A stretch of DNA of 64,000 nt. Origin: Pollenia angustigena (Eukaryota > Arthropoda > Insecta > Diptera > Polleniidae). Shown in pieces: positions 1 through 64,000 of this stretch (positions are counted from its first letter, which is position 1; the number at the start of each line of letters is the position of its first letter). Below the pieces are notes generated by a model that ran no database searches, was not told where the DNA came from, and worked only from the letters and a program-made list of their open reading frames with translations. Both the position numbers and the translations under genes were made by a program. The stretch lies in contig OV884059.1 in assembly GCA_930367215.1 (NCBI GenBank), positions 53,352,957 through 53,416,956 on the forward strand, written 5' to 3'.

Positions 1-420
1 AGCACTATTTACACTATTTTATTTTTTTTCTATTATTCTTCAACAAAGATTTAGATTCAACTTATTTTTTAGGAAACTAGTACAATTAATTAAGTTGGTT
101 TGTAATTTTTATTTTAAATATTGATAATTTTCAAATACAAAATACTTACTAAATAGAATAAAAATATTACAAAAACACTTGGAAAAAAACTTAAACACGG
201 TAGCTTTTTCAGTTGGTAAGCTAGAGATGACAAACTTTGCGGGAGTTATTTATTTTGATTTTCGATAAATTTAAATAAATAGTTAGTGATGAAAAATAAG
301 TGCGTCATATCGAAAACGTCATTGACGAATCTACCCCAGTGCCGAAGGTGCCCCGGTCTCCCCTAGATAAAAATAGTTCAAAAAAATATAGACCAAAAAA
401 AAAAAATCTATAAGATTGAA

Positions 421-576
421 TATAAATAAATAAACAATATAAATGAATAAAAGAATAAATAAATAAGCAAAAAAAAATATAAATAAATAATCTAAAAAAA
501 TAAATATATAAACAATATAAATGAATAGAAGAACAAATAATTAAGCAAAAAAATATAAATAAATAATCTAAAATAA
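421..576. repeat. Two-copy tandem repeat of about 79 bp
   Basis: Bases 421-497 and 501-576 are near copies, each built on ATAAATAAATAA and AACAATATAAATGAATA words. The second copy differs by a few substitutions. This is a low-complexity duplication with no sign of function. Confidence 0.6.
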
Positions 577-765
577 AAAAAAAAAAAAAAATAATTAGTA
601 TTGTGGTTATTTTGTTGAACTATTTATGGTTTTTAATCCAAATTTTTAATATTTTTAATTAGGCTTAAGTTCATGAAATTTAATTTTTATTAAATTATTT
701 TTATGAAGAAAGGAATTTTACAACATGAAAATCAATTAAAATTGTTATTGATAATCTTTCATTCT

Positions 766-826
766 TGACGTGGCTCGGGCTCGAACCCTGGCCGGCAGGT
801 TACCATGACATGTTTCGATCGCAACC
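766..826 (-). other. tRNA-like B-box fragment
   Basis: Read on the minus strand this contains GGGTTCGAGCCC, which fits the pol III B box and T arm (GGTTCRANYCC). Local GC is far above the surroundings. I cannot find a convincing A box or acceptor stem, so this is at most a tRNA-derived fragment such as a SINE head. Confidence 0.3.
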
Positions 827-951
827 AAAAAAACAAAAAAAAAAAAATATAAAACTATAAGTAAATAAATATATAAAAAAAATATAAACAAATAGTTAGA
901 GGTCTAAGTAAATGAACAAAGGAATTATACATATATGTGTACGTAAAGATA

Positions 952-953
<2 letters not shown>

Positions 954-1002
<49 letters not shown>
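954..1002. repeat. (TA)n microsatellite
   Basis: An almost pure TA run of about 49 bases. It creates the Tyr-Ile repeats seen in short open frames on both strands, which are not genes. Confidence 0.95.
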
Positions 1003-1007
<5 letters not shown>

Positions 1008-1671
1008 GCGTGCTTTTTCGGCACTTTTTTTCGAGCTACCGTATTTTTTGGGAACATTTGCATTCTTTGAGGACGGTGCCCAAAAAAATCGTATACCACC
1101 AGTAGATTTTGGGCACATAACACTTTGAGTACTATTTTTTTTAAAATTTTTTTTTTTTTGATTGTTAATTTACTTTTAATTCTTTTTATAAATAACGTAT
1201 CCATTAATTTATAGACTCTAAATAAATGCCTACATTTTTAATTTTTATTTAAAATTTTCCATTCGTGTGCTGCCATATTTTCAATTTTAAATTAATACAT
1301 TTGACGCCATTAATTCTGTGCTTTTGCGTTTTTTCTTTGTTTTTAGAGATTAAGCATTATATCCAAGGTGGGTAGTAAGAAACAGCTGTTTACTTTTTAA
1401 TCCCATTTGTCTATGCTTGTTGTTGTATTGGTTGTAATACTTAGACCACCTTTTAAGTACACATGTGCATTTCTTACAAAAAGCATAAACAAAACGTGTT
1501 ACCACTGAAAATCATTATCGTTTTTTTTAGATATACATGTGTACATATAAATATATTGGAATGTTATTTTTTTTTGTATGTATGTATGTCTGTCTGTCTG
1601 TTCGTATGTTTGTTGGTTGTAATGATATTGTAATGTTTATTTTTTTGAATGTCTGTAAGTCTGTCCGTATG

Positions 1672-1737
1672 CTTGTTTGTAGTTTGTTTGTTTGTTTGTT
1701 CGGATGTTTGTTTGTTTGTTTGTTTGCTTGTTTATTT
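1672..1737. repeat. (GTTT)n microsatellite
   Basis: Imperfect GTTT tetranucleotide run, with related GTAT and GTCT words just upstream from about 1577. It produces meaningless Cys/Leu/Phe-rich open frames. Confidence 0.9.
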
Positions 1738-1836
1738 GATTTTTTCATTCAGTTAAGAAAATCTTATAGCAAGTTAAACAGTTGCTTTTGTGAAGTTTTG
1801 TTATTATTTTTTAATTGTTTACATACCCCTAAAGAT

Positions 1837-1853
1837 GGTTAGCGACGCTAACC
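1837..1853. other. Small perfect palindrome GGTTAGCG-A-CGCTAACC
   Basis: Eight-base arms around a single A, with higher GC than the surrounding DNA. It could be a transposon terminus hairpin or a protein-binding site; nothing in the sequence decides between them. Confidence 0.5.
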
Positions 1854-2026
1854 GAAATATTGGGAATTAAAAATAAAAACTTAAAAACAAAAATCACAAG
1901 TTTTTAATTTTTATTTCTTTACTTGGACCTACAGCCAAACAAAAACAACCAATAATTAATCTGTTTGTTTGTTTTTAATAAATTTGTTTGTTTGTCATAC
2001 ATTTGTTTGCCATATATTTTATCACC

Positions 2027-4515
2027 CAAGGGCGCGTCCAGGGCAGCTATGGGACTTTTCTGCAACATTTTTCTAGTCTGTATGGTAGCCCCCTTAAGGA
2101 ATGGAGAAAGCGGGTAGATATCTTAGAAACATATTGTGGGGATAAAAAATAAAGTGGGGTTGGTCATACATTTGACCCGTCTAGGAGCATCCTACGCGCT
2201 GAAGGGGCCAACTTTAAGAATTTCATTAAACCGCCATATTTGTATAGGAGCCTCCATAAGGGGTGGAGATGAGGTGCAAGTATATTTAAAGAAAATGTTG
2301 GGGCCAAAAAACTAATAGAGGCCGGTCATACATTATATCTCTCTAGGGGCGATTCATGGGCAGTTATGGGTCTATTTCTTCAATATATTTCTAGACTGTA
2401 TTGAAAATTTTATATGGGAGCCCCATTAAGGAATGGAGATAACGGTAAGGTATGTTAGAAATAAATGATGGAGATGAAAAATAAAGTGAGGTTGGTCATA
2501 GATTTGACTCATCTAGGAGCACCCTACGATCTGCAGGGGCCAACTTTAAGAATTTCATTAAACCGCCATATTTGTATGGGAGTCTCACTACGGGGTACAG
2601 AAAAGTTGCAAGTATGTTTAAAGAAAATGTAGAGGATAAAAAACTAATAGCGGTCGGTCATACATTTTATCCCCCTAGGGGCGATTCCTGGGCAGTTATG
2701 GGACGTTTACTTCAATAGATTTCTAGGCTGTATTGAACATTTTGTATGGGAGCCCCCTTAAGGAATGGAGATAAGGGTTATGTATGTTAGAAATAAATGA
2801 TGGAGATGAAAAATAAAGTAAGGCTCGTCATAGATTTGACCCGTCTAGGAGCACCCTACGCTCTGCAGGGGCCAACTTTAATAATTTTATTAAACCGCCA
2901 TATTTGTATGAGAACCTCCCTAAGGGGTTGAGATAAGGTGCAAGTATATTTAAAGAAAATGTTGGAGCCAAAAAACTAATAGGGGTCGGTCATACATGTT
3001 ATCCCCCTGGGGGCCATTCCTGGGCAGTTATGGATATTTTTCTTCAATAAATTTCTAGACTGTATTGAAAATTTTATAGGGAAGCCCCCTTAAGGAATGG
3101 AGATAGCGGTTAGGTATGTAAGAAATAAATGATGGAGATGAAAAATAAAGTGAGGTTCGTCATAGATTTGAACCGTCTAGGAGCACCCTACGCTCTGCAG
3201 ATGCCACTTTAAGAATTTCAAAAAACCACCATGTTTGTATGGGAGCCTACCTACGGGGTGCAGATAAGGTGCAAGTATATTTAAAAAAATGTTAGGGCCG
3301 AAAAACTAATAGAAGTCGGTCATACATTTTTACCCATAGGGACGATTCCTGGTCAGTTATGGGTCTTTTTCTTCAATATATTTCTAGAATGTATTGAAAA
3401 TTTTATATAAGAGCCCCCTTAAGGAATGGAGATAGCGGTTAGGTATGTTAGAAATAAATAATGGAGATGAAAAATAAAGTGAGGTTGGTCATAGATTTGA
3501 CTCATCTAGGAGCACCCTACGCTCTGCAGGGGCCAACTTTAAGAATTTCATTAAACCGCCATATTTGTATGGGAGCCTCCCTACGGGGTACAGAAAAGTT
3601 GCAAGTATGTTTAAAGAAAATGTTGAGGATAAAAAACTAATAGCGGTCGGTCATACATTTTATCCCCCTAGTGGCGATTCCTGGGCAGTTATGGGACGTT
3701 TACTTCAATAAATTTCTAGGCTGTATTGCACATTTTGTATGGGAGCCCCCTTAAGGAATGGAGATAGGGGTTACGTATGTTAGAAATAAGTGATGGAGAT
3801 GAAAAATAAAGTAAGGTCCATCATAGATTTGAGCCGTTTAGGAGCACCCCACGCTCTGCAGGGGCCAACTTTAAGAATTTTATTAAACCGCCATATTTGT
3901 ATGAGAGCCTCCCTAAGGGGTTGAGATAGGTGCAAGTATATTTAAAGAAAAGGTTGGAACCGAAAAACTAATATAGGTCGGTCGTATATTTTATCCCCCT
4001 AAGGGCGATTCCTGGGCAGTTATGGATATTTTTCTTCAATATATTTCTAGACTGTAATGCAAATTTTATATGGGAGCCCCCTTAAGGAATGGAGATAGCG
4101 GTTAGGTATGTAAGAAATAAATGATAGAGATGAAAAATAAGGTAAGGTTGGTCATAGATTTTACCCGTCTAGGAGCACCCTACACTCTGCAGAGGCCACT
4201 TTTAGAATTTCACTTAACCACCATATTTGTATGGGAGCCTACCTACGGGGTGCAGATAAGGTGCAAGTATATTTAAAGAAAATGTTAAGGCCAAAAAACT
4301 AATAGAAGTCGGTCATACATGTTATCCACCTAGGGACGATTCCTGGCCAGTTATGGGTCTTTTTCTTCAATATATTTCTAGACTGTATTGAAAATTTTAT
4401 ATGGGAGCCCCCTTAAGGAAAGGAGATAGCGGTTAGGTATGTTAGAAATAAATAATGGAGATTAAAAATAAAGTAAGGTTGGTCATACATTTTACCCGTC
4501 TAGGAGCACCCTACG
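2027..4515 (+). repeat. Satellite array: 331-bp dimers in a ~993-bp higher-order repeat
   Basis: The landmark GGGAGCCCC(C)TTAAGG recurs near 2084, 2415, 2748, 3079, 3409, 3740, 4071 and 4402, a spacing of 330-333 bp. Within each unit a second, diverged half starts TATGGGAGCCTCCCTA, so the monomer is about 165 bp. Variants recur every third dimer: GGGTCTWTTTCTTC at 2368, 3361 and 4355; GGGACGTTTACTTC near 2700 and 3692; GGATATTTTTCTTC near 3031 and 4023. The higher-order unit is therefore about 993 bp, present about 2.5 times. No coding capacity is seen. Confidence 0.9.
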
Positions 4516-4984
4516 TTTCTGGCAAAGTTTTTCAAAGATATTTTGTTATGAATACTAAAAAACAGTGACAACTAAATTGTTTTATTTTGCTGTTAAGTTT
4601 TCTAAGTTCTTCTGTCGTCTGCTTATTCTTGTTTATATGTTAATTTTTATAAATTAATAACATCCAATTTGTTTTAATAACATCCAAAGATAGTTACATT
4701 TAAATTATTTTAATGTTTGCTTAAAAATTACATAGGTACCCTATATTTATGACTTAAATAGATATAAAAATGAATTTATATGATATCATTATCTTAAAAA
4801 TAGTCATTAAATATAAAATAAAAATGTTATGTTAATAAAAGTTAAACGTTAGAAATGGATATTCAAATTTTTTTCAAAATTTATCTATTTGGGAAAAAGG
4901 GTATCATTTTGGAAACTAAAATGTATCTTTCTCGAAATTTCACTGGTAACACTGTAATACATATTAATGTAAGAATGTGTTAGT
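4516..4984. other. AT-rich DNA, nothing recognised
   Basis: The satellite stops abruptly near 4515. This stretch has no long open frame, no tandem repeat and no clear terminal repeat. Confidence 0.6.
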
Positions 4985-5308
4985 GTACAAAATTGCACAC
5001 AGAGTTGCATTACATCAGCGTTGCCATTGTGAAAAATTGTCCCTCTTTTTTTATTTACGAAGTTTTAAAGTTAAAGAAGGTTTTTAAAAATATCCTGCCG
5101 TATTCATAAAAAATTACTGTGAATTACAGCGCATGAACATTCTGCCTTAAAACCTATTTTAAACTTATTTTATTTTTTTAAACGGCTGATACAATTAAAT
5201 TTGCTGTATATTGGATGACTATTATATGATGATTTTTTGCTTTTGACCGATCTTATATTTTATCTGTCCTTTATTAGTGCAACGTTTTTGAGTTTTGTGT
5301 ACCCCTTA
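4985..5308 (+). repeat. Degenerate foldback-arm fragment (right-arm sense)
   Basis: The words CACACAGAGTTGCAT, CAGCGTT(G/A)CCAT, GCTGTATATTGGATGA and TATCTGTCCTTTATTA occur in the same order as in the right arm of the giant foldback element at 15957-16135. The fragment ends where a Harbinger-like MITE is inserted. It looks like part of an older foldback copy. Confidence 0.65.
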
Positions 5309-5456
5309 GTGCCAATTCACACGTTGCAAGTCTTATTGACCAGCTTGCTACCTTATAGGCGAGAGAGAGTGAGAGAGAAACGTTTATTTTCCTCTCTTCA
5401 CTCTCGTTATAGAGTAGCAGGCTGATCAATAAGACTTGCAACGTGTGAATTGGGAC
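5309..5456. mobile_element. Harbinger-like MITE with TTA target duplication
   Basis: A 148-bp hairpin element. The left end reads GTGCCAATTCACACGTTGC and the reverse complement of the right end reads GTCCCAATTCACACGTTGC; the arms stay paired for about 43 bases, to GTAGC. It is flanked by TTA at 5306-5308 and 5457-5459, the 3-bp target type of PIF/Harbinger elements. A GAGA-rich loop lies in the middle. It has no coding capacity, so it would depend on a transposase made elsewhere. Confidence 0.8.
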
Positions 5457-5459
5457 TTA

Positions 5460-5804
5460 ATGTGTACCCCTTAATGTCTTAATTAAGGGTTGCGCGATCA
5501 AGTTTTAATACACTCGCACTTTTTTACCAATTAACTCACACTTAGTGAGTGGATTGACCTACTACGTTTAAACTTTAAGGAACATATTTAATGGAAAGAG
5601 CAAAATATTGGAAATTTTTGCGTCTCCAAAGTAAGATATTACGATGAGTCTGAATTTTTTCCATAATATATATTTTGTCGTTACCAAATCTATACCAAAT
5701 ATGAATTTAAACAGAAATGTTGGATTAATACACTATTGTTGAACAAAAGCGATATGTGTCATTTTAAAGATCTGCTTATATGAATTATGTTTTTATTTTT
5801 GAAA
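5460..5804. other. Noncoding DNA between MITEs
   Basis: No open frame or recognisable repeat. The word GTGTACCCCTTA occurs on both sides of the Harbinger-like MITE (5297-5308 and just after 5459), a possible small duplication older than the insertion. Confidence 0.5.
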
Positions 5805-5806
5805 TA

Positions 5807-6310
5807 CAGTAGAATCCCGATAATTCGTAATCGCAAGGGACCAGCAATTTCCTACGAATTATAGGGACTTTTGATTTAGCGGGCTTTCGATTTAACGGGG
5901 TTAAAATAAAAAAAATACGAATTAAAGGGGTTTTTCAATTTATTTACTAAAACGATAAAAAAAAACATAAAAAACAATTGTTGAAAATAAAATATATAAA
6001 AATTATACATGTAACAAACTGATATTAAGAAAATAAACACACACACAAGCAAAAACCCACAAAAAACAAAGCGGTAAACAAAAAATTATTCTTTCCATGT
6101 TTCTGTTGTTTTTATTATGAATGATAAGTGGTAGTTAGCAAACAATTACGATTTATAAGAGATAAAGAAGATTTTATTTGAAAAAAAATTTATAATTAGC
6201 GAGGGGACCAAAATGTATGGAAATTTTACGAAATAACGAGATTTTTTCAAAGGACCGACAGTTATCGGGAATAACGATTTACCGGGGTACGACTTATCGA
6301 GATTTGACTG
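5807..6310. mobile_element. pogo/Tigger-like MITE (504 bp)
   Basis: The left end is CAGTAGAATCCCGATAATTC and the reverse complement of the right end is CAGTCAAATCTCGATAAGTC, flanked by TA at 5805-5806 and 6311-6312. CAGT termini with CTCGATAA-type subterminal words and TA duplications fit pogo/Tigger elements of the Tc1/mariner superfamily. Repeated variants of ACGAATTA and TTTAACGGGG fill the ends. No transposase is present; the 61-codon minus-strand frame is a by-product. Confidence 0.75.
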
Positions 6311-6312
6311 TA

Positions 6313-7170
6313 AATAGTTTCTTGTTATCAATTTTTTTAAAATAAAAATATATTTTTTTTATTTAATTTTCTTATATCTTTTTATGTGGTTTTTTTGACT
6401 TCCCTCTGTGTGTTTATTTGTAATTGCTACGCAAAGGTTTAGGAAAAAGACAAGAAGATAAAACAGGTGTAAAAAGTCCTACTTTTGGGTACTTTTTGTA
6501 AACACTTGTTTTTAACAATTTTGCTTAAAATTGAAACCTATGTTCTTTACGATACGTTGTAAAGCGGCCCATACACTTGCAATATTATTGTATATGATAT
6601 TCGCCATATTATTTCCATTTTGTCGTAAATTATGCAATAAGTCGCACAATGGTTTAAATTTAAATATTGCTCAACTTTCATTAAAAAAAAGGTGTACATA
6701 CATAACCTTTATGAATAACATCAACAGCATTGTACAATGTTAGCAACAAATTTCAGTTTCTTTTCGTTGTGCAATACAAATCAAATGTCTTTTGATTGTT
6801 GCCAATATAATGTGTTACCTTCGAATATCACATACACATCGATATAATTGTACAATACTTAAAATTTAACAATTTTATTGCAAGTGTATGAGCCACTTAA
6901 GAACGTAAGTTAACGGTCGTACATTTTTTAAAACACGATCTATTTACTTACAATTCCGTCGTACACAAATCGAGTTTTCTTTTGAAAATAATCTTAAAAA
7001 AATCTAAATTTTTGTTAATTTTTTCCTTGGTTTATGTTGTTATCAAATATTCAATTTGAGAACACAAAAATAATTTAAATTAAATTTTCAATTTTTATTT
7101 CCCTTCTCCAGCAACTTTCAAAAATCCTTTGTGTTTATACGATGATTTAAAGTTACGTATTTTTTATTTG
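6313..7170. other. Noncoding AT-rich DNA
   Basis: No gene recognised. The 70-codon frame at 6531-6743 has no domain that I recognise and is probably chance. Confidence 0.5.
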
Positions 7171-7295
7171 CAGAAGCGCCTCGATTATCTGTCATTCGAT
7201 TAACCGGCAGATGCAACACTATTCGTTTGTAACTTAATTAGAAACACACAAAAAACAACTCAAAATTGTTGCTATGGATGATCGAGGACTTACTG
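7171..7295. mobile_element. Small pogo-like MITE relic (125 bp)
   Basis: The left end CAGAAGCGCCTCGATTATCT pairs imperfectly with the reverse complement of the right end, CAGTAAGTCCTCGATCATCC. TA follows on the right; the left TA is mutated. It shares the CTCGAT core with the 5807-6310 MITE. Confidence 0.55.
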
Positions 7296-7297
7296 TA

Positions 7298-7784
7298 TTT
7301 TCAATTTATAAAACGTAACGATAAGAAAATAAATAAGTTGAAAGATAAATCTGAGAAAAAGTCATGAAAAACACAAACCAAGTATTTTTGTTTACCCCTC
7401 TATCTTCACTTAACCGTTAGCCACCAAACCAAAAGAGAAGTTGTAAAAGCCCCCGTCTGAATTTTCTGTAAGTCGACGTACGACGTAGATACGCTTTTAG
7501 ATTTGCGCCAGCTATTGTGTGCCTTTGTATACAATAGTATACATATTAATTTGACATCGTATCTACGTCGTAGACTACTACGTTCATACGGTGCAATTGT
7601 GTTCCTTATCATAGAGACAGCAAACAAATATAGTACATCTGAAGAGAAAGCTGTTACAAATTTGTACTTTTTGAAAATTTTGGCTAACCCTTAATTTTTT
7701 ATTTTTTAAACAGGCACATTTTTCAGAAACCAATTATGATTTTGTTTTAATAATTGCAGCTTTACACTAGGAGACAAAAATTGT
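7298..7784. other. Noncoding DNA with a 15-bp inverted repeat
   Basis: TACGACGTAGATACG at 7479-7493 is the reverse complement of 7558-7572, with a 64-bp spacer. Nothing else is identified; short open frames on both strands overlap this hairpin and look accidental. Confidence 0.5.
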
Positions 7785-8035
7785 ATAACGAACTAACGCA
7801 AAAAAGCTGCAGCTAGCGCCATAGAATTGCTAAAATGTCGACCAATTTTAATTTATTTTTTTAACATTCATGGCCCGCCGCGGCCAAACTGTGGATTCTT
7901 TAGTAAAGTTCTATTCAGAAAAAATAATTCTTATAATATAATTCAAAATTCTTTAGAACATCATAATTCTTTTTTTACATTTTTCAGCTGTATTTATATC
8001 GAAAATTCGAAATATGTGTAAAAAATTATTATTGG
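7785..8035 (+). repeat. Foldback-arm fragment abutting the left arm in opposite orientation
   Basis: Words such as GCTAAAATGT, AATTTTAATTTAT, a degenerate TTTGGCC block and TTTTCAGYTGTAT follow the order of the right arm at about 16795-17010. The adjoining left arm from 8054 carries the same sequence inverted, so a second, smaller palindrome is centred near 8040. Confidence 0.6.
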
Positions 8036-8053
8036 ATAATTTACGTTTTTACC

Positions 8054-9189
8054 TTTTGCAATGTATTTCATAAATTTCACGAATTTCCGATAAAAAATAC
8101 AACTGAAAAATGTGAAAAAATGCATTTTTCAGTAACTATATATGAGGAATTATGAATTAGAGTAAAAGGAGTATTTTTTCTGAAGATTACCGTTTGGCAG
8201 CTACGGGCCAAAAATGTTTTTGAGGCTTTAGATAAATTTTTTCGGATTATTTTGTTCTACTTATTTTCTAAGAGTCTATAGCTACAATTATGGCGAAAAT
8301 AATTGCTTTCCGAGATTAAGACATGAGAAAAATAAAATAAAAACTAGCAAAACGCAAAAGTTTCGTTGGTTACGAAAAGTACTTCGAGAAATTCCACACG
8401 AGAAAGAGTTTGAAAAATTGGACTATGGGCCAAAAATAGTGCAAAATATTTAAAAATTTAATATTTTAGCAATTTTAATTCACTAAATACTGTTTTTACG
8501 CTTATTTTGTTTTAAGCTTTCCTTCTCCCAGTTTATAGCTAAGATTATGGTGAAGACAAGAAAACAAAATGCTAAATGGTTTCCGAGATAAAGAGCATGT
8601 AACAGGTGCATAAAAAAACCTTGGTACATTTTTATTAATAATGAAATACAATAAAATTTTTTTAGAGCCAATTCATTATAGAATAAAAAGTGCTTAAAGT
8701 AATAAAAAGTAAAACTACAACTTGTTACAGACGGTCGTTATTAAAATTTAACTTTTGAACAGAACATTGCATAATTCAATATAAGACTTTGAACAGTGAA
8801 CACTAAAGTCGATTTCATCATTTTTAGATACTTCAGCACCTTAAAGAATACATTTGTGATCGTTAAGGTATGAAGTATTGAAGGAGTAAACAAAATTAAA
8901 CAACGTTACAGTAATAAAGCAGATAGAATCTAAGATAGATTTGTTGCACTTAACTTCACTTAACGTTTTCGTCTAATATACTGCAAAGATTAGATTATAT
9001 ATTGACAAAAATCTTTATACAAATTTTAAACATGTGTACGTCTAACAATATTTAAAAAAAAGGGAAAATATGACAAATGGCAACGCTGTTCAAGTGCAAC
9101 TCTGTGTGATTATTTCTACACTGCTGCTAATGTAGCAATTTTCTTGTCAAAACCAGCGAATTTAAATAAAATTTATGAGTAAAACTTTT
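8054..9189. repeat. Foldback left arm (outer, mostly unique)
   Basis: Inverted relative to 15886-17020. It contains two diverged internal repeats, each with a GCTAAAAT-type word, a TTGGCC/TTGGTC block and an ATAGCTA(C/A)AATTATGG-type word. It ends with a TTCTACACTGCTGCTAAT block next to the tandem array. No coding sequence is apparent. Confidence 0.75.
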
Positions 9190-12100
9190 TGGCGTTTTAT
9201 CGCTAAATTATATAAAATTTCAATAATTTCTTTTCAAAAAGGGTGGTTTTTAGCGATTTATAACTAAATATAATTTCTATTTAAAATATTGAGCTATTTT
9301 TTATTGCGTTTCTGTTATATTATTTCAATCATTTTTTCAAAAAGGGTGGTATTTATTGGTTTATAACAAAATATACTTTCTATTTAAAATATTGAGCTAT
9401 TTTTTATTGTGTTTGTTTTACCATATTTCAATAATTTCTTTTCAAAAAGGGCGATTTTAGGGATTTATGACTAAATATACTTTCTATTTAAAATATTGAG
9501 CTATTTTATATAGTGTTTGTGTTATAATATTTCAATTATTTCTTTTCAAAAAGGGCGGTTTTTATTGGTTTATAACTAAATATACTTTCTATTTAAAATT
9601 TTGAGCTATTTTTTATTGTGTTTCATTAATAATAATTCAATAATTTTATTTCAAAAAGGGTGCTTTTTAGCGATTTATGACTAAAAATACTTTCTATTTA
9701 AAATATTGAGCTATTTTTTTTTGTGTTTGTTTTACCATATTTCAATAATTTCTTTTCAAAAAGGGCGATTTTAGGGATTTATGTCTAAATATACTTTCTA
9801 TTTAAAATATTGTGCTATTTTATATTGTGTTTGTGTTATAATATTTCAATAATTTATTTTTAAAAAGGTCGATTTTAGCAATTTATGTCTAAATATACTT
9901 TCCATTTAAAATTTTGAGCTATTTTTTATTGTTTCATTAATAATAATTCAATAATTTCTTTTCAAATAGGGTGGTTTTTAGCGATTTATGACTAAATATA
10001 CTTTCTATTTAAAATATTGTGCTATTTTATATTGTGTTTGTGTTATAATATTTCAATAATTTCTTTTTAAAAAGGTCGATTTTAGCGATTTATGTCTAAA
10101 TATACTTTCCATTTAAAATTTTGAGCTATTTTTTATTGTGTTTCATTAATAATTATTCAATAATTTCTTTTCAAATAGGGTGGTTTTTAGCGATTTATGA
10201 CTAAATATACTTTCTATTTAAAATATTGTGCTATTTTATATTGTGTTTGTGTTATAATATTTCAATAATTTCTTTTTAAAAAGGTCGATTTTAGCGATTT
10301 ATGTCTAAATATACTTTCCATTTAAAATTTTGAGCTATTTTTTATTGTGTTTCATTAATAATAATTCAATAATTTCTTTTCAAAAAGGGTGGTTTTTAGC
10401 GATTTATGACTAAATATACTTTCTATTTAAAATATTGTGCTATTTTATATTGTGTTTGTGTTATAATATTTCAATAATTTCTTTTTAAAAAGGTCGATTT
10501 TAGCGATTTATGTCTAAATATACTTTCCATTTAAAATTTTGAGCTATTTTTTATTGTGTTTCATTAATAATAATTCAATAATTTCTTTTCAAATAGGGTG
10601 GTTTTTAGCGATTTATGACTAAATATACTTTCTATTTAAAATATTGTGCCATTTTATATTGTGTTATAATATTTCAATAATTTCTTTCTAAAAAGAGCGA
10701 TTTTAGCGATTTATGTCTAAATATACATTCCATTTAAAATTTTGAGCTATTTTTTATTGTGTTTCATTAATATTAATTCAATAATTTATTTTCAAAAAGG
10801 GTGGTTTTTAGCGATTTATGACTAAACATACTTTCTATTTAAAATATTGTGCTATTTTATATTGTGTTTGTGTTATAATATTTCAATAATTTCTTTTTAA
10901 AAAGGTCGATTTTAGCGATTTATGTCTAAATATACTTTCCATTTAAAATTTTGAGCTATTTTTTATTGTGTTTCATTAATAATAATTCAATAATTTATTT
11001 TCAAAAAGGGTGGTTTTTAGCGATTTATGACTAAATATACTTTCTATTTAAAATATTGTGCTATTTTATATTGTGTTTGTGTTATAATATATCAATAATT
11101 ACTTTTTAAAAAGGGCGATTTTAGCGATTTATGTCTAAATATACTTTCTATTTAAAATATTGTGCCATTTTATAATGTGTTATAATGTTTCAATAATTTC
11201 TTTCTAAAAAGAGCGATTTTAGCGATTTATGTCTAAATATACTTTCCATTTAAAATTTTGAGCTATTTTTTATTGTGTTTCATTAATAATATTTCAATAA
11301 TTACTTTTTAAAAAGGGCGATTTTAGCGATTTATGTCTAAATATACTTTCTATTTAAAATATTGTGCCATTTTATATTGTGTTATAATATTTCAATAATT
11401 TCTTTCTAAAAAGAGCGATTTTAGCGATTTATGTCTAAATATACATTCCATTTAAAATTTTGACCTATTTTTTATTGTGTTTCATTAATAATAATTCAAT
11501 AATTTATTTTCAAAAAGGGTGGTTTTTAGCGATTTATGACTAAATATACTTTCTATTTAAAATATTGTGCTATTTTATATTGTGTTTGTGTTATAATATA
11601 TCAATAATTACTTTTTAAAAATGGCGATTTTAGCGATTTATGTCTAAATATACTTTCTATTTAAAATATTGTGCCATTTTATATTGTGTTATAATATTTC
11701 AATAATTTCTTTTTAAAAAGGTCGATTTTAGCGATTTATGTCTAAATATACTTTTCATTTAAAATTTTGAGCTATTTTTTATTGTGTTTCATTAATAATA
11801 ATTCAATAATTTATTTTCAAAAAGGGTGGTTTTTAGCGATTTATGACTAAATATACTTTCTATTTAAAATATTGTGCTATTTTATATTGTGTTTGTGTTA
11901 TAATATATCAATAATTACTTTTTAAAAATGGCGATTTTAGCGATTTATGTCTAAATATACTTTCTATTTAAAATATTGTGCCATTTTATATTGTGTTATA
12001 ATATTTCAATAATTTCTTTTTAAAAAGGTCGATTTTAGCGATTTATGTCTAAATATACTTTCCATTTAAAATTTTGAGCTATTTTTTATTGTGTTTCATT

Positions 12101-13425
12101 AATAATAATTCAATAATTTATTTTCAAAAAGGGTGGTTTTTAGCGATTTATGACTAAATATTCTTTCTATTTAAAATATTGTGCCATTTTATATTGTGTT
12201 ATAATATTTCAATAATTTCTTTCTAAAAAGAGCGATTTTATCGATTTATGTCTAAATATACATTCCATTTAAAATTTTGACCTATTTTTTATTGTGTTTC
12301 ATTAATAATAATTCAATAATTTATTTTCAAAAAGGGTGGTTTTTAGCGATTTATGACTAAATATACTTTCTATTTAAAATATTGTGCTATTTTATATTGT
12401 GTTTGTGTTATAATATATCAATAATTACTTTTTAAAAATGGCGATTTTAGCGATTTATGTCTAAATATACTTTCTATTTAAAATATTGTGCCATTTTATA
12501 ATGTGTTATAATATTTCAATAATTTCTTTTTAAAAAGGTCGATTTTAGCGATTTATGTCTAAATATACTTTCCATTTAAAATTTTGAGCTATTTTTTATT
12601 GTGTTTCATTAATAATAATTCAATAATTTATTTTCAAAAAGGGTGGTTTTTAGCGATTTATGACTAAATATACTTTCTATTTAAAATATTGTGCTATTTT
12701 ATATTGTGTTTGTGTTATAATATTTCAATAATTTCTTTTTAAAAAGGTCGATTTTGGCGATTTATGTCTAAATATACTTTCCATTTAAAATTTTGAGCTA
12801 TTTTTTATTGTGTTTCATTAATAATAATTCAATAATTTCTTTTCAAAAAGGGTGGTTTTTAGCGATTTATGACTAAATATACTTTCTATTTAAAATATTG
12901 TGCTATTTTATATTGTGTTTGTGTTATAATATTTCAATAATTTCTTTTTAAAAAGGTCGATTTTAGCGATTTATGTCTAAATATACTTTCCATTTAAAAT
13001 TTTGAGCTATTTTTTATTGTGTTTCATTAATAATAATTCAATAATTTCTTTTCAAAAAGGGTGGTTTTTAACGATTTATGACTAAATATACTTTATATTT
13101 AAAATATTGTGCTATTTTATATTGTGTTTGTGTTATAATATTTCAATAATTTCTTTTTAAAAAGAGCGATTTTAGCGATTTATGTCTAAATATACTTTCC
13201 ATTTAAAAATTTTGAGCTATTTTTTATTGTGTTTGTTTTATAATATTTCAATAATTTCTTTTTAAAAAGCGTGATCTTTAGCGATTTATGTCCTAATATA
13301 CTTTCTATTTAAAATATTGAGCTATTTTATATTGTGTATAACAAAAATTTTGTGTTTGTGTTATAATATTTCAATTATTTCTTTTCAAAAAGGTTGGTTT
13401 TAATTGGTTTATAACTAAATATAAA
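9190..13425 (+). repeat. Foldback left tandem array, 209-bp dimer
   Basis: About 40 monomers of 104-105 bp. Two variants alternate: one with AAGGGTGGTTTTTAGCGA and TATGACTAAATATAC, the other with AAGGTCGATTTTAGCGA and TATGTCTAAATATAC. The word TCAAATAGGG or TCAAAAAGGG recurs at exactly 209-bp steps (9963, 10172, 10381, 10590). Some stretches use a third, shorter variant lacking the GTGTTTGTG block. Confidence 0.9.
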
Positions 13426-15885
13426 ATAGCTCAATATTTTAAATAATAGTTAAATTTAGTTATCAATCGCTGAAAACCACCCTTTTTGAAATGAAATAAT
13501 TGAAATATTATAAAGCAAACAAGCAAAAATAGCTAAATTTTTTTAACAATAGGTAAATTTAGCTATAAATCGCTGAAAACCACCCTTTTTGAAATAAAAT
13601 TATTGAAATATTTAAAACCAAACAAGTAAAAATAGCTAAAATTTTTTAATAATAGGTAAATTTAGCTATAAATCGCTGAAAACCACCCTCTTTGAAATAA
13701 AATTATTGAAATATTATAAAACAAACAAGCAAAAATAGCTACATTTTTTTAATAATAGGTAAATTTAGCTAAAAATCGCTGAAAAACACCACCCTTTTTG
13801 AAATAAAATTATTAAAATATTATAAAGCAAACAAGCAAAAAAAGCTAAAATTTTTTAACAATAGGTAAATTTAGCTATAAATCGCTGAAAACCACCCTTT
13901 TTGAAATAAAATTATTGAAATATTATAAAACAAACAAGCAAAAATGGCTACATTTTTTTAATAATAGGTAAATTTAGCTAAAAATCGCTGAAAAACAACC
14001 ACCCTTTTTGAAATAAAAATATTGAAATATTATAAAACAAATAAGCTAAAATAGCTAAATTTTTTAAATAATAGTTAAATTTGGCTATAAATCGCTGAAA
14101 ACCACCCTTTTTGAAATAAAATTATTGAAATATTATAAAACAAACAAGCAAACATAGCTACATTTTTTAATTATAGGTAAATTTAGCTAAAAATCGCTGA
14201 AAAACACCACCCTTTTTGAAATAAAATTATTAAAATATTATAAAGCAAACAAGCAAAAATAGCTAAATTTTTTTAACAATAGGTAAATTTAGCTATAAAT
14301 CGCTGAAAACCACCCTTTTTGAAATAAAATTATTGAAATATTATAAAACAAACAAGCAAAAATGGCTACATTTTTTTAATAATAGGTAAATTTAGCTAAA
14401 AATCGCTGAAAAACAACCACCCTTTTTGAAATAAAAATATTGAAATATTATAAAACAAATAAGCTAAAATAGCTAAATTTTTTAAATAATAGTTAAATTT
14501 GGCTATAAATCGCTGAAAACCACCCTTTTTGAAATAAAATTATTGAAATATTATAAAACAAACAAGCAAACATAGCTACATTTTTTAATTATAGGTAAAT
14601 TTAGCTAAAAATCGCTGAAAAACACCACCCTTTTTGAAATAAAATTATTAAAATATTATAAAGCAAACAAGCAAAAATAGCTAAATTTTTTTAACAATAG
14701 GTAAATTTAGCTATAAATCGCTGAAAACCACCCTTTTTGAAATAAAATTAATGAAATATTATAAAACAAACAAGCAAAAATGGCTACATTTTTTTAATAA
14801 TAGGTAAATTTAGCTAAAAATCGCTGAAAAACACCACCCTTTTTGAAATAAAATTATTAAAATATTATAAAGCAAACAAGCAAAAATAGCTAAATTTTTT
14901 TAACAATAGGTAAATTTAGCTATAAATCGCTGAAAACCACCCTTTTTGAAATGAAATATTATAAAACAAACAAGTAAAGATAGCTAAATTTTTTTAATAA
15001 TAGGTAAATTGAGCTATAAATCGCTGAAAACCACCCTTTTTGAAATAAAATTATTGAAATATTATAAAACAAACAAGTAAAAATAGCTAAATTTTTTTAA
15101 TAATAGGTAAATTGAGCTATAAATCGCTGAAAACCACCCTTTTTGAAATAAAATTATTGAAATATTAAAAACCAAACAAGTAAAAATAGCTAAATTTTTT
15201 TAAAAATAGGTAAATTTGGCTATAAATCGCTGAAAGCCACCCTTTTTGAAATAAAATTATTGAAATATTATAAAACAAACAAGCAAAAATAGCTACATTT
15301 TTTAAATAATTGGTAAATTTAGCTATAAATCGTTAAAAACCACCCTTTTTGAAATAAAAATATTGAAATATTATAAAACAAACAAGCAAAAATAGCTAAA
15401 TTTTTAAAATAATTGGTAAATTTAGCTATAAATCGCTGAAAACCACCCTTTTTGAAATAAAAATATTGAAATATTATAAAACAAATAAGCTAAAATAGCT
15501 AAATTTTTTAAATAATAGGTAAATTTAGCTATAAATCTTTAAAAACCACCCTTTTTGAAATAAAATTATTGGAATATTATAAAACAAACAAGCAAAAATA
15601 GCTAAATTTTTTTAAATAATAGGTAAATTTAGCCATGAATAGCTGAAAACCAACCTTTTTGAAATAAAATTATTGGAATATTATAAAACAAACAAGCAAA
15701 AATAGCTAAATTTTTTAAATAAAAGTTAAATTTAGCTATAAATCTCTAAAAACCACCCTTTTTGAAATAAAATTATTGAAATATTATAAAACAAAGACAA
15801 TTAAAATAGCAAAATTTTTTAAATAATAAGTTAATTAAGCTATAAATTGCTAAAAACCATATTTTTTAAATAAAATTATTTATTC
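13426..15885 (-). repeat. Foldback right tandem array, inverted, 419-bp higher-order repeat
   Basis: About 24 monomers of 103-105 bp with the core ATCGCTGAAAACCACCC followed by TTTTTGAAATAAAATTATTG. Read in reverse they match the left array. A four-monomer variant block (AACACCACCC plus AAAGCAAAC) recurs at 13785, 14204 and 14623, a step of 419 bp. This half was homogenised separately from the left half, which uses a two-monomer unit. Confidence 0.85.
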
Positions 15886-17020
15886 CAGTAAAATTTTATT
15901 AAAAATCGCTGGATTTGACGAGAAAATAGCTAAATTAGCAGCAGTGTAGAAAGAACACACAGAGTTGCATATTACCAGCGTTACCATTTGTCATGTTATT
16001 TTTTTTATAAGTATTTTTAGACGTAAAAAATGTTTAAAATTTTTATATAGATTTTCATATATAATAATAAACTAAAATTTGCAGTATATTAGATGAAAGG
16101 ATGCAATCTTAGATAGTATCTGTCCTTTATTACTGTTAAGTTGTTTAATTTTGTTTACTCCATATATACTTCATACCTTAAAGATCCCAATTACTTATAT
16201 TCTTTTAGGTGCTAAAGTATCTAAAGATGATGAAATCGATTTTAGAGTTAACTCGTCAAAGTCTTATGTTGAATTATGTAATGTTCTGTTCAAATGTTCG
16301 ATTTTGATAACGCCCTTATGAAACACGTTATAGTTTTACTTTTAACTACTTTAAGCACTTTTTATTCAATAATAAATTTTGGTTCTAACAATTTTTTTAT
16401 TATATTTTATATAATATACCCTTCACCTCGAAAACCAATTAGAAACTTTGTTTTCTTGTCTTCGCCATAATCTTAGCTATAAACTAGGAGAAGGAAAGCT
16501 TTAAAAAAAATGGCCATGAAAAACTGTAGTTAGTGCATTAAAATTGCTAAAATATAAAATTTTTATAAATATTTCACAATTTTTGGTCAATTGTCCAAAT
16601 ATTTAAGGATATCGACTTCAAACTCTTTCTCGTGTGGAATTTCTCGAAGCACTTATCGCAACCAACGAAACCCTTTTGCGTTTTGCTAGTTTTTGCGTTT
16701 TTTTTCTCATGTCAAAATCTCGGCTAGAAATTATTTTTGCTACAATTGTAGCCTACAGAATATAAGGAGAAAAAAGTAGAACAAAATAATCCGAAAAATT
16801 GCATCTAATGCCTCAAAAATGCTAAAATGTAGAAAAATTTTAATTTATATATTTTTTTGCACCATTTTTGGCCTGTAGCTGCCACACGGTAATCTTCAGA
16901 AAAAATAGTCTCTAATGCATAATTCCTCATATATCATTCCTAGAAAATGCATTTTGTCACAGTTTTCAGTTGTATTTTTTATCGGAAATTCGTGAAATTT
17001 ATGAAAAACATATGTTGCAA
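15886..17020. repeat. Foldback right arm (outer, mostly unique)
   Basis: Reverse complement of 8054-9189, with the same internal duplication of a ~270-bp block: compare 16460-16700 with 16730-16960, both with a CCATAATCTTAG/CTACAATTGTAG word, then AAGGAGAA, then GCTAAAAT. It ends at a GTTGCAAAC word and runs straight into a tetranucleotide array. Confidence 0.75.
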
Positions 17021-18328
17021 ACAAACAAATAAGCAAATAAACAAATAAGCAAATAAACAAATCAACAAATAAGCAAATAAACAAAAAAACAAACAAGCAA
17101 ATAAACAAACTAACAAAAAAACAAATAAACAGATAAATAACTAAGCAAATAAACAAATAAACAAATAAGCAAATTAACAAATTAACAAATTAACAAATCA
17201 ACAAATAAACCAATTAACAAATACACGAACAAACGAATAAACAAATTAAAAAATAAGCAAATAAACAAATTAACAATTTAAAAAATTAACAAATAAACAA
17301 AAAAGCAAATTAACAAATAAACGAACAAACGAATAAACAAATTAACAAACAAGCAAATTAACAAATTAACAAATAAACGAACAAACAAATTAACAAATAA
17401 AAAAATAAACAAATAAGCAAATTAACAAATTACTTAATAAACAAATACCCAAATAAACATATTAACAAATTTAAAAATAAACAAATTAACAAATAAACAA
17501 ATTAACAAATAAACAAATACCCAAATAAACAAATTAACAAATACACAAATAAACAAATACCCAAATAAACAAATTAACAAATAAACCAATAAACAAAAAA
17601 ACATATAAACAAACAAATAAACAAATTAACAAATAAACAAATTAACCAATTAACATATAAACGAACAAACTAATAAACAAATTAATAAATAAACAAATTA
17701 ACCAATTAACAAATAAACGAACAAATGAATAAACGAATAAACAAATTAACAAATAAACAAATAAGCAAATTAACAAATAAACAAATAAACGAATAAACAA
17801 ATTTAAAAATAAACAAATAAACAAATTTACAAATAAACAAATTAACACACAAACAAACTAACAAATAAACAAAAAAGCAAATAAAAAAAATAACAAATTA
17901 ACAAATTAACAAATAAACAAATTAACAAATAAAAAAATAACAAATTAACAAATTAACAAATTACTAAATAAACAAATAAACATATAAACAAATACCCAAA
18001 TAAACAAATTAACAAATAAACAAATTAACAAACAAACAAATTAAAAAATAAACAAATACCCAAATAAAGAAATTAACAAATAAACAAACAAACAAATAAA
18101 CAAATTAACAAATAAACAAATACCCAAATAAAGAAATTAACAAATAAACAAACAAACAAATTAACAAATAAACAAAAAAACAAATAAACAAATTAACAAA
18201 TTAACAAATAAACAAATTAACAAATTAACAAATAAACCAATAAACAAATAGGCAAAAAAACAAATAAATAAACAAATCAACAAATAAACAAAAAAAACCA
18301 ATAAAGAAATTAACAAAAAAACAAAAAT
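17021..18328. repeat. (AAAC/AAAT/TAAC)n array of about 1.3 kb
   Basis: Near-continuous four-base words AAAC, AAAT, TAAC and AAGC, with a recurring longer variant containing ACCCAAATAAACAAA. The long Leu/Ile/Phe/Cys-rich open frames on the minus strand arise from this repeat and are not genes. Confidence 0.95.
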
Positions 18329-18677
18329 CGATACTTAAGTATCACAACGGTAACATTGTTTTCCAATAATCACAGCGGTAGCACTGTTTTTCAATAATGA
18401 AAAACATGATGGCGGAATAAAAAACGCAGTTTTTTATGAAATATGTGGCAACAAAAATTTTCATATGCATAGTGTACAGATTCGGCACTCGTCCTTTAAA
18501 TGTACACAATGTAGAGCAATGTACCCTAAAAATACGCTTTATGATAAAAACGACTTTCCTCCGATTTTTCTAAGAATAAGGGCAAAATATTTGAATCTAT
18601 ATGCCCGATTTTCAAAAATTTTGTAGATTCCGTTAAAAAAAGTGAAAAAATTTCACGTGCCCGAAATACACTCTCTG

Positions 18678-18679
<2 letters not shown>

Positions 18680-18716
<37 letters not shown>
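18680..18716. repeat. (TA)n microsatellite
   Basis: An almost uninterrupted TA run of about 37 bases. Confidence 0.95.
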
Positions 18717-18719
<3 letters not shown>

Positions 18720-20160
18720 CATATACATATATCTATTTAGTAAAGGTAGAATCAAATAATATTATATCTACCAAATTAATTTCCAAGTATTAAAAGTTAT
18801 GAATACAAAAGCTTATTTTTATTGTTCTTTCTATAAACAATTTTTGAAGATATCATTGTCAAGGATTCATGTCTTTTTTTTTTTGTTTAAGTTATCTACT
18901 AATTGCCTAAGGATTTATTAATAAACTGTGTATAGTTTTAAAAATAAAAAAAAATTAAATTAGTTTTTTTTTCATGTTTTGATAGTAAACATCATGTGCT
19001 AAGTTTTGTAATTTCAGGTTGGATAGTAATGCGGTAAAAGGTATGTGGTAGCCTAATTCTAGCGTTTTGGGACACTCTAAATAGAATAGTAGGCAATATT
19101 AGGGTGTCTAGGTTGACTGAAATACGTCAATAGGGGAGGGAAGCCTAAGGGGAGGGAAACATCTTCTTCCTAGCTAAATGAATTTCCTGAAAGGTAACTC
19201 GATAAATGAAATCTGGTTTCACAAAGTAAATTTTGACAAAAAAAATTAAGTAGAATTAGGCACGATTTAGTTAAATGTGAACGACTAACGGAGAAACAAA
19301 GAACCTACACATCCGGCGAGCTAATGCCGCAGCCAAACACCAGCGTGCCGTCCGTTCAAAAAATGGAAGTCGTTAGAGCAGCTAAATTTCAAGTAAAAAA
19401 TGTCATTATTAATAAAATTAGGTATACGCATTAATATTTTAACTTTCACAATACAACACACAATTAATTTTAGACAAAACCCTTAATATCTCAAAACACG
19501 AAATTTCGACTTTAGCCATTATTATTTACTGCAGATATTATTTACTACAGATATGTAGGTATATCGTAACCTAAAAGGCAAAAAACCCTATCTAACATTT
19601 TGAAAATTTTACAAAAAACCATTTAACATGTTAAATTTTTTAATCGCCTTAAACTGTTTATAGTTTATTTTTCTTCTACTTTTCTTTTAAAACCTAAAGG
19701 CCCAACCAAAATATGCATAGCCTTGCTTAACCTACTGTCAAAAAAACAAAAACAAAATCAAAAAACATTTTATTCCGTACGGTATGTGCGATCGCACTTT
19801 GCTTAAGCAAATTTCTTTAAGTTGAATATGGTTTGCCTCATATGATTTACATGTATTCGCAGATTTTCGCCTAAACAGTTTTTTTGACAGTTGACAATGT
19901 TGCATATTTTGCAAACTGTAGGTTAGGGCTTTAAGCGTTTGTCATGTAATATTTTTTAGATAGGGCCTTTTGTTTTTTGGTTAGAAAATCGCTTACTTTT
20001 GTCAAACTACTGAATTGTTTTAATTAAATAAATCTATGTATGTATGTATGTATATAATTTTTTTTTATATGAACTTCATTTTATTTTAAAGAAATATAAT
20101 ATTTTCAAGGAAATTTAATGCATAATTCATTCATTAAAATGATCCAATTATTTAAGAAAA

Positions 20161-20236
20161 TTTAGCATTTTTTTAGCATTTTCAAATATTTTTTTTAGCA
20201 TTTTTAGCATTGTTTTAATCCCCATTTAGCATCCAA
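20161..20236. repeat. TTTAGCAT word repeats
   Basis: The word TTTAGCAT or TTAGCATT occurs six times in 76 bases with T-rich spacers. This may be a transposon subterminal region; the element was not identified. Confidence 0.5.
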
Positions 20237-20433
20237 TTTTTTTTTAATTGTGGTCACACTGATCAGGGGTTTTCATTTCTTTGCACAATTGTGCACACCA
20301 ATACTAACGCATATTTGTATGCTCTTTAATTCAGTCGTCGATGTGACTTCGACACGTGTACATGTCTAGTGGATGCTATATTATTTTGTTTCAGCTAACA
20401 CTCAAAAAATATTGTGCGGGCAAAAATACTTTT

Positions 20434-20469
20434 CCAGTTCGGTTTGTGCTTTGTTGTGATACAGACGTG
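20434..20469 (+). promoter_or_regulatory. LINE internal promoter: Inr plus DPE
   Basis: The element starts CCAGTTCGG. Taking the A at 20436 as +1, the bases at +28 to +33 are AGACGT, a perfect match to the insect downstream promoter element RGWYVT at its required spacing. Insect jockey, Doc, F and I elements use this TATA-less internal promoter type, which supports the 5' boundary set by the target duplication. Confidence 0.7.
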
Positions 20470-20810
20470 TATTTTTAGCCCCGCATACGATTTGAACTAT
20501 TAATTAATCACATTTGATTTTGTAAAACATAAATATAAGCAGCGAATGGACGCATAAAAAAAAATAATATATTTTGTTATTTAAATTATTTAACATAATA
20601 GTGAACAATTCAAAACGATAAAATTAAATAAAATAAAACAGTAAAAATATATATGTATGTACGTATGAATGTTCATACATGTGTATACATAATCTGAACA
20701 AAAACATTTAAATTTAAACTTCTTGTTTTTTTTTTGTTGTTGTAAAATACAATAAATAATAAAAATATTAAAGCAAAGCAAAACGGTGAAAAACAAAAAC
20801 AACTCTTTGC

Positions 20811-22325
20811 ATGAGTACGAACAGTGAAACAACACTAAGACAAAATGAAAGAAACGTTTACGTTTTAGTTCAGGCAAACGAAAATAATGTAGAAATAAAT
20901 AAAACAAAACAAAACAATATAAACTATTTAACGGCTAAGCCAATTATTCGAACACGTTCCCTATCACCCTCGGTGTTTACAAAAACAGTGGATAGTGACT
21001 CATTAAAAAACTACAACTTGATTTGGTGACAAGTGTTGCCAGGCCAGCAAGTATTGCCGTGACGTCAAAAACAAATTTAGTGGGAAATGATACCAACTTA
21101 AACACAAATGAAATGGAAAACCACCATGTAAAAAATTGTCAAAAGCCTACAGTACAAGTTGGTATGGACAGGTACATAACAGTGCTTAAAGCGGGACGCA
21201 GCCCTAACTCTGCAGCTGTTGCTTCGGCATCCAAAGTGCCATCTTTTGATAAAATAAATTCCCAAAATCGCTTTGCAATTCTGGAGGATGAATCCTCTGA
21301 AGCCCCAAACGTCATAAAATCGTCCAAGCCTCCCCCAATATATCTTAGGGAGCATAACTCAAATGATCTAATAAAGAGTTTAGTTTCGTTGATTGGTGAA
21401 AATTCCTTTTATGTTGCCGCAATAAAGCGAGGTAGTATAAATGAAACTAAAATTCAAGTTAATCATGAAAATGACTTTCGGAAAGTAATTAGCAAATTTG
21501 AGGCACTCAAAAAAAGTTTTTACACATACCAACTCAAGAGCAGTAAAGGTCTCCAGGTGGTGATTAAGGGAATTGATTCATGCGTAGACCCAGAGGAAAT
21601 TAAAACTTTCTTGGAAGAAAAAGGCTTCAAGATAAAACATGTGGTAAATATTAGAAATAGGGACAAAATTCCACAACCACTTTTTCGAGTAGAATTAGAA
21701 CCCGGCGACATTAAGTTAAAAAAAAAACGAAACGCATCCCATTTATAGTGTGAAATATATTATATACAGAAAAATCACAATTGAGGAGCCGCACAAAAAA
21801 AACGGACCTGTTCAGTGCTTAAACTGCCAAGAATTTGGCCATACCAAGGCATACTGCTACTTACCCCCTGTCTGCGTAGTATGTGGTGAACTACACGGTA
21901 CAGTTTCTTGTGATAAGTCTAAAACCGACCCCAACGTAAAAAAATGTAGCAACTGTGGCGGTAATCACACTGCCAATTATAGAGGATGCCCAGTATATAA
22001 TATTGTCAAGCAGACGGTTGGACCGAAAACAAATACCCCTCAAATGCAGGTTGCAAATCAGGTAAACACAAATGCAATTCAAGCCCCCCAGCCTAGTAAT
22101 AACAGAACCTCTTACGCTAACGTCCTAAAATCAAACCATCAGCCAATGCAAGGTGCCTCGCCAAGTAATGATGAAACTCCGGTTTCTAATTTAAGTCGTT
22201 TAGAAAAAACCATGGAAATATTAGTGCAAACAGTAAATAATTTTACGAACACAATGGGTAATATGATGCAGGAAATGCTTAGAATGCAATCGATGTTATT
22301 GCAAGCTGTACTTAACAAACCATGA
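20811..22325 (+). pseudogene. LINE ORF1 (gag-like nucleic-acid-binding protein), frameshifted
   Basis: This encodes the RNA-binding chaperone of a jockey-clade LINE. The reading starts at ATG 20811, shifts frame in an A-run near 21008, and shifts again in an A-run near 21720. The middle part has the jockey-type region ending in FRVELEPGDIKLK. The last part carries three zinc knuckles: CLNCQEFGHTKAYC, CVVCGELHGTVSC and CSNCGGNHTANYRGC. A Met-rich tail follows. Its stop codon overlaps the ORF2 start (ATGA at 22322). Both breaks lie in homopolymer runs; sequencing error is possible, but other lesions in this LINE favour real decay. Confidence 0.85.
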
Positions 22326-22680
22326 ACTGTTTAAAAATTTGTTTTTGGAACGCAAACGGCATCCGCCAACATAAAAATGAATTAGAATACTTTCTTAAAA
22401 ATAAACAAATTGATGTCATGATGATTTCTGAAACTCATTTGACCTCAAGAAATACGTTTAAAATCAATGGTTATATACTATATGATACCAAGGACCCTCG
22501 AGATAGAGCTTGTGGAGGTTCTGCCATCTTAATAAAACTCGAGTCAAACACTACATTATGTGTGATCACCGTGAAGACTATCTGCAAGCAACGACTATTT
22601 GTGTTGAGGAGCTAAATCGAAACATATTAATTTCTTCTTTATACTCTCCACCTAGATTTTCCATATCAGAAGGCCAATAT
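22322..22680 (+). pseudogene. LINE ORF2 part 1: endonuclease N-terminus
   Basis: Starts with ATG at 22322, overlapping the ORF1 stop. The motifs CFWNANGI and ISETH mark the first two blocks of an APE-type endonuclease, which nicks target DNA for target-primed reverse transcription. A frameshift near 22555 moves the reading from LIKLESNTT to EDYLQATTICVEEL. The frame then runs to SISEGQY, where a Helitron is inserted. Confidence 0.85.
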
Positions 22681-23674
22681 TCTATATATAAATCGGCTAA
22701 GGCAAAACAGTTAAGAACACTTTCCTCCTCTGTATGTCAACCGATTTGAACAAAATATACACCATTTAAGAGGTATTTACTCAAAGAAGTGCACAATGTA
22801 TATTTTATTAAAATCTGTTCAATAATTTCAGAGTTATAAGCGTTCAAAATTGTTACTAACACAAATGCAAAATAAATAAATAAAAATTTATTTTCAACTA
22901 TCAAATAATAAAAAGTAAGGGTGATCGATTATTCGACATTTTTCAGAAACCGGGTTTCGAATATTTCGACTATATAAATCAGACCAGGCAAAACTGTTAA
23001 GAACGCTTTCTTCCTTTGTTTGTCAACCGAATCTCTGTGGGGAGAAAAAGAGGGGAAATATGGGAACTAAATTTCTTTTTTTTTTTTACTTTTCTGTGCT
23101 TCATGTGATAATTTTTAATTTTCTATAATATAGAACTTAGAAACATAATATTATAGGTGTAGGATCCTGAGTGAGTGATAACCTATAAGATAAAAAATGC
23201 TGGTATTTTTTGTTTTTCATCTGGAACTTTTTGAATTTTCGTTAATATTCGACCTATAAAGATAAAATTGTACATTAAACTGGGTGAATAAGAACATGTA
23301 AGGGGAGCTTTCGCTTTTGGTACTTTTTCGTTCTACATCAGGTTCTTTGATTAATTTTCGTTAGTATTAGACATAGAAACATAAAATTAAACGTGCAACG
23401 TCCTGAGTGGATGACAATATATAAAGGAGACTTTTTGATACTTTTTTGTTTTTCAATTGGTTTTTTTTATACTGAACTTACAAAATTAAATTACTCACGT
23501 AGAAGATAAAATTTGAACCGGAGGTTGGTCCCCCGCCAAATCGATCCACTTTGAAGGAAAAAATGAATGCTCGAAACAAATAAATTCATATATACTTAGA
23601 TGATTTATGTTTTCTTCATATTTACAAAAAAAAAAAAATCATGGTCGAATTTTGACCATAAGGCGAACACTAGT
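22681..23674 (+). mobile_element. Non-autonomous Helitron (994 bp) inside the LINE endonuclease
   Basis: Begins TCTATATATAAATC and ends with a 6-bp-stem hairpin (ATGGTC/GACCAT, 23641-23659) followed 10 bases later by CTAG. Helitrons have 5' TC, 3' CTRR, a terminal hairpin and no target duplication, and all of these fit; one T is shared between host and element. Removing it restores the LINE frame, and the gap then has the same number of residues (23) as the corresponding part of the second LINE at 47956-48681. It carries degenerate 118-bp-type units of the larger Helitron at 58052 and an internal direct repeat (22697-22745 and 22984-23033). Confidence 0.85.
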
Positions 23675-24724
23675 TATAAATATTATAAATCATTAGGACC
23701 CTGTTTTCTGCCCGCTGGCGATTATAACGCTAAACAAACCTTCTGGGGGTCACGACTTATAACACCAAAAGGTCGTGTTTTGTTTAACACAATCTCTAAA
23801 ATGGGTTTAAATGTGGTCGCGAGCGGGCAACCAACATATTGGCCTACTGATCAGCAAAAAATTCCAGATGTTATCGACTTTGGCGTGGTTAAAAACATCC
23901 CCACAGAAACGATTCATGTTGAAGCTTCCTTAGAATTATCATCCGACCACACACCTACAATTGTTACTATATCGAACCCAAATAGAATTGTATTTCCGTC
24001 AGGTTACTTAGCGACGCCAGCCACACAAATAAATTGGTTAAAATATAAAAAATTTCACAGTCCCCATTGCACAGAAAATATTCCGCTTAGTACACCGGAG
24101 AATGTGGATCTCTCTCTTGTTAACTTTGACAGTTATCTTAAACTAGCTGTTCAACACTCCAGCGTTACCCCCAAAAAAATTAAAAATAATAAAATATGTT
24201 CTTCAGATGTCGAGCGGCTCTTGACTGAAAAAAGGAGAGTTCGAAGAGAGTGGCAACTTTACAGATCCCCGCAACTTAAGATTTTATTAAAAGAATGCAC
24301 AAAAAGGCTAAGAAAGTTACTACAGAATCAGAAAACGGCTTCTCTAGAAAAATATCTTAAGGAACTTGATGCAACTCCACAATCTGACTACTCATTATGG
24401 CGTGCAGCTAGAAATCTAAAAAGGCCAGTTATATCTAAGCCACCATTAAGAAACTTGAATGGTAGTTGGGCAAGAAACGATATTGAAAAAGGAAATCTTT
24501 TTGTTAGTCATTTGAAAAACGTATTTACACCAAATATATCTCACAATATTGCGGTCGAGTTACCACCTGTTGCTGCTAGAGCAGCTATTCCCCTCAGATT
24601 TGAGATAAGAGAAATCGAAAAGGCTATTTGTGACTTAAACACTAAGAAGGCACCTGGTATTGATAAAATCAGTAATAAAATGCTTTTGGAGCTACCTCGC
24701 ATAGCAAAGAAAATTATTCTTTTT
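23675..24724 (+). pseudogene. LINE ORF2 part 2: endonuclease C-terminus and RT start
   Basis: Resumes the interrupted reading with YKYYKSLGPCFLPAGDYNAK; the GDYNAK, DFGVVKNI and SSDHTPTIV blocks are APE-type endonuclease motifs. A connecting segment rich in Lys and Arg leads to KKAPGIDKI, the first block of the reverse transcriptase. The frame is open until it meets an ATACCC-type element inserted after the codons for KKIILF. Confidence 0.85.
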
Positions 24725-27700
24725 ATACCCTTCACCGAAGGTAAGAGGGTATATATAACTTTGTCATTCCGTTTGTATGTTCCACAATATTGATCCTACA
24801 CCCTATAATGTATATATATTCTGGGTCCTTATGAAAAGCGAAGTTCAAATCCGGTTGTCCGTCTGTCCGTCTGTCCGTGTGTATGTTGAAATGGGTTTTC
24901 CAAAAACCCCAGAAATGATGTGGACTAGGTTGATGTATGTTTATATCACATATACTCCGTTTAAGTTTGCTATTGAATTTCAGCCAGATCGGTCAAAAAA
25001 TGACGGAGATATGAGCAAAAAACCACGACTGCCTCTGATTTTGCCCAAAAATCCCTTGTTGTTGTTGTATTTTATTTATTTCTGTATATCTTGAGAACGG
25101 CAAGAGCCAAAGTTTCCAGATTGGGTACAAACATTTAGATTATCAATATACAGTATCCAACAAAATATGGGCGGGATTGGAAAAGTGGGCGTGGTACCTC
25201 CCATACAAAAAAAATCAAAAATTGTATATAAACCTGAATTTTGGACTGTCATATGACATATGGCTACGCCTTATATATCAAAAGATCGAAAATCTTTAGT
25301 AGAAAATATTTTCTGAAAATTTTGGAAAAATCGGTTCAGATACAAAAAAGTTATGACCAAAATATAATTTTTTTTAAAAAATACCCATTTACGGGAGCCA
25401 TAGGTCTTTCTGAGTCCACGTTTTATCACAAAGTAAATGGTAAATTTATTCCTAAAGACATCGGTATATAAATCTTTCAAATCGGTTAATAAAAGACTGA
25501 GTTATGTCCAAAGTACTGAAATCCAAAAAAATATGTCTTTTTTTATTATTAAGTTTGTTTAAATATATGTACACATATGTTAGTATCTATACATATAGAC
25601 CTATAACCCAATTTAATGAACAGTATATAAATCTACCAAATCGGTTATTACCAAAACACTGAAATCCCAAAAATTACTCTTTTTATACCCTTCACCGAAG
25701 GCAAGAGGGTATATACATACATATGTATATGTAACTGTTGCAGTCAGCCCTGCCATATTTGCCGATTTTTTGCCTTTAAATTATAGCCGATTTTTGTTAA
25801 AAAAAAGTTTTCTTTCAAAAATATTCAACTATGAAGAATTAAAGAACTAAATCTGAATAAAAGAAAAAAGGTCAACGCTTAAAATATCTTTTTCTATAGG
25901 GAAACTATAAAAATCTTTATACATATGTATATGAGTTTGAAAATGAATAAACGCTTACAAAAGAGAGAGGGTAAGCTAAATTTACATTCACTATCAATAA
26001 AAATAATTTCAATAAAAAAATTATTCTTATAAGATTATACGGAATTGAGGATGATGCAGCTACATCCGATTAACTACAATTTATTTATAAAACGTTTATT
26101 TTTTTATACCCTTCACCGAAGGTAAGAGGGTATATATAACTTTGTCATTCCGTTTGTATGTTTCACAATAATCATCCTACACCATATAAAGTATATATAT
26201 TCTGGGTCCTTATGAAAAGCGAAGTTCAATTCCGGTTGTCCGTCTGTCCGTGTGTATGTTGAAATGGGTTTTCCGAAAACCCCAGAAATGATGTGGACCA
26301 GGTTAATGTATGTTTATGTCACATATACTCCGTTTAAGTTTGCTATTGAAATTCAGCCAGATCGGTCCAAAAATGACGGAGATATGAGCAAAAAACCACG
26401 ACTACCTCTAAATTTTTCAAGAAATCCCTTGTTGTTGTTGTATTTTATTTATTTCTGTATATCTTAAGAACGGCAAGAGCCAAAGTTTCCAGATTGGGTA
26501 CAAACATTTAGATTATCAATATACAGTATCCAACAAAATATGGGCGGGATTGGAAAAGTGGGCGTGGTACCTCCCATACAAAAAAAATCAAAAATTGTAT
26601 ATAAACCTGAATTTTTGGACTGTCATATGACCTATGGCTACGCCTTATATATCAAAAGATCGAAAATCTTTAGTAGAAAATATTTTCTGAAAATTTTGGA
26701 AAAATCGGTTCAGATACAAAAAAGTTATGACCAAAATTTAATTTTTTTTAAAAAATACCCATTTACGGGAGCCATAGGTCTTTCTGAGTCCACGTTTTAT
26801 CACAAAGTAAATGGTAAATTTATTCCTAAAGACATCGGTATATAAATCTTTCAAATCGGTTAATAAAAGACTGAGTTATGTCCAAAGTACTGAAATCCAA
26901 AAAAATATGTCTTTTTTTATACCCTTCACCGAAGGTAAGAGGGTATATATAACTTTGTCATTCCGTTTGTATGTTCCACAATATTGATCCTACACCCTAT
27001 AATGGATATATATTCTGGGTCCTTATGAAAAGCGAAGTTCAAATCCGGTTGTCCGTCTGTCCGTCTGTCCGTGTGTATGTTGAAATGGGTTTTCCAAAAA
27101 CCCCAGAAATGATGTGGACTAGGTTGATGTATGTTTATATCACATATACTCCGTTTAAGTTTGCTATTGAATTTCAGCCAGATCGGTCCAAAAATGACGG
27201 AGATATGAGCAAAAAACCACGACTGCCTCTGATTTTGCCCAAAAATCCCTTGTTGTTGTTGTATTTTTTTATTTCTATATATCTTGAGAACGACAAGAGC
27301 CAAAGTTTCTAAATTTGGTACAAACATTTAGATTATGCAGATACAGTATCCCACAAAATGCGGGCGGGATTGGAGAAGTGGGCGTGGTACCTCCCGTACA
27401 AAAATTATTAAAAATTGTAGAAAAACCTGAAACACTCGGGAAAATCGGTTCAGATACGAAAAAGTTATGACCAAAATATAATTTTTTTTTTCGGGAACCA
27501 TAGATCTTCCCGAGTCCAAGTTTTATAATCAAAATAACTGGCAAATTTCTTCTTTAACACGTCGATATATAAATCTGTCAAATCGGTTAAGAAATAGCAG
27601 AGTTATGACCAAAATACTGCAATCCCAAAAATTACTTTTTTATACCCTTCACCGAAGGTAAAAGGGTATGTATAACTTTGTCATTCCGTTTGTAATTTCT

Positions 27701-28090
27701 ACAATATTGATCCTACACCCTATAAAGTAGATATATTCTGGGTCCTTATGAAAAGCGAAGTTGAAATCCGGTTGTCCGTCTGTCCGTCTGTCTGTTGAAA
27801 TAGGTTTTCCGAAGCCCCCAGATATGATGGGAGCTTCGTTGGGGTATCTTTCTATCAGGTATTCTTATTATAATTTTGCTATTGAAATTCAGCCAGATCG
27901 GTCCACAAATGGCTGAGATATGAGCAAAAAACCACGACTACCTCTAATTTTTCCCAAAAATCCCTTGTGGTTGTTGTATTTTTATTACTTTTTGCTGTTT
28001 AGTAGAACATATTTTATAAAAAACTCGGGAAAATCGGTTCAGATACAAAAAAGTTATGACCAAAATTTAATTTTTTTTTTTTAAATACCC

Positions 28091-29090
28091 ATTTTCGGTA
28101 ACCATGGATCTTCCCGAGTCCAAGTTTTATAACACAAACAAATGGTAAATTTCTTGCTTAACACGTCGGTATATAAATCTGTCAAATCGGTTAAAAAATG
28201 GCTGAGTTATCAGCGAAAAACCACGACTACCTCTAATTTTTTAAAAAAATCCCTTGTTGTTGTTGTATTTTTATTACCTTTTGCTGTATATCTGGTGAAC
28301 GGAAAAAGCCAAATCTTCCAAACTAGGTACACAAAATTAGGTTGCCAATACACACCATCCCACAAAATGTGGGCGGGATTGGAGAAGTGGGCGTGGTACC
28401 TCCCGTACAAAAAAAATTAAAAATTTTATAAAAACCTAAATTTTAAGTCTGCCATATGTCCTATGGATATGATTTATATACCAAAATATCGGAAATTTTT
28501 AGTAGAACATATTTTATGAAAAACTCGGGAAAATCGGTTCAGATACAAAAAAGTTATGACCAAAATTTAATTTTTTTTTTTTAAATACCCATTTTCGGTA
28601 ACCATGGATTTTCCCGAGTCCAAGTTTTATAACACAAACAAATGGTAAATTTCTTGCTTAACACGTCGGTATATAAATCTGTCAAATCGGTTAAAAAATG
28701 GCTGAGTTATCAGCGAAAAACCACGACTACCTCTAATTTTTTTAAAAAATCCCTTGTTGTTGTTGTATTTTTATTACCTTTTGCTGTATATCTGGTGAAC
28801 GGAAAAAGCCAAATCTTCCAAACTAGGTACACAAAATTAGGTTGCCAATACACACCATCCTACAAAATGTGGGCGGGATTGGAGAAGTGGGCGTGGTACC
28901 TCCCGTACAAAAAAAATTAAAAATTGTATAAAAACCTAAATTTTAAGGCTACCATATGTCCTATGGATATGACTTACATACCAAAATATTGGAAATTTTT
29001 AGTAGAACATATTTTACACAAGACTCGGGAAAATCGTTTCAGACACAAAAAAGTTATGGCCAAAATAAAATGTTTTTTATTAAAATATCC
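28091..29090 (+). repeat. 500-bp tandem duplication within D1
   Basis: Bases 28091-28590 and 28591-29090 are near-identical over most of their length, at an offset of exactly 500 bp; the second copy diverges toward its end. The repeated 92-codon frame (28142-28420 and 28642-28920) is a by-product of the duplication. Confidence 0.8.
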
Positions 29091-29320
29091 TGTTTTTTTG
29101 CTACTTAAAAACTCCCCAAAATGATAAAAGAAAACAAACACGCATACTTACATGCCACAAACTATTTTGGTGAATATTTCATATTTCAGTTCTCAACTCA
29201 AATAAGTTTTATGGTTTACAACTTTGCTATTGTGGTGAACAAAAGTAATTACAACCCTACACAGTGAACATAAAACGGGCCATATTTCATTTTAATGATA
29301 TTCAAACAACGTTCCTTCAT

Positions 29321-29384
29321 AGTTTAGTTGTCTAGGGGGTTAAGTTAGAAACTGTGAGTTCTCTGGTTCGAATCTGGTTTTTTT
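29321..29384 (+). other. tRNA-like sequence with pol III boxes
   Basis: TTGTCTAGGGGGTTAAG resembles an A box and GGTTCGAATCTGG a B box about 30 bases later; a run of seven Ts follows, like a pol III terminator. The T stem pairs poorly and no full cloverleaf forms, so this is a tRNA-derived relic inside the D1 cluster rather than a working tRNA. Confidence 0.35.
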
Positions 29385-30278
29385 AAAAGAAAATTTTTTT
29401 TTAATTTTTATTTTTTTATGTTCTAAAAACGATTTAAAAAAAATATTTACCAGTTTGCGCTTTTTAAATTTAATTTATAATGGAGTTTAAAGTATTATAA
29501 TTATGTATGTATACATATGTAAAAATTATTTAGTTTTTGTCTAGTTGCTCTGTATTCTGCTCCCACAATGGTGAAGGGTATATAAGATTCGGCACGGCCG
29601 AATATAGCTCTCTTACTTGTTTATAATTAAGTTTGTTTAAATATGTATACATATATGTAAGTATATATATATATACCTATAACCCAATTTAATGGTAATA
29701 TTATTCTTAAGCACGTTGGTATATAAATCTGCTAAATCGGTTAAAAATGGTTAAGTTATGGGCAAAATACTCAAAAAAAGCACTAAAAAACATTAAAATT
29801 TTTATTATAAAAACTAAAATTTTAGAGCTGTAATATGACCTATTCATACGTTTTAGATATCAAAATATCGGAAAATCGGGGAAAAAAATGATATGGCAAA
29901 TATATAGCTTTTTTTAAATACCTATTTTCGGGAACCATAGATCTTCCCGACTCCAAGTTTTATTACCAAAGTAAATGGTAATTTTATACTTTAAGATGTC
30001 GGTATAAAAATCTGTCAAATCTGTTACAAAATGGCCGAGTTATGACCAAATTCTAAAATTTGATCAAAACTAAACTAACTATACTTAAACTCTTAATATA
30101 TTTAATAGCACGCAAGCATGTGCAAATAATTAAATAAAACTAAACAATACATATTATATAATATACATGTATATATACATATATTTAGATATCCATATAT
30201 ATAAACTTCTGTTCTTTCCAAACCATGGTGAAGGGTTTATAAGATTCGGCATAGCCGAATATAGCCCTCTTACTTGTT

Positions 30279-31526
30279 ATTTTTAATGCTAGTTTACGCC
30301 TTGAATACTATCCTGAAAAATAGAAGGTTTCCTTAGTTACCATGATACCAAAGCCAGGTATAGATCATACAAAAGTTGAGTCTTATAGACCTATTTGCTT
30401 ATTATCAAATATGTCAAAGCTGTTTGAGAAATTATTAGTTTCAAAATTACCACCAATTTTAAGTGAAAATAGATGTATTCCAAACCATCAGTTCGGATTT
30501 AGAAGAAAACACAGCACAATCGAGCAGACTCATCGAATAGTAAATGTCATAAGAAAAGCATTTGAAGAAAAGAAATATTGCTCAGCACTCTTCATCGATG
30601 TTTCGCAAGCTTTTGACAAAGTCTGGCATGAAGGCTTATTACACAAATTGAAGCAAAATTTACCAGCAAACACACACAAGCTGCTAGAAAGCTACTTAGT
30701 CGGTCGTCAATTTATTATTAAAGAAGGAAATTTTTTAAGTTCACCTCAGCCCATTGCCGCTGGAGTCCCACAAGGCAGCATCCTGGGCCCCCTATTATAC
30801 CTAATTTATACTTCGGACATGCCAACAAGCAACTACACACAAACTTCAACATTTGCAGACGATACAGCTTTTCTAAGCGTCCACGAAAATCGCTATGAAG
30901 CATCGCGTTACTTACAGCATCATATATTTCAACTAGAAATATGGTTAAGACAATGGAGGATAATGGTCAATGAGCAAAAATGCGTACATATAACATTCAC
31001 TTTGCGCCGGGAATCTTGCCCCCCTATTACAATCAATAATCAAATAATTCCTCAACATTCGCATGTAAAATATCTCGGTATACATCTGGATCGGCGATTA
31101 ACGTGGAAATGCCATATAGAGGCAAAATTAACTCAAATGAAACTAAAAGCCATTCAAATTCATTGGCTTATTGGAAGAAATTCTGTCCTTAGTCTCGATT
31201 GCAAGCTTCTACTTTACAACTCTATCTGCTACGGTATTCAACTATGGGGCACTGCCTCGGTCTCTAATATCGACAAAATTCAAAGGCGCCAAAATAAACT
31301 TCTTCGAATAATCACAGCCGCTCCCTGGTATGTTAAAAACTCAAACATTCATAAGGATCTCAATGTGCCATTAGTGAAATCTATGATTACAAAATATGCA
31401 ATAAAATATTTAAAAAGGCTTGAACAACACCCAAATCCACTAGCTCGAAATATTTTTAATCATGGCGGTCACACTCGCTTAAGAAGAAGAGACACTGCAG
31501 CACTTACCCAATTAGATGAGCGATAA
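30279..31526 (+). pseudogene. LINE ORF2 part 3: reverse transcriptase
   Basis: Continues the reading with IFNASLRLEYYPEK, then a TAG where a Trp codon is expected (near 30324). The frame is open from there to TAA at 31526. Reverse transcriptase blocks occur in order: FGFRRKHST, DVSQAFDKVWHEGLL, GVPQGSILGPLLY, the catalytic FADD and KYLGIHLDRRLTW. The late YGIQLWG block follows SIC directly, four residues shorter than in the related LINE at 50090, an in-frame deletion. The C-terminal tail is typical of the jockey clade. About 150 bp of 3' UTR and the poly-A follow. Confidence 0.9.
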
Positions 31527-31706
31527 ACACCTATAAAAGTGAACATAACCCGTGATGAAGAACATTTTGTCTGGCACTGGCAGGAGATAAAATAACGTAT
31601 TAGGTTAAGATTTGATTAATTATTGTTAGTTCATATTTAATATATGAAGATGCAATAAAAAATAATGACAAAAAAAAAATACTTTTGGTAACATGTAGTG
31701 CCTTGC

Positions 31707-31708
<2 letters not shown>

Positions 31709-31745
<37 letters not shown>

Positions 31746-32626
31746 GTTTTATTATTATTTATTTATTTATTTCTTTCATTGATTTTCTAATACAACAAGA
31801 CAAACATATCTTATAATTTACAGTATTAGAATTAGACAAGTTACATATACAAAAGATAACATGTGACAAATTCTTTAAAGGGATATAAAATAAAAAAAAA
31901 ATAAAAAGAAAATACTAATATTTTAAATACTTGTAAAGAGAAAAAAAAAAATAATATATATATTAAATAATTAAAAAAAAATTGACATTCTGAAAAATGG
32001 GTGCGGTATCGCAATTGTATTAGATATCTCCCCCTTCTCGATCTTGCAAATCTTAAACGCTCATATAGATACACTGGTTCTTTTGTTACAATTATTTTGT
32101 GAAGAAAAATTTAACTTCTAAACTTTAAAATGTTTATAAAAGAAATGCCAGTAAGCCGGTGAGAATATGATGATATTCCATCAAACCTCCTTAGGCTATA
32201 AGTATATCGGACAATGTTATTGTAAGTTGTGTTGAGTTTCCTTACATCTTCCGCTGCATATAATAGTGTTGGTAGAAGATATGCCTTAGCCAGACGAACT
32301 CTTATATTTAGTGGTGTTAAGTGCTGTGTTGGCCATAAAGCGCGCAGCATACCATATATTCTACCACAAGCCTGATTTATATGATCGATCCAAGTTAAGG
32401 TGCTATTAAACGTCACTCCGAGATTTCTAGCTGTATTCACAATCTCAATTCTTGAGCCACCAATAACAACATTCACATCTGTCTCAACTCTTACACTTTT
32501 CTTGGATATAATTAAATATTTTGATTTACTCGGGTTGATTCTCAAACCGTTAGCTGATGCCCAGGAAAATATTTGATTCAAGTCAAAATTTATGTGATCT
32601 AACCCTGTTAGTAATACGTCCCTTGT
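31709..32626 (-). mobile_element. 5'-truncated LINE, second lineage, minus strand
   Basis: A T-run at about 31709-31741 is the poly-A tail of a minus-strand insertion. The body reads as the C-terminal part of a reverse transcriptase (32111 to about 32620): FSWASANGLRINPSKSKYLI, NLGVTFNSTLTWIDHI and CGRIYGMLRALWPTQHLTP. The NPSK(T/S)K and NLGV blocks lie downstream of the catalytic Asp pair in non-LTR reverse transcriptases. It differs from the jockey LINEs here. The start was lost, and no clear target duplication was found. It sits 23 bp after the duplication of the first LINE. Confidence 0.75.
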
Positions 32627-33185
32627 GCAACTATGGTATTAGAGTTTAAATTTTAAGACTTAAATGTAGAATAATATAACATTTCATAGGTTTACATACA
32701 AAGCAAAGAACTTTGCAAAATGGTAATTATTTGAGATTTAAAATCAATTTTTAATATTTCAGATAAAAATGCGTTAACCGATATATTATTAAGGAAAAAA
32801 TATTGTATTCTATTAATTTGTAATTTTCAAATAATATCTATATTGTTTTGCATTTAAGCTAACGATATGTGTTTTGTTTGTGAAAAAAATTCTTTGATGC
32901 CTGTAAAATTGTCCTTTTTTCTTTTGTTAAAAAGACGTTCCTAAATGCAGAGATTATAAGGAAAAAATAGCCACAAGAGTTTGTTGGTATATTGTGCTTG
33001 TAAAAATATTTTTGTTTCTGCACCAATCGCGTCGGTGGGTTTTTTTTCTTTGAAAATACTTTTCTTAAGTAAGTAAAAATATTTAAAAAACAAGTTAAAA
33101 AGTCTTGTTTTCCTACAATTTATGTGTAATCCTATACAGATAAAAGCAAATATGACAGCAGGTTCTAATTTTTCCCCAAATTAAA
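32627..33185. other. AT-rich noncoding DNA
   Basis: No gene recognised between the truncated LINE and the hAT-like fragment. The last ~40 bases may extend the hAT-like reading. Confidence 0.5.
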
Positions 33186-33191
33186 ACTGGT

Positions 33192-33584
33192 GATTTTTCC
33201 AATTTTCCAAGATCTTCATTTGTTTATAGAAATCTCGAAATCGACAAAAGATATGAATATGCCGAAATATTTGAAACACTTTTCAATAACTTTCAAGACA
33301 GGTTTCAAGATTTTGTAATTTTACAACCGCTATTAGATCTTTTCGACAACCCTTTTCGTTGCGATGTAAGCAACTTCGAATTTGATATTCAATCAGAACT
33401 AATCATACTACGAAGCGAAGTAAATGCTCTAGACGAAAATAATATTGTAGAGTTCTGGAAAGATTTGGATGGCGAGTTCTATCCTGAACTGAAAAAAAAT
33501 TCAGTGCCTGTCTTTATTCGGCACTACTTACCTATGCGAAAAAATTTTTTCGGATTTAAAATTTATTTGTTCCAAGCAACGTAA
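33192..33584 (+). pseudogene. hAT-like transposase C-terminal fragment (GTF2IRD2/ZBED type)
   Basis: An open frame of about 130 codons without a plausible start ends in TAA at 33582. It contains FNNFQDRFQDFVILQPLLDL, NPFRCDVSNFEFDIQSELI and a FWKDLDGEFYPELKK block. That order (RF-x-DF, LFxxPF, xDVxxxxxxxQxELI, FW/FYPxL) matches the C-terminal half of domesticated and wild hAT transposases annotated as GTF2I-repeat or ZBED-like. The final dimerisation block with its conserved Cys and Phe residues is missing, so the piece is truncated on both sides. The assignment comes from motif memory only. Confidence 0.55.
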
Positions 33585-33658
33585 ATTAAATTAAGTTCAT
33601 CCCATTTGAAAAGCATTCTGCTATTACGAAACTGCCATAAAAGTATAAATTTAGAAGA

Positions 33659-33868
33659 TTTTATTTTATAAGTTGTTTAACACAAGGGAACAAAATTAAA
33701 CATTTTTTGTGTTGCTAGAAAATGTGTAGCAGTTCTTTACCAATTCAATGTCACTGATTTTAAAATGCACTTTTTTCATTGAATTGGTAAAGAATTGCTA
33801 CAAATATTTTATCAACACAAAAAATTTTTATTTTGTACCTTTGTGGTATACAACTTATAAAATATATT
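33659..33868. mobile_element. Palindromic MITE with ~88-bp arms
   Basis: ATTTTATAAGTTGT starts the left arm and its reverse complement closes the right arm at 33863. The arms are about 80% alike and end at ACCAATTCAATG, with a loop of about 26 bp. No clear target duplication was seen. The 62-codon frame inside is accidental. Confidence 0.7.
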
Positions 33869-34254
33869 ACTTACATTTTATTTCGGCTGTAAATGAAAGC
33901 ATTCTCTCAATTTTTTTACTCTCTGGTACTCACTAATACACAACCAAAAAATTTTTGGAAATGCCTGGTATACATACACATGTTTGCTGTTTTTGCCAGC
34001 CAAAGTGTGTGTGTGTGTTTTTTTTTTTCGTTGAAACCGATTTTTGGTATTTTTTTTAATTGATTGCGTTTTGTTTTCAAACAATTTATGTGCAAATAAC
34101 CTACGTAAGAGGGAATGCGACCAATTGCGTAATTGTAGGGCAGCAGTATGTGTTTTATTTTTGTAAAAATTAAACTATATCGATTTGTACCGAATTATAA
34201 TTCCATTTTTTAGATTATTTAATTACGTACTTACCATGTGTGGATGAAAAAGAT
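33869..34254. other. Noncoding DNA with GT and T runs
   Basis: Contains a (GT)n tract near 34006-34018 and a T-run. No gene or terminal repeat is recognised. Confidence 0.5.
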
Positions 34255-34635
34255 TAAAAATCGTATAGCAAAAACGTAATATACATAAAATTCTAAGAAA
34301 ATTCTCCGAAGAAACCATGGGTCTAAAATAAAATCCTAATCCGCGCCTCTCGACTTGAACATTGTTTTACTTGGCTGAAAATTTTTTTTAATGTAAAAAA
34401 AATTTTGAGTGTAAAAAAATAAAAAGTGCAAAAGAACTACGTTACTAAACAATTTTGTTCAAAAATTCGATTTCTTTTTGGAAAAAGCTATTTTTTAAAA
34501 AATTTTTTTTTTTTGCAAATAAATAAATTTTCAAGTCAAGAGGCGCGGATTAGGATTTTATTTTAGACCCATGGTTTCTTCGGAGAATTTTCTTAAAATT
34601 TTATGTAGATAACGTTTTTGCTATACGATTTAAAA
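34255..34635. mobile_element. Foldback MITE with ~100-bp arms
   Basis: 34259-34358 and 34531-34630 are near-perfect inverted copies, sharing for instance GGTCTAAAATAAAATCCTAA and CCGCGCCTC. The loop of about 170 bp is A/T-rich. The GC-rich tip (CCGCGCCTC) sits at the inner end of the arms. Target duplications are not clear. No coding capacity. Confidence 0.8.
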
Positions 34636-34684
34636 AAAAAAATCGACCCGCCCTAGTATACATATATCAAACGAATTTAAAAAT

Positions 34685-36312
34685 AACAAGTAAGAGTGCT
34701 ATATTCGGCTGTGCCGAATCTTATATACCCTTCACCATTGTGCGAGCAGAATACAGAGCAACTAGACAAAAAATAAATAAAACTGGTAAATATTTTTTAA
34801 AACAAGTTAGAGTGCTATATTCGGCTGTGCCGAATCTTTAATACCCTCCACCGACAGTTCGAATGTTTAAGGAGTTATATCTGTATGATGTTATTATAAT
34901 CTTAAACTGTGACGATTTGTTATTAATTATGGTTTAAGGCAACCAAACTGTTTTCCGGTAGAAGGGTTTATATGGGGCCTAGGGTAAATTATGGACAGCG
35001 TCATTTCTAGTCCTTTAAAACTGTGACGTACCAATTTCTGTTATGATAGCATTATTAATTATGGTTTTAGGTGTACTGAACTGTTTTCCGGGAGTAGGGT
35101 TTCTATGGGGCCTAGGGTAAATTATGTACCGATCTTCACGAAATTACACAGTTTTATTTCTTGTCCTATAAAACTTTGATGTACCAAATTTTGTTATGAT
35201 AGCATTATTTTTTACGGATTTAGGCGTACTAAACTGTTTTCCGGGAGTAAGGTTTATATGGGGCCCAGGGTAAGTTATGCACCGATCTTCACGAAATAAC
35301 ACAATTTTATTTCTTGTCCAATAAAACTTTGATGTACCAAATTTTGTTATGATAGCATTATTTTTTACGTTTTTAGGCGTACTAAGTTGTTTTCCGGGAG
35401 TAAAGTTTATATGGGGCCTATGGTAAATTATGAACCGATCTTCACGAAATTTCAAAGATTTATTTTTAGTTCTATAAAACTTTGATGTACCAAATTTTGT
35501 TATGATAGCATTATTTTTTACGTTTTTAGGCGTACTAAGTTGTTTTCCGGAAGTAGGTTTTATATGGGGCCTATGGTAAATTATGGACCGATCTTCACGA
35601 AACTTAACAGTTTAATTTCTAGTCCTATGTAACTGTGACTTGCCAAAATTTGTAATGATAGCATTGTTAGTTAGGGTTTTAGGCTTAATATACTGTTTTC
35701 CGGGAGTAGGGCTTATATGGGGCCTAGGGTAAATTATTGACGGATCTTCACGAAATTTCACAGCGTGATTTCCAGTTGAATAAAACGAATTGTTGCGAAA
35801 TCTTATATCATTCTGTGTATTTTTCCACCATTTATGTTAGTTTTTGTAACAAAATTATCAATTTTTTTTAGGTGGTGGTTCCACATTTTGATTCATAGCT
35901 CAGATCCTATTGAACCGATTTTGCTGAATTTCAATCCCAAACTGCTTAGGATAACTACAAGCAATTTGACACCAAGTTTGTTGATTTCTTTTGAGTTTTT
36001 CGAAAGTGAGCGTGTTTTCAACAGACGGACAGACAGACGGACAGACAGACGGACAGACAGACGGACATGGCTAAATCGACTTAAAATTACTCAAGGACCC
36101 AGAATATATATACTTTATAGGGTCTGAGATGAATAGTAAAAAAGTTTCACACGGAATGACAAACTGAATATACCCTCTTCACAACTGATTGTGGTGGAGG
36201 GTATAAAAAGAGACAACCGGTTTTGAACTTCGGTTTTCATAAGGGCCCAGAATATATATACTTTATAGGGTGTAGGATCAATATTGTAGAAATTACCTTC
36301 GGTGAAGGGTAT
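34685..36312 (-). mobile_element. D1-family element, reversed, split by a D2 element
   Basis: Begins AACAAGTAAGAG with the TTCGGC/GCCGAA hairpin and ATACCCTTCACC, and ends with the reversed 5' stem CCTTCGGTGAAGGGTAT. The middle is displaced by the D2 element at 34800-36204; the D1 body resumes at AGACAACCGGTTTTGAACTT. This gives the order D1 first, D2 later. Confidence 0.7.
34800..36204 (-). mobile_element. D2-family element with a 153-bp tandem array
   Basis: Starts AACAAGTTAGAG with the same TTCGGC/GCCGAA hairpin but with ATACCCTCCACC, and closes with GGTGGAGGGTAT. The body has about six units of 153 bp (TTTTCCGG at 35083, 35237, 35390, 35543 and 35696; the first step, from 34951, is 132 bp). 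A GACGGACA microsatellite lies near 36022-36066. The 103-codon minus-strand frame (35144-35455) comes from the tandem array. Confidence 0.7.
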
Positions 36313-36799
36313 AAAAAGTTTAATTTTTTGGAACTCAGGGGTCTAATTTTTTTGCATACGATAGACACTGGCGTATGGAATGAAAACTCGATAAATGTAA
36401 TGTCGAGTTACTCGATGTCGAATGCTATTATTTCAAATTCAATACATTTCATTCGATATCGAGTTTCAAGACACAAAAATAAATCATTTCGATCAATTTT
36501 GCTCGATATCGTATGCCCCCAGTATTTCGGTTGTAACTCATAAAAATTTCCGATATTTTGGTATATAAGTCATATACATAGGACATATGGCAGCCCTAAA
36601 ATTTAGATTTTTATAAAAATGTTGATGTTTTTTTAGCCCATTTTTGGAGTATTTTGCTCATAAATTACCCATTGTCTAACCGATTTGATAGTTGTATATA
36701 CCGACATGTTAAGGAAGATTTTACCATTTACTTAAGTTATATTTATATATAAACATTTATATATACTTGTATACATATATTTTAACAAAGTTAATTATA
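36313..36799 (-). mobile_element. D1-family body fragment, reversed
   Basis: AAAATTTCCGATATTTTGG, a GGACATATGGCAGCCC block and the CCGATTTGATAG block match the reverse of the D1 body near 28440-28690. It stops at 36799, where a D3 element begins. The first ~220 bases, with CTCGATATCGA-type words, are unassigned. Confidence 0.6.
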
Positions 36800-39350
36800 A
36801 ACAAGTAAGAAAGTATAGTCGGTCAAGCCAAGTCGACAAGCCAAGTCGACCATATGATACCCTACACCACAGTATTAAAAAACACATCATGCTTATATGT
36901 CCATATAAATATGGATTTATCTATGTTTATGAAACTTATTAAAATCGGGTTAAAAGTTTGTGAGGGGCAGAAATTGCCCCCTACCTCCCCTTGTGGTCCT
37001 ATTTTTGAAAAACTGTACAGCTTATGTGTCTATATTGTGAGGGTGGCTGATTTATATTGCTTTAAGTTTCATTACTTATTACTAATTTATTTTGTTGGGT
37101 GTAGAAGATTTTCTTTGAATATAAAAAAAAAAATAAGTTTTTTTTGATAATATAGTGAGTCATGAATTTTCAATTTTGATGAAAATGTTAAAAATTTTCA
37201 TTATTAATTTGGATTTTAAAATAAATAGCTGGAGGTCGTTAATATATTAAAGGAAAAATGTATAATAATAGCGCAAATCTTTAAAACGTTTGGAATTAAA
37301 CTTAATCAGAAATATTTACTAAAAGCAAGAAGTATTTTAAAAAATACATGTTTTAAGCGGAAATTACCGGAAACGCATAAAATTTTTAAGAATATTTGTT
37401 TCCTTTTATGTCGTGTTCCACATTAGCGTTGGAATAAAAATAAATGAAACTCACGTTCCACAAGCAAATTACATTTAAAAGAAGACGATCCACATAACTA
37501 TCCGCCTCGAAACAATTTCCCCGCTAAAGTAAACAATTGGGAGACTCGTTTCAAGAGAATCACAAGCCAAGGATAAATTTTTTTAACATCAGCACAGCGA
37601 AAAACCACACATTTGGAGAATGTTTTGGGAATGAAAGCGATAATATTTGGATAACTATTTGCACAACTCGACAAAGTATTGGTGAGAAAATTATTGGCAC
37701 AAGCAAAACATCTACAAGATTAGATTTTTATTTTATTTATTTTTTTTATTTTATTTAATCTAAAATCTTTAAATGAAATGTATTAAATTACACTAATTAC
37801 ATAATTCTAAAAATTAATCGGTCAAAGTATTGTTTGTTTGAAGAATTTTTTTTCATCCTTAAATTATGCTATACAAATATTACAATTACATTAATCAATT
37901 TAACATTTCTACACATTTCATTCGTACTTTTGTGGATGGTATCATAACTAAAAATGAAGAAAAACAATTATTATACAATCCACTAAACTAATCTGTCATA
38001 AACACAATAACCAAAACTCTGCTTAACTATATTAACAGAAAGAAAAATAAAATTAAGTGTTATACGCAACCGACCACTGCTTTATATTAAAAAAAAAAAA
38101 AAAAATGTACAATGATTTAGATTTGTTATATGAACAACTTTGAATTCTTATATTGTTTGCAACACGAGTTACCATTGCGTTATTTTTTTTTTATAATAAA
38201 TTTTTTTTTGTTGTTCATGTTACATTAACTATAAACACTACATTCTAAAATTTAAATTTAGCTCTGTGTTTTTAAACATATTGTCACCCTATAACAAAAA
38301 TATCCTTTAGTTCATTTACGTTAGAACAGAAAAATATCAAATTCATTTAAATAAACATATGGTGACAAACTTTTCATAGTAATGTTTAAAATTTAGTTTA
38401 AAATAGTAAAAAGAAGGAAAAACACTAATTATTTTTTTTTTATTGTTATTTTTTTTTAAATCGAATTTTAACATTAATAAAATTTATAACCTATTGTAAT
38501 TTTTTTTCTTGAATATGGAATCTTGAATTTTTTATTTTATTACGAAAAGTGAAGTGAATGGTATGGGGGTTAGGAGGAATTGTTTAGATGGTTAATTTTT
38601 GTTAGTTTTGTTTTGATATTGGGCTGACAGCCAATTTTAAGTTCTTGTCAGCATGGAGGGTGGGCTTCGGAATAGTGCAGCAAATTACATCAAAAGCTAT
38701 ACCATAATCTTTTACCGCATCTTCTTCTTTTATGTTATGTGGATCATTATATATTTTTAAGCTACCTAAAGTAAAGTCACTGTAACGGATTCAAATACAT
38801 TATTAATTTATTTTTATTCTCATAAGGGAACACAACTCACTCCCCACCGGAGAGCACGGCCGTTATATTAGGTAGCACCGTTCCCAAAAACTAAAAATCA
38901 GATTTAAGAATCGTTACAATATAGATATGGATCTATCTATGTTTTGAATTTCATTAAAATCGGTTTGAGAGGCAGAAATTGGCCCTATCTCCCCTCGTGG
39001 TCCTTTTTTTTTAAAAATGTATCCCTTTTGTGTCCATGAAGATATGGTTCTATGTTAGTTTTAAATTTTATTAAAATCGGTTTGATAGTTTCTGAGAGGA
39101 AGAAATTTCCCCCTATCTTCCCTCGTCGTCCTACGATTTGGCCCATTTTCAATAGGCTTGGTCCTTGAGTCAATAAGAACCTATGTCCCAAATTTTATCA
39201 AGCCAGCCGGACGGACATCGTTAGTTCGACTCAGAAAGTGATTCTGAGTCGATCGGTATACGTAAAGGTGGGTCTAGGACCAATATTTTAAGGCGTTACA
39301 TACATCAGCACAAATGCATAATACCCTCTCCACTATTGTGGTGTGGGTAT
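36800..39350 (-). mobile_element. D3-family element containing a solo LTR
   Basis: Begins AACAAGTAAGAAAGTATAGT with a GTCGG...CCGAC-type stem and ATACCCTACACC, and ends with GTGGTGTGGGTAT. This third family shares the D1/D2 plan but has its own terminal words. A solo LTR is inserted at ATAT (37032-37035). The remaining body shows repeated units containing ATTAAAATCGGTTTGA. A 56-bp stretch present in the second copy (near 46655-46710) is missing here. Confidence 0.7.
37036..38918. repeat. Solo LTR (1883 bp) with ATAT target duplications
   Basis: Starts TGTGAGGGTG and ends GTTACA (TG...CA), with ATAT on both sides (37032-37035 and 38919-38922). Joining the flanks restores an uninterrupted D3 sequence. 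It matches 44392-46372 closely apart from a 98-bp deletion near 38070, so it belongs to the same family as the gag-pol element. Next to it lies D3 sequence instead of a primer-binding site, so this is a solo LTR. The 73-codon frame (37537-37758) recurs in the other LTR but resembles no known protein. Confidence 0.85.
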
Positions 39351-39605
39351 AAAAAGAGTAATTTTTGGGGATTCAGTATTTCGGTTATAACTCAGCCATT
39401 TTTTAACCGATTTGACAGATTTATATACCAACGTGTTGAAGAAGAAATTTGCCATTTACTTGACTTATAAAGCTTGGACTCGGGGAGATCTATGGTTCCC
39501 GAAAGTGGGTATTTAAAAAAAAAGAAATTTAATTTTGGTCATAACTTTTTTGTATCTGAACCGATTTGTCCGAGTTTTTTATAAAATATGTTCTACTAAA
39601 AATTA
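39351..39605 (-). mobile_element. D1-family body fragment, reversed (copy 1)
   Basis: Contains GGTCATAACTTTTTTG and TATGTTCTACTAAAAATT words of the D1 body, reversed. Parallel to 46862-47118. It ends at an abrupt junction with retrotransposon leader sequence at 39605/39606, the breakpoint of a tandem duplication. Confidence 0.6.
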
Positions 39606-40140
39606 AGGTAACTGAATTTTTAATCGGTTATTTTCCTATAACGGTTAATCAATCCCTAACTTCCTTTCTAGAACTTATTGTTGTTTGGATATGATTCTTT
39701 TGACATTTGCCGAAAGGTTCCAGCAGTTATAAGTGATACTATTCTTCTTCTTTTCTTTTCCTTTATTCTTTTTTGCGGTAACTGATGATTATTTTTATTT
39801 TATTTTTATTTGTAAGTTTTTTTTTTAATTTGTAGTTTTGATTTTTAGTTTTAAACTTTTCGCTTTATACCCCTATCTATGGACTTCACTGAGTAGTAAT
39901 ATATGTATATTGACATTGTTGATACCCTTTTTGATATTTTGGTGTGATTTTATTCATAAATACTTATATATATATATATATATATAATTTGACTTTTTAT
40001 AATAGTTTTTTTTTTTTTTTTTTTTTTTTAACCGGATACACAACAACGATTTTAGACAGAAAGAATTTCTTTTAATTTTTTTTTTATATCATTAGAATTT
40101 TTTTTTAAGATTATTGTTCTTTGATTAATTATTTATAAAA
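39606..40140 (+). other. Truncated leader of the LTR element
   Basis: Untranslated DNA ahead of gag with a TA run (about 39966-39987) and a T-run (40008-40029). It lacks a primer-binding site because the upstream part was lost at the 39605 junction. Confidence 0.55.
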
Positions 40141-41021
40141 ATGCCTGTAGTTCGTAGTACCGGGGATATACCATCAGAAGTAGAGCGGGATTCATTAGAT
40201 CAGGAAGCTGGTGGTGATGCCCGAACACCTGTTTTTACGGTCCGAAGACCAATGACTAGAATAATTTATTTAACAAATGCAAATCTTAGCGGCAATTTCG
40301 ATCTTCTTTGTGAACACGCCCATATTCTTTTTGAAGACAAAGCACTTAAATGGTTTTGGCGATTCCACCGCAGTTGTGTTAACATGTATTGGGACAAATT
40401 ATGTGATGCACTGAAGCGACAATATGGAGATGACAAAACAGATTTTGACATTAGAGATGACATACTACAGAGAAAACAAAGACATAATGAGACATTTGAC
40501 GAATTTCATGAGGCAATCTTGGTTTTGTGTGACAAACTGCATACCCCTTTATCAGACTACGAGTTATGTGAGACTTTACAAAGGAATTTAAGACCGGAGA
40601 TAAGGCATGACATTCTTCATTTGGAAATAACTCGAGTTCCCATTTACGCCGTGCAGTACGAAGGCATGAGAAGTTTGTCAGGGACATGACATCGACAAAT
40701 GTAAACAAACGTGGTTTCCACAAGATGCAGGTAGCTGAGGTTATTAGTAAAGACGAACAGTTTGTGGAGGACAACATTTTAGTTAATGATGATACCGAAA
40801 TTTGTATGTTAGTAAAATCGGGAAAATGTTGGAATTGCGATAAAATTGGCCACAGTTTTATAGACTGCTTAGAGCCTAGGACTATTTTTTGTTACGGTTG
40901 TGGGACGAAAAATATTTGTAAGCCAAAGTGTCCTAATTGTTGTTTGAAACAGGGAAACGTAACTCGGGATGTCCGTGCATCAAAAGACGGGCATCCGAGG
41001 ATAAACTTAACGGGATTATAA
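40141..41021 (+). pseudogene. gag: gag (capsid and nucleocapsid), one frameshift
   Basis: Starts at ATG 40141. Residues about 50-160 form a retrotransposon Gag capsid domain (KALKWFWRF, DALKRQYGD, RKQRHNETFDEFHEAIL, LRPEIRHDIL). A frameshift near 40640 moves the reading to RRHEKFVRDM. Two Cys-rich fingers follow: CWNCDKIGHSFIDC (C-x2-C-x4-H-x4-C) and CYGCGTKNICKPKC, lacking the His. Pol continues in the -1 frame with an 85-base overlap (40937-41021), as expected if Pol is made by -1 ribosomal frameshifting; this layout need not be a lesion. Confidence 0.8.
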
Positions 41022-44000
41022 TAAAATCTAAATCTGATGAGACAAATTATTTTTATGAACATAAAATACCGGCTAAGACAATTTTCACTGAAATTTCAAA
41101 AACTCATCCGTTAAAACGACCTTATCATATTCGTTTAGAGGAATATAAACTTGCTAGGGCTAGGATTTTTGATGAATCCAATAGTAAACGGAAACTTAAC
41201 AGATCTACGAGAAGGCTACGTAAGTTTTATAAGAAAAGGAAACAATTTCGCAAACACGTTATATCATCATTGGTTAATAGGGAAAATGACAATCGTCCAT
41301 ATGTTAGGTTGAACTTGTGCAATGGAAATTATTTTGCATTATTAGATAGTGGGGCGAACGTTAACGTTATTGGAGGTCAATTATGTTCCGAATTAATTGA
41401 ATCAGGTGACTATAATTAAAGTATTTGTAGTGTAAGGACAGCTGATGGGCAACGTCAGCGTTGTTGTGGGACGGTTATTCTTGAAATCGGGTATAATAGT
41501 CAGAGAAAACCGATTGAATTTTTGTTAATACCTTCAATCACTCAGGATATAATATGTGGCATTGATTTTTGGGATAAATTTGACATAAAAATTATCACAT
41601 TGAACGCAATCGACGAAATTATTTCTGAGGAAAATCCGGATAAAATTCCATTAAATGTATCTCAGGGAAAACAATTACAAAGCATTATTGATTATTTTCC
41701 TAATTCCGACCGAGACGGACTGGGATGTACCACACTGTTGGAACATAACATCGATTCTGGTGAAGCAACCCCGATAAAACAGCGATATTACCCGATATCA
41801 CCAGCTAGGGAAAAGTTGTTATGTGGAGAGGTAGATCGAATGTTAAAGTTAGGCGTTATCGAAGAATGCCCGTCATCTCCATGGTCATCGCCAGGTGTTT
41901 TAATTGTTAAACCTGGAAAAGTACGTTTTTGCCTGGACAGTAGGAAACTAAATTCCGCTACTAAGGAAGACGCATATCCCATTCCCAACATAGATGGACT
42001 TATTTCGAGACTTCCTCAAATTTATTACATTTCTAAGGTGGATCTAAAAGATCCATTTTGGCAAATTAAATTGGACGAAACCTCGAGACCGAAGACAGCG
42101 TTCACAATCCCTAATCGGCCCTTGTACCAATTTACAAGAATGCCGTTTGGATTGTGCAATGCACCACAGACAATGTGTAGACTAATGGACCAAGTCATTC
42201 CGTATTATTTAAAGACGAACGTTTTTGTTTACTTAGACGACTTACTGATAATTTCAAAAGACTTTGACGAACATTTAAAGCACTTAAAGGAGGTGGCGAC
42301 TCAACTTCGGAAGGCTAACTTAACAATAAATGTAAAGAAGAGTAGTTTCTGTCTTCGCCAAGTACAGTATTTGGGATATGTCGTTGGTGAAGGTTCATTA
42401 AAAGTTGACCCTGAGAAAGTAAAAGCAATTTCTCAGTTTCCGGCTCCTAAAACAGTCCGACAACTTAGACAATTTCTTGGTATGTCCGGATGGTACCGTC
42501 GATTTATCGATGATTATGCGACTATTACATTTCCGTTAACAGAATTGTTGTCGAAAAAGAAAACATTTGTTTGGACAGATGTGGTACAAAGGACATTTGA
42601 AGCAATTAAAAATAAATTGACATCCGCACCCATTTTGGTACATGCGGACTTTCGTAAACCGTTTATAATCCAATGTGATGCCAGTTTGTTTGGAATTGGG
42701 GCTGTACTAGTTCAACTGGACGGAAATGGCGATGAAAAGCCAATAGCATTTATGTCACAAAAATTTAACAAAGCCCAGAGGAATTATTCAATAACAGTAC
42801 TGGAGTGTTTGGCTGTAATTCTGGCAATTAAAAAATTTAGGGCATATATTGAGGGTCATGAGTTTAAGGTTATAAGCGACCATGCCAGCCTCAAATGGCT
42901 CATGAGACAAAGGGACTTATCTGGTCGATTGGCCAGGTGGGCTTTGAAACTGCAAGGCTTCGACTTTACGATAGAACATCGTAAAGGTAAAGATAATGTA
43001 GTTCCGGATGCTTTGTCGCGTGCCTTTGATGAGGATGCTACATTAGCTGAATTAGAGATACAAACATTACCTTCGATTAATTTGGACTCAACAGCATTTG
43101 ACTCACATGATTATGCACAATTGCGAAACGAATTTTCAGAATCAAACTTACCCGATTATCGGGTAATTAACAGATGTATTTACAAAAGAACAAAGTTTAC
43201 ATCCGGAAGTATCGACGAATCTGAAAATTGGAAATTATATGTACCTTTGGAGTTACGTAAGGATGTTATTTTTGCAGCGCATGATGTACCAAATGCAGCA
43301 CATGGTGGCATTGCCAAAACTGTGCATCGTGTAAGACAATACTTCTTTTGGCCTAGATTAGTTACTGACATTAAAGAATATGTTTGCAATTGTATATCCT
43401 GCAAAACCTCAAAAACACCAACAACATCACTAAGGCCATCTATGGGACAAATGGTGGAAACTGCAACACCTCTACAACGTTTATATATCGATATAATTGG
43501 TCCTTTTCCACGTACTAAGAATGGGAACATAGGAATTTTAATCATTTTAGACCATTTTACGAAATTTTCATTTTTAAACCCATTAAAGAAATTCATAACC
43601 AAGCCAATAATCAGCTACCTTAGGGACGAAATATTTTGTTGTTATGGTGTTCGGGAAATAATAATTTCAGATAACGGAAGCCAATTCAAATCCGCGGAAT
43701 TAAGAAAACTTGTTGACAAATATTGAATTAAACATCAGTTTACTGCAATCCATAGTCCCCAATCAAACGCGAGCGAGAGAGTGAACAGATCGATAAATAA
43801 AGCTATTCGTTCTTATTGTCGTAATGATCAACGCCAGTGGGATGAGTTCTTGCCAAGTGTAAATTGTGCTATACGAAGTAGCAGCCATCAAACGACGGGA
43901 TGTACCCCTTACAAACTTTTATTTGGGCAAACGATGATTACTCATGGACAAGACTACCAAATTTTACGGAACTTAAAACTTTTAGAGGAAGCAGACACCG

Positions 44001-44305
44001 AACTTGAAAGACAGGACAATTTTACATTGTTGCGGGACTCTATTCGGACAAGGATTAAGGAAGCTTATGATAGAAACATGAGGTCGTACAATTTAAGATC
44101 ACGTAACCGGGAGTTTAATATTGGGCAAATAGTAATACGTCGCAATTTCGTTCAGAGCTCTTTAGTAGATAATTTCAGCTCCAAGCTAGCACCTATAGGT
44201 GTTAAGGCTATAGTTAGGAAACGAATTGGGAACGTGAATTTTGAGCTTGAGGACGTTCATGGCGGATATAAAGCAGTTTACCATATCAAAGATATATGGG
44301 TTTGA
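40937..44305 (+). pseudogene. pol: pol: protease, RT, RNase H, integrase; two nonsense codons
   Basis: One frame throughout, broken only by TAA at 41417-41419 and TGA at 43724-43726. The protease has LLDSGANVNVIGG. The reverse transcriptase (about 41690-42500) has VRFCLDSRKLN, SKVDLKDPFWQI, LPFGLCNAP-type RMPFGLCNAPQT and the catalytic YLDD. RNase H follows with CDASLFGIGAVL, ECLAVILAIKKFR and SDHASLKWL. The integrase has the zinc module (H-HGG-C-C, ending CNCISC) and the DDE triad: D in YIDIIGP, D in ISDNGSQF, and E in NASERVNR after the second stop. The tail ends KDIWV with no chromodomain. No env gene follows. Confidence 0.9.
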
Positions 44306-44391
44306 TTTCTGATTATGTTTACGAATGTATGGTATTGACATACCATACATTCAGATGAAAATTTGCAGCAATGTTTACTTTTCATCTGCTT
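44306..44391 (+). other. Short 3' noncoding segment before the 3' LTR
   Basis: Contains a hairpin GTATGGT...ACCATAC (44329-44348) and a second inverted pair GATGAAAA/TTTTCATC. A purine-rich plus-strand primer site, normally just before the LTR, is not visible. Confidence 0.5.
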
Positions 44392-46372
44392 TGTGAGGGT
44401 GACTGATTTATATTGCTTTAAGTTTCATTACTTATTACTAATTTATTTTGTTGGGTGTAGAAGATTTTCTTTGAATATAAAAAAAAAAAATAAGTTTTTT
44501 TTGATAATATAGTGAGTCATGAATTTTCAATTTTGATTAAAATGTTAAAAATTTTCATTATTAATTTGGATTTTAAAATAAATAGCTGGAGGTCGTTAAT
44601 ATATTAAAGGAAAAATTTATAAAAATAGCGCAAATCTTTAAAACGCTTGGAATTAAACTTAATCAGAAGTATTTACTAAAAGCAAGAAGTATTTTAAAAA
44701 AATACATGTTTTAAGCGGAAATTACCGGAAACGCATAAAATTTTTAAGAATATTTGTTTCCTTTTATGTCGTGTTCCACATTAGCGTTGGAATAAAAATA
44801 AATGAAACTCACGTTCCACAAGCAAATTACATTTAAAAGAAGACGATCCACATAACTATCCGCCTCGAAACAATTTCCCCGCTAAAGTAAACAATTGGGA
44901 GACTCGTTTCAAGAGAATCACAAGCCAAGGATAAATTTTTTTAACATCAGCACAGCGAAAAACCACACATTTGGAGAATGTTTTGGGAATGAAAGCGATA
45001 ATATTTGGATAACTATTGGCACAACTCGACAAACTATTGGTGAGAAAATTATTGGCACAAGCAAAACATCTACAAGATTAGATTTTTATTTTATTTATTT
45101 TTTTTATTTTATTTAATCTAAAATCTCTAAATGAAATGTATTAAATTACACTAATTAGTTTAATTCTAAAAATTAATCGGGCACCGTATTGTTTGTTTGA
45201 AGAATTTTTTTCATCCTTAAATTATGCTATACAAATATTACAATGACATTAATCAATTTAACATTTCTTCACATTTCATTCGTACTTTTGTGGATGGTAT
45301 CATAACTAAAAATGAAGGAAAACAATTATTATACAATCCACTAAATTAATCTGACATAAACACAATAACCAAAACTCTGATTAACTATATTAATAGAAAG
45401 AAAAATAAACTTAAGTGTTATACGCAACCGACCACTGTCAACCGGCGCCTGCTGACATCGAGGGATAATTAACGTAAGTTTCATTATTTCTGTTATTATA
45501 TTCAAACATACTTATGTATTTCAATTCTCTCTTTATATTAAAAAAAAAAAAAAATGTATACAATGATTTAGATATGTTATATGAACAACTTTGAATTCTT
45601 ATATTGTTTGCAACACGAGTTACCATTGCGTTTTATTTTTTTTATAATAAATTTTTTTTTTGTTGTTCATGTTACATTTGCTATAAACACTACATTCTAA
45701 AATTTAAATTTAGCTCTGTGTTTTTAAACATATTGTCACCCTATAACAAAAATATCTTTTAGTTCATTAACGTTAGAACAGAAAAATATCAAATTCATTT
45801 AAATAAACATATGGTGACAAACTTTTCATAGTAATGTTTAAAATTTAGTTTAAAATAGTAAAAAGAAGGAAAAACACTAATTATTTTTTTTTTTTATTGT
45901 TATTTTTTTTTAAATCGAATTTTAACATTAATAAAATTTATAACCTATTGTAATTTTTTTTCTTGAATATGGAATCTTGAATTTTTTATTTTATTACGAA
46001 AAGTGAAGTGAATGGTATGGGGGTTAGGAGGAATTGTTTAGATCGTTAATTTTTGTTAGTTTTGTTTTGATATTGGGCTGACAGCCAATTTTAAGTTCTT
46101 GTCAGCATGGAGGGTGGGCTTCGGAATAGTGTAGCAAATTACATCAAAAGCTATACCATAATCTTTTACCGCATCTTCTTTTTTTATGTTATGTGGATCA
46201 TTATTTATTTTTAAGCTACCTAAAGTAAAGTCACTGTAACGGATTCAAATACATTATTAATTTATTTTTATTCTCATAAGGGAACACAACTCACTCCCCA
46301 CCGACCAGCACGGCCGTAATATTAGGTAGCACCGTTCCCAAAAACTAAAAATCAGATTTAATAATCGTTACA
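44392..46372. repeat. 3' LTR (1981 bp)
   Basis: TGTGAGGGTG to CGTTACA, matching the solo LTR at 37036-38918 nearly base for base; the solo copy lacks 98 bases that are present here near 45437-45535. It is followed by ATAT and by the same D3/D1 DNA that follows the solo LTR. The LTR is unusually long for Ty3/gypsy, as in the Ulysses group. Confidence 0.85.
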
Positions 46373-47118
46373 ATATAGATATGGATCTATCTATGTTTTG
46401 AATTTCATTAAAATCGGTTTGAGAGGCAGAAATTGGCCCTATCTCCCCTCGTGGTCCTATTTTTTAAAAAATGTATCCCTTTTGTGTCCATGAAGATATG
46501 GTTCTATGTTAGTTTTAAATTTTATTAAAATCGGTTTGATAGTTTCTGAGAGGAAGAAATTTCCCCCTATCTTCCCTCGTGGTCCTACGATTAGGCCATT
46601 TTCAATAGGCTTGGTCCTTGAGTCAATAAGAACCTATGTCCCAAATTTTATCAAATTATCTCCAAAATTGCGTCCTGTACTTTGCGCACAAGGTTACATG
46701 GACATCCAGCCAGCCAGCCGGACGGACATCGTTAGTTCGACTCAGAAAGTGATTCTGAGTCGATCGGTATACGTAAAGGTGGGTCTAGGACCAATATTTT
46801 AAGGCGTTACATACATCAGCACAAATGCATAATACCCTCTCCACTATTGTGGTGTGGGTATAAAAAGAGTAATTTTTGGGGATTCAGTATTTCGGTTATA
46901 ACTCAGCCATTTTTTAACCGATTTGACAGATTTATATACCAACGTGTTGAAGAAGAAATTTGCCATTTACTTGACTATGGAGATCTATGGTTCCCGAAAG
47001 TGGGTATTTAAAAAAAAAGAAATTTAATTTTGGTCATAACTTTTTTATATCTGAACCGATTTGTCCGAGTTTTTTATAAAATATGTTCTACTAAAAATTT
47101 CCGATATTTTGGTATATA
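46373..47118 (-). mobile_element. Second copy of the D3 and D1 flanking DNA
   Basis: 46373-46861 repeats the D3 body after the solo LTR and 46862-47118 repeats the D1 piece (compare 38919-39605). Each copy has its own small deletion: 56 bp missing in copy 1 near 39212, and 14 bp missing in copy 2 near 46976. They diverged after duplication. The copy ends where a LINE was inserted. Confidence 0.75.
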
Positions 47119-47749
47119 TTCAGTTCATCCCATATACAACTTGCGCTACCTACTCAACAGAAGAATAACTGTTGAGGAGCAAATAAAACGAAAGGGTCCC
47201 TCCCAATGCACAAACTGTCAGGAATATGGGCATACAAAATCATATTGTAAATTGCCTCACGTATGTGTGGTTTGTGGCGACGCTCATAAAACCGCCGAAT
47301 GTAATCGTTCTAAAGCTGACCCGAATGTTAAGAAATGCAGCAACTGTGGCGAAAATCACAAGGCAAACTATAGGGGTTGTAAAGTCTTCTTGCATTTATT
47401 AAAACCTGCTTTAGTTCAAAAATATACTCACTCCCAATATGGTCCGTCACATGCGTCCAGCCAAGCCGCTGGCTCAATTGCTATTGCTAGTACTACACAA
47501 ACAAACAAACAAAACCAATCATATGCCCAAGTCCTAAAAGGAAACCCTAATGCGAAAAATCCCCCGAGTACTTCCAACGCAAAGCAACCTCCGTACGCTA
47601 ACGTTCCTAGGGAAGGTCTACAAATGCCTACCTCAATTGAAAATTTAATTCGAACTATGAATAACTTCATGGCCACTATGCAGAACATGTTTCAGGAAAT
47701 GATGCGAAACCAGAACATGCTCCTGCAAGTTCTACTCAACAAAAAATGA
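47119..47749 (+). pseudogene. Second LINE ORF1, C-terminal part
   Basis: The N-terminal half is lost by 5' truncation, and apparent upstream codons are D1 DNA. Three zinc knuckles are intact: CTNCQEYGHTKSYC, CVVCGDAHKTAEC and CSNCGENHKANYRGC. A Gln/Asn-rich linker and a Met-rich tail ending LLQVLLNKK follow. The stop overlaps the ORF2 ATG at 47746. Confidence 0.85.
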
Positions 47750-50379
47750 ACCAGTTAAAAATATGTTTCTGGAATGCAAACGGGTTATCCCAACATTAAC
47801 ACGAAGTTGCAAACTTTCTTCATAGGCATGAAATCGACGTACTTCTTGTCTCTGAAACACACTTTACTCATAAAAACTGCTTTAGGGTAAATGGTTACCT
47901 TACGTATGACACAAAACATCCCAGCGGACGAGCTTGTGGTGGCACAGCCATAATTGTGCACAAACACATCAGACACTTACCATCGCCAGAGTTCGAAGAA
48001 GATTGTATCCAGGCCACATATATAAATCTTACTGATTTCAAACTAACGTTAACATCCGTTTATTGTCCCCAGAGGCACAAAATTCTACACGATAAATTTC
48101 TCAACTTCTTGTCCACATTGGGCCAGAAATTCATTGCTGCTGGCGACTACAACGCTAAACATACATATTGGGGCTCCAGACTTATTAGTCCTAGAGGTAA
48201 TCAGCTATATAATACCGTAACTGCAAATAACTTTGATGTGGTATCGAGTGGTGAGCCTACCTATTGGCCAACCGACTTCATCAAGCTACCAGACCTTATT
48301 GACTTTGCTGTAATCAAAAACATCAAGCGCGATCAGGTACTAGTTAGTTCCTCCTATGATCTTTCGTCGGATCATTCACCTTCAATCCTCATTTTAAAAG
48401 GTAACTCTGACGCCACAGCTGCAAACTGTATTTCCTATCCAAACAGAAACACAAATTGGTTTAAGTATAAAATGTATGTGAGCTCTCACCTATCACAGTG
48501 CATTCCCCTAAAAAATTCATCTGACATCCAAATAGCTGTCGACCGATTTACAGAAGTCTTGGATGCTGCAGCAAGAAATGCAACGTGCTCCTTACAATAC
48601 ATCGACGGATATAGAGACCCTTATCAGAGAATAAAGGAAGTTACGAAGACAATGGCAAAACAGTCGTTCCCCAACCACTAAGGCCCAACTACAATTATGC
48701 CTGACAACTCTTCGCAACAAATTGAGACAGAACCACGAGTCTGCAATAGAAGGCTATCTAAACAGCCTAGATGCCACAAAAAACTCCAATTATAGCTTAT
48801 GGAAGGCTGTACGGCATATGAAATGCCCTATCACCCAGGAATCTCCCTTAAGACTGGAAAACCGCACTTGGGCCAAAAACACAGATGAAAAATTAAACGC
48901 TTTCGCGGGCCACCTTGAGAAAGTTTTCACGCCACATGATACACATACTTGTTCCTGTCGTCCAATCATTCCTGATAAGGTAAACCATCCATTAAAATTT
49001 AACATTACTCAAGTAAAATCTGCAATAGAAAAACTAAATATTAGAAAATCTCCCGGACTTGACCGTATCACAGGGTCAATGATAAGAAACTTACCATCGT
49101 CTGCTTCCAGAATCTTGCTACTCATTTTTAGCGCTATATTAAGAGTCGGATACTTTCCAGCCTCATGGAAGAGGTCTATAATTGTTATGATTCTTAAGCC
49201 AGGAAAAGATGCTAGCCAGGTTGCGTCGTACAGACCTATAAGCTAATTATCAATCCTATCGAAGCTTTTCGAAAAAATATTCATTTTAAGTATAACTCCT
49301 CATCTAAATGAACACGACATTATCCCGGATCACCAGTTTGAATTCAGAGCGAAACATGGTACAATAGAACAAGTGCATAGAATTGTCACCCTTATTAGAT
49401 CGGCGTTTGAGATAAAGCAATACTGTTTATAGACATTTCCCAAGCATTTGACAAAGTTTGGCATGATGGGCTGCTCATCAAAATAACACGAATGCTTCCT
49501 CAAAACACTCACAAGCTTCTGGAGAGCTAGCTAACAGGCAGAACATTCATAGTAAGGTCGCAAGATAAATACTCCCCCCTCAAGAAAATTACTGCTGGTG
49601 TTCCCCAAGGCAGCATATTAGGACCGCTTCTATATATAATATACACAGCGGATATGCCAACAAACCTGAGCACGCATACCTCTACATTTGCAGACGACAC
49701 AGCATTTATTAGCGTTAACCATGACCCAAAAGTCGCTTCGCAAAATCTGCAGTCCCACATCAATGAACTAGAGGCATGGCTAGAAAAATGGAGAATAAAG
49801 GTTAACCCGGCTAAACGTGCTCACTTAACTTTCACGATCAGAAGACAAACGTGCACAGCAGTAAAAATAAATAACATCACTGTTCCGATAGAAAACCATG
49901 TAAAGTACTTGGGAATTCATATAGATAAACGCTTGACCTGGTCTCGTCATATCGATGCGAAAATAACGGCTATGAAACTTAAAGCAGCTCAACTACATTG
50001 GCTTCTCGGTGGAAACTCAAACTTGTCTTTAGACAACAAAATTCTTCTATACAAGTCCATCATAAAACCAATATGGACATATGGCATCCAATTATGGGGT
50101 ACTGCATGCGCATCTAACATCCAAAAGCTTCAAAGAAGACAGTCTAGAATATTACGACAAATTGTCTGCGCCCCATGGTATATACGTAATGATATTATCC
50201 ACAGAGATCTCAACGTCGCCACTATCCAGGAGGAAATTAAAAAATATTCAATAAGCTACATCGATAAACTAATGGTCCACCCTAACTACCTCGCTCGGGG
50301 TTTGCTTCAGTTCGAAGGTCACCAGAGGCTAAAAAGAACCGATACTTTGAGCCTAACTAGAAGACATCTTAAAATTTGA
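47746..50379 (+). pseudogene. Second LINE ORF2 (endonuclease and reverse transcriptase), multiply broken
   Basis: Endonuclease: CFWNANGL, VSETHF, AAGDYNAKHTYWGSRL, SSDHSPSILIL. Reverse transcriptase: RKSPGLDRI, ISQAFDKVWHDGLL, GVPQGSILGPLLY, the catalytic FADD, KYLGIHIDKRLTW and KPIWTYGIQLWG. Lesions: TAA at 47797-47799, a frameshift near 48628, TAA at 49244-49246, a frameshift near 49430 and TAG near 49528. The uninterrupted endonuclease here served as the reference for finding the Helitron gap in the first LINE. Confidence 0.88.
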
Positions 50380-50500
50380 ATACAGCAGTTAGTGGTTACA
50401 CTGGTAACAACTAATAAACAACAAGTAGAACTAAGATTTGAATACATATTGTAAATTTCGATAAGATTCAATAATAAAAAATAAATTAAAAAAAAAAAAA

Positions 50501-50765
50501 TTTGTGGACCGATCTGGCTGAATTTCAATAGCAAAATTATAATAAGAATACCTGACATAAAGATACCCCAACCAAGTCCCCATCATATCTGGGGGCTTCG
50601 GAAAACCCATTTCAACAGACGGACAGACGGACAACCGGTTTTGAACTTCGCTTTTCATAAGGACCCAGAATATATATACTTTATAAGGTGTAGGATCAAT
50701 ATTGTAGAAATTACAAACGGAATGACAAAGTTATATATACCCTTTCTACCTTCGGTGAAGGGTAT
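50501..50765 (-). mobile_element. D1-family 5' part, reversed
   Basis: GGACCGATCTGGCTGAATTT, a GACGGACAGACGGAC tract and the closing CCTTCGGTGAAGGGTAT stem are the reversed 5' part of a D1 element. It completes the D1 body interrupted by the LINE at 47119-50500. Confidence 0.7.
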
Positions 50766-50860
50766 AAAAAGAGAGTTTTCTTCTTACTATTTACTATGAG
50801 TATTTATTAATTTTACGTATGAGCTCTTTACAAGTTTAATGGTTTAAAATGATAAGTTTT

Positions 50861-51402
50861 TCAGTACTTAATAGTTTGTATTTGTAAGTTTCCCATGTGG
50901 AATGCTTCCGTAATAATAAGAACTAGTAAATTAAGCATCTCCATCCTGCGTTTATAACATACGTCATTCTCCTCAAACCAAAAAGAATAAATTGAATTTT
51001 TTGTACAACTCACGCATTGCTCAACAATAAATTTTTTTATGCCTTTCATTTCTTTATTTTGTAAAAATATTTTTTCAAAGACCTTTATGTATATGTATGT
51101 ATTTTACAAACTTCAAAAAATAAGTCAGAGGGGGCACACAAACCTCCAAAGTCGGATTCTTTTGATAATTTTTTGCATGAATAAACTTTTCTGAAGGATA
51201 TGACAAAATTTGCGCTGGTTTTATTATATCCATACGACATTTAACGCATGATATTCGTTCTGCTAAGTAACCAACAAAATATCGACTCGATGTTAATTCT
51301 ATTGGCCCATTGTTGGATGTAAAAGAATCAGCATCTTCATTAAAATATTCTTCATTTTCATTGTATATACATATCTGCGATTTCGATTTCAGGGGTGTGA
51401 GT
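50861..51402 (-). pseudogene. P-type transposase relic, minus-strand copy
   Basis: On the minus strand this reads ELTSSRYFVGYLAERISCVK, then CRMDIIKPAQILSYPSEK, a stop, and after a frameshift KVFEKIFLQNKEMKGIKKF and VEQCVSCTKNSIYSFWF. It is parallel to the plus-strand copy at 51424-52356, so the two form an inverted pair with a junction near 51403-51423. The CxxC and YxxGYxxxR blocks fit the C-terminal part of P/THAP9-like transposases. Confidence 0.6.
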
Positions 51403-51423
51403 ACTCTCTGATGTACTGCAGTA

Positions 51424-52356
51424 CTTTGAGTATCTTCTAAAAAAACTCGATAGCTACTTTGACTGTTTTAATAGTAAAAATTCCAATGATCCCAACCTGC
51501 TGAAGCGTGGGTTAAGGCTTACTAATAACACTTGGGAAGTACTGCAAGAGCTAGTTTCGTACATACGGCAAGTTGAATATTTCGGTAACAAAATATTCTG
51601 CATCAGTGGACTAATCGAAACCACCAGTGGTATATTATCGTTAACCGAGGAAATGTTACAAGAAAATTCTAATTTACTTACCATTTTAACCAGCCGTTTT
51701 AACCAAGACCCATTAGAAAACGTATTTTCATATGTACGCGCCAAAGGTGGCCATTGCAAAAACCCTTCTGTTCACGAATTCAACATCGCAATGGCCAACT
51801 TTTATCTTAAAAAAAAAAAACATTTTAGAAGTTGATGAAGGTGTATCACCTAATAATCCAACCCCCTTGATAAAAATCGCAGATATATACCAGGAAGCAT
51901 ATTTTGATGAAAGTGCCGACAGCTTTAACTCTGTAAATTTGTCAACAGAACTTACTTCTAGTCGATATTTCATTGGCTACATAGCGCAACGAGTATCCTG
52001 CACTAAATGCCGAATGGATATGATTAAACCATCTCAAATTTTAACATACCCATCAGAAATGTATATCCATACGAAAAACTATGAAAATTAATCTGATTTT
52101 GGAAGTTTATGTTCACCCTCTGATTTGTTTATGCAAAATTAACATAAAAGTGTTCGAAAATTTATTTTTAAAGAACAGAGCAATGAAACACAAAAAAAAA
52201 GTTATTATGGAGCAGTGCGTAGAATGTACTAATAATACCATTTATTCGTTTTGGTTAGACGAGAAAAATGATTGTTACAACCATAGATTGGAATTTTTAA
52301 ATTTGCTTATACTGGTATTACTAAGAAAGCATTCCTCTTGGGAGACATATACATAA
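51424..52356 (+). pseudogene. P-type transposase relic, plus-strand copy
   Basis: Reads LLKRGLRLTNNTWEVLQEL, LTSRFNQDPLENVFSYVRAK and GGHCKNPSVHEFNIAMANFY, then a frameshift in an A-run near 51820. It continues LTSSRYFIGYIAQRVSCTKC and PSQILTYPSEMYIHTKNYEN, a stop at 52089-52091, and after another shift MEQCVECTNNTIYSFWL. The NQDPLEN(V/F)F and GG-xxx-NP blocks are hallmarks of P-element-type transposase C-termini. The N-terminal THAP DNA-binding domain and most of the catalytic core are absent. It may relate to the P-like elements just downstream, but no TIR links them. Confidence 0.65.
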
Positions 52357-52652
52357 ATACAAAACTTCGAATGCTGAAAAAGCTAAAATTTTAAAACATT
52401 AATAGGTATGTACTTGTCGTATTACTCGTCATTATAATCCTATCGTTAATAATTTTGTAGATCTAATTATGCTTTTGCTGATCCGTGTACGAGGCTATGT
52501 CATCAATATAATTATTTGTCTGAATTTGTTGATTATTATTTAAGTTGTTTAAGTTGCTGTAAAATATAACACTTTTTACATAAATAAATAAAAATAAAAG
52601 TATAATATGCGAACAATTTTAATAATATGGCTTTGATTTTATTGGATTTCAT
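52357..52652. other. AT-rich noncoding DNA
   Basis: Nothing recognised. Confidence 0.5.
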
Positions 52653-52747
52653 TCTATATATTGTAAGTAGCGAAATCTACATATTTTTTTTGTCCTATCC
52701 TAATCCCGCGAAGCTCTTCGCTTGTCTGCAGTAAAGAAACCAGAGTA

Positions 52748-52803
52748 TCTAACGGGAATCGAACCCGCAACCCCAGCGGGTCACTACCAACTAGCCTAAT
52801 ACT
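52748..52803 (-). other. tRNA-derived fragment
   Basis: On the minus strand TTAGGCTAGTTGGTAG resembles an A box and D arm, and GCGGGTTCGATTCCCGT forms a good T stem-loop with a B box. The anticodon arm between them is too short for a functional tRNA. The flanking CACTACCAACTA word is palindromic with 52806-52817. Confidence 0.5.
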
Positions 52804-52829
52804 AATTAGTTGGTAGTGCTTATTGCTTT

Positions 52830-52935
52830 ATCTTGTAAAAACATTTTTGCAGACCTTTAAAAGAATTTTACAAACTTCAAAAAGTAAGACGGAAGGAGCA
52901 CACAAACTTCCAAAGTCTGAATCTGTTGCATAATT
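52830..52935 (-). pseudogene. P-type transposase fragment
   Basis: The minus strand reads TLEVCVLLPSYFLKFVK, matching the TLEVCVPPLTYFLKFVK part of the relic at 50861-51402. It is about 35 residues long and is a separate insertion or a captured piece within the candidate Helitron. Confidence 0.5.
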
Positions 52936-53225
52936 TGTGATAATAATTTTTTGTAATCATATATATTATTTCTAAAGCACTTTTTTTTGTCGGTTGCAAA
53001 TATCTCCCACACCACCGCATCAAATTTAATGAATGATATCTCATTTTAAAGCTTATTTCTAACACTAATGACGAAAAATAATTAGAAATTGAAAAATTAA
53101 TATTTTCATTGATAAAAATTATATTTTAAAATGTATTGAAGTTACTAAAATTTCTATTAATTATTTTCATTTTATGTTACAAAAATGACAACTAACGGTG
53201 CGAAATATTCGCACGGGTCATCTAG

Positions 53226-53396
53226 TAATAAATAAAATTGGATTTTTCGGCGGAAACGATTTAATAATTTTTCAAATAATACAATTTTAATAAAAATAAA
53301 ATTGAAAGAAATTACGTTCATACACATCAAATTGGTGGTAAATTTTTATGAAAATTAAAAGTATTTTGATTATCATCAAATTCACATTGAACCATA
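53226..53396. other. Noncoding DNA left of the P-like element
   Basis: Nothing recognised. It ends with the left target duplication CTTGTGAG. Confidence 0.5.
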
Positions 53397-53541
53397 CTTG
53401 TGAGCAAAATGTATTAATAAAGTGGCCTCACTACTACAACAATCCAACAAAAGAAAAAACAACAGGCATTTTGTTGCTAGAATTGTGACGACAAATGTCA
53501 AAATAAGCAAATTCGCCTTTATTTGAGTGTAAACAAAAAGC

Positions 53542-55560
53542 CATGATGGAATAAGGAGGTGGGCTCACTAGCCCAGCTGGTCACAGTGTTTTTTGCCGCA
53601 GTGTGACGGTTTATGTCAATTTTTTGTTTATTTACATTAATTTTCGCCGTATAGCTAAGAAAAATGTCATTTAATTGTTTGAAGTTTTTTTTATGAATTT
53701 TACTTTTGACAGTTACTTTTTTATTATTTTAAAATGGTTGTGGTTTATATTTAAAAAAATGTAACAAAATTTGTATTGAATCGAAAATGGAATCAATTCC
53801 GTGTTTGGTTATGTTTAAAATCTGGTTCTAATTTGAAAATTAAAATACAATTCGATCAGAATAATAAATGCGGAATCAAATTCATTCCGAAGGAAGTGTA
53901 TAACAGATTTAAGAGGGTCCTTTCGTATCTCATTTAGAAATAAAATCTGCTCAATTTTGTATTTACAAGTTTTCAATTACAAACTCGTATACTTTCGTAC
54001 AAATAGTATTTTTTAATAAAATCTATATTTCCAATTTACTTTCATTTTCAAAAAATATAAGAACATGAACAAATGTGATGAAAAAAACTTTAATCCCTTC
54101 CAAATTACCCAAAGAAATATGTAACTATATCAGAGATCCTGTACTGTACAAACAGCTAGATCGGAAGATAGTAAAAATACCCAAAACAAAATGCGAAAAC
54201 TGAGAAATTTGTAAATTTTATTTTTAATTTCCAGTTATGCTTCAAATATTAAATAGAACATGATGGTTATCAAGAAAAATTTGAAGATAACAATCATAAA
54301 TTATGTCTCTTATACAAAGAAGTTTTTTTCAATAAAATATACAAAAATGAATTAAATATGAAAAAGCTGATCCAAGTTGAGCTCATAAGCCGAGTACATA
54401 CATATTTGTTTTCTAACAAATAATTTGCGATTGACGTCCTGGAATTTAACCTCCAAAAGCTTTTTTTTTTCTTCTAAATACTCGAATATTCCCTTCAAAG
54501 CTTTCAACTGTTGTTTTCTTTTTTTCCGTAGTACCTATGACATTGGGTTCAGTGGCACTTTCAAAATTAAATATGTCTCTTAACAACAGTTGGCAAGTTT
54601 GTAAATTTCTAAAAATGGGTCACTTAACTGCATGTAGCAGTTGGCATCAGTGTTAATTACCAAAAATGGGTAAGAAGTTCTTTAGAAATCCAAGTCTATA
54701 TCCAATATATAATTGTAAGCATCCCGAGCTGCTAAGAGTTCTTTAGGATTAGGGGGTTTCTCCGAGTCGGTATTTACAACTTGTAGCTCCAAATTTTTGG
54801 CCTACTTTTGTAATTTGACAATAACCTTCTGATATGAAAAAGTCCAAACAACAGTCTACACTTATTTTATCTTCTTTGTGGGCAACTTTAAAATTATACT
54901 TGCCAAAAGGCATTTGATTTCACCAAGAATTTTTTTCCCACACCACACGATTAAAATTCTTAGCATAATAGGCCGGTATAGTCCAATTCTCAAAACTTAA
55001 CTCGGCTATTTCTTGTGATATTACCATATCTGGATGAAAGTTTTACTTTCTAAAGGCAAATGTCTGCTAGCCAAACAACGATAAATAAATTCCAACACAT
55101 CATCGTGATAGTCTACAATTAATATTGGTATGCGTTTGAAACGTCTTAGACCTACACTGGAGGTTACCAGGTCATCTTGTTGTGACTGATCCGCAGTTGA
55201 GGCTGTTATCGTTATTTCACCCTTTTTGCTACATCAGTCAGTTTTGATCGTTTGTTGGCAGGCTCCTTAATTTCTTCGGAACTTCTTGGCTTATTAAAAC
55301 TTTCACTTTTCATGTTAATAAGCCATATTGAATTTTATGTAATTTTTTTTAAGAAAATTGCCAGTTTTGACAGAAAAAACATAGGCAAATTTCGGTGCTT
55401 TGACATCAAAACTAGGCGAATTGGCTTTTTGTTTACACTCAAATAAAGGCGAATTTGCTTATTTTGACATTTGTCGTCACAATTCTAGCAACAAAATGCC
55501 TGTTGTTTTTTCTTTTGTTGGATTGTTGTAGTAGTGAGGCCACTTTATTAATACATTTTG
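53542..55560 (-). mobile_element. Inner inverted copy of the 2019-bp P-like transposon
   Basis: Begins CATGATGG and ends CATTTTG, with CAAAAAGC as its perfect 8-bp target duplication (53534-53541 and 55561-55568). Its 1890-bp body (53542-55431) is the mirror image of 55561-57450. The only difference I noticed is T at 54977 against G at 56015, which are mirror positions. The inner 129 bp (55432-55560) is the reverse of 53405-53533. Confidence 0.88.
54350..55316 (-). pseudogene. UPF0489 (C5orf22-like) gene fragment in the inner transposon copy
   Basis: Mirror image of 55679-56640 and described there. It carries the same frameshifts and the same deletion, for instance at 55241-55215 and near 55019, so the gene was already broken in the transposon before the self-insertion. 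Confidence 0.7.
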
Positions 55561-55678
55561 CAAAAAGCCAATTCGCCTAGTTTTGATGTCAAAGCACCGA
55601 AATTTGCCTATGTTTTTTCTGTCAAAACTGGCAATTTTCTTAAAAAAAATTACATAAAATTCAATATGGCTTATTAAC

Positions 55679-56640
55679 ATGAAAAGTGAAAGTTTTAATA
55701 AGCCAAGAAGTTCCGAAGAAATTAAGGAGCCTGCCAACAAACGATCAAAACTGACTGATGTAGCAAAAAGGGTGAAATAACGATAACAGCCTCAACTGCG
55801 GATCAGTCACAACAAGATGACCTGGTAACCTCCAGTGTAGGTCTAAGACGTTTCAAACGCATACCAATATTAATTGTAGACTATCACGATGATGTGTTGG
55901 AATTTATTTATCGTTGTTTGGCTAGCAGACATTTGCCTTTAGAAAGTAAAACTTTCATCCAGATATGGTAATATCACAAGAAATAGCCGAGTTAAGTTTT
56001 GAGAATTGGACTATGCCGGCCTATTATGCTAAGAATTTTAATCGTGTGGTGTGGGAAAAAAATTCTTGGTGAAATCAAATGCCTTTTGGCAAGTATAATT
56101 TTAAAGTTGCCCACAAAGAAGATAAAATAAGTGTAGACTGTTGTTTGGACTTTTTCATATCAGAAGGTTATTGTCAAATTACAAAAGTAGGCCAAAAATT
56201 TGGAGCTACAAGTTGTAAATACCGACTCGGAGAAACCCCCTAATCCTAAAGAACTCTTAGCAGCTCGGGATGCTTACAATTATATATTGGATATAGACTT
56301 GGATTTCTAAAGAACTTCTTACCCATTTTTGGTAATTAACACTGATGCCAACTGCTACATGCAGTTAAGTGACCCATTTTTAGAAATTTACAAACTTGCC
56401 AACTGTTGTTAAGAGACATATTTAATTTTGAAAGTGCCACTGAACCCAATGTCATAGGTACTACGGAAAAAAAGAAAACAACAGTTGAAAGCTTTGAAGG
56501 GAATATTCGAGTATTTAGAAGAAAAAAAAAAGCTTTTGGAGGTTAAATTCCAGGACGTCAATCGCAAATTATTTGTTAGAAAACAAATATGTATGTACTC
56601 GGCTTATGAGCTCAACTTGGATCAGCTTTTTCATATTTAA
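55679..56640 (+). pseudogene. Captured cellular gene fragment, UPF0489 (C5orf22-like) family
   Basis: The reading from ATG 55679 shifts near 55772 and continues LRRFKRIPILIVDYHDDVLE, FIYRCLASRHLPLESKTFI, a small deletion that removes the expected HFDSH-type motif but leaves PDMVISQEIAEL, then ENWTMPAYYAKNFNRVVW, a stop after EKNSW, VDCCLDFFISEGYCQ and AARDAYNYILDIDLDF. The order (IYR-xxx-S-KHLP-like, PDM, ENW-MP-Y, LDIDLDF) matches the conserved UPF0489 family, whose DSHPD and DIDLDF motifs resemble arginase-fold metal sites. The family's biochemical function is not established to my knowledge. No introns are visible. This is host-type sequence inside a transposon. Confidence 0.7.
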
Positions 56641-57458
56641 TTCATTTTTGTATATTTTATTGAAAAAAACTTCTTTGTATAAGAGACATAATTTATGATT
56701 GTTATCTTCAAATTTTTCTTGATAACCATCATGTTCTATTTAATATTTGAAGCATAACTGGAAATTAAAAATAAAATTTACAAATTTCTCAGTTTTCGCA
56801 TTTTGTTTTGGGTATTTTTACTATCTTCCGATCTAGCTGTTTGTACAGTACAGGATCTCTGATATAGTTACATATTTCTTTGGGTAATTTGGAAGGGATT
56901 AAAGTTTTTTTCATCACATTTGTTCATGTTCTTATATTTTTTGAAAATGAAAGTAAATTGGAAATATAGATTTTATTAAAAAATACTATTTGTACGAAAG
57001 TATACGAGTTTGTAATTGAAAACTTGTAAATACAAAATTGAGCAGATTTTATTTCTAAATGAGATACGAAAGGACCCTCTTAAATCTGTTATACACTTCC
57101 TTCGGAATGAATTTGATTCCGCATTTATTATTCTGATCGAATTGTATTTTAATTTTCAAATTAGAACCAGATTTTAAACATAACCAAACACGGAATTGAT
57201 TCCATTTTCGATTCAATACAAATTTTGTTACATTTTTTTAAATATAAACCACAACCATTTTAAAATAATAAAAAAGTAACTGTCAAAAGTAAAATTCATA
57301 AAAAAAACTTCAAACAATTAAATGACATTTTTCTTAGCTATACGGCGAAAATTAATGTAAATAAACAAAAAATTGACATAAACCGTCACACTGCGGCAAA
57401 AAACACTGTGACCAGCTGGGCTAGTGAGCCCACCTCCTTATTCCATCATGCTTGTGAG

Positions 57459-57954
57459 TTTTTTATTACTAACACAATTACAAAATTGTGAGTTTGATGA
57501 GGCATGTTAATGTGTGACCATGTCGCTTTAGAAAATATAAAATATCTTTTATGAACAAAGCAGTTTATTCTTTCAGAAAAATTATTTTTTATATGCCTAC
57601 AATTGTTTAAATTTAGACAATAACAGCATTTGAACTTCGGTGCGAATCGATATAATTTCATCTGTACAACAATAAAACACATATTATTGCCCTACAATTA
57701 AAATCTGTTACATTTGGTTAAACGTTGGTTATTTGCACAGAAATGGAATGCAAACAAAACATCTTTTATTATTTAAATGTGTTTTCAACGAGAAAACCAG
57801 ACTTTTTATGCAGCAGCAGCACAAGAAAAAATAAAATTTAATTTGTCAAAATCAGCTGATTTGTTCGAACGCAGCTTGTGACGCTTACAAAAGTAGAAAG
57901 TAAACCTACTTTTCGCCTCAAGGCATCTACGCTTTTGTGGATGTAACTTACTAC
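57459..57954. other. Noncoding DNA between two P-like elements
   Basis: No gene recognised. The 78-codon minus-strand frame at 57446-57682 lacks known motifs and overlaps a target duplication, so it is unlikely to be coding. Confidence 0.5.
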
Positions 57955-58051
57955 GTATAACTCAAGGTCTATCCAATAAGTCTGCTTAAGAAGCCAGATG
58001 TTTATTTAGTTTTTTCCTCAACGATATTAAAAGTTGTTTACATTTTCCTTA

Positions 58052-60817
58052 TCTATATATATAAAATTGTAACGTTACTGACTCACTGACTGACTGACTC
58101 ACTGACTCACTGACTCACTGATTCATCATCGCACAGCCTAAACGCCTGAAGCTAGACACTTGAAATTTGGACCAGAGATTGGTCACTCCCCAAATCGATC
58201 CACTAAGACGGGATTTTTGGAAATTCGAATGTTTAGGGGGTAAAAAAGGGTAAAAACGGGAAAATTCGGTAACCTTATATCTCCAAAACTAAAAGAGATA
58301 CAAAAAAAATTTAATACCTATCGTTGTTCTTTAGAAAAATAAGCGGACAGGTGTCTGGTACTTTTTTTGAAATTCCGCCCTATTTGGGAGTAAACGGGTA
58401 ATATCTGAATTTTAGTACTTTTTTGACACCCCATCTATCTTTTGAACCAATAAACATAGAAACAAAGTTAATACCACATTCGAAACCTAACAAAAATATA
58501 CGAATTTAAATTTGGTACTTTTTCGAAATTCGAACATTTAAGGGGTAAAAATCGTAACTATTTTTGGTACTTTTTTTAAAAAACATTTTTCTCCATTCAT
58601 TAACATACTCTTACTTAATAATGAGCCCCCACTATAATACTAAATTTTTTGATACTTTAATTGGGAGAAAAAAATAGTACCAAAAAAACATGCGGGAAAT
58701 TTTATATTTTTCTTGAGCTTTTGGGTCCTACAACTGGTATTTTTAAAATTATCGTTTATGTTGGACCTTAAAACATAACATGCAGTCTACAACTGACATG
58801 AAATGCTTAACTTTAACACTAATATGATGTTAGTGTTAGGTATAGACTCATCATGTTAGAAGTTTTCTCATGTTATAACACGGTTGTTAATGCAAATGTT
58901 TTAACAACGCTTTTATAACTTCAAGTTATAACAGCAAATCATGTCAGTTGTAGACGGGCAGTAAGATTCAACATGCAATGTCCTGAGTGGATAAGAAGCT
59001 ATGACGGAACTTTTTGGTACTTTTTTGTTCATTAACTGGTACTTTTTGAATTTCTGTTAGTATTGGACCTAGAAACATACAAGTCAATATGCAATGCCCT
59101 GGATGGATGAGAATCTATAAGAGTGAACTTTTTGGTACTTTTTTAATCTTTGACTGGTACTTTTTGAATTTCCGTTGGTATTGGACCTAGAAAGATAAAA
59201 TTAAACATGCAAGGTCCTGGGTGGATAAGAATCTATAAGAGGAAAGTTTTTGGTACTTTTTTTGTTCACTTACTGGTACTTTTTGAATTTCCGTCAGTAT
59301 TGGACCTAGAAATATAAAATTAAACATGCACGATCCTGTGTAAATGAGAATCTTTAAGTGGGATCTTATTGGTACTTTTTTATTTGTAAGCTGGTACTTT
59401 TTGAATTTCCGTTGGTATTGGACCCAGAAACATGCAATTCAACATGGAAGGTCTTGAGTGAATGACAATCTGTTAGAGAGATCTTTTTGGTACTTTTTCG
59501 TTTTTTAACTGGTCCTTTTTTTAAATTTTCGCTTATGTTGGTCTAATGAAAATAAAATTAAACCTGCATGGTCCTGAGTGAATGAGAATCTCTAAAAGCG
59601 CTTATAGGTACTTTTTAGTTATTAAACTGGTACTTTTTGAATATCCGTTATTATTGGACTTAGAAACATTAAATTCAAGATGCAATGCCCTAAGTGGATA
59701 AGAATATATAAGAGGGAAGTTTTTGGTACTACTTTGTTCTTTAACTGGTACTTTTTGAATTTCCGTTAGTAGTGGACCTAGAAACATAAAATTAAACATG
59801 CAAGGTCCTGAGTGAATGAAAATCTGTAAGAGGGCTTTTGGTACTATTTTGTTCTTTAACTGGTACCTTTTATATATCCGTATTTATTGGATCTAGAAAC
59901 ATAAAATTAAACATGCAAGCTCCTGAGTGAATGAGAATTTGTAAGAGGGATTTTTTGCTACTTTTTCGTTCTCTAACTGGTATTTTTTTAAAATAAACTG
60001 GTAATTTTTTTAATATAATATTTATTTTTGTGCATTAAATAAAAAAGCAAATTGGTGTCTGGTACTTTAACGAAATTCGGTCGTTTTAGGTAGTAAATCT
60101 AGCTTTTAAGCCAATACGTATAGAAATAAAAATTAAATAACATTTGTTACTTATCTAAAAAATACAAATGCGAATTTGGTACTTTTTCGAAATTCGAACG
60201 TTTCAGGGGTGAAAATTGTACCTATGTATATCGATCCCGCGAACCAAATACCTCCTAAACTAAAAGAGATAAAAAACATCAGCACTTATTCTTGTTTATT
60301 AGAAAAATTCGCTAACCGTATATTTCCTAAACAAAAAGAGATACAAAAAATTTAATACTAATTATTGTTCATTACAAAAAATAAATGGAGAGGTGTCTGG
60401 TACTTTTTTGAAGGAAGGCATTTTTGCGGTGTAAAAGGGTAAATAAATATTGTATCACATTTTTAGCTTATCTAAAAAATACAAAACAGGTTTGGACCTT
60501 TTTTGAAATTCAAACGTTTAAGGTGTGAAAATCGTTCCTAATTTTGTAAAGTAACTGACGGATTCATCATCGCACATCCTAAACTCTTGAAGCTAAAAAG
60601 CTGACTTTTGGACCGAACGTTGGCCTCTCGCGAAATCGATTCCGCTAACCTTAAAAATCCAAAATTAAAGAGATCCAAAAAATTTAACACTTATTGTTGT
60701 TCGTTAAAAAAAAATAAGGGGACAGGTGCCTGGTACTTTTTTGAAAATAAACTTTGGCATAAAAATATGTCCACGAAGAAAAAGGAGACGCTAACGAAGT
60801 AGCGGGTTAAATGCTAG
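58052..60817 (+). mobile_element. Non-autonomous Helitron (2766 bp) with internal minisatellite
   Basis: Begins TCTATATATATAAAATTG after an A and ends with a hairpin CGCTA/TAGCG (60790-60805), then GGTTAAATGCTAG before a T. This is the canonical A/T insertion with TC and CTAG termini. After the start come a GACTCACT tract and ATCATCGCAC-type sequence, which reappears near 60560 as an internal duplication of the 5' end. No Rep/helicase gene is present. Short frames such as 59602-59799 and 60608-60802 are accidental. Confidence 0.85.
58720..59990 (+). repeat. 118-bp tandem array inside the Helitron
   Basis: CTGGTACTTTTTGAATTTCC recurs at 59036, 59154, 59273, 59391, 59509, 59627, 59745, 59860 and 59977, steps of 115-119 bp (mostly 118). 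Each unit has ATTGGACCTAGAAACATA and a TCCTGAGTG(G/A)AT word. Related units occur in the smaller Helitron at 23090-23470. Confidence 0.9.
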
Positions 60818-61035
60818 TACGTGTATATTTTTATTTACTTTTTTGGTTTTTTGCCACACATACATGCACACAAAACACATTTTTCCTTTCACACAAAACA
60901 CATTTTTCCTTTTGTTTTGCCTATGTAGTAGTAAGATTTTGACAACGGCGAGGAATTTTACACAAACAAAATGCCTGTTGTTTTTTGTATTGTTGTAGAA
61001 GTAAGCAGACCTATTGGATAGGCCTTGGTATAACT

Positions 61036-62036
61036 ACACAGATTCTACTTTTTTGACAGCTGCGTATGCTGCGAAAAAGCGAGTAACGCGTCTTGTTGTA
61101 AAACTGTCAGAAAACAGAGTTGTCCATGCAAACTACATAAATTCTGTGTTGCCGTTGGAAGTTTCTTATATAAATTATTTTTCTATACATTTTGTGATTT
61201 TGGTGTTTAAGAAAAATTTTCTTTTATCAGTTTTTTTTCTTATAAGCGTTTTTCTTATATGAAACCTTTTTTTTTAGAAAAATCTTAAAAAAGATATGGT
61301 GTTTTTGAAAATGTTTCTTATAAGCGTTTTGTTCCTATATGAGATGTTCTTATATCCGAATAATACTGTAAATTGTTGTCGTCTAAGAAAAGGATGTTTG
61401 CTTTCTTAACTTTATTTCCGCCAGTTGCTGAACCATTTTCGATTAGTTCAATGGACAATTTGCAAGCAACCGCACATAAAAATATAAGTAAAAACATAAT
61501 AAGTTTGTTTATAAAAATTAAATTGATAAAGAAAATAAACTTTCGTTTTATTATATGAAAAATACATACATATGTATATAAATAATTGTCTTTAAGACAG
61601 ACCGCGGAAAAACTACTGCACCGCGCTCTTTTCTCTTTTGATCTCACACCTACGTGCACTCTTGTACACTTGAATAAACCCAAAAGTCTCGCTTGAACTT
61701 TCACACTAGGCGGTTTTTTATTTATTTATTTTATATGTACAATGCTCCTTAATGGCGTAGATGCGATACAATTAGAAAAAATATTTTATTTAAAGAAAAC
61801 AATTATTTTCCATATGGCAGATTTTTGAATAATACTGAAATAAATTTATATAAGTTTTAAAGTCAAAACAGTCATATTTTAAACACCTGTATGATCCATT
61901 TTCGATTGCTGTATGTTTTGTTATTGCATTTTCAATAAATTACTGTTTAAGCATAAGAACCAATCATTTTCGAGTCTTTTTTCAAGCGCGCAAGTGATTA
62001 ATCAGTTTTTAATCATCAAAAGTACTCGAGGATGAC
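61036..62036. other. Noncoding region with a possible pogo-like terminus
   Basis: The bases before 61369 read, in reverse complement, CAGTATTATTCGGATATAAG and are followed by TA, which resembles a pogo-type end; no matching left end was found. CTTATAAGCGTTTT occurs twice (61239 and 61316). The 128-codon minus-strand frame at 61318-61704 has no recognisable domain. A GC-richer stretch at 61600-61715 is unassigned. Confidence 0.4.
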
Positions 62037-62037
62037 T

Positions 62038-62150
62038 TATGGCGATTTCTTTTCTGAGAAATATGTTGCATAAATGTTACATGCTCTATCTCTTTTGTGT
62101 AGAGCATGTAACATTTATGCAACATATTTCTCAGAAAAGAAATCGCCATT
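62038..62150. other. Perfect long hairpin, ~50-bp arms, 11-base loop
   Basis: 62039-62088 and 62100-62149 are exact inverted copies, starting GGCGATTTCTTTTCTGAG, around the loop TCTCTTTTGTG. This would fold into a stable hairpin RNA on either strand. No terminal or target motif is seen. Confidence 0.9.
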
Positions 62151-62189
62151 AGTTAGGTGATTTTTGATAAAAAAAAATCTTCCAAATGC

Positions 62190-62609
62190 TAGTAGGGAGG
62201 ATGTGTATGGACTCCAAAACGGCTAGGCCGATTTTGATGAAATTTTCAGGGAATCTTCAGAATATTCAGGCGGGTGACACTGTGAAGTCTGATTTTTGAT
62301 TTTCGGTCTGCGGGCGGAGAAGCGTGGCAAAATCGAATTTTCATATTGCACCACCAATCCCATCTATATAATTTGGACGATTTTTTCTTTAAAATGATCG
62401 CCATACTCCAACTTAGATTTATACGAAAAGAACATTTTGCCCCGCCCACTTTTACGCCCACTTTTTTCGAATTAACTAAAATCAGAAAACGGCTCCATCG
62501 ATTTGACTAATTTTTCTTTCAAATGTTCGTATCTATTTAACGGATTTTAAAAATCGAGCGCAAACGTTTTTCCTAATTTGGACAGGACAACGTCTGTCGG
62601 GTCAGCTAG
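62190..62609 (+). mobile_element. Helitron relic, second family, 5'-truncated
   Basis: TATGGACTCCAAAACGGCT and GGCCGATTTTGATGAAATTT match the start of the next mini-Helitron. The 3' end has a GACAG/CTGTC hairpin (62581-62598), then GGGTCAGCTAG and T. The expected TC start is missing. Confidence 0.7.
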
Positions 62610-62726
62610 TTTATATATAAAACAGAATGTGTGTATGTATGTATGTAACGTATGGACTCCAAAATGGCTGGGCCGATTTTGATGAAATTTTAGCTTAGGT
62701 CCAGCAACGCGGACCGGGTCAGCTAG
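62610..62726 (+). mobile_element. Mini-Helitron (117 bp) in tandem with the previous one
   Basis: Starts TTTATATATAAAACAG (TC changed to TT) and has a GTGTATGT run and the same TATGGACTCC block. It ends with a GGTCC/GGACC hairpin (62698-62715) plus GGGTCAGCTAG and T. It begins directly after the CTAG of the preceding Helitron. Confidence 0.7.
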
Positions 62727-62859
62727 TATACATATAAGAAATACAAACATAAATTTGGTATTTTTCGAAATTCTAAAGTTTAAGGGATGAAAATCGTGCC
62801 TATTTTTAAAACCATTTCTTTAGCTTTACTTCGGAAAATCAAATCTTGTAACGTTAATT

Positions 62860-63115
62860 TAACCGCCTTATACACAATGCAAATGGATGAAACTTTGCAG
62901 GCATACATATTCCCGATGACAACACACGAATACATGCGCGTAGCCAGGATAAAATCTAGGGGGGAAGCAAACATTTTTCTTTTATTTTTGGTAAAATGCT
63001 TTTTTGACCGCCTTTTACTCAATGCAAATGGATGAAACTTTGCAGGCATACATATTCCCGATGACAGTACACGAATACATGGGCTTAGCTAGGATAAAAT
63101 CTAGGGGGGCGGGCA
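62860..63115 (+). repeat. Two-copy direct repeat of about 140 bp
   Basis: ATGCAAATGGATGAAACTTT, CAGGCATACATATTCCCGAT and GATAAAATCTAGGGGGG occur in the same order near 62877-62961 and 63020-63106. The short frames on both strands here arise from this repeat. Confidence 0.8.
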
Positions 63116-63248
63116 AAATTTTTTTAAATGTTCTTTTTTAAGAAAAGCGTTTCTTTAAAAAAATTTTTTTAAATGTTCTTGTTTGTACTTTTATTACAAA
63201 ACATTTTGTTTCATTCAATGACATATACATACTTACATACGTATTTAA

Positions 63249-63495
63249 TTCTGTGGCATTTTGACAAAACATCTTAAGTCAAATTTAAATAGTTGAAAAA
63301 AATGTTGTTAATCATACGAATTTTCATTCAAAAAACATTTTTGTTAACTTTTTAACATTTTGTATTATAAACAAAATTTTTCTTTAATTTGGTTTATTTT
63401 ATTTTTTAATAAAACTGATTTTTTCACAAATTTTTTTAAAACACTTTTTTGCTTTATTATCTCGACTTAAGATGTTTTGTCAAAATGCCACAGAA
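63249..63495. mobile_element. MITE with perfect 32-bp TIRs
   Basis: TTCTGTGGCATTTTGACAAA begins the left TIR (63249-63280), which is exactly the reverse complement of 63464-63495. The interior is A/T-rich. Comparison with the related Helitron at about 58610-58640 shows an insertion here. TA on both sides is a possible duplication but is not certain. Confidence 0.8.
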
Positions 63496-63888
63496 CTATG
63501 GGCTCCCATTACAATATTAAAATTGTTGATACTTCAATAGGGAGAAAAAGGGGAATGCAGGAAATTACATTTTTTTATTTTTCTTGTGTTCTACATGTGG
63601 TACTTTTTAATTTTTGTAAAATGTTGAACTTAGAAACTGAAAATGAGGAGGTCCATAACAAAAAGCAATGATTACATTTTTCAAGTGTTTTGATTTTTTG
63701 ATTAAATCCTATTCTACACATTGAAATTTATAATACCTTTATTATAAAGTATTCCAACACTCAATAACTACACTGCAATTCAATATCAAATGGTTCAGAG
63801 CAAAATGCAATAATTACACATCTTTGCAATAAATCGCTACAAGATATTTAAAAAAGGACCCTACAAGAAATGAATGAGCGAGTAGTCA

Positions 63889-64000
63889 CATTTTTCATTT
63901 TGGTGTTAAGAAAATGATAGAAAGAAATGACCGAATGTGACCGAAAACTTTATTTGGGTCATTTCTTTCTATCATTTTCTTAACACCAAAATGAAAAATG
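63889..64000. other. Palindrome reaching the window end, 44-bp perfect arms
   Basis: 63889-63932 and 63957-64000 are exact inverted copies (CATTTTTCATTTTGGTGTTA at the outer end) around a 24-base loop. The arm is still pairing at the last base, so it may extend beyond this window. Confidence 0.9.

Follow-up and report, generated by a model that had tools for sequence, protein, structure and literature searches.

A near-perfect 1.9-kb inverted repeat formed by a nested P-type transposon carrying part of a host gene in the fly Pollenia angustigena

In maize, a double Ds is an element that has inserted, in inverted orientation, into an identical copy of itself. Ds, in an account that names the double Ds, produces 8-bp duplications (PMC3260210), as do members of the P superfamily such as Drosophila P and the zebrafish P-like elements, which combine them with terminal inverted repeats (PMC7776569). 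In Drosophila P these repeats are perfect and 31 bp long (PMC7776569). Self-insertion mapping has been advertised for a tool that was tried on hobo and P (PMC9604107). Host DNA is carried by the metazoan Pack-TIRs, including Ssk-FB4 of D. melanogaster, which are TIR transposons with duplicated host gene DNA and distinct duplications, some of them multicopy (PMC8277862). The survey in that source counted 370 Pack-TIRs in 55 of 100 species, four of them multicopy and none in bird and insect reference genomes, and cited gene capture by P elements under artificial activation (PMC8277862). Two kinds of silencing locus are also relevant. Mu killer of maize is an inverted duplication within a transposon for which a long hairpin RNA was proposed; according to that report its silencing was accompanied by short antisense transcripts, and the long hairpin was not found (PMC3440606). 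The Drosophila hpRNA loci, among them hp-ODox1, hp-ODox2, hp58 and hp88, yield Dcr-2-dependent siRNAs (PMC10317233).

We analysed a locus on contig C4 of P. angustigena (positions 53,352,957-53,416,956; this stretch of 64,000 nucleotides is the window below) and searched the genome, 1.37 Gb in 31 contigs. The outer element (53405-57450) was bracketed by CTTGTGAG and was interrupted after its position 137 by an inner, inverted copy with a duplication of its own, CAAAAAGC (Table 1). The initial annotation had described exact 8-bp duplications round both copies, a length of 2019 bp per copy after removal of the insert and one duplication, and mirror positions that sum to 110992. Base-by-base comparison confirmed all of these, the sum being that of 53542 and 57450. 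The reverse complement of the inner copy differed from the outer copy by 1 mismatch in 2019 positions, at element position 584 (window 54977 T, 56015 G), and in a plus-strand RNA this mismatch becomes a U-G pair. The near-perfect 1.9-kb inverted repeat already noted from the letters is thus a stem of 1890 bp, perfect except for one base, with a loop of 129 nt. An inverted-repeat search returned a single repeat of 1901 nt (53531-55431 and 55561-57461) and a second one of 140 nt (53404-53543 and 55422-55561) that matches the nested geometry. The fold energy of 601 nt around the loop was -431.8 kcal/mol, compared with a mean of -125.2 for 20 shuffles. The inverted repeat is far beyond chance. Among related copies, the target site of the inner insertion was intact in 24 BLAST rows (19 distinct places), reading CAAAAAGC in 10 rows and CAAATAGC in 14. 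Two separate insertions are demonstrated by the duplications; taken alone, the duplications give no dates, although the initial annotation had used them for dating.

Table 1. Positions in the window of the two element copies and of their parts
Feature	Position	Strand
Outer insertion, duplicated 8-bp target site (CTTGTGAG), left	53397..53404	
Outer insertion, duplicated 8-bp target site (CTTGTGAG), right	57451..57458	
Outer copy, left piece, element 1-137, CAAAATG end	53405..53541	+
Inner insertion, target site (CAAAAAGC, element 130-137), left	53534..53541	
Inverted inner copy of 2019 bp, with one private substitution (54977)	53542..55560	-
Inner insertion, duplicated target site (CAAAAAGC), right	55561..55568	
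Outer copy, right piece, element 138-2019, CATGATG end	55569..57450	+
Hairpin stem, left arm, element 2019 to 130	53542..55431	-
Hairpin loop, 129 nt, inner-copy element 129 to 1	55432..55560	-
Hairpin stem, right arm, element 130 to 2019	55561..57450	+
P-derived end, outer copy, element 1794-2019, 87-88% to L016/L019; putative P promoter directed inward	57225..57450	+
P-derived end, inner copy, element 2019 to 1794; putative promoter directed into the palindrome	53542..53767	-
Other P-derived end, inner copy, element 197 to 1, 96-97% to L016/L019	55364..55560	-
Captured host DNA, outer copy, element 251-1718: UPF0489 coding part, then downstream-flank pieces; frames broken	55682..57149	+
Captured host DNA, inner copy	53843..55310	-

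Long inverted repeats are a recognised point of failure in assembly, and the palindrome could in principle be a fold-back chimera of the reads or of the assembly. A fold-back would mirror a single point and continue into the flanks. When the two 300-bp flanks were compared with each other, only short matches were found (20 bp or less, best E 0.008), so the palindrome stops short of them. In addition, the outer copy extends 137 bp past the mirror on one side, the two copies are bracketed by different exact 8-bp duplications, and the inner copy holds a private base, which together make an artefact very improbable.

To place the element in a family, its left 304 bp were used as a genome query, which gave at least 44 matches; 40 of 1333 candidates were scored. 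We fetched 20 stretches round matches and 10 more, which included the host locus described below and longer stretches of known places. Both ends were present in 14 of the 20 stretches and in L056 among the 10, giving 15 both-ended copies, which are among the best-scoring places, so that shares of them are not genome-wide estimates; in the other 6 of the 20 the second end was absent from the fetched stretch. The direct repeats of the 15 were exact over 8 bp in 10 copies, exact over 9 bp in three, and 8 bp long with one mismatch in two. A search for solo copies, the absence of which would have refuted the reading given in the initial annotation, found two that nearly equal the window element: L009 has 2016 bp and L010 has 2018 bp, and either one departs from the outer copy by 3 substitutions. 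Allowing 2 mismatches or fewer, the genome contained 77 ends of the CATGATG type and 42 of the CAAAATG type, and reversed control patterns found no ends genome-wide. Among the 77 CATGATG-type ends, a facing pair within 10 kb occurred at the window only.

Two longer relatives had the same ends, L016 (6104 bp, duplication GTCTATAA) and L019 (5044 bp, duplication ATTGAAAG). They matched element positions 1-197 and 1794-2019 at the identities given in Table 1, and blastn found no match to the element between 197 and 1794. The minus strand of L016 encoded, in pieces, THAP, the N and C parts of RNase H (TNP-like) and Tnp_P_element_C, all above their cut-offs, and an HTH model scored under its own. 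L017 (1434 bp) belongs to the L016/L019 type and has an internal deletion. Frame pieces of the 2019-bp element itself yielded no transposase domains in a profile search. As THAP and P-transposase domains are encoded by longer elements that share its ends, the 2019-bp element is a non-autonomous derivative of a P element, in the P superfamily. The initial designation as P-like was therefore borne out by elements of 5.0 and 6.1 kb with P-transposase domains, the longer of which also has THAP. The element shares with the superfamily the 8-bp duplications and the terminal inverted repeats (PMC7776569); it differs from Drosophila P in that its repeats are imperfect, with 21 of 29 positions matching, and in that its cargo is a piece of a host gene. 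The neighbourhood of the composite contains retrotransposon and P relics. One of these, at 51401-52091, was rejected as a parent, its resemblance to the RNase H piece of the family being just 34% identity over 70 residues; the other four transposase pieces tried against the window had no match.

We then considered where the inner copy came from. Two bases were shared by the inner and the outer copy and by no other row, namely 603A (2 of 40 aligned rows) and 964C (2 of 44), and 584A was exclusive to the inner copy (1 of 41); the aligned rows include some overlapping loci of one place, and position 1091, in an A run, was excluded. In a tree of 19 rows (16 chosen loci, the inner copy, the outer copy and the host gene), inner and outer formed a sister pair with support of 95/90, and the branch of the outer copy had zero length. 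Since bases exclusive to both copies are expected if the inner copy derives from the outer, direct descent is the simplest reading. Alternatively, the inner copy might be a sibling from elsewhere that was later homogenised with the outer copy by arm-to-arm gene conversion. Conversion between palindrome arms is known, the nearest siblings L009 and L010 are so close to the outer copy that little conversion would be required, and conversion could also account for the shared 603A and 964C. These two bases and the sister pairing are nevertheless read most simply as descent, and we consider conversion unlikely. The self-insertion proposed in the initial annotation is thus upheld by the two different 8-bp duplications, the exclusive substitutions and the sister pair. 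One difference in 2019 positions means that the insertion was recent. The mutation rate of flies is about 3e-9 per site and generation, from which a rough, order-of-magnitude age of 1e5 generations would follow for the inner insertion.

With 3 mismatches or fewer allowed, the left junction was found once in the genome, which gives no hint of any multiplication of the composite. This sets it apart from Galileo and Foldback-like elements, which it resembles in superfamily and in long inverted repeats. Galileo makes 7-bp duplications and moves with the long repeats as its ends, whereas the composite has 8-bp duplications, no second copy was seen, and the left-junction search gave no sign of movement of a long-repeat unit. 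The view of the initial annotation that FB-like elements can arise by self-insertion would, on this locus, be a conjecture. The likeness to the maize double Ds is closer, as here too an inverted insertion entered a near-identical copy, although the superfamily and the kingdom are different and breakage at this locus would be a prediction.

Between the P-derived ends, element positions 251-1718 were of host origin and consisted of part of the UPF0489 (C5orf22) gene followed by pieces of its downstream flank; positions 198-250 and 1719-1793 fell outside both the P-like and the host matches. Four consecutive frame pieces matched PF12640 (profile positions 1-29, 56-84, 86-122 and 129-166), each with E < 2e-4 and each slightly under the Pfam cut-off score, and the three remaining pieces of seven had no PF12640 match. 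A broken transposase was rejected as the cargo, as four of the seven frame pieces matched UPF0489 and none of the seven P transposase. A protein search with the frame pieces joined by X returned 9 proteins (best E 4.1e-58), 8 of which contained PF12640; the only named relative of the captured gene in this search was from the fly Teleopsis dalmanni. A search against solved structures of UPF0489 gave no match. The intact host gene, L029, lies on contig C3, with 457 codons open from stop to stop and PF12640 at 2.7e-63, and over residues 39-423 its product and that of Teleopsis were 71% identical. In a nucleotide alignment with L029, element positions 251-1113 corresponded to host coding sequence at 79.6% identity, and positions 1095-1353, 1356-1514 and 1519-1718 to three pieces of the downstream flank at 73-89%. 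Loss of introns was set aside as a sign of mRNA capture, as the host open frame is intronless and the downstream flank was captured as well. The cargo had been overlooked in the initial annotation, and it changes the possible role of the hairpin.

The captured DNA was present, by element coordinates, in 12 of the 15 both-ended copies (L009-L015, L018, L022, L025, L028 and L056). Cargo-bearing copies were spread over all five large contigs, and the 12 had direct repeats of 8 or 9 bp, two of them with one mismatch. Another 33 near-identical rows might have been taken for dozens of independent insertions; this was rejected because the members compared have long flanks in common and sit in a longer repeat, and the rows were left out of the copy count. 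If the gene sequence were part of the insertion site and not of the transposon, it would not be expected inside both copies, nor in 12 both-ended copies that lie in different places, each between direct repeats of its own, and that explanation is refuted. The host joint 2260/3085 was seen again in the more divergent copies L031 (2260/3085) and L026 (2258/3094), and the joint 3390/3524 in L026, with 3376/3524 in L031. Together with the tree, which was rooted by midpoint and in which L050 and L051 are placed next to the host gene with weak support (80/0), the shared joints point to one capture. By these alignments the family is a multicopy P-type Pack-TIR with host DNA between both ends and an identified parent locus. 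It resembles the described Pack-TIRs in being a multicopy TIR transposon with duplicated host gene DNA and distinct duplications, and differs from those of the survey in its P type, in its fly host and in the share of both-ended copies that hold the cargo (PMC8277862).

The following course of events would account for the locus. A P-superfamily family took host DNA between its own ends, of which about 1.5 kb remains today, and the cargo-bearing element then multiplied by transposition as a non-autonomous Pack-TIR. One copy, on contig C4, later took in a second, inverted copy at element position 130. Most likely the inserted copy was a local product of the outer element itself, for example by transposition from one sister chromatid into the other with refilling of the donor gap. 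We consider it highly probable that the structure arose in this way, that is, from a Pack-TIR with a piece of a host gene whose inverted self-insertion gave the 1890-bp inverted repeat.

The possible products of the stem were then compared with their potential targets. Of its 1870 21-mers, 1795 occurred in the solo copy L010 and 889 in L054, which belongs to the longer repeat. Exact matches to the host coding sequence numbered 137, the longest match being 49 nt, and formed 13 exact blocks of at least 19 nt with a total of 395 nt. As controls, 200 base shuffles and the 59968 21-mers of the rest of the window gave 0 matches to that sequence. With either of the two transposase-coding elements the stem shared 22 of the 1870 21-mers, so that the hairpin would be an inefficient silencer of transposase mRNA. 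Mu killer, which likewise is an inverted duplication inside a transposon, targets a transposase gene (PMC3440606), whereas the stem described here matches the host gene more often than the transposase. The locus also resembles the hpRNA loci in being an inverted repeat with homology to another gene or transposon (PMC10317233), in this case an 1890-bp repeat with exact stretches to a distant gene. It differs from them in that siRNAs are observed there and would be a prediction here, and in that the origin by transposon self-insertion is visible.

Of the P end located upstream of the THAP frame, the element retains the first ~225 bases, the first THAP ATG being at ~393. By comparison with the known P element, we take this end to hold the P promoter, and both such putative promoter ends of the double element point into the palindrome. 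A transcript from either would read through both arms and the loop between them and would form a long hairpin, the Dicer products of which would match the Pack family and, in the 13 exact blocks, host mRNA from the intact gene. On the strand of the presumed P transcripts, AATAAA occurs at distances of 322, 398 and 474 nt from the end of the element, and these sites could terminate them short of the loop. With 79.6% identity between the captured coding part and the host gene, most siRNAs would mismatch the latter. We consider it doubtful that the locus truly produces siRNA. Still less can we lean towards the fuller proposal, that a new RNA-interference gene was born in two steps, capture by a P element and self-insertion, with transposon promoters in place at both ends and at a distance from its target, and that it would repress its own Pack family and, in trans, the intact UPF0489 gene. 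The double element may equally well be an inert relic that has no transcription and no effect, a reading to which we give an even chance: the captured frame is broken and the surroundings contain retrotransposon and P relics, although the element is young.

An effect other than RNA silencing is suggested by the arrangement of the ends. Adjoining ends in direct orientation would offer the transposase wrong partners and make the locus prone to breakage, as in the maize double Ds. Such pairs are present at 53405/53542, 137 bp apart, and at 55560/57450, and close termini have been linked to breakage (PMC9910405). Against chromosome breakage or rearrangement as the main effect, no rearranged derivative was seen, the left junction being found once. 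By analogy we infer that breakage may occur here, and we hold it only tentatively, at less than an even chance, to be the main effect of the double element.

Self-nesting of TIR transposons, inverted transposon duplications that silence, and gene-carrying TIR transposons of animals were already known separately. Among the papers listed in our literature searches, we found no natural P element with a host gene and no hairpin from P self-insertion. What is new is that they are united at a single natural locus, whose hairpin has many exact stretches in common with the host gene. The locus is a natural counterpart of the maize double Ds, and the cargo is its more interesting part. The findings add a multicopy, gene-carrying transposon of P type in a fly, where one reference-genome survey had none in insects (PMC8277862), and a single genome preserves the parent gene together with the gene-carrying element in its solo and its double form. 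Validated hpRNA loci of flies are often distant from their targets, for which locus mobilisation or retrogene insertion has been suggested, and the gain of a promoter after such relocation may be a problem (PMC10317233). Capture followed by self-insertion would supply the distance, the inverted repeat and the promoter by ordinary steps of transposition, and, if transcribed, this 1.9-kb mirror-image locus could serve as a natural RNA-interference hairpin against a host gene.

Within the part of the element captured from the UPF0489 host gene, a 34-bp sequence was found to be repeated at a spacing of 51 bp with 79% identity (element positions 890-974, window 56321-56405). Since the exact blocks shared with the host gene were out of order across these same positions, a small duplication arose there, during or after capture. 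A gene-carrying P copy lacking its first 122 bases was also located inside a repeat unit of several kb, which had matches on all five large contigs (33 near-identical rows) and was 99.6% identical across 5967 bp between two of the stretches fetched (L054 and L057). A 245-aa frame in the unit matched the RNA methyltransferase family PF05971 at 7.8e-49, and we presume it to be METTL16-like.

Features in the window and in fetched genome stretches (L numbers)
Feature	Position	Strand	Details
Long tandem arrays	window 9211-15880 and 17018-18325		105/209-bp and 103-bp units, plus 8-bp CAAATAAA array
Relic of P-type transposase, different from the element's family	window 51401-52091	+	PF21789; PDB 6p5a match
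Reversed CAAAATG end at element position ~117-123	L052:4485-4524 and 4519-6448		C5:26354495 and C5:26368170
Repeat unit, several kb	L054:1-9001; L033-L048, L055, L057		contigs C1-C5

The P-type transposase relic at 51401-52091 matched PDB 6p5a at 2.5e-06 and shared 34% identity with the RNase H piece of the element's P family. Adjoining it was a repeat in inverted orientation (51894-52402 versus 50836-51353, 71%). Window 60965-60995 (-) matched element positions 41-71 over 31 bp at 93.5%, and may be what remains of a further, related P end. The tandem arrays fell where the AT content of the window was highest.

On C5, both members of a near-identical pair carried the reversed CAAAATG end directly adjoining the subterminal element sequence, so that the junction had the geometry seen in the window composite's right half. 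The C5 junction may represent a second, older P-end insertion into the subterminal spot used in the window composite.
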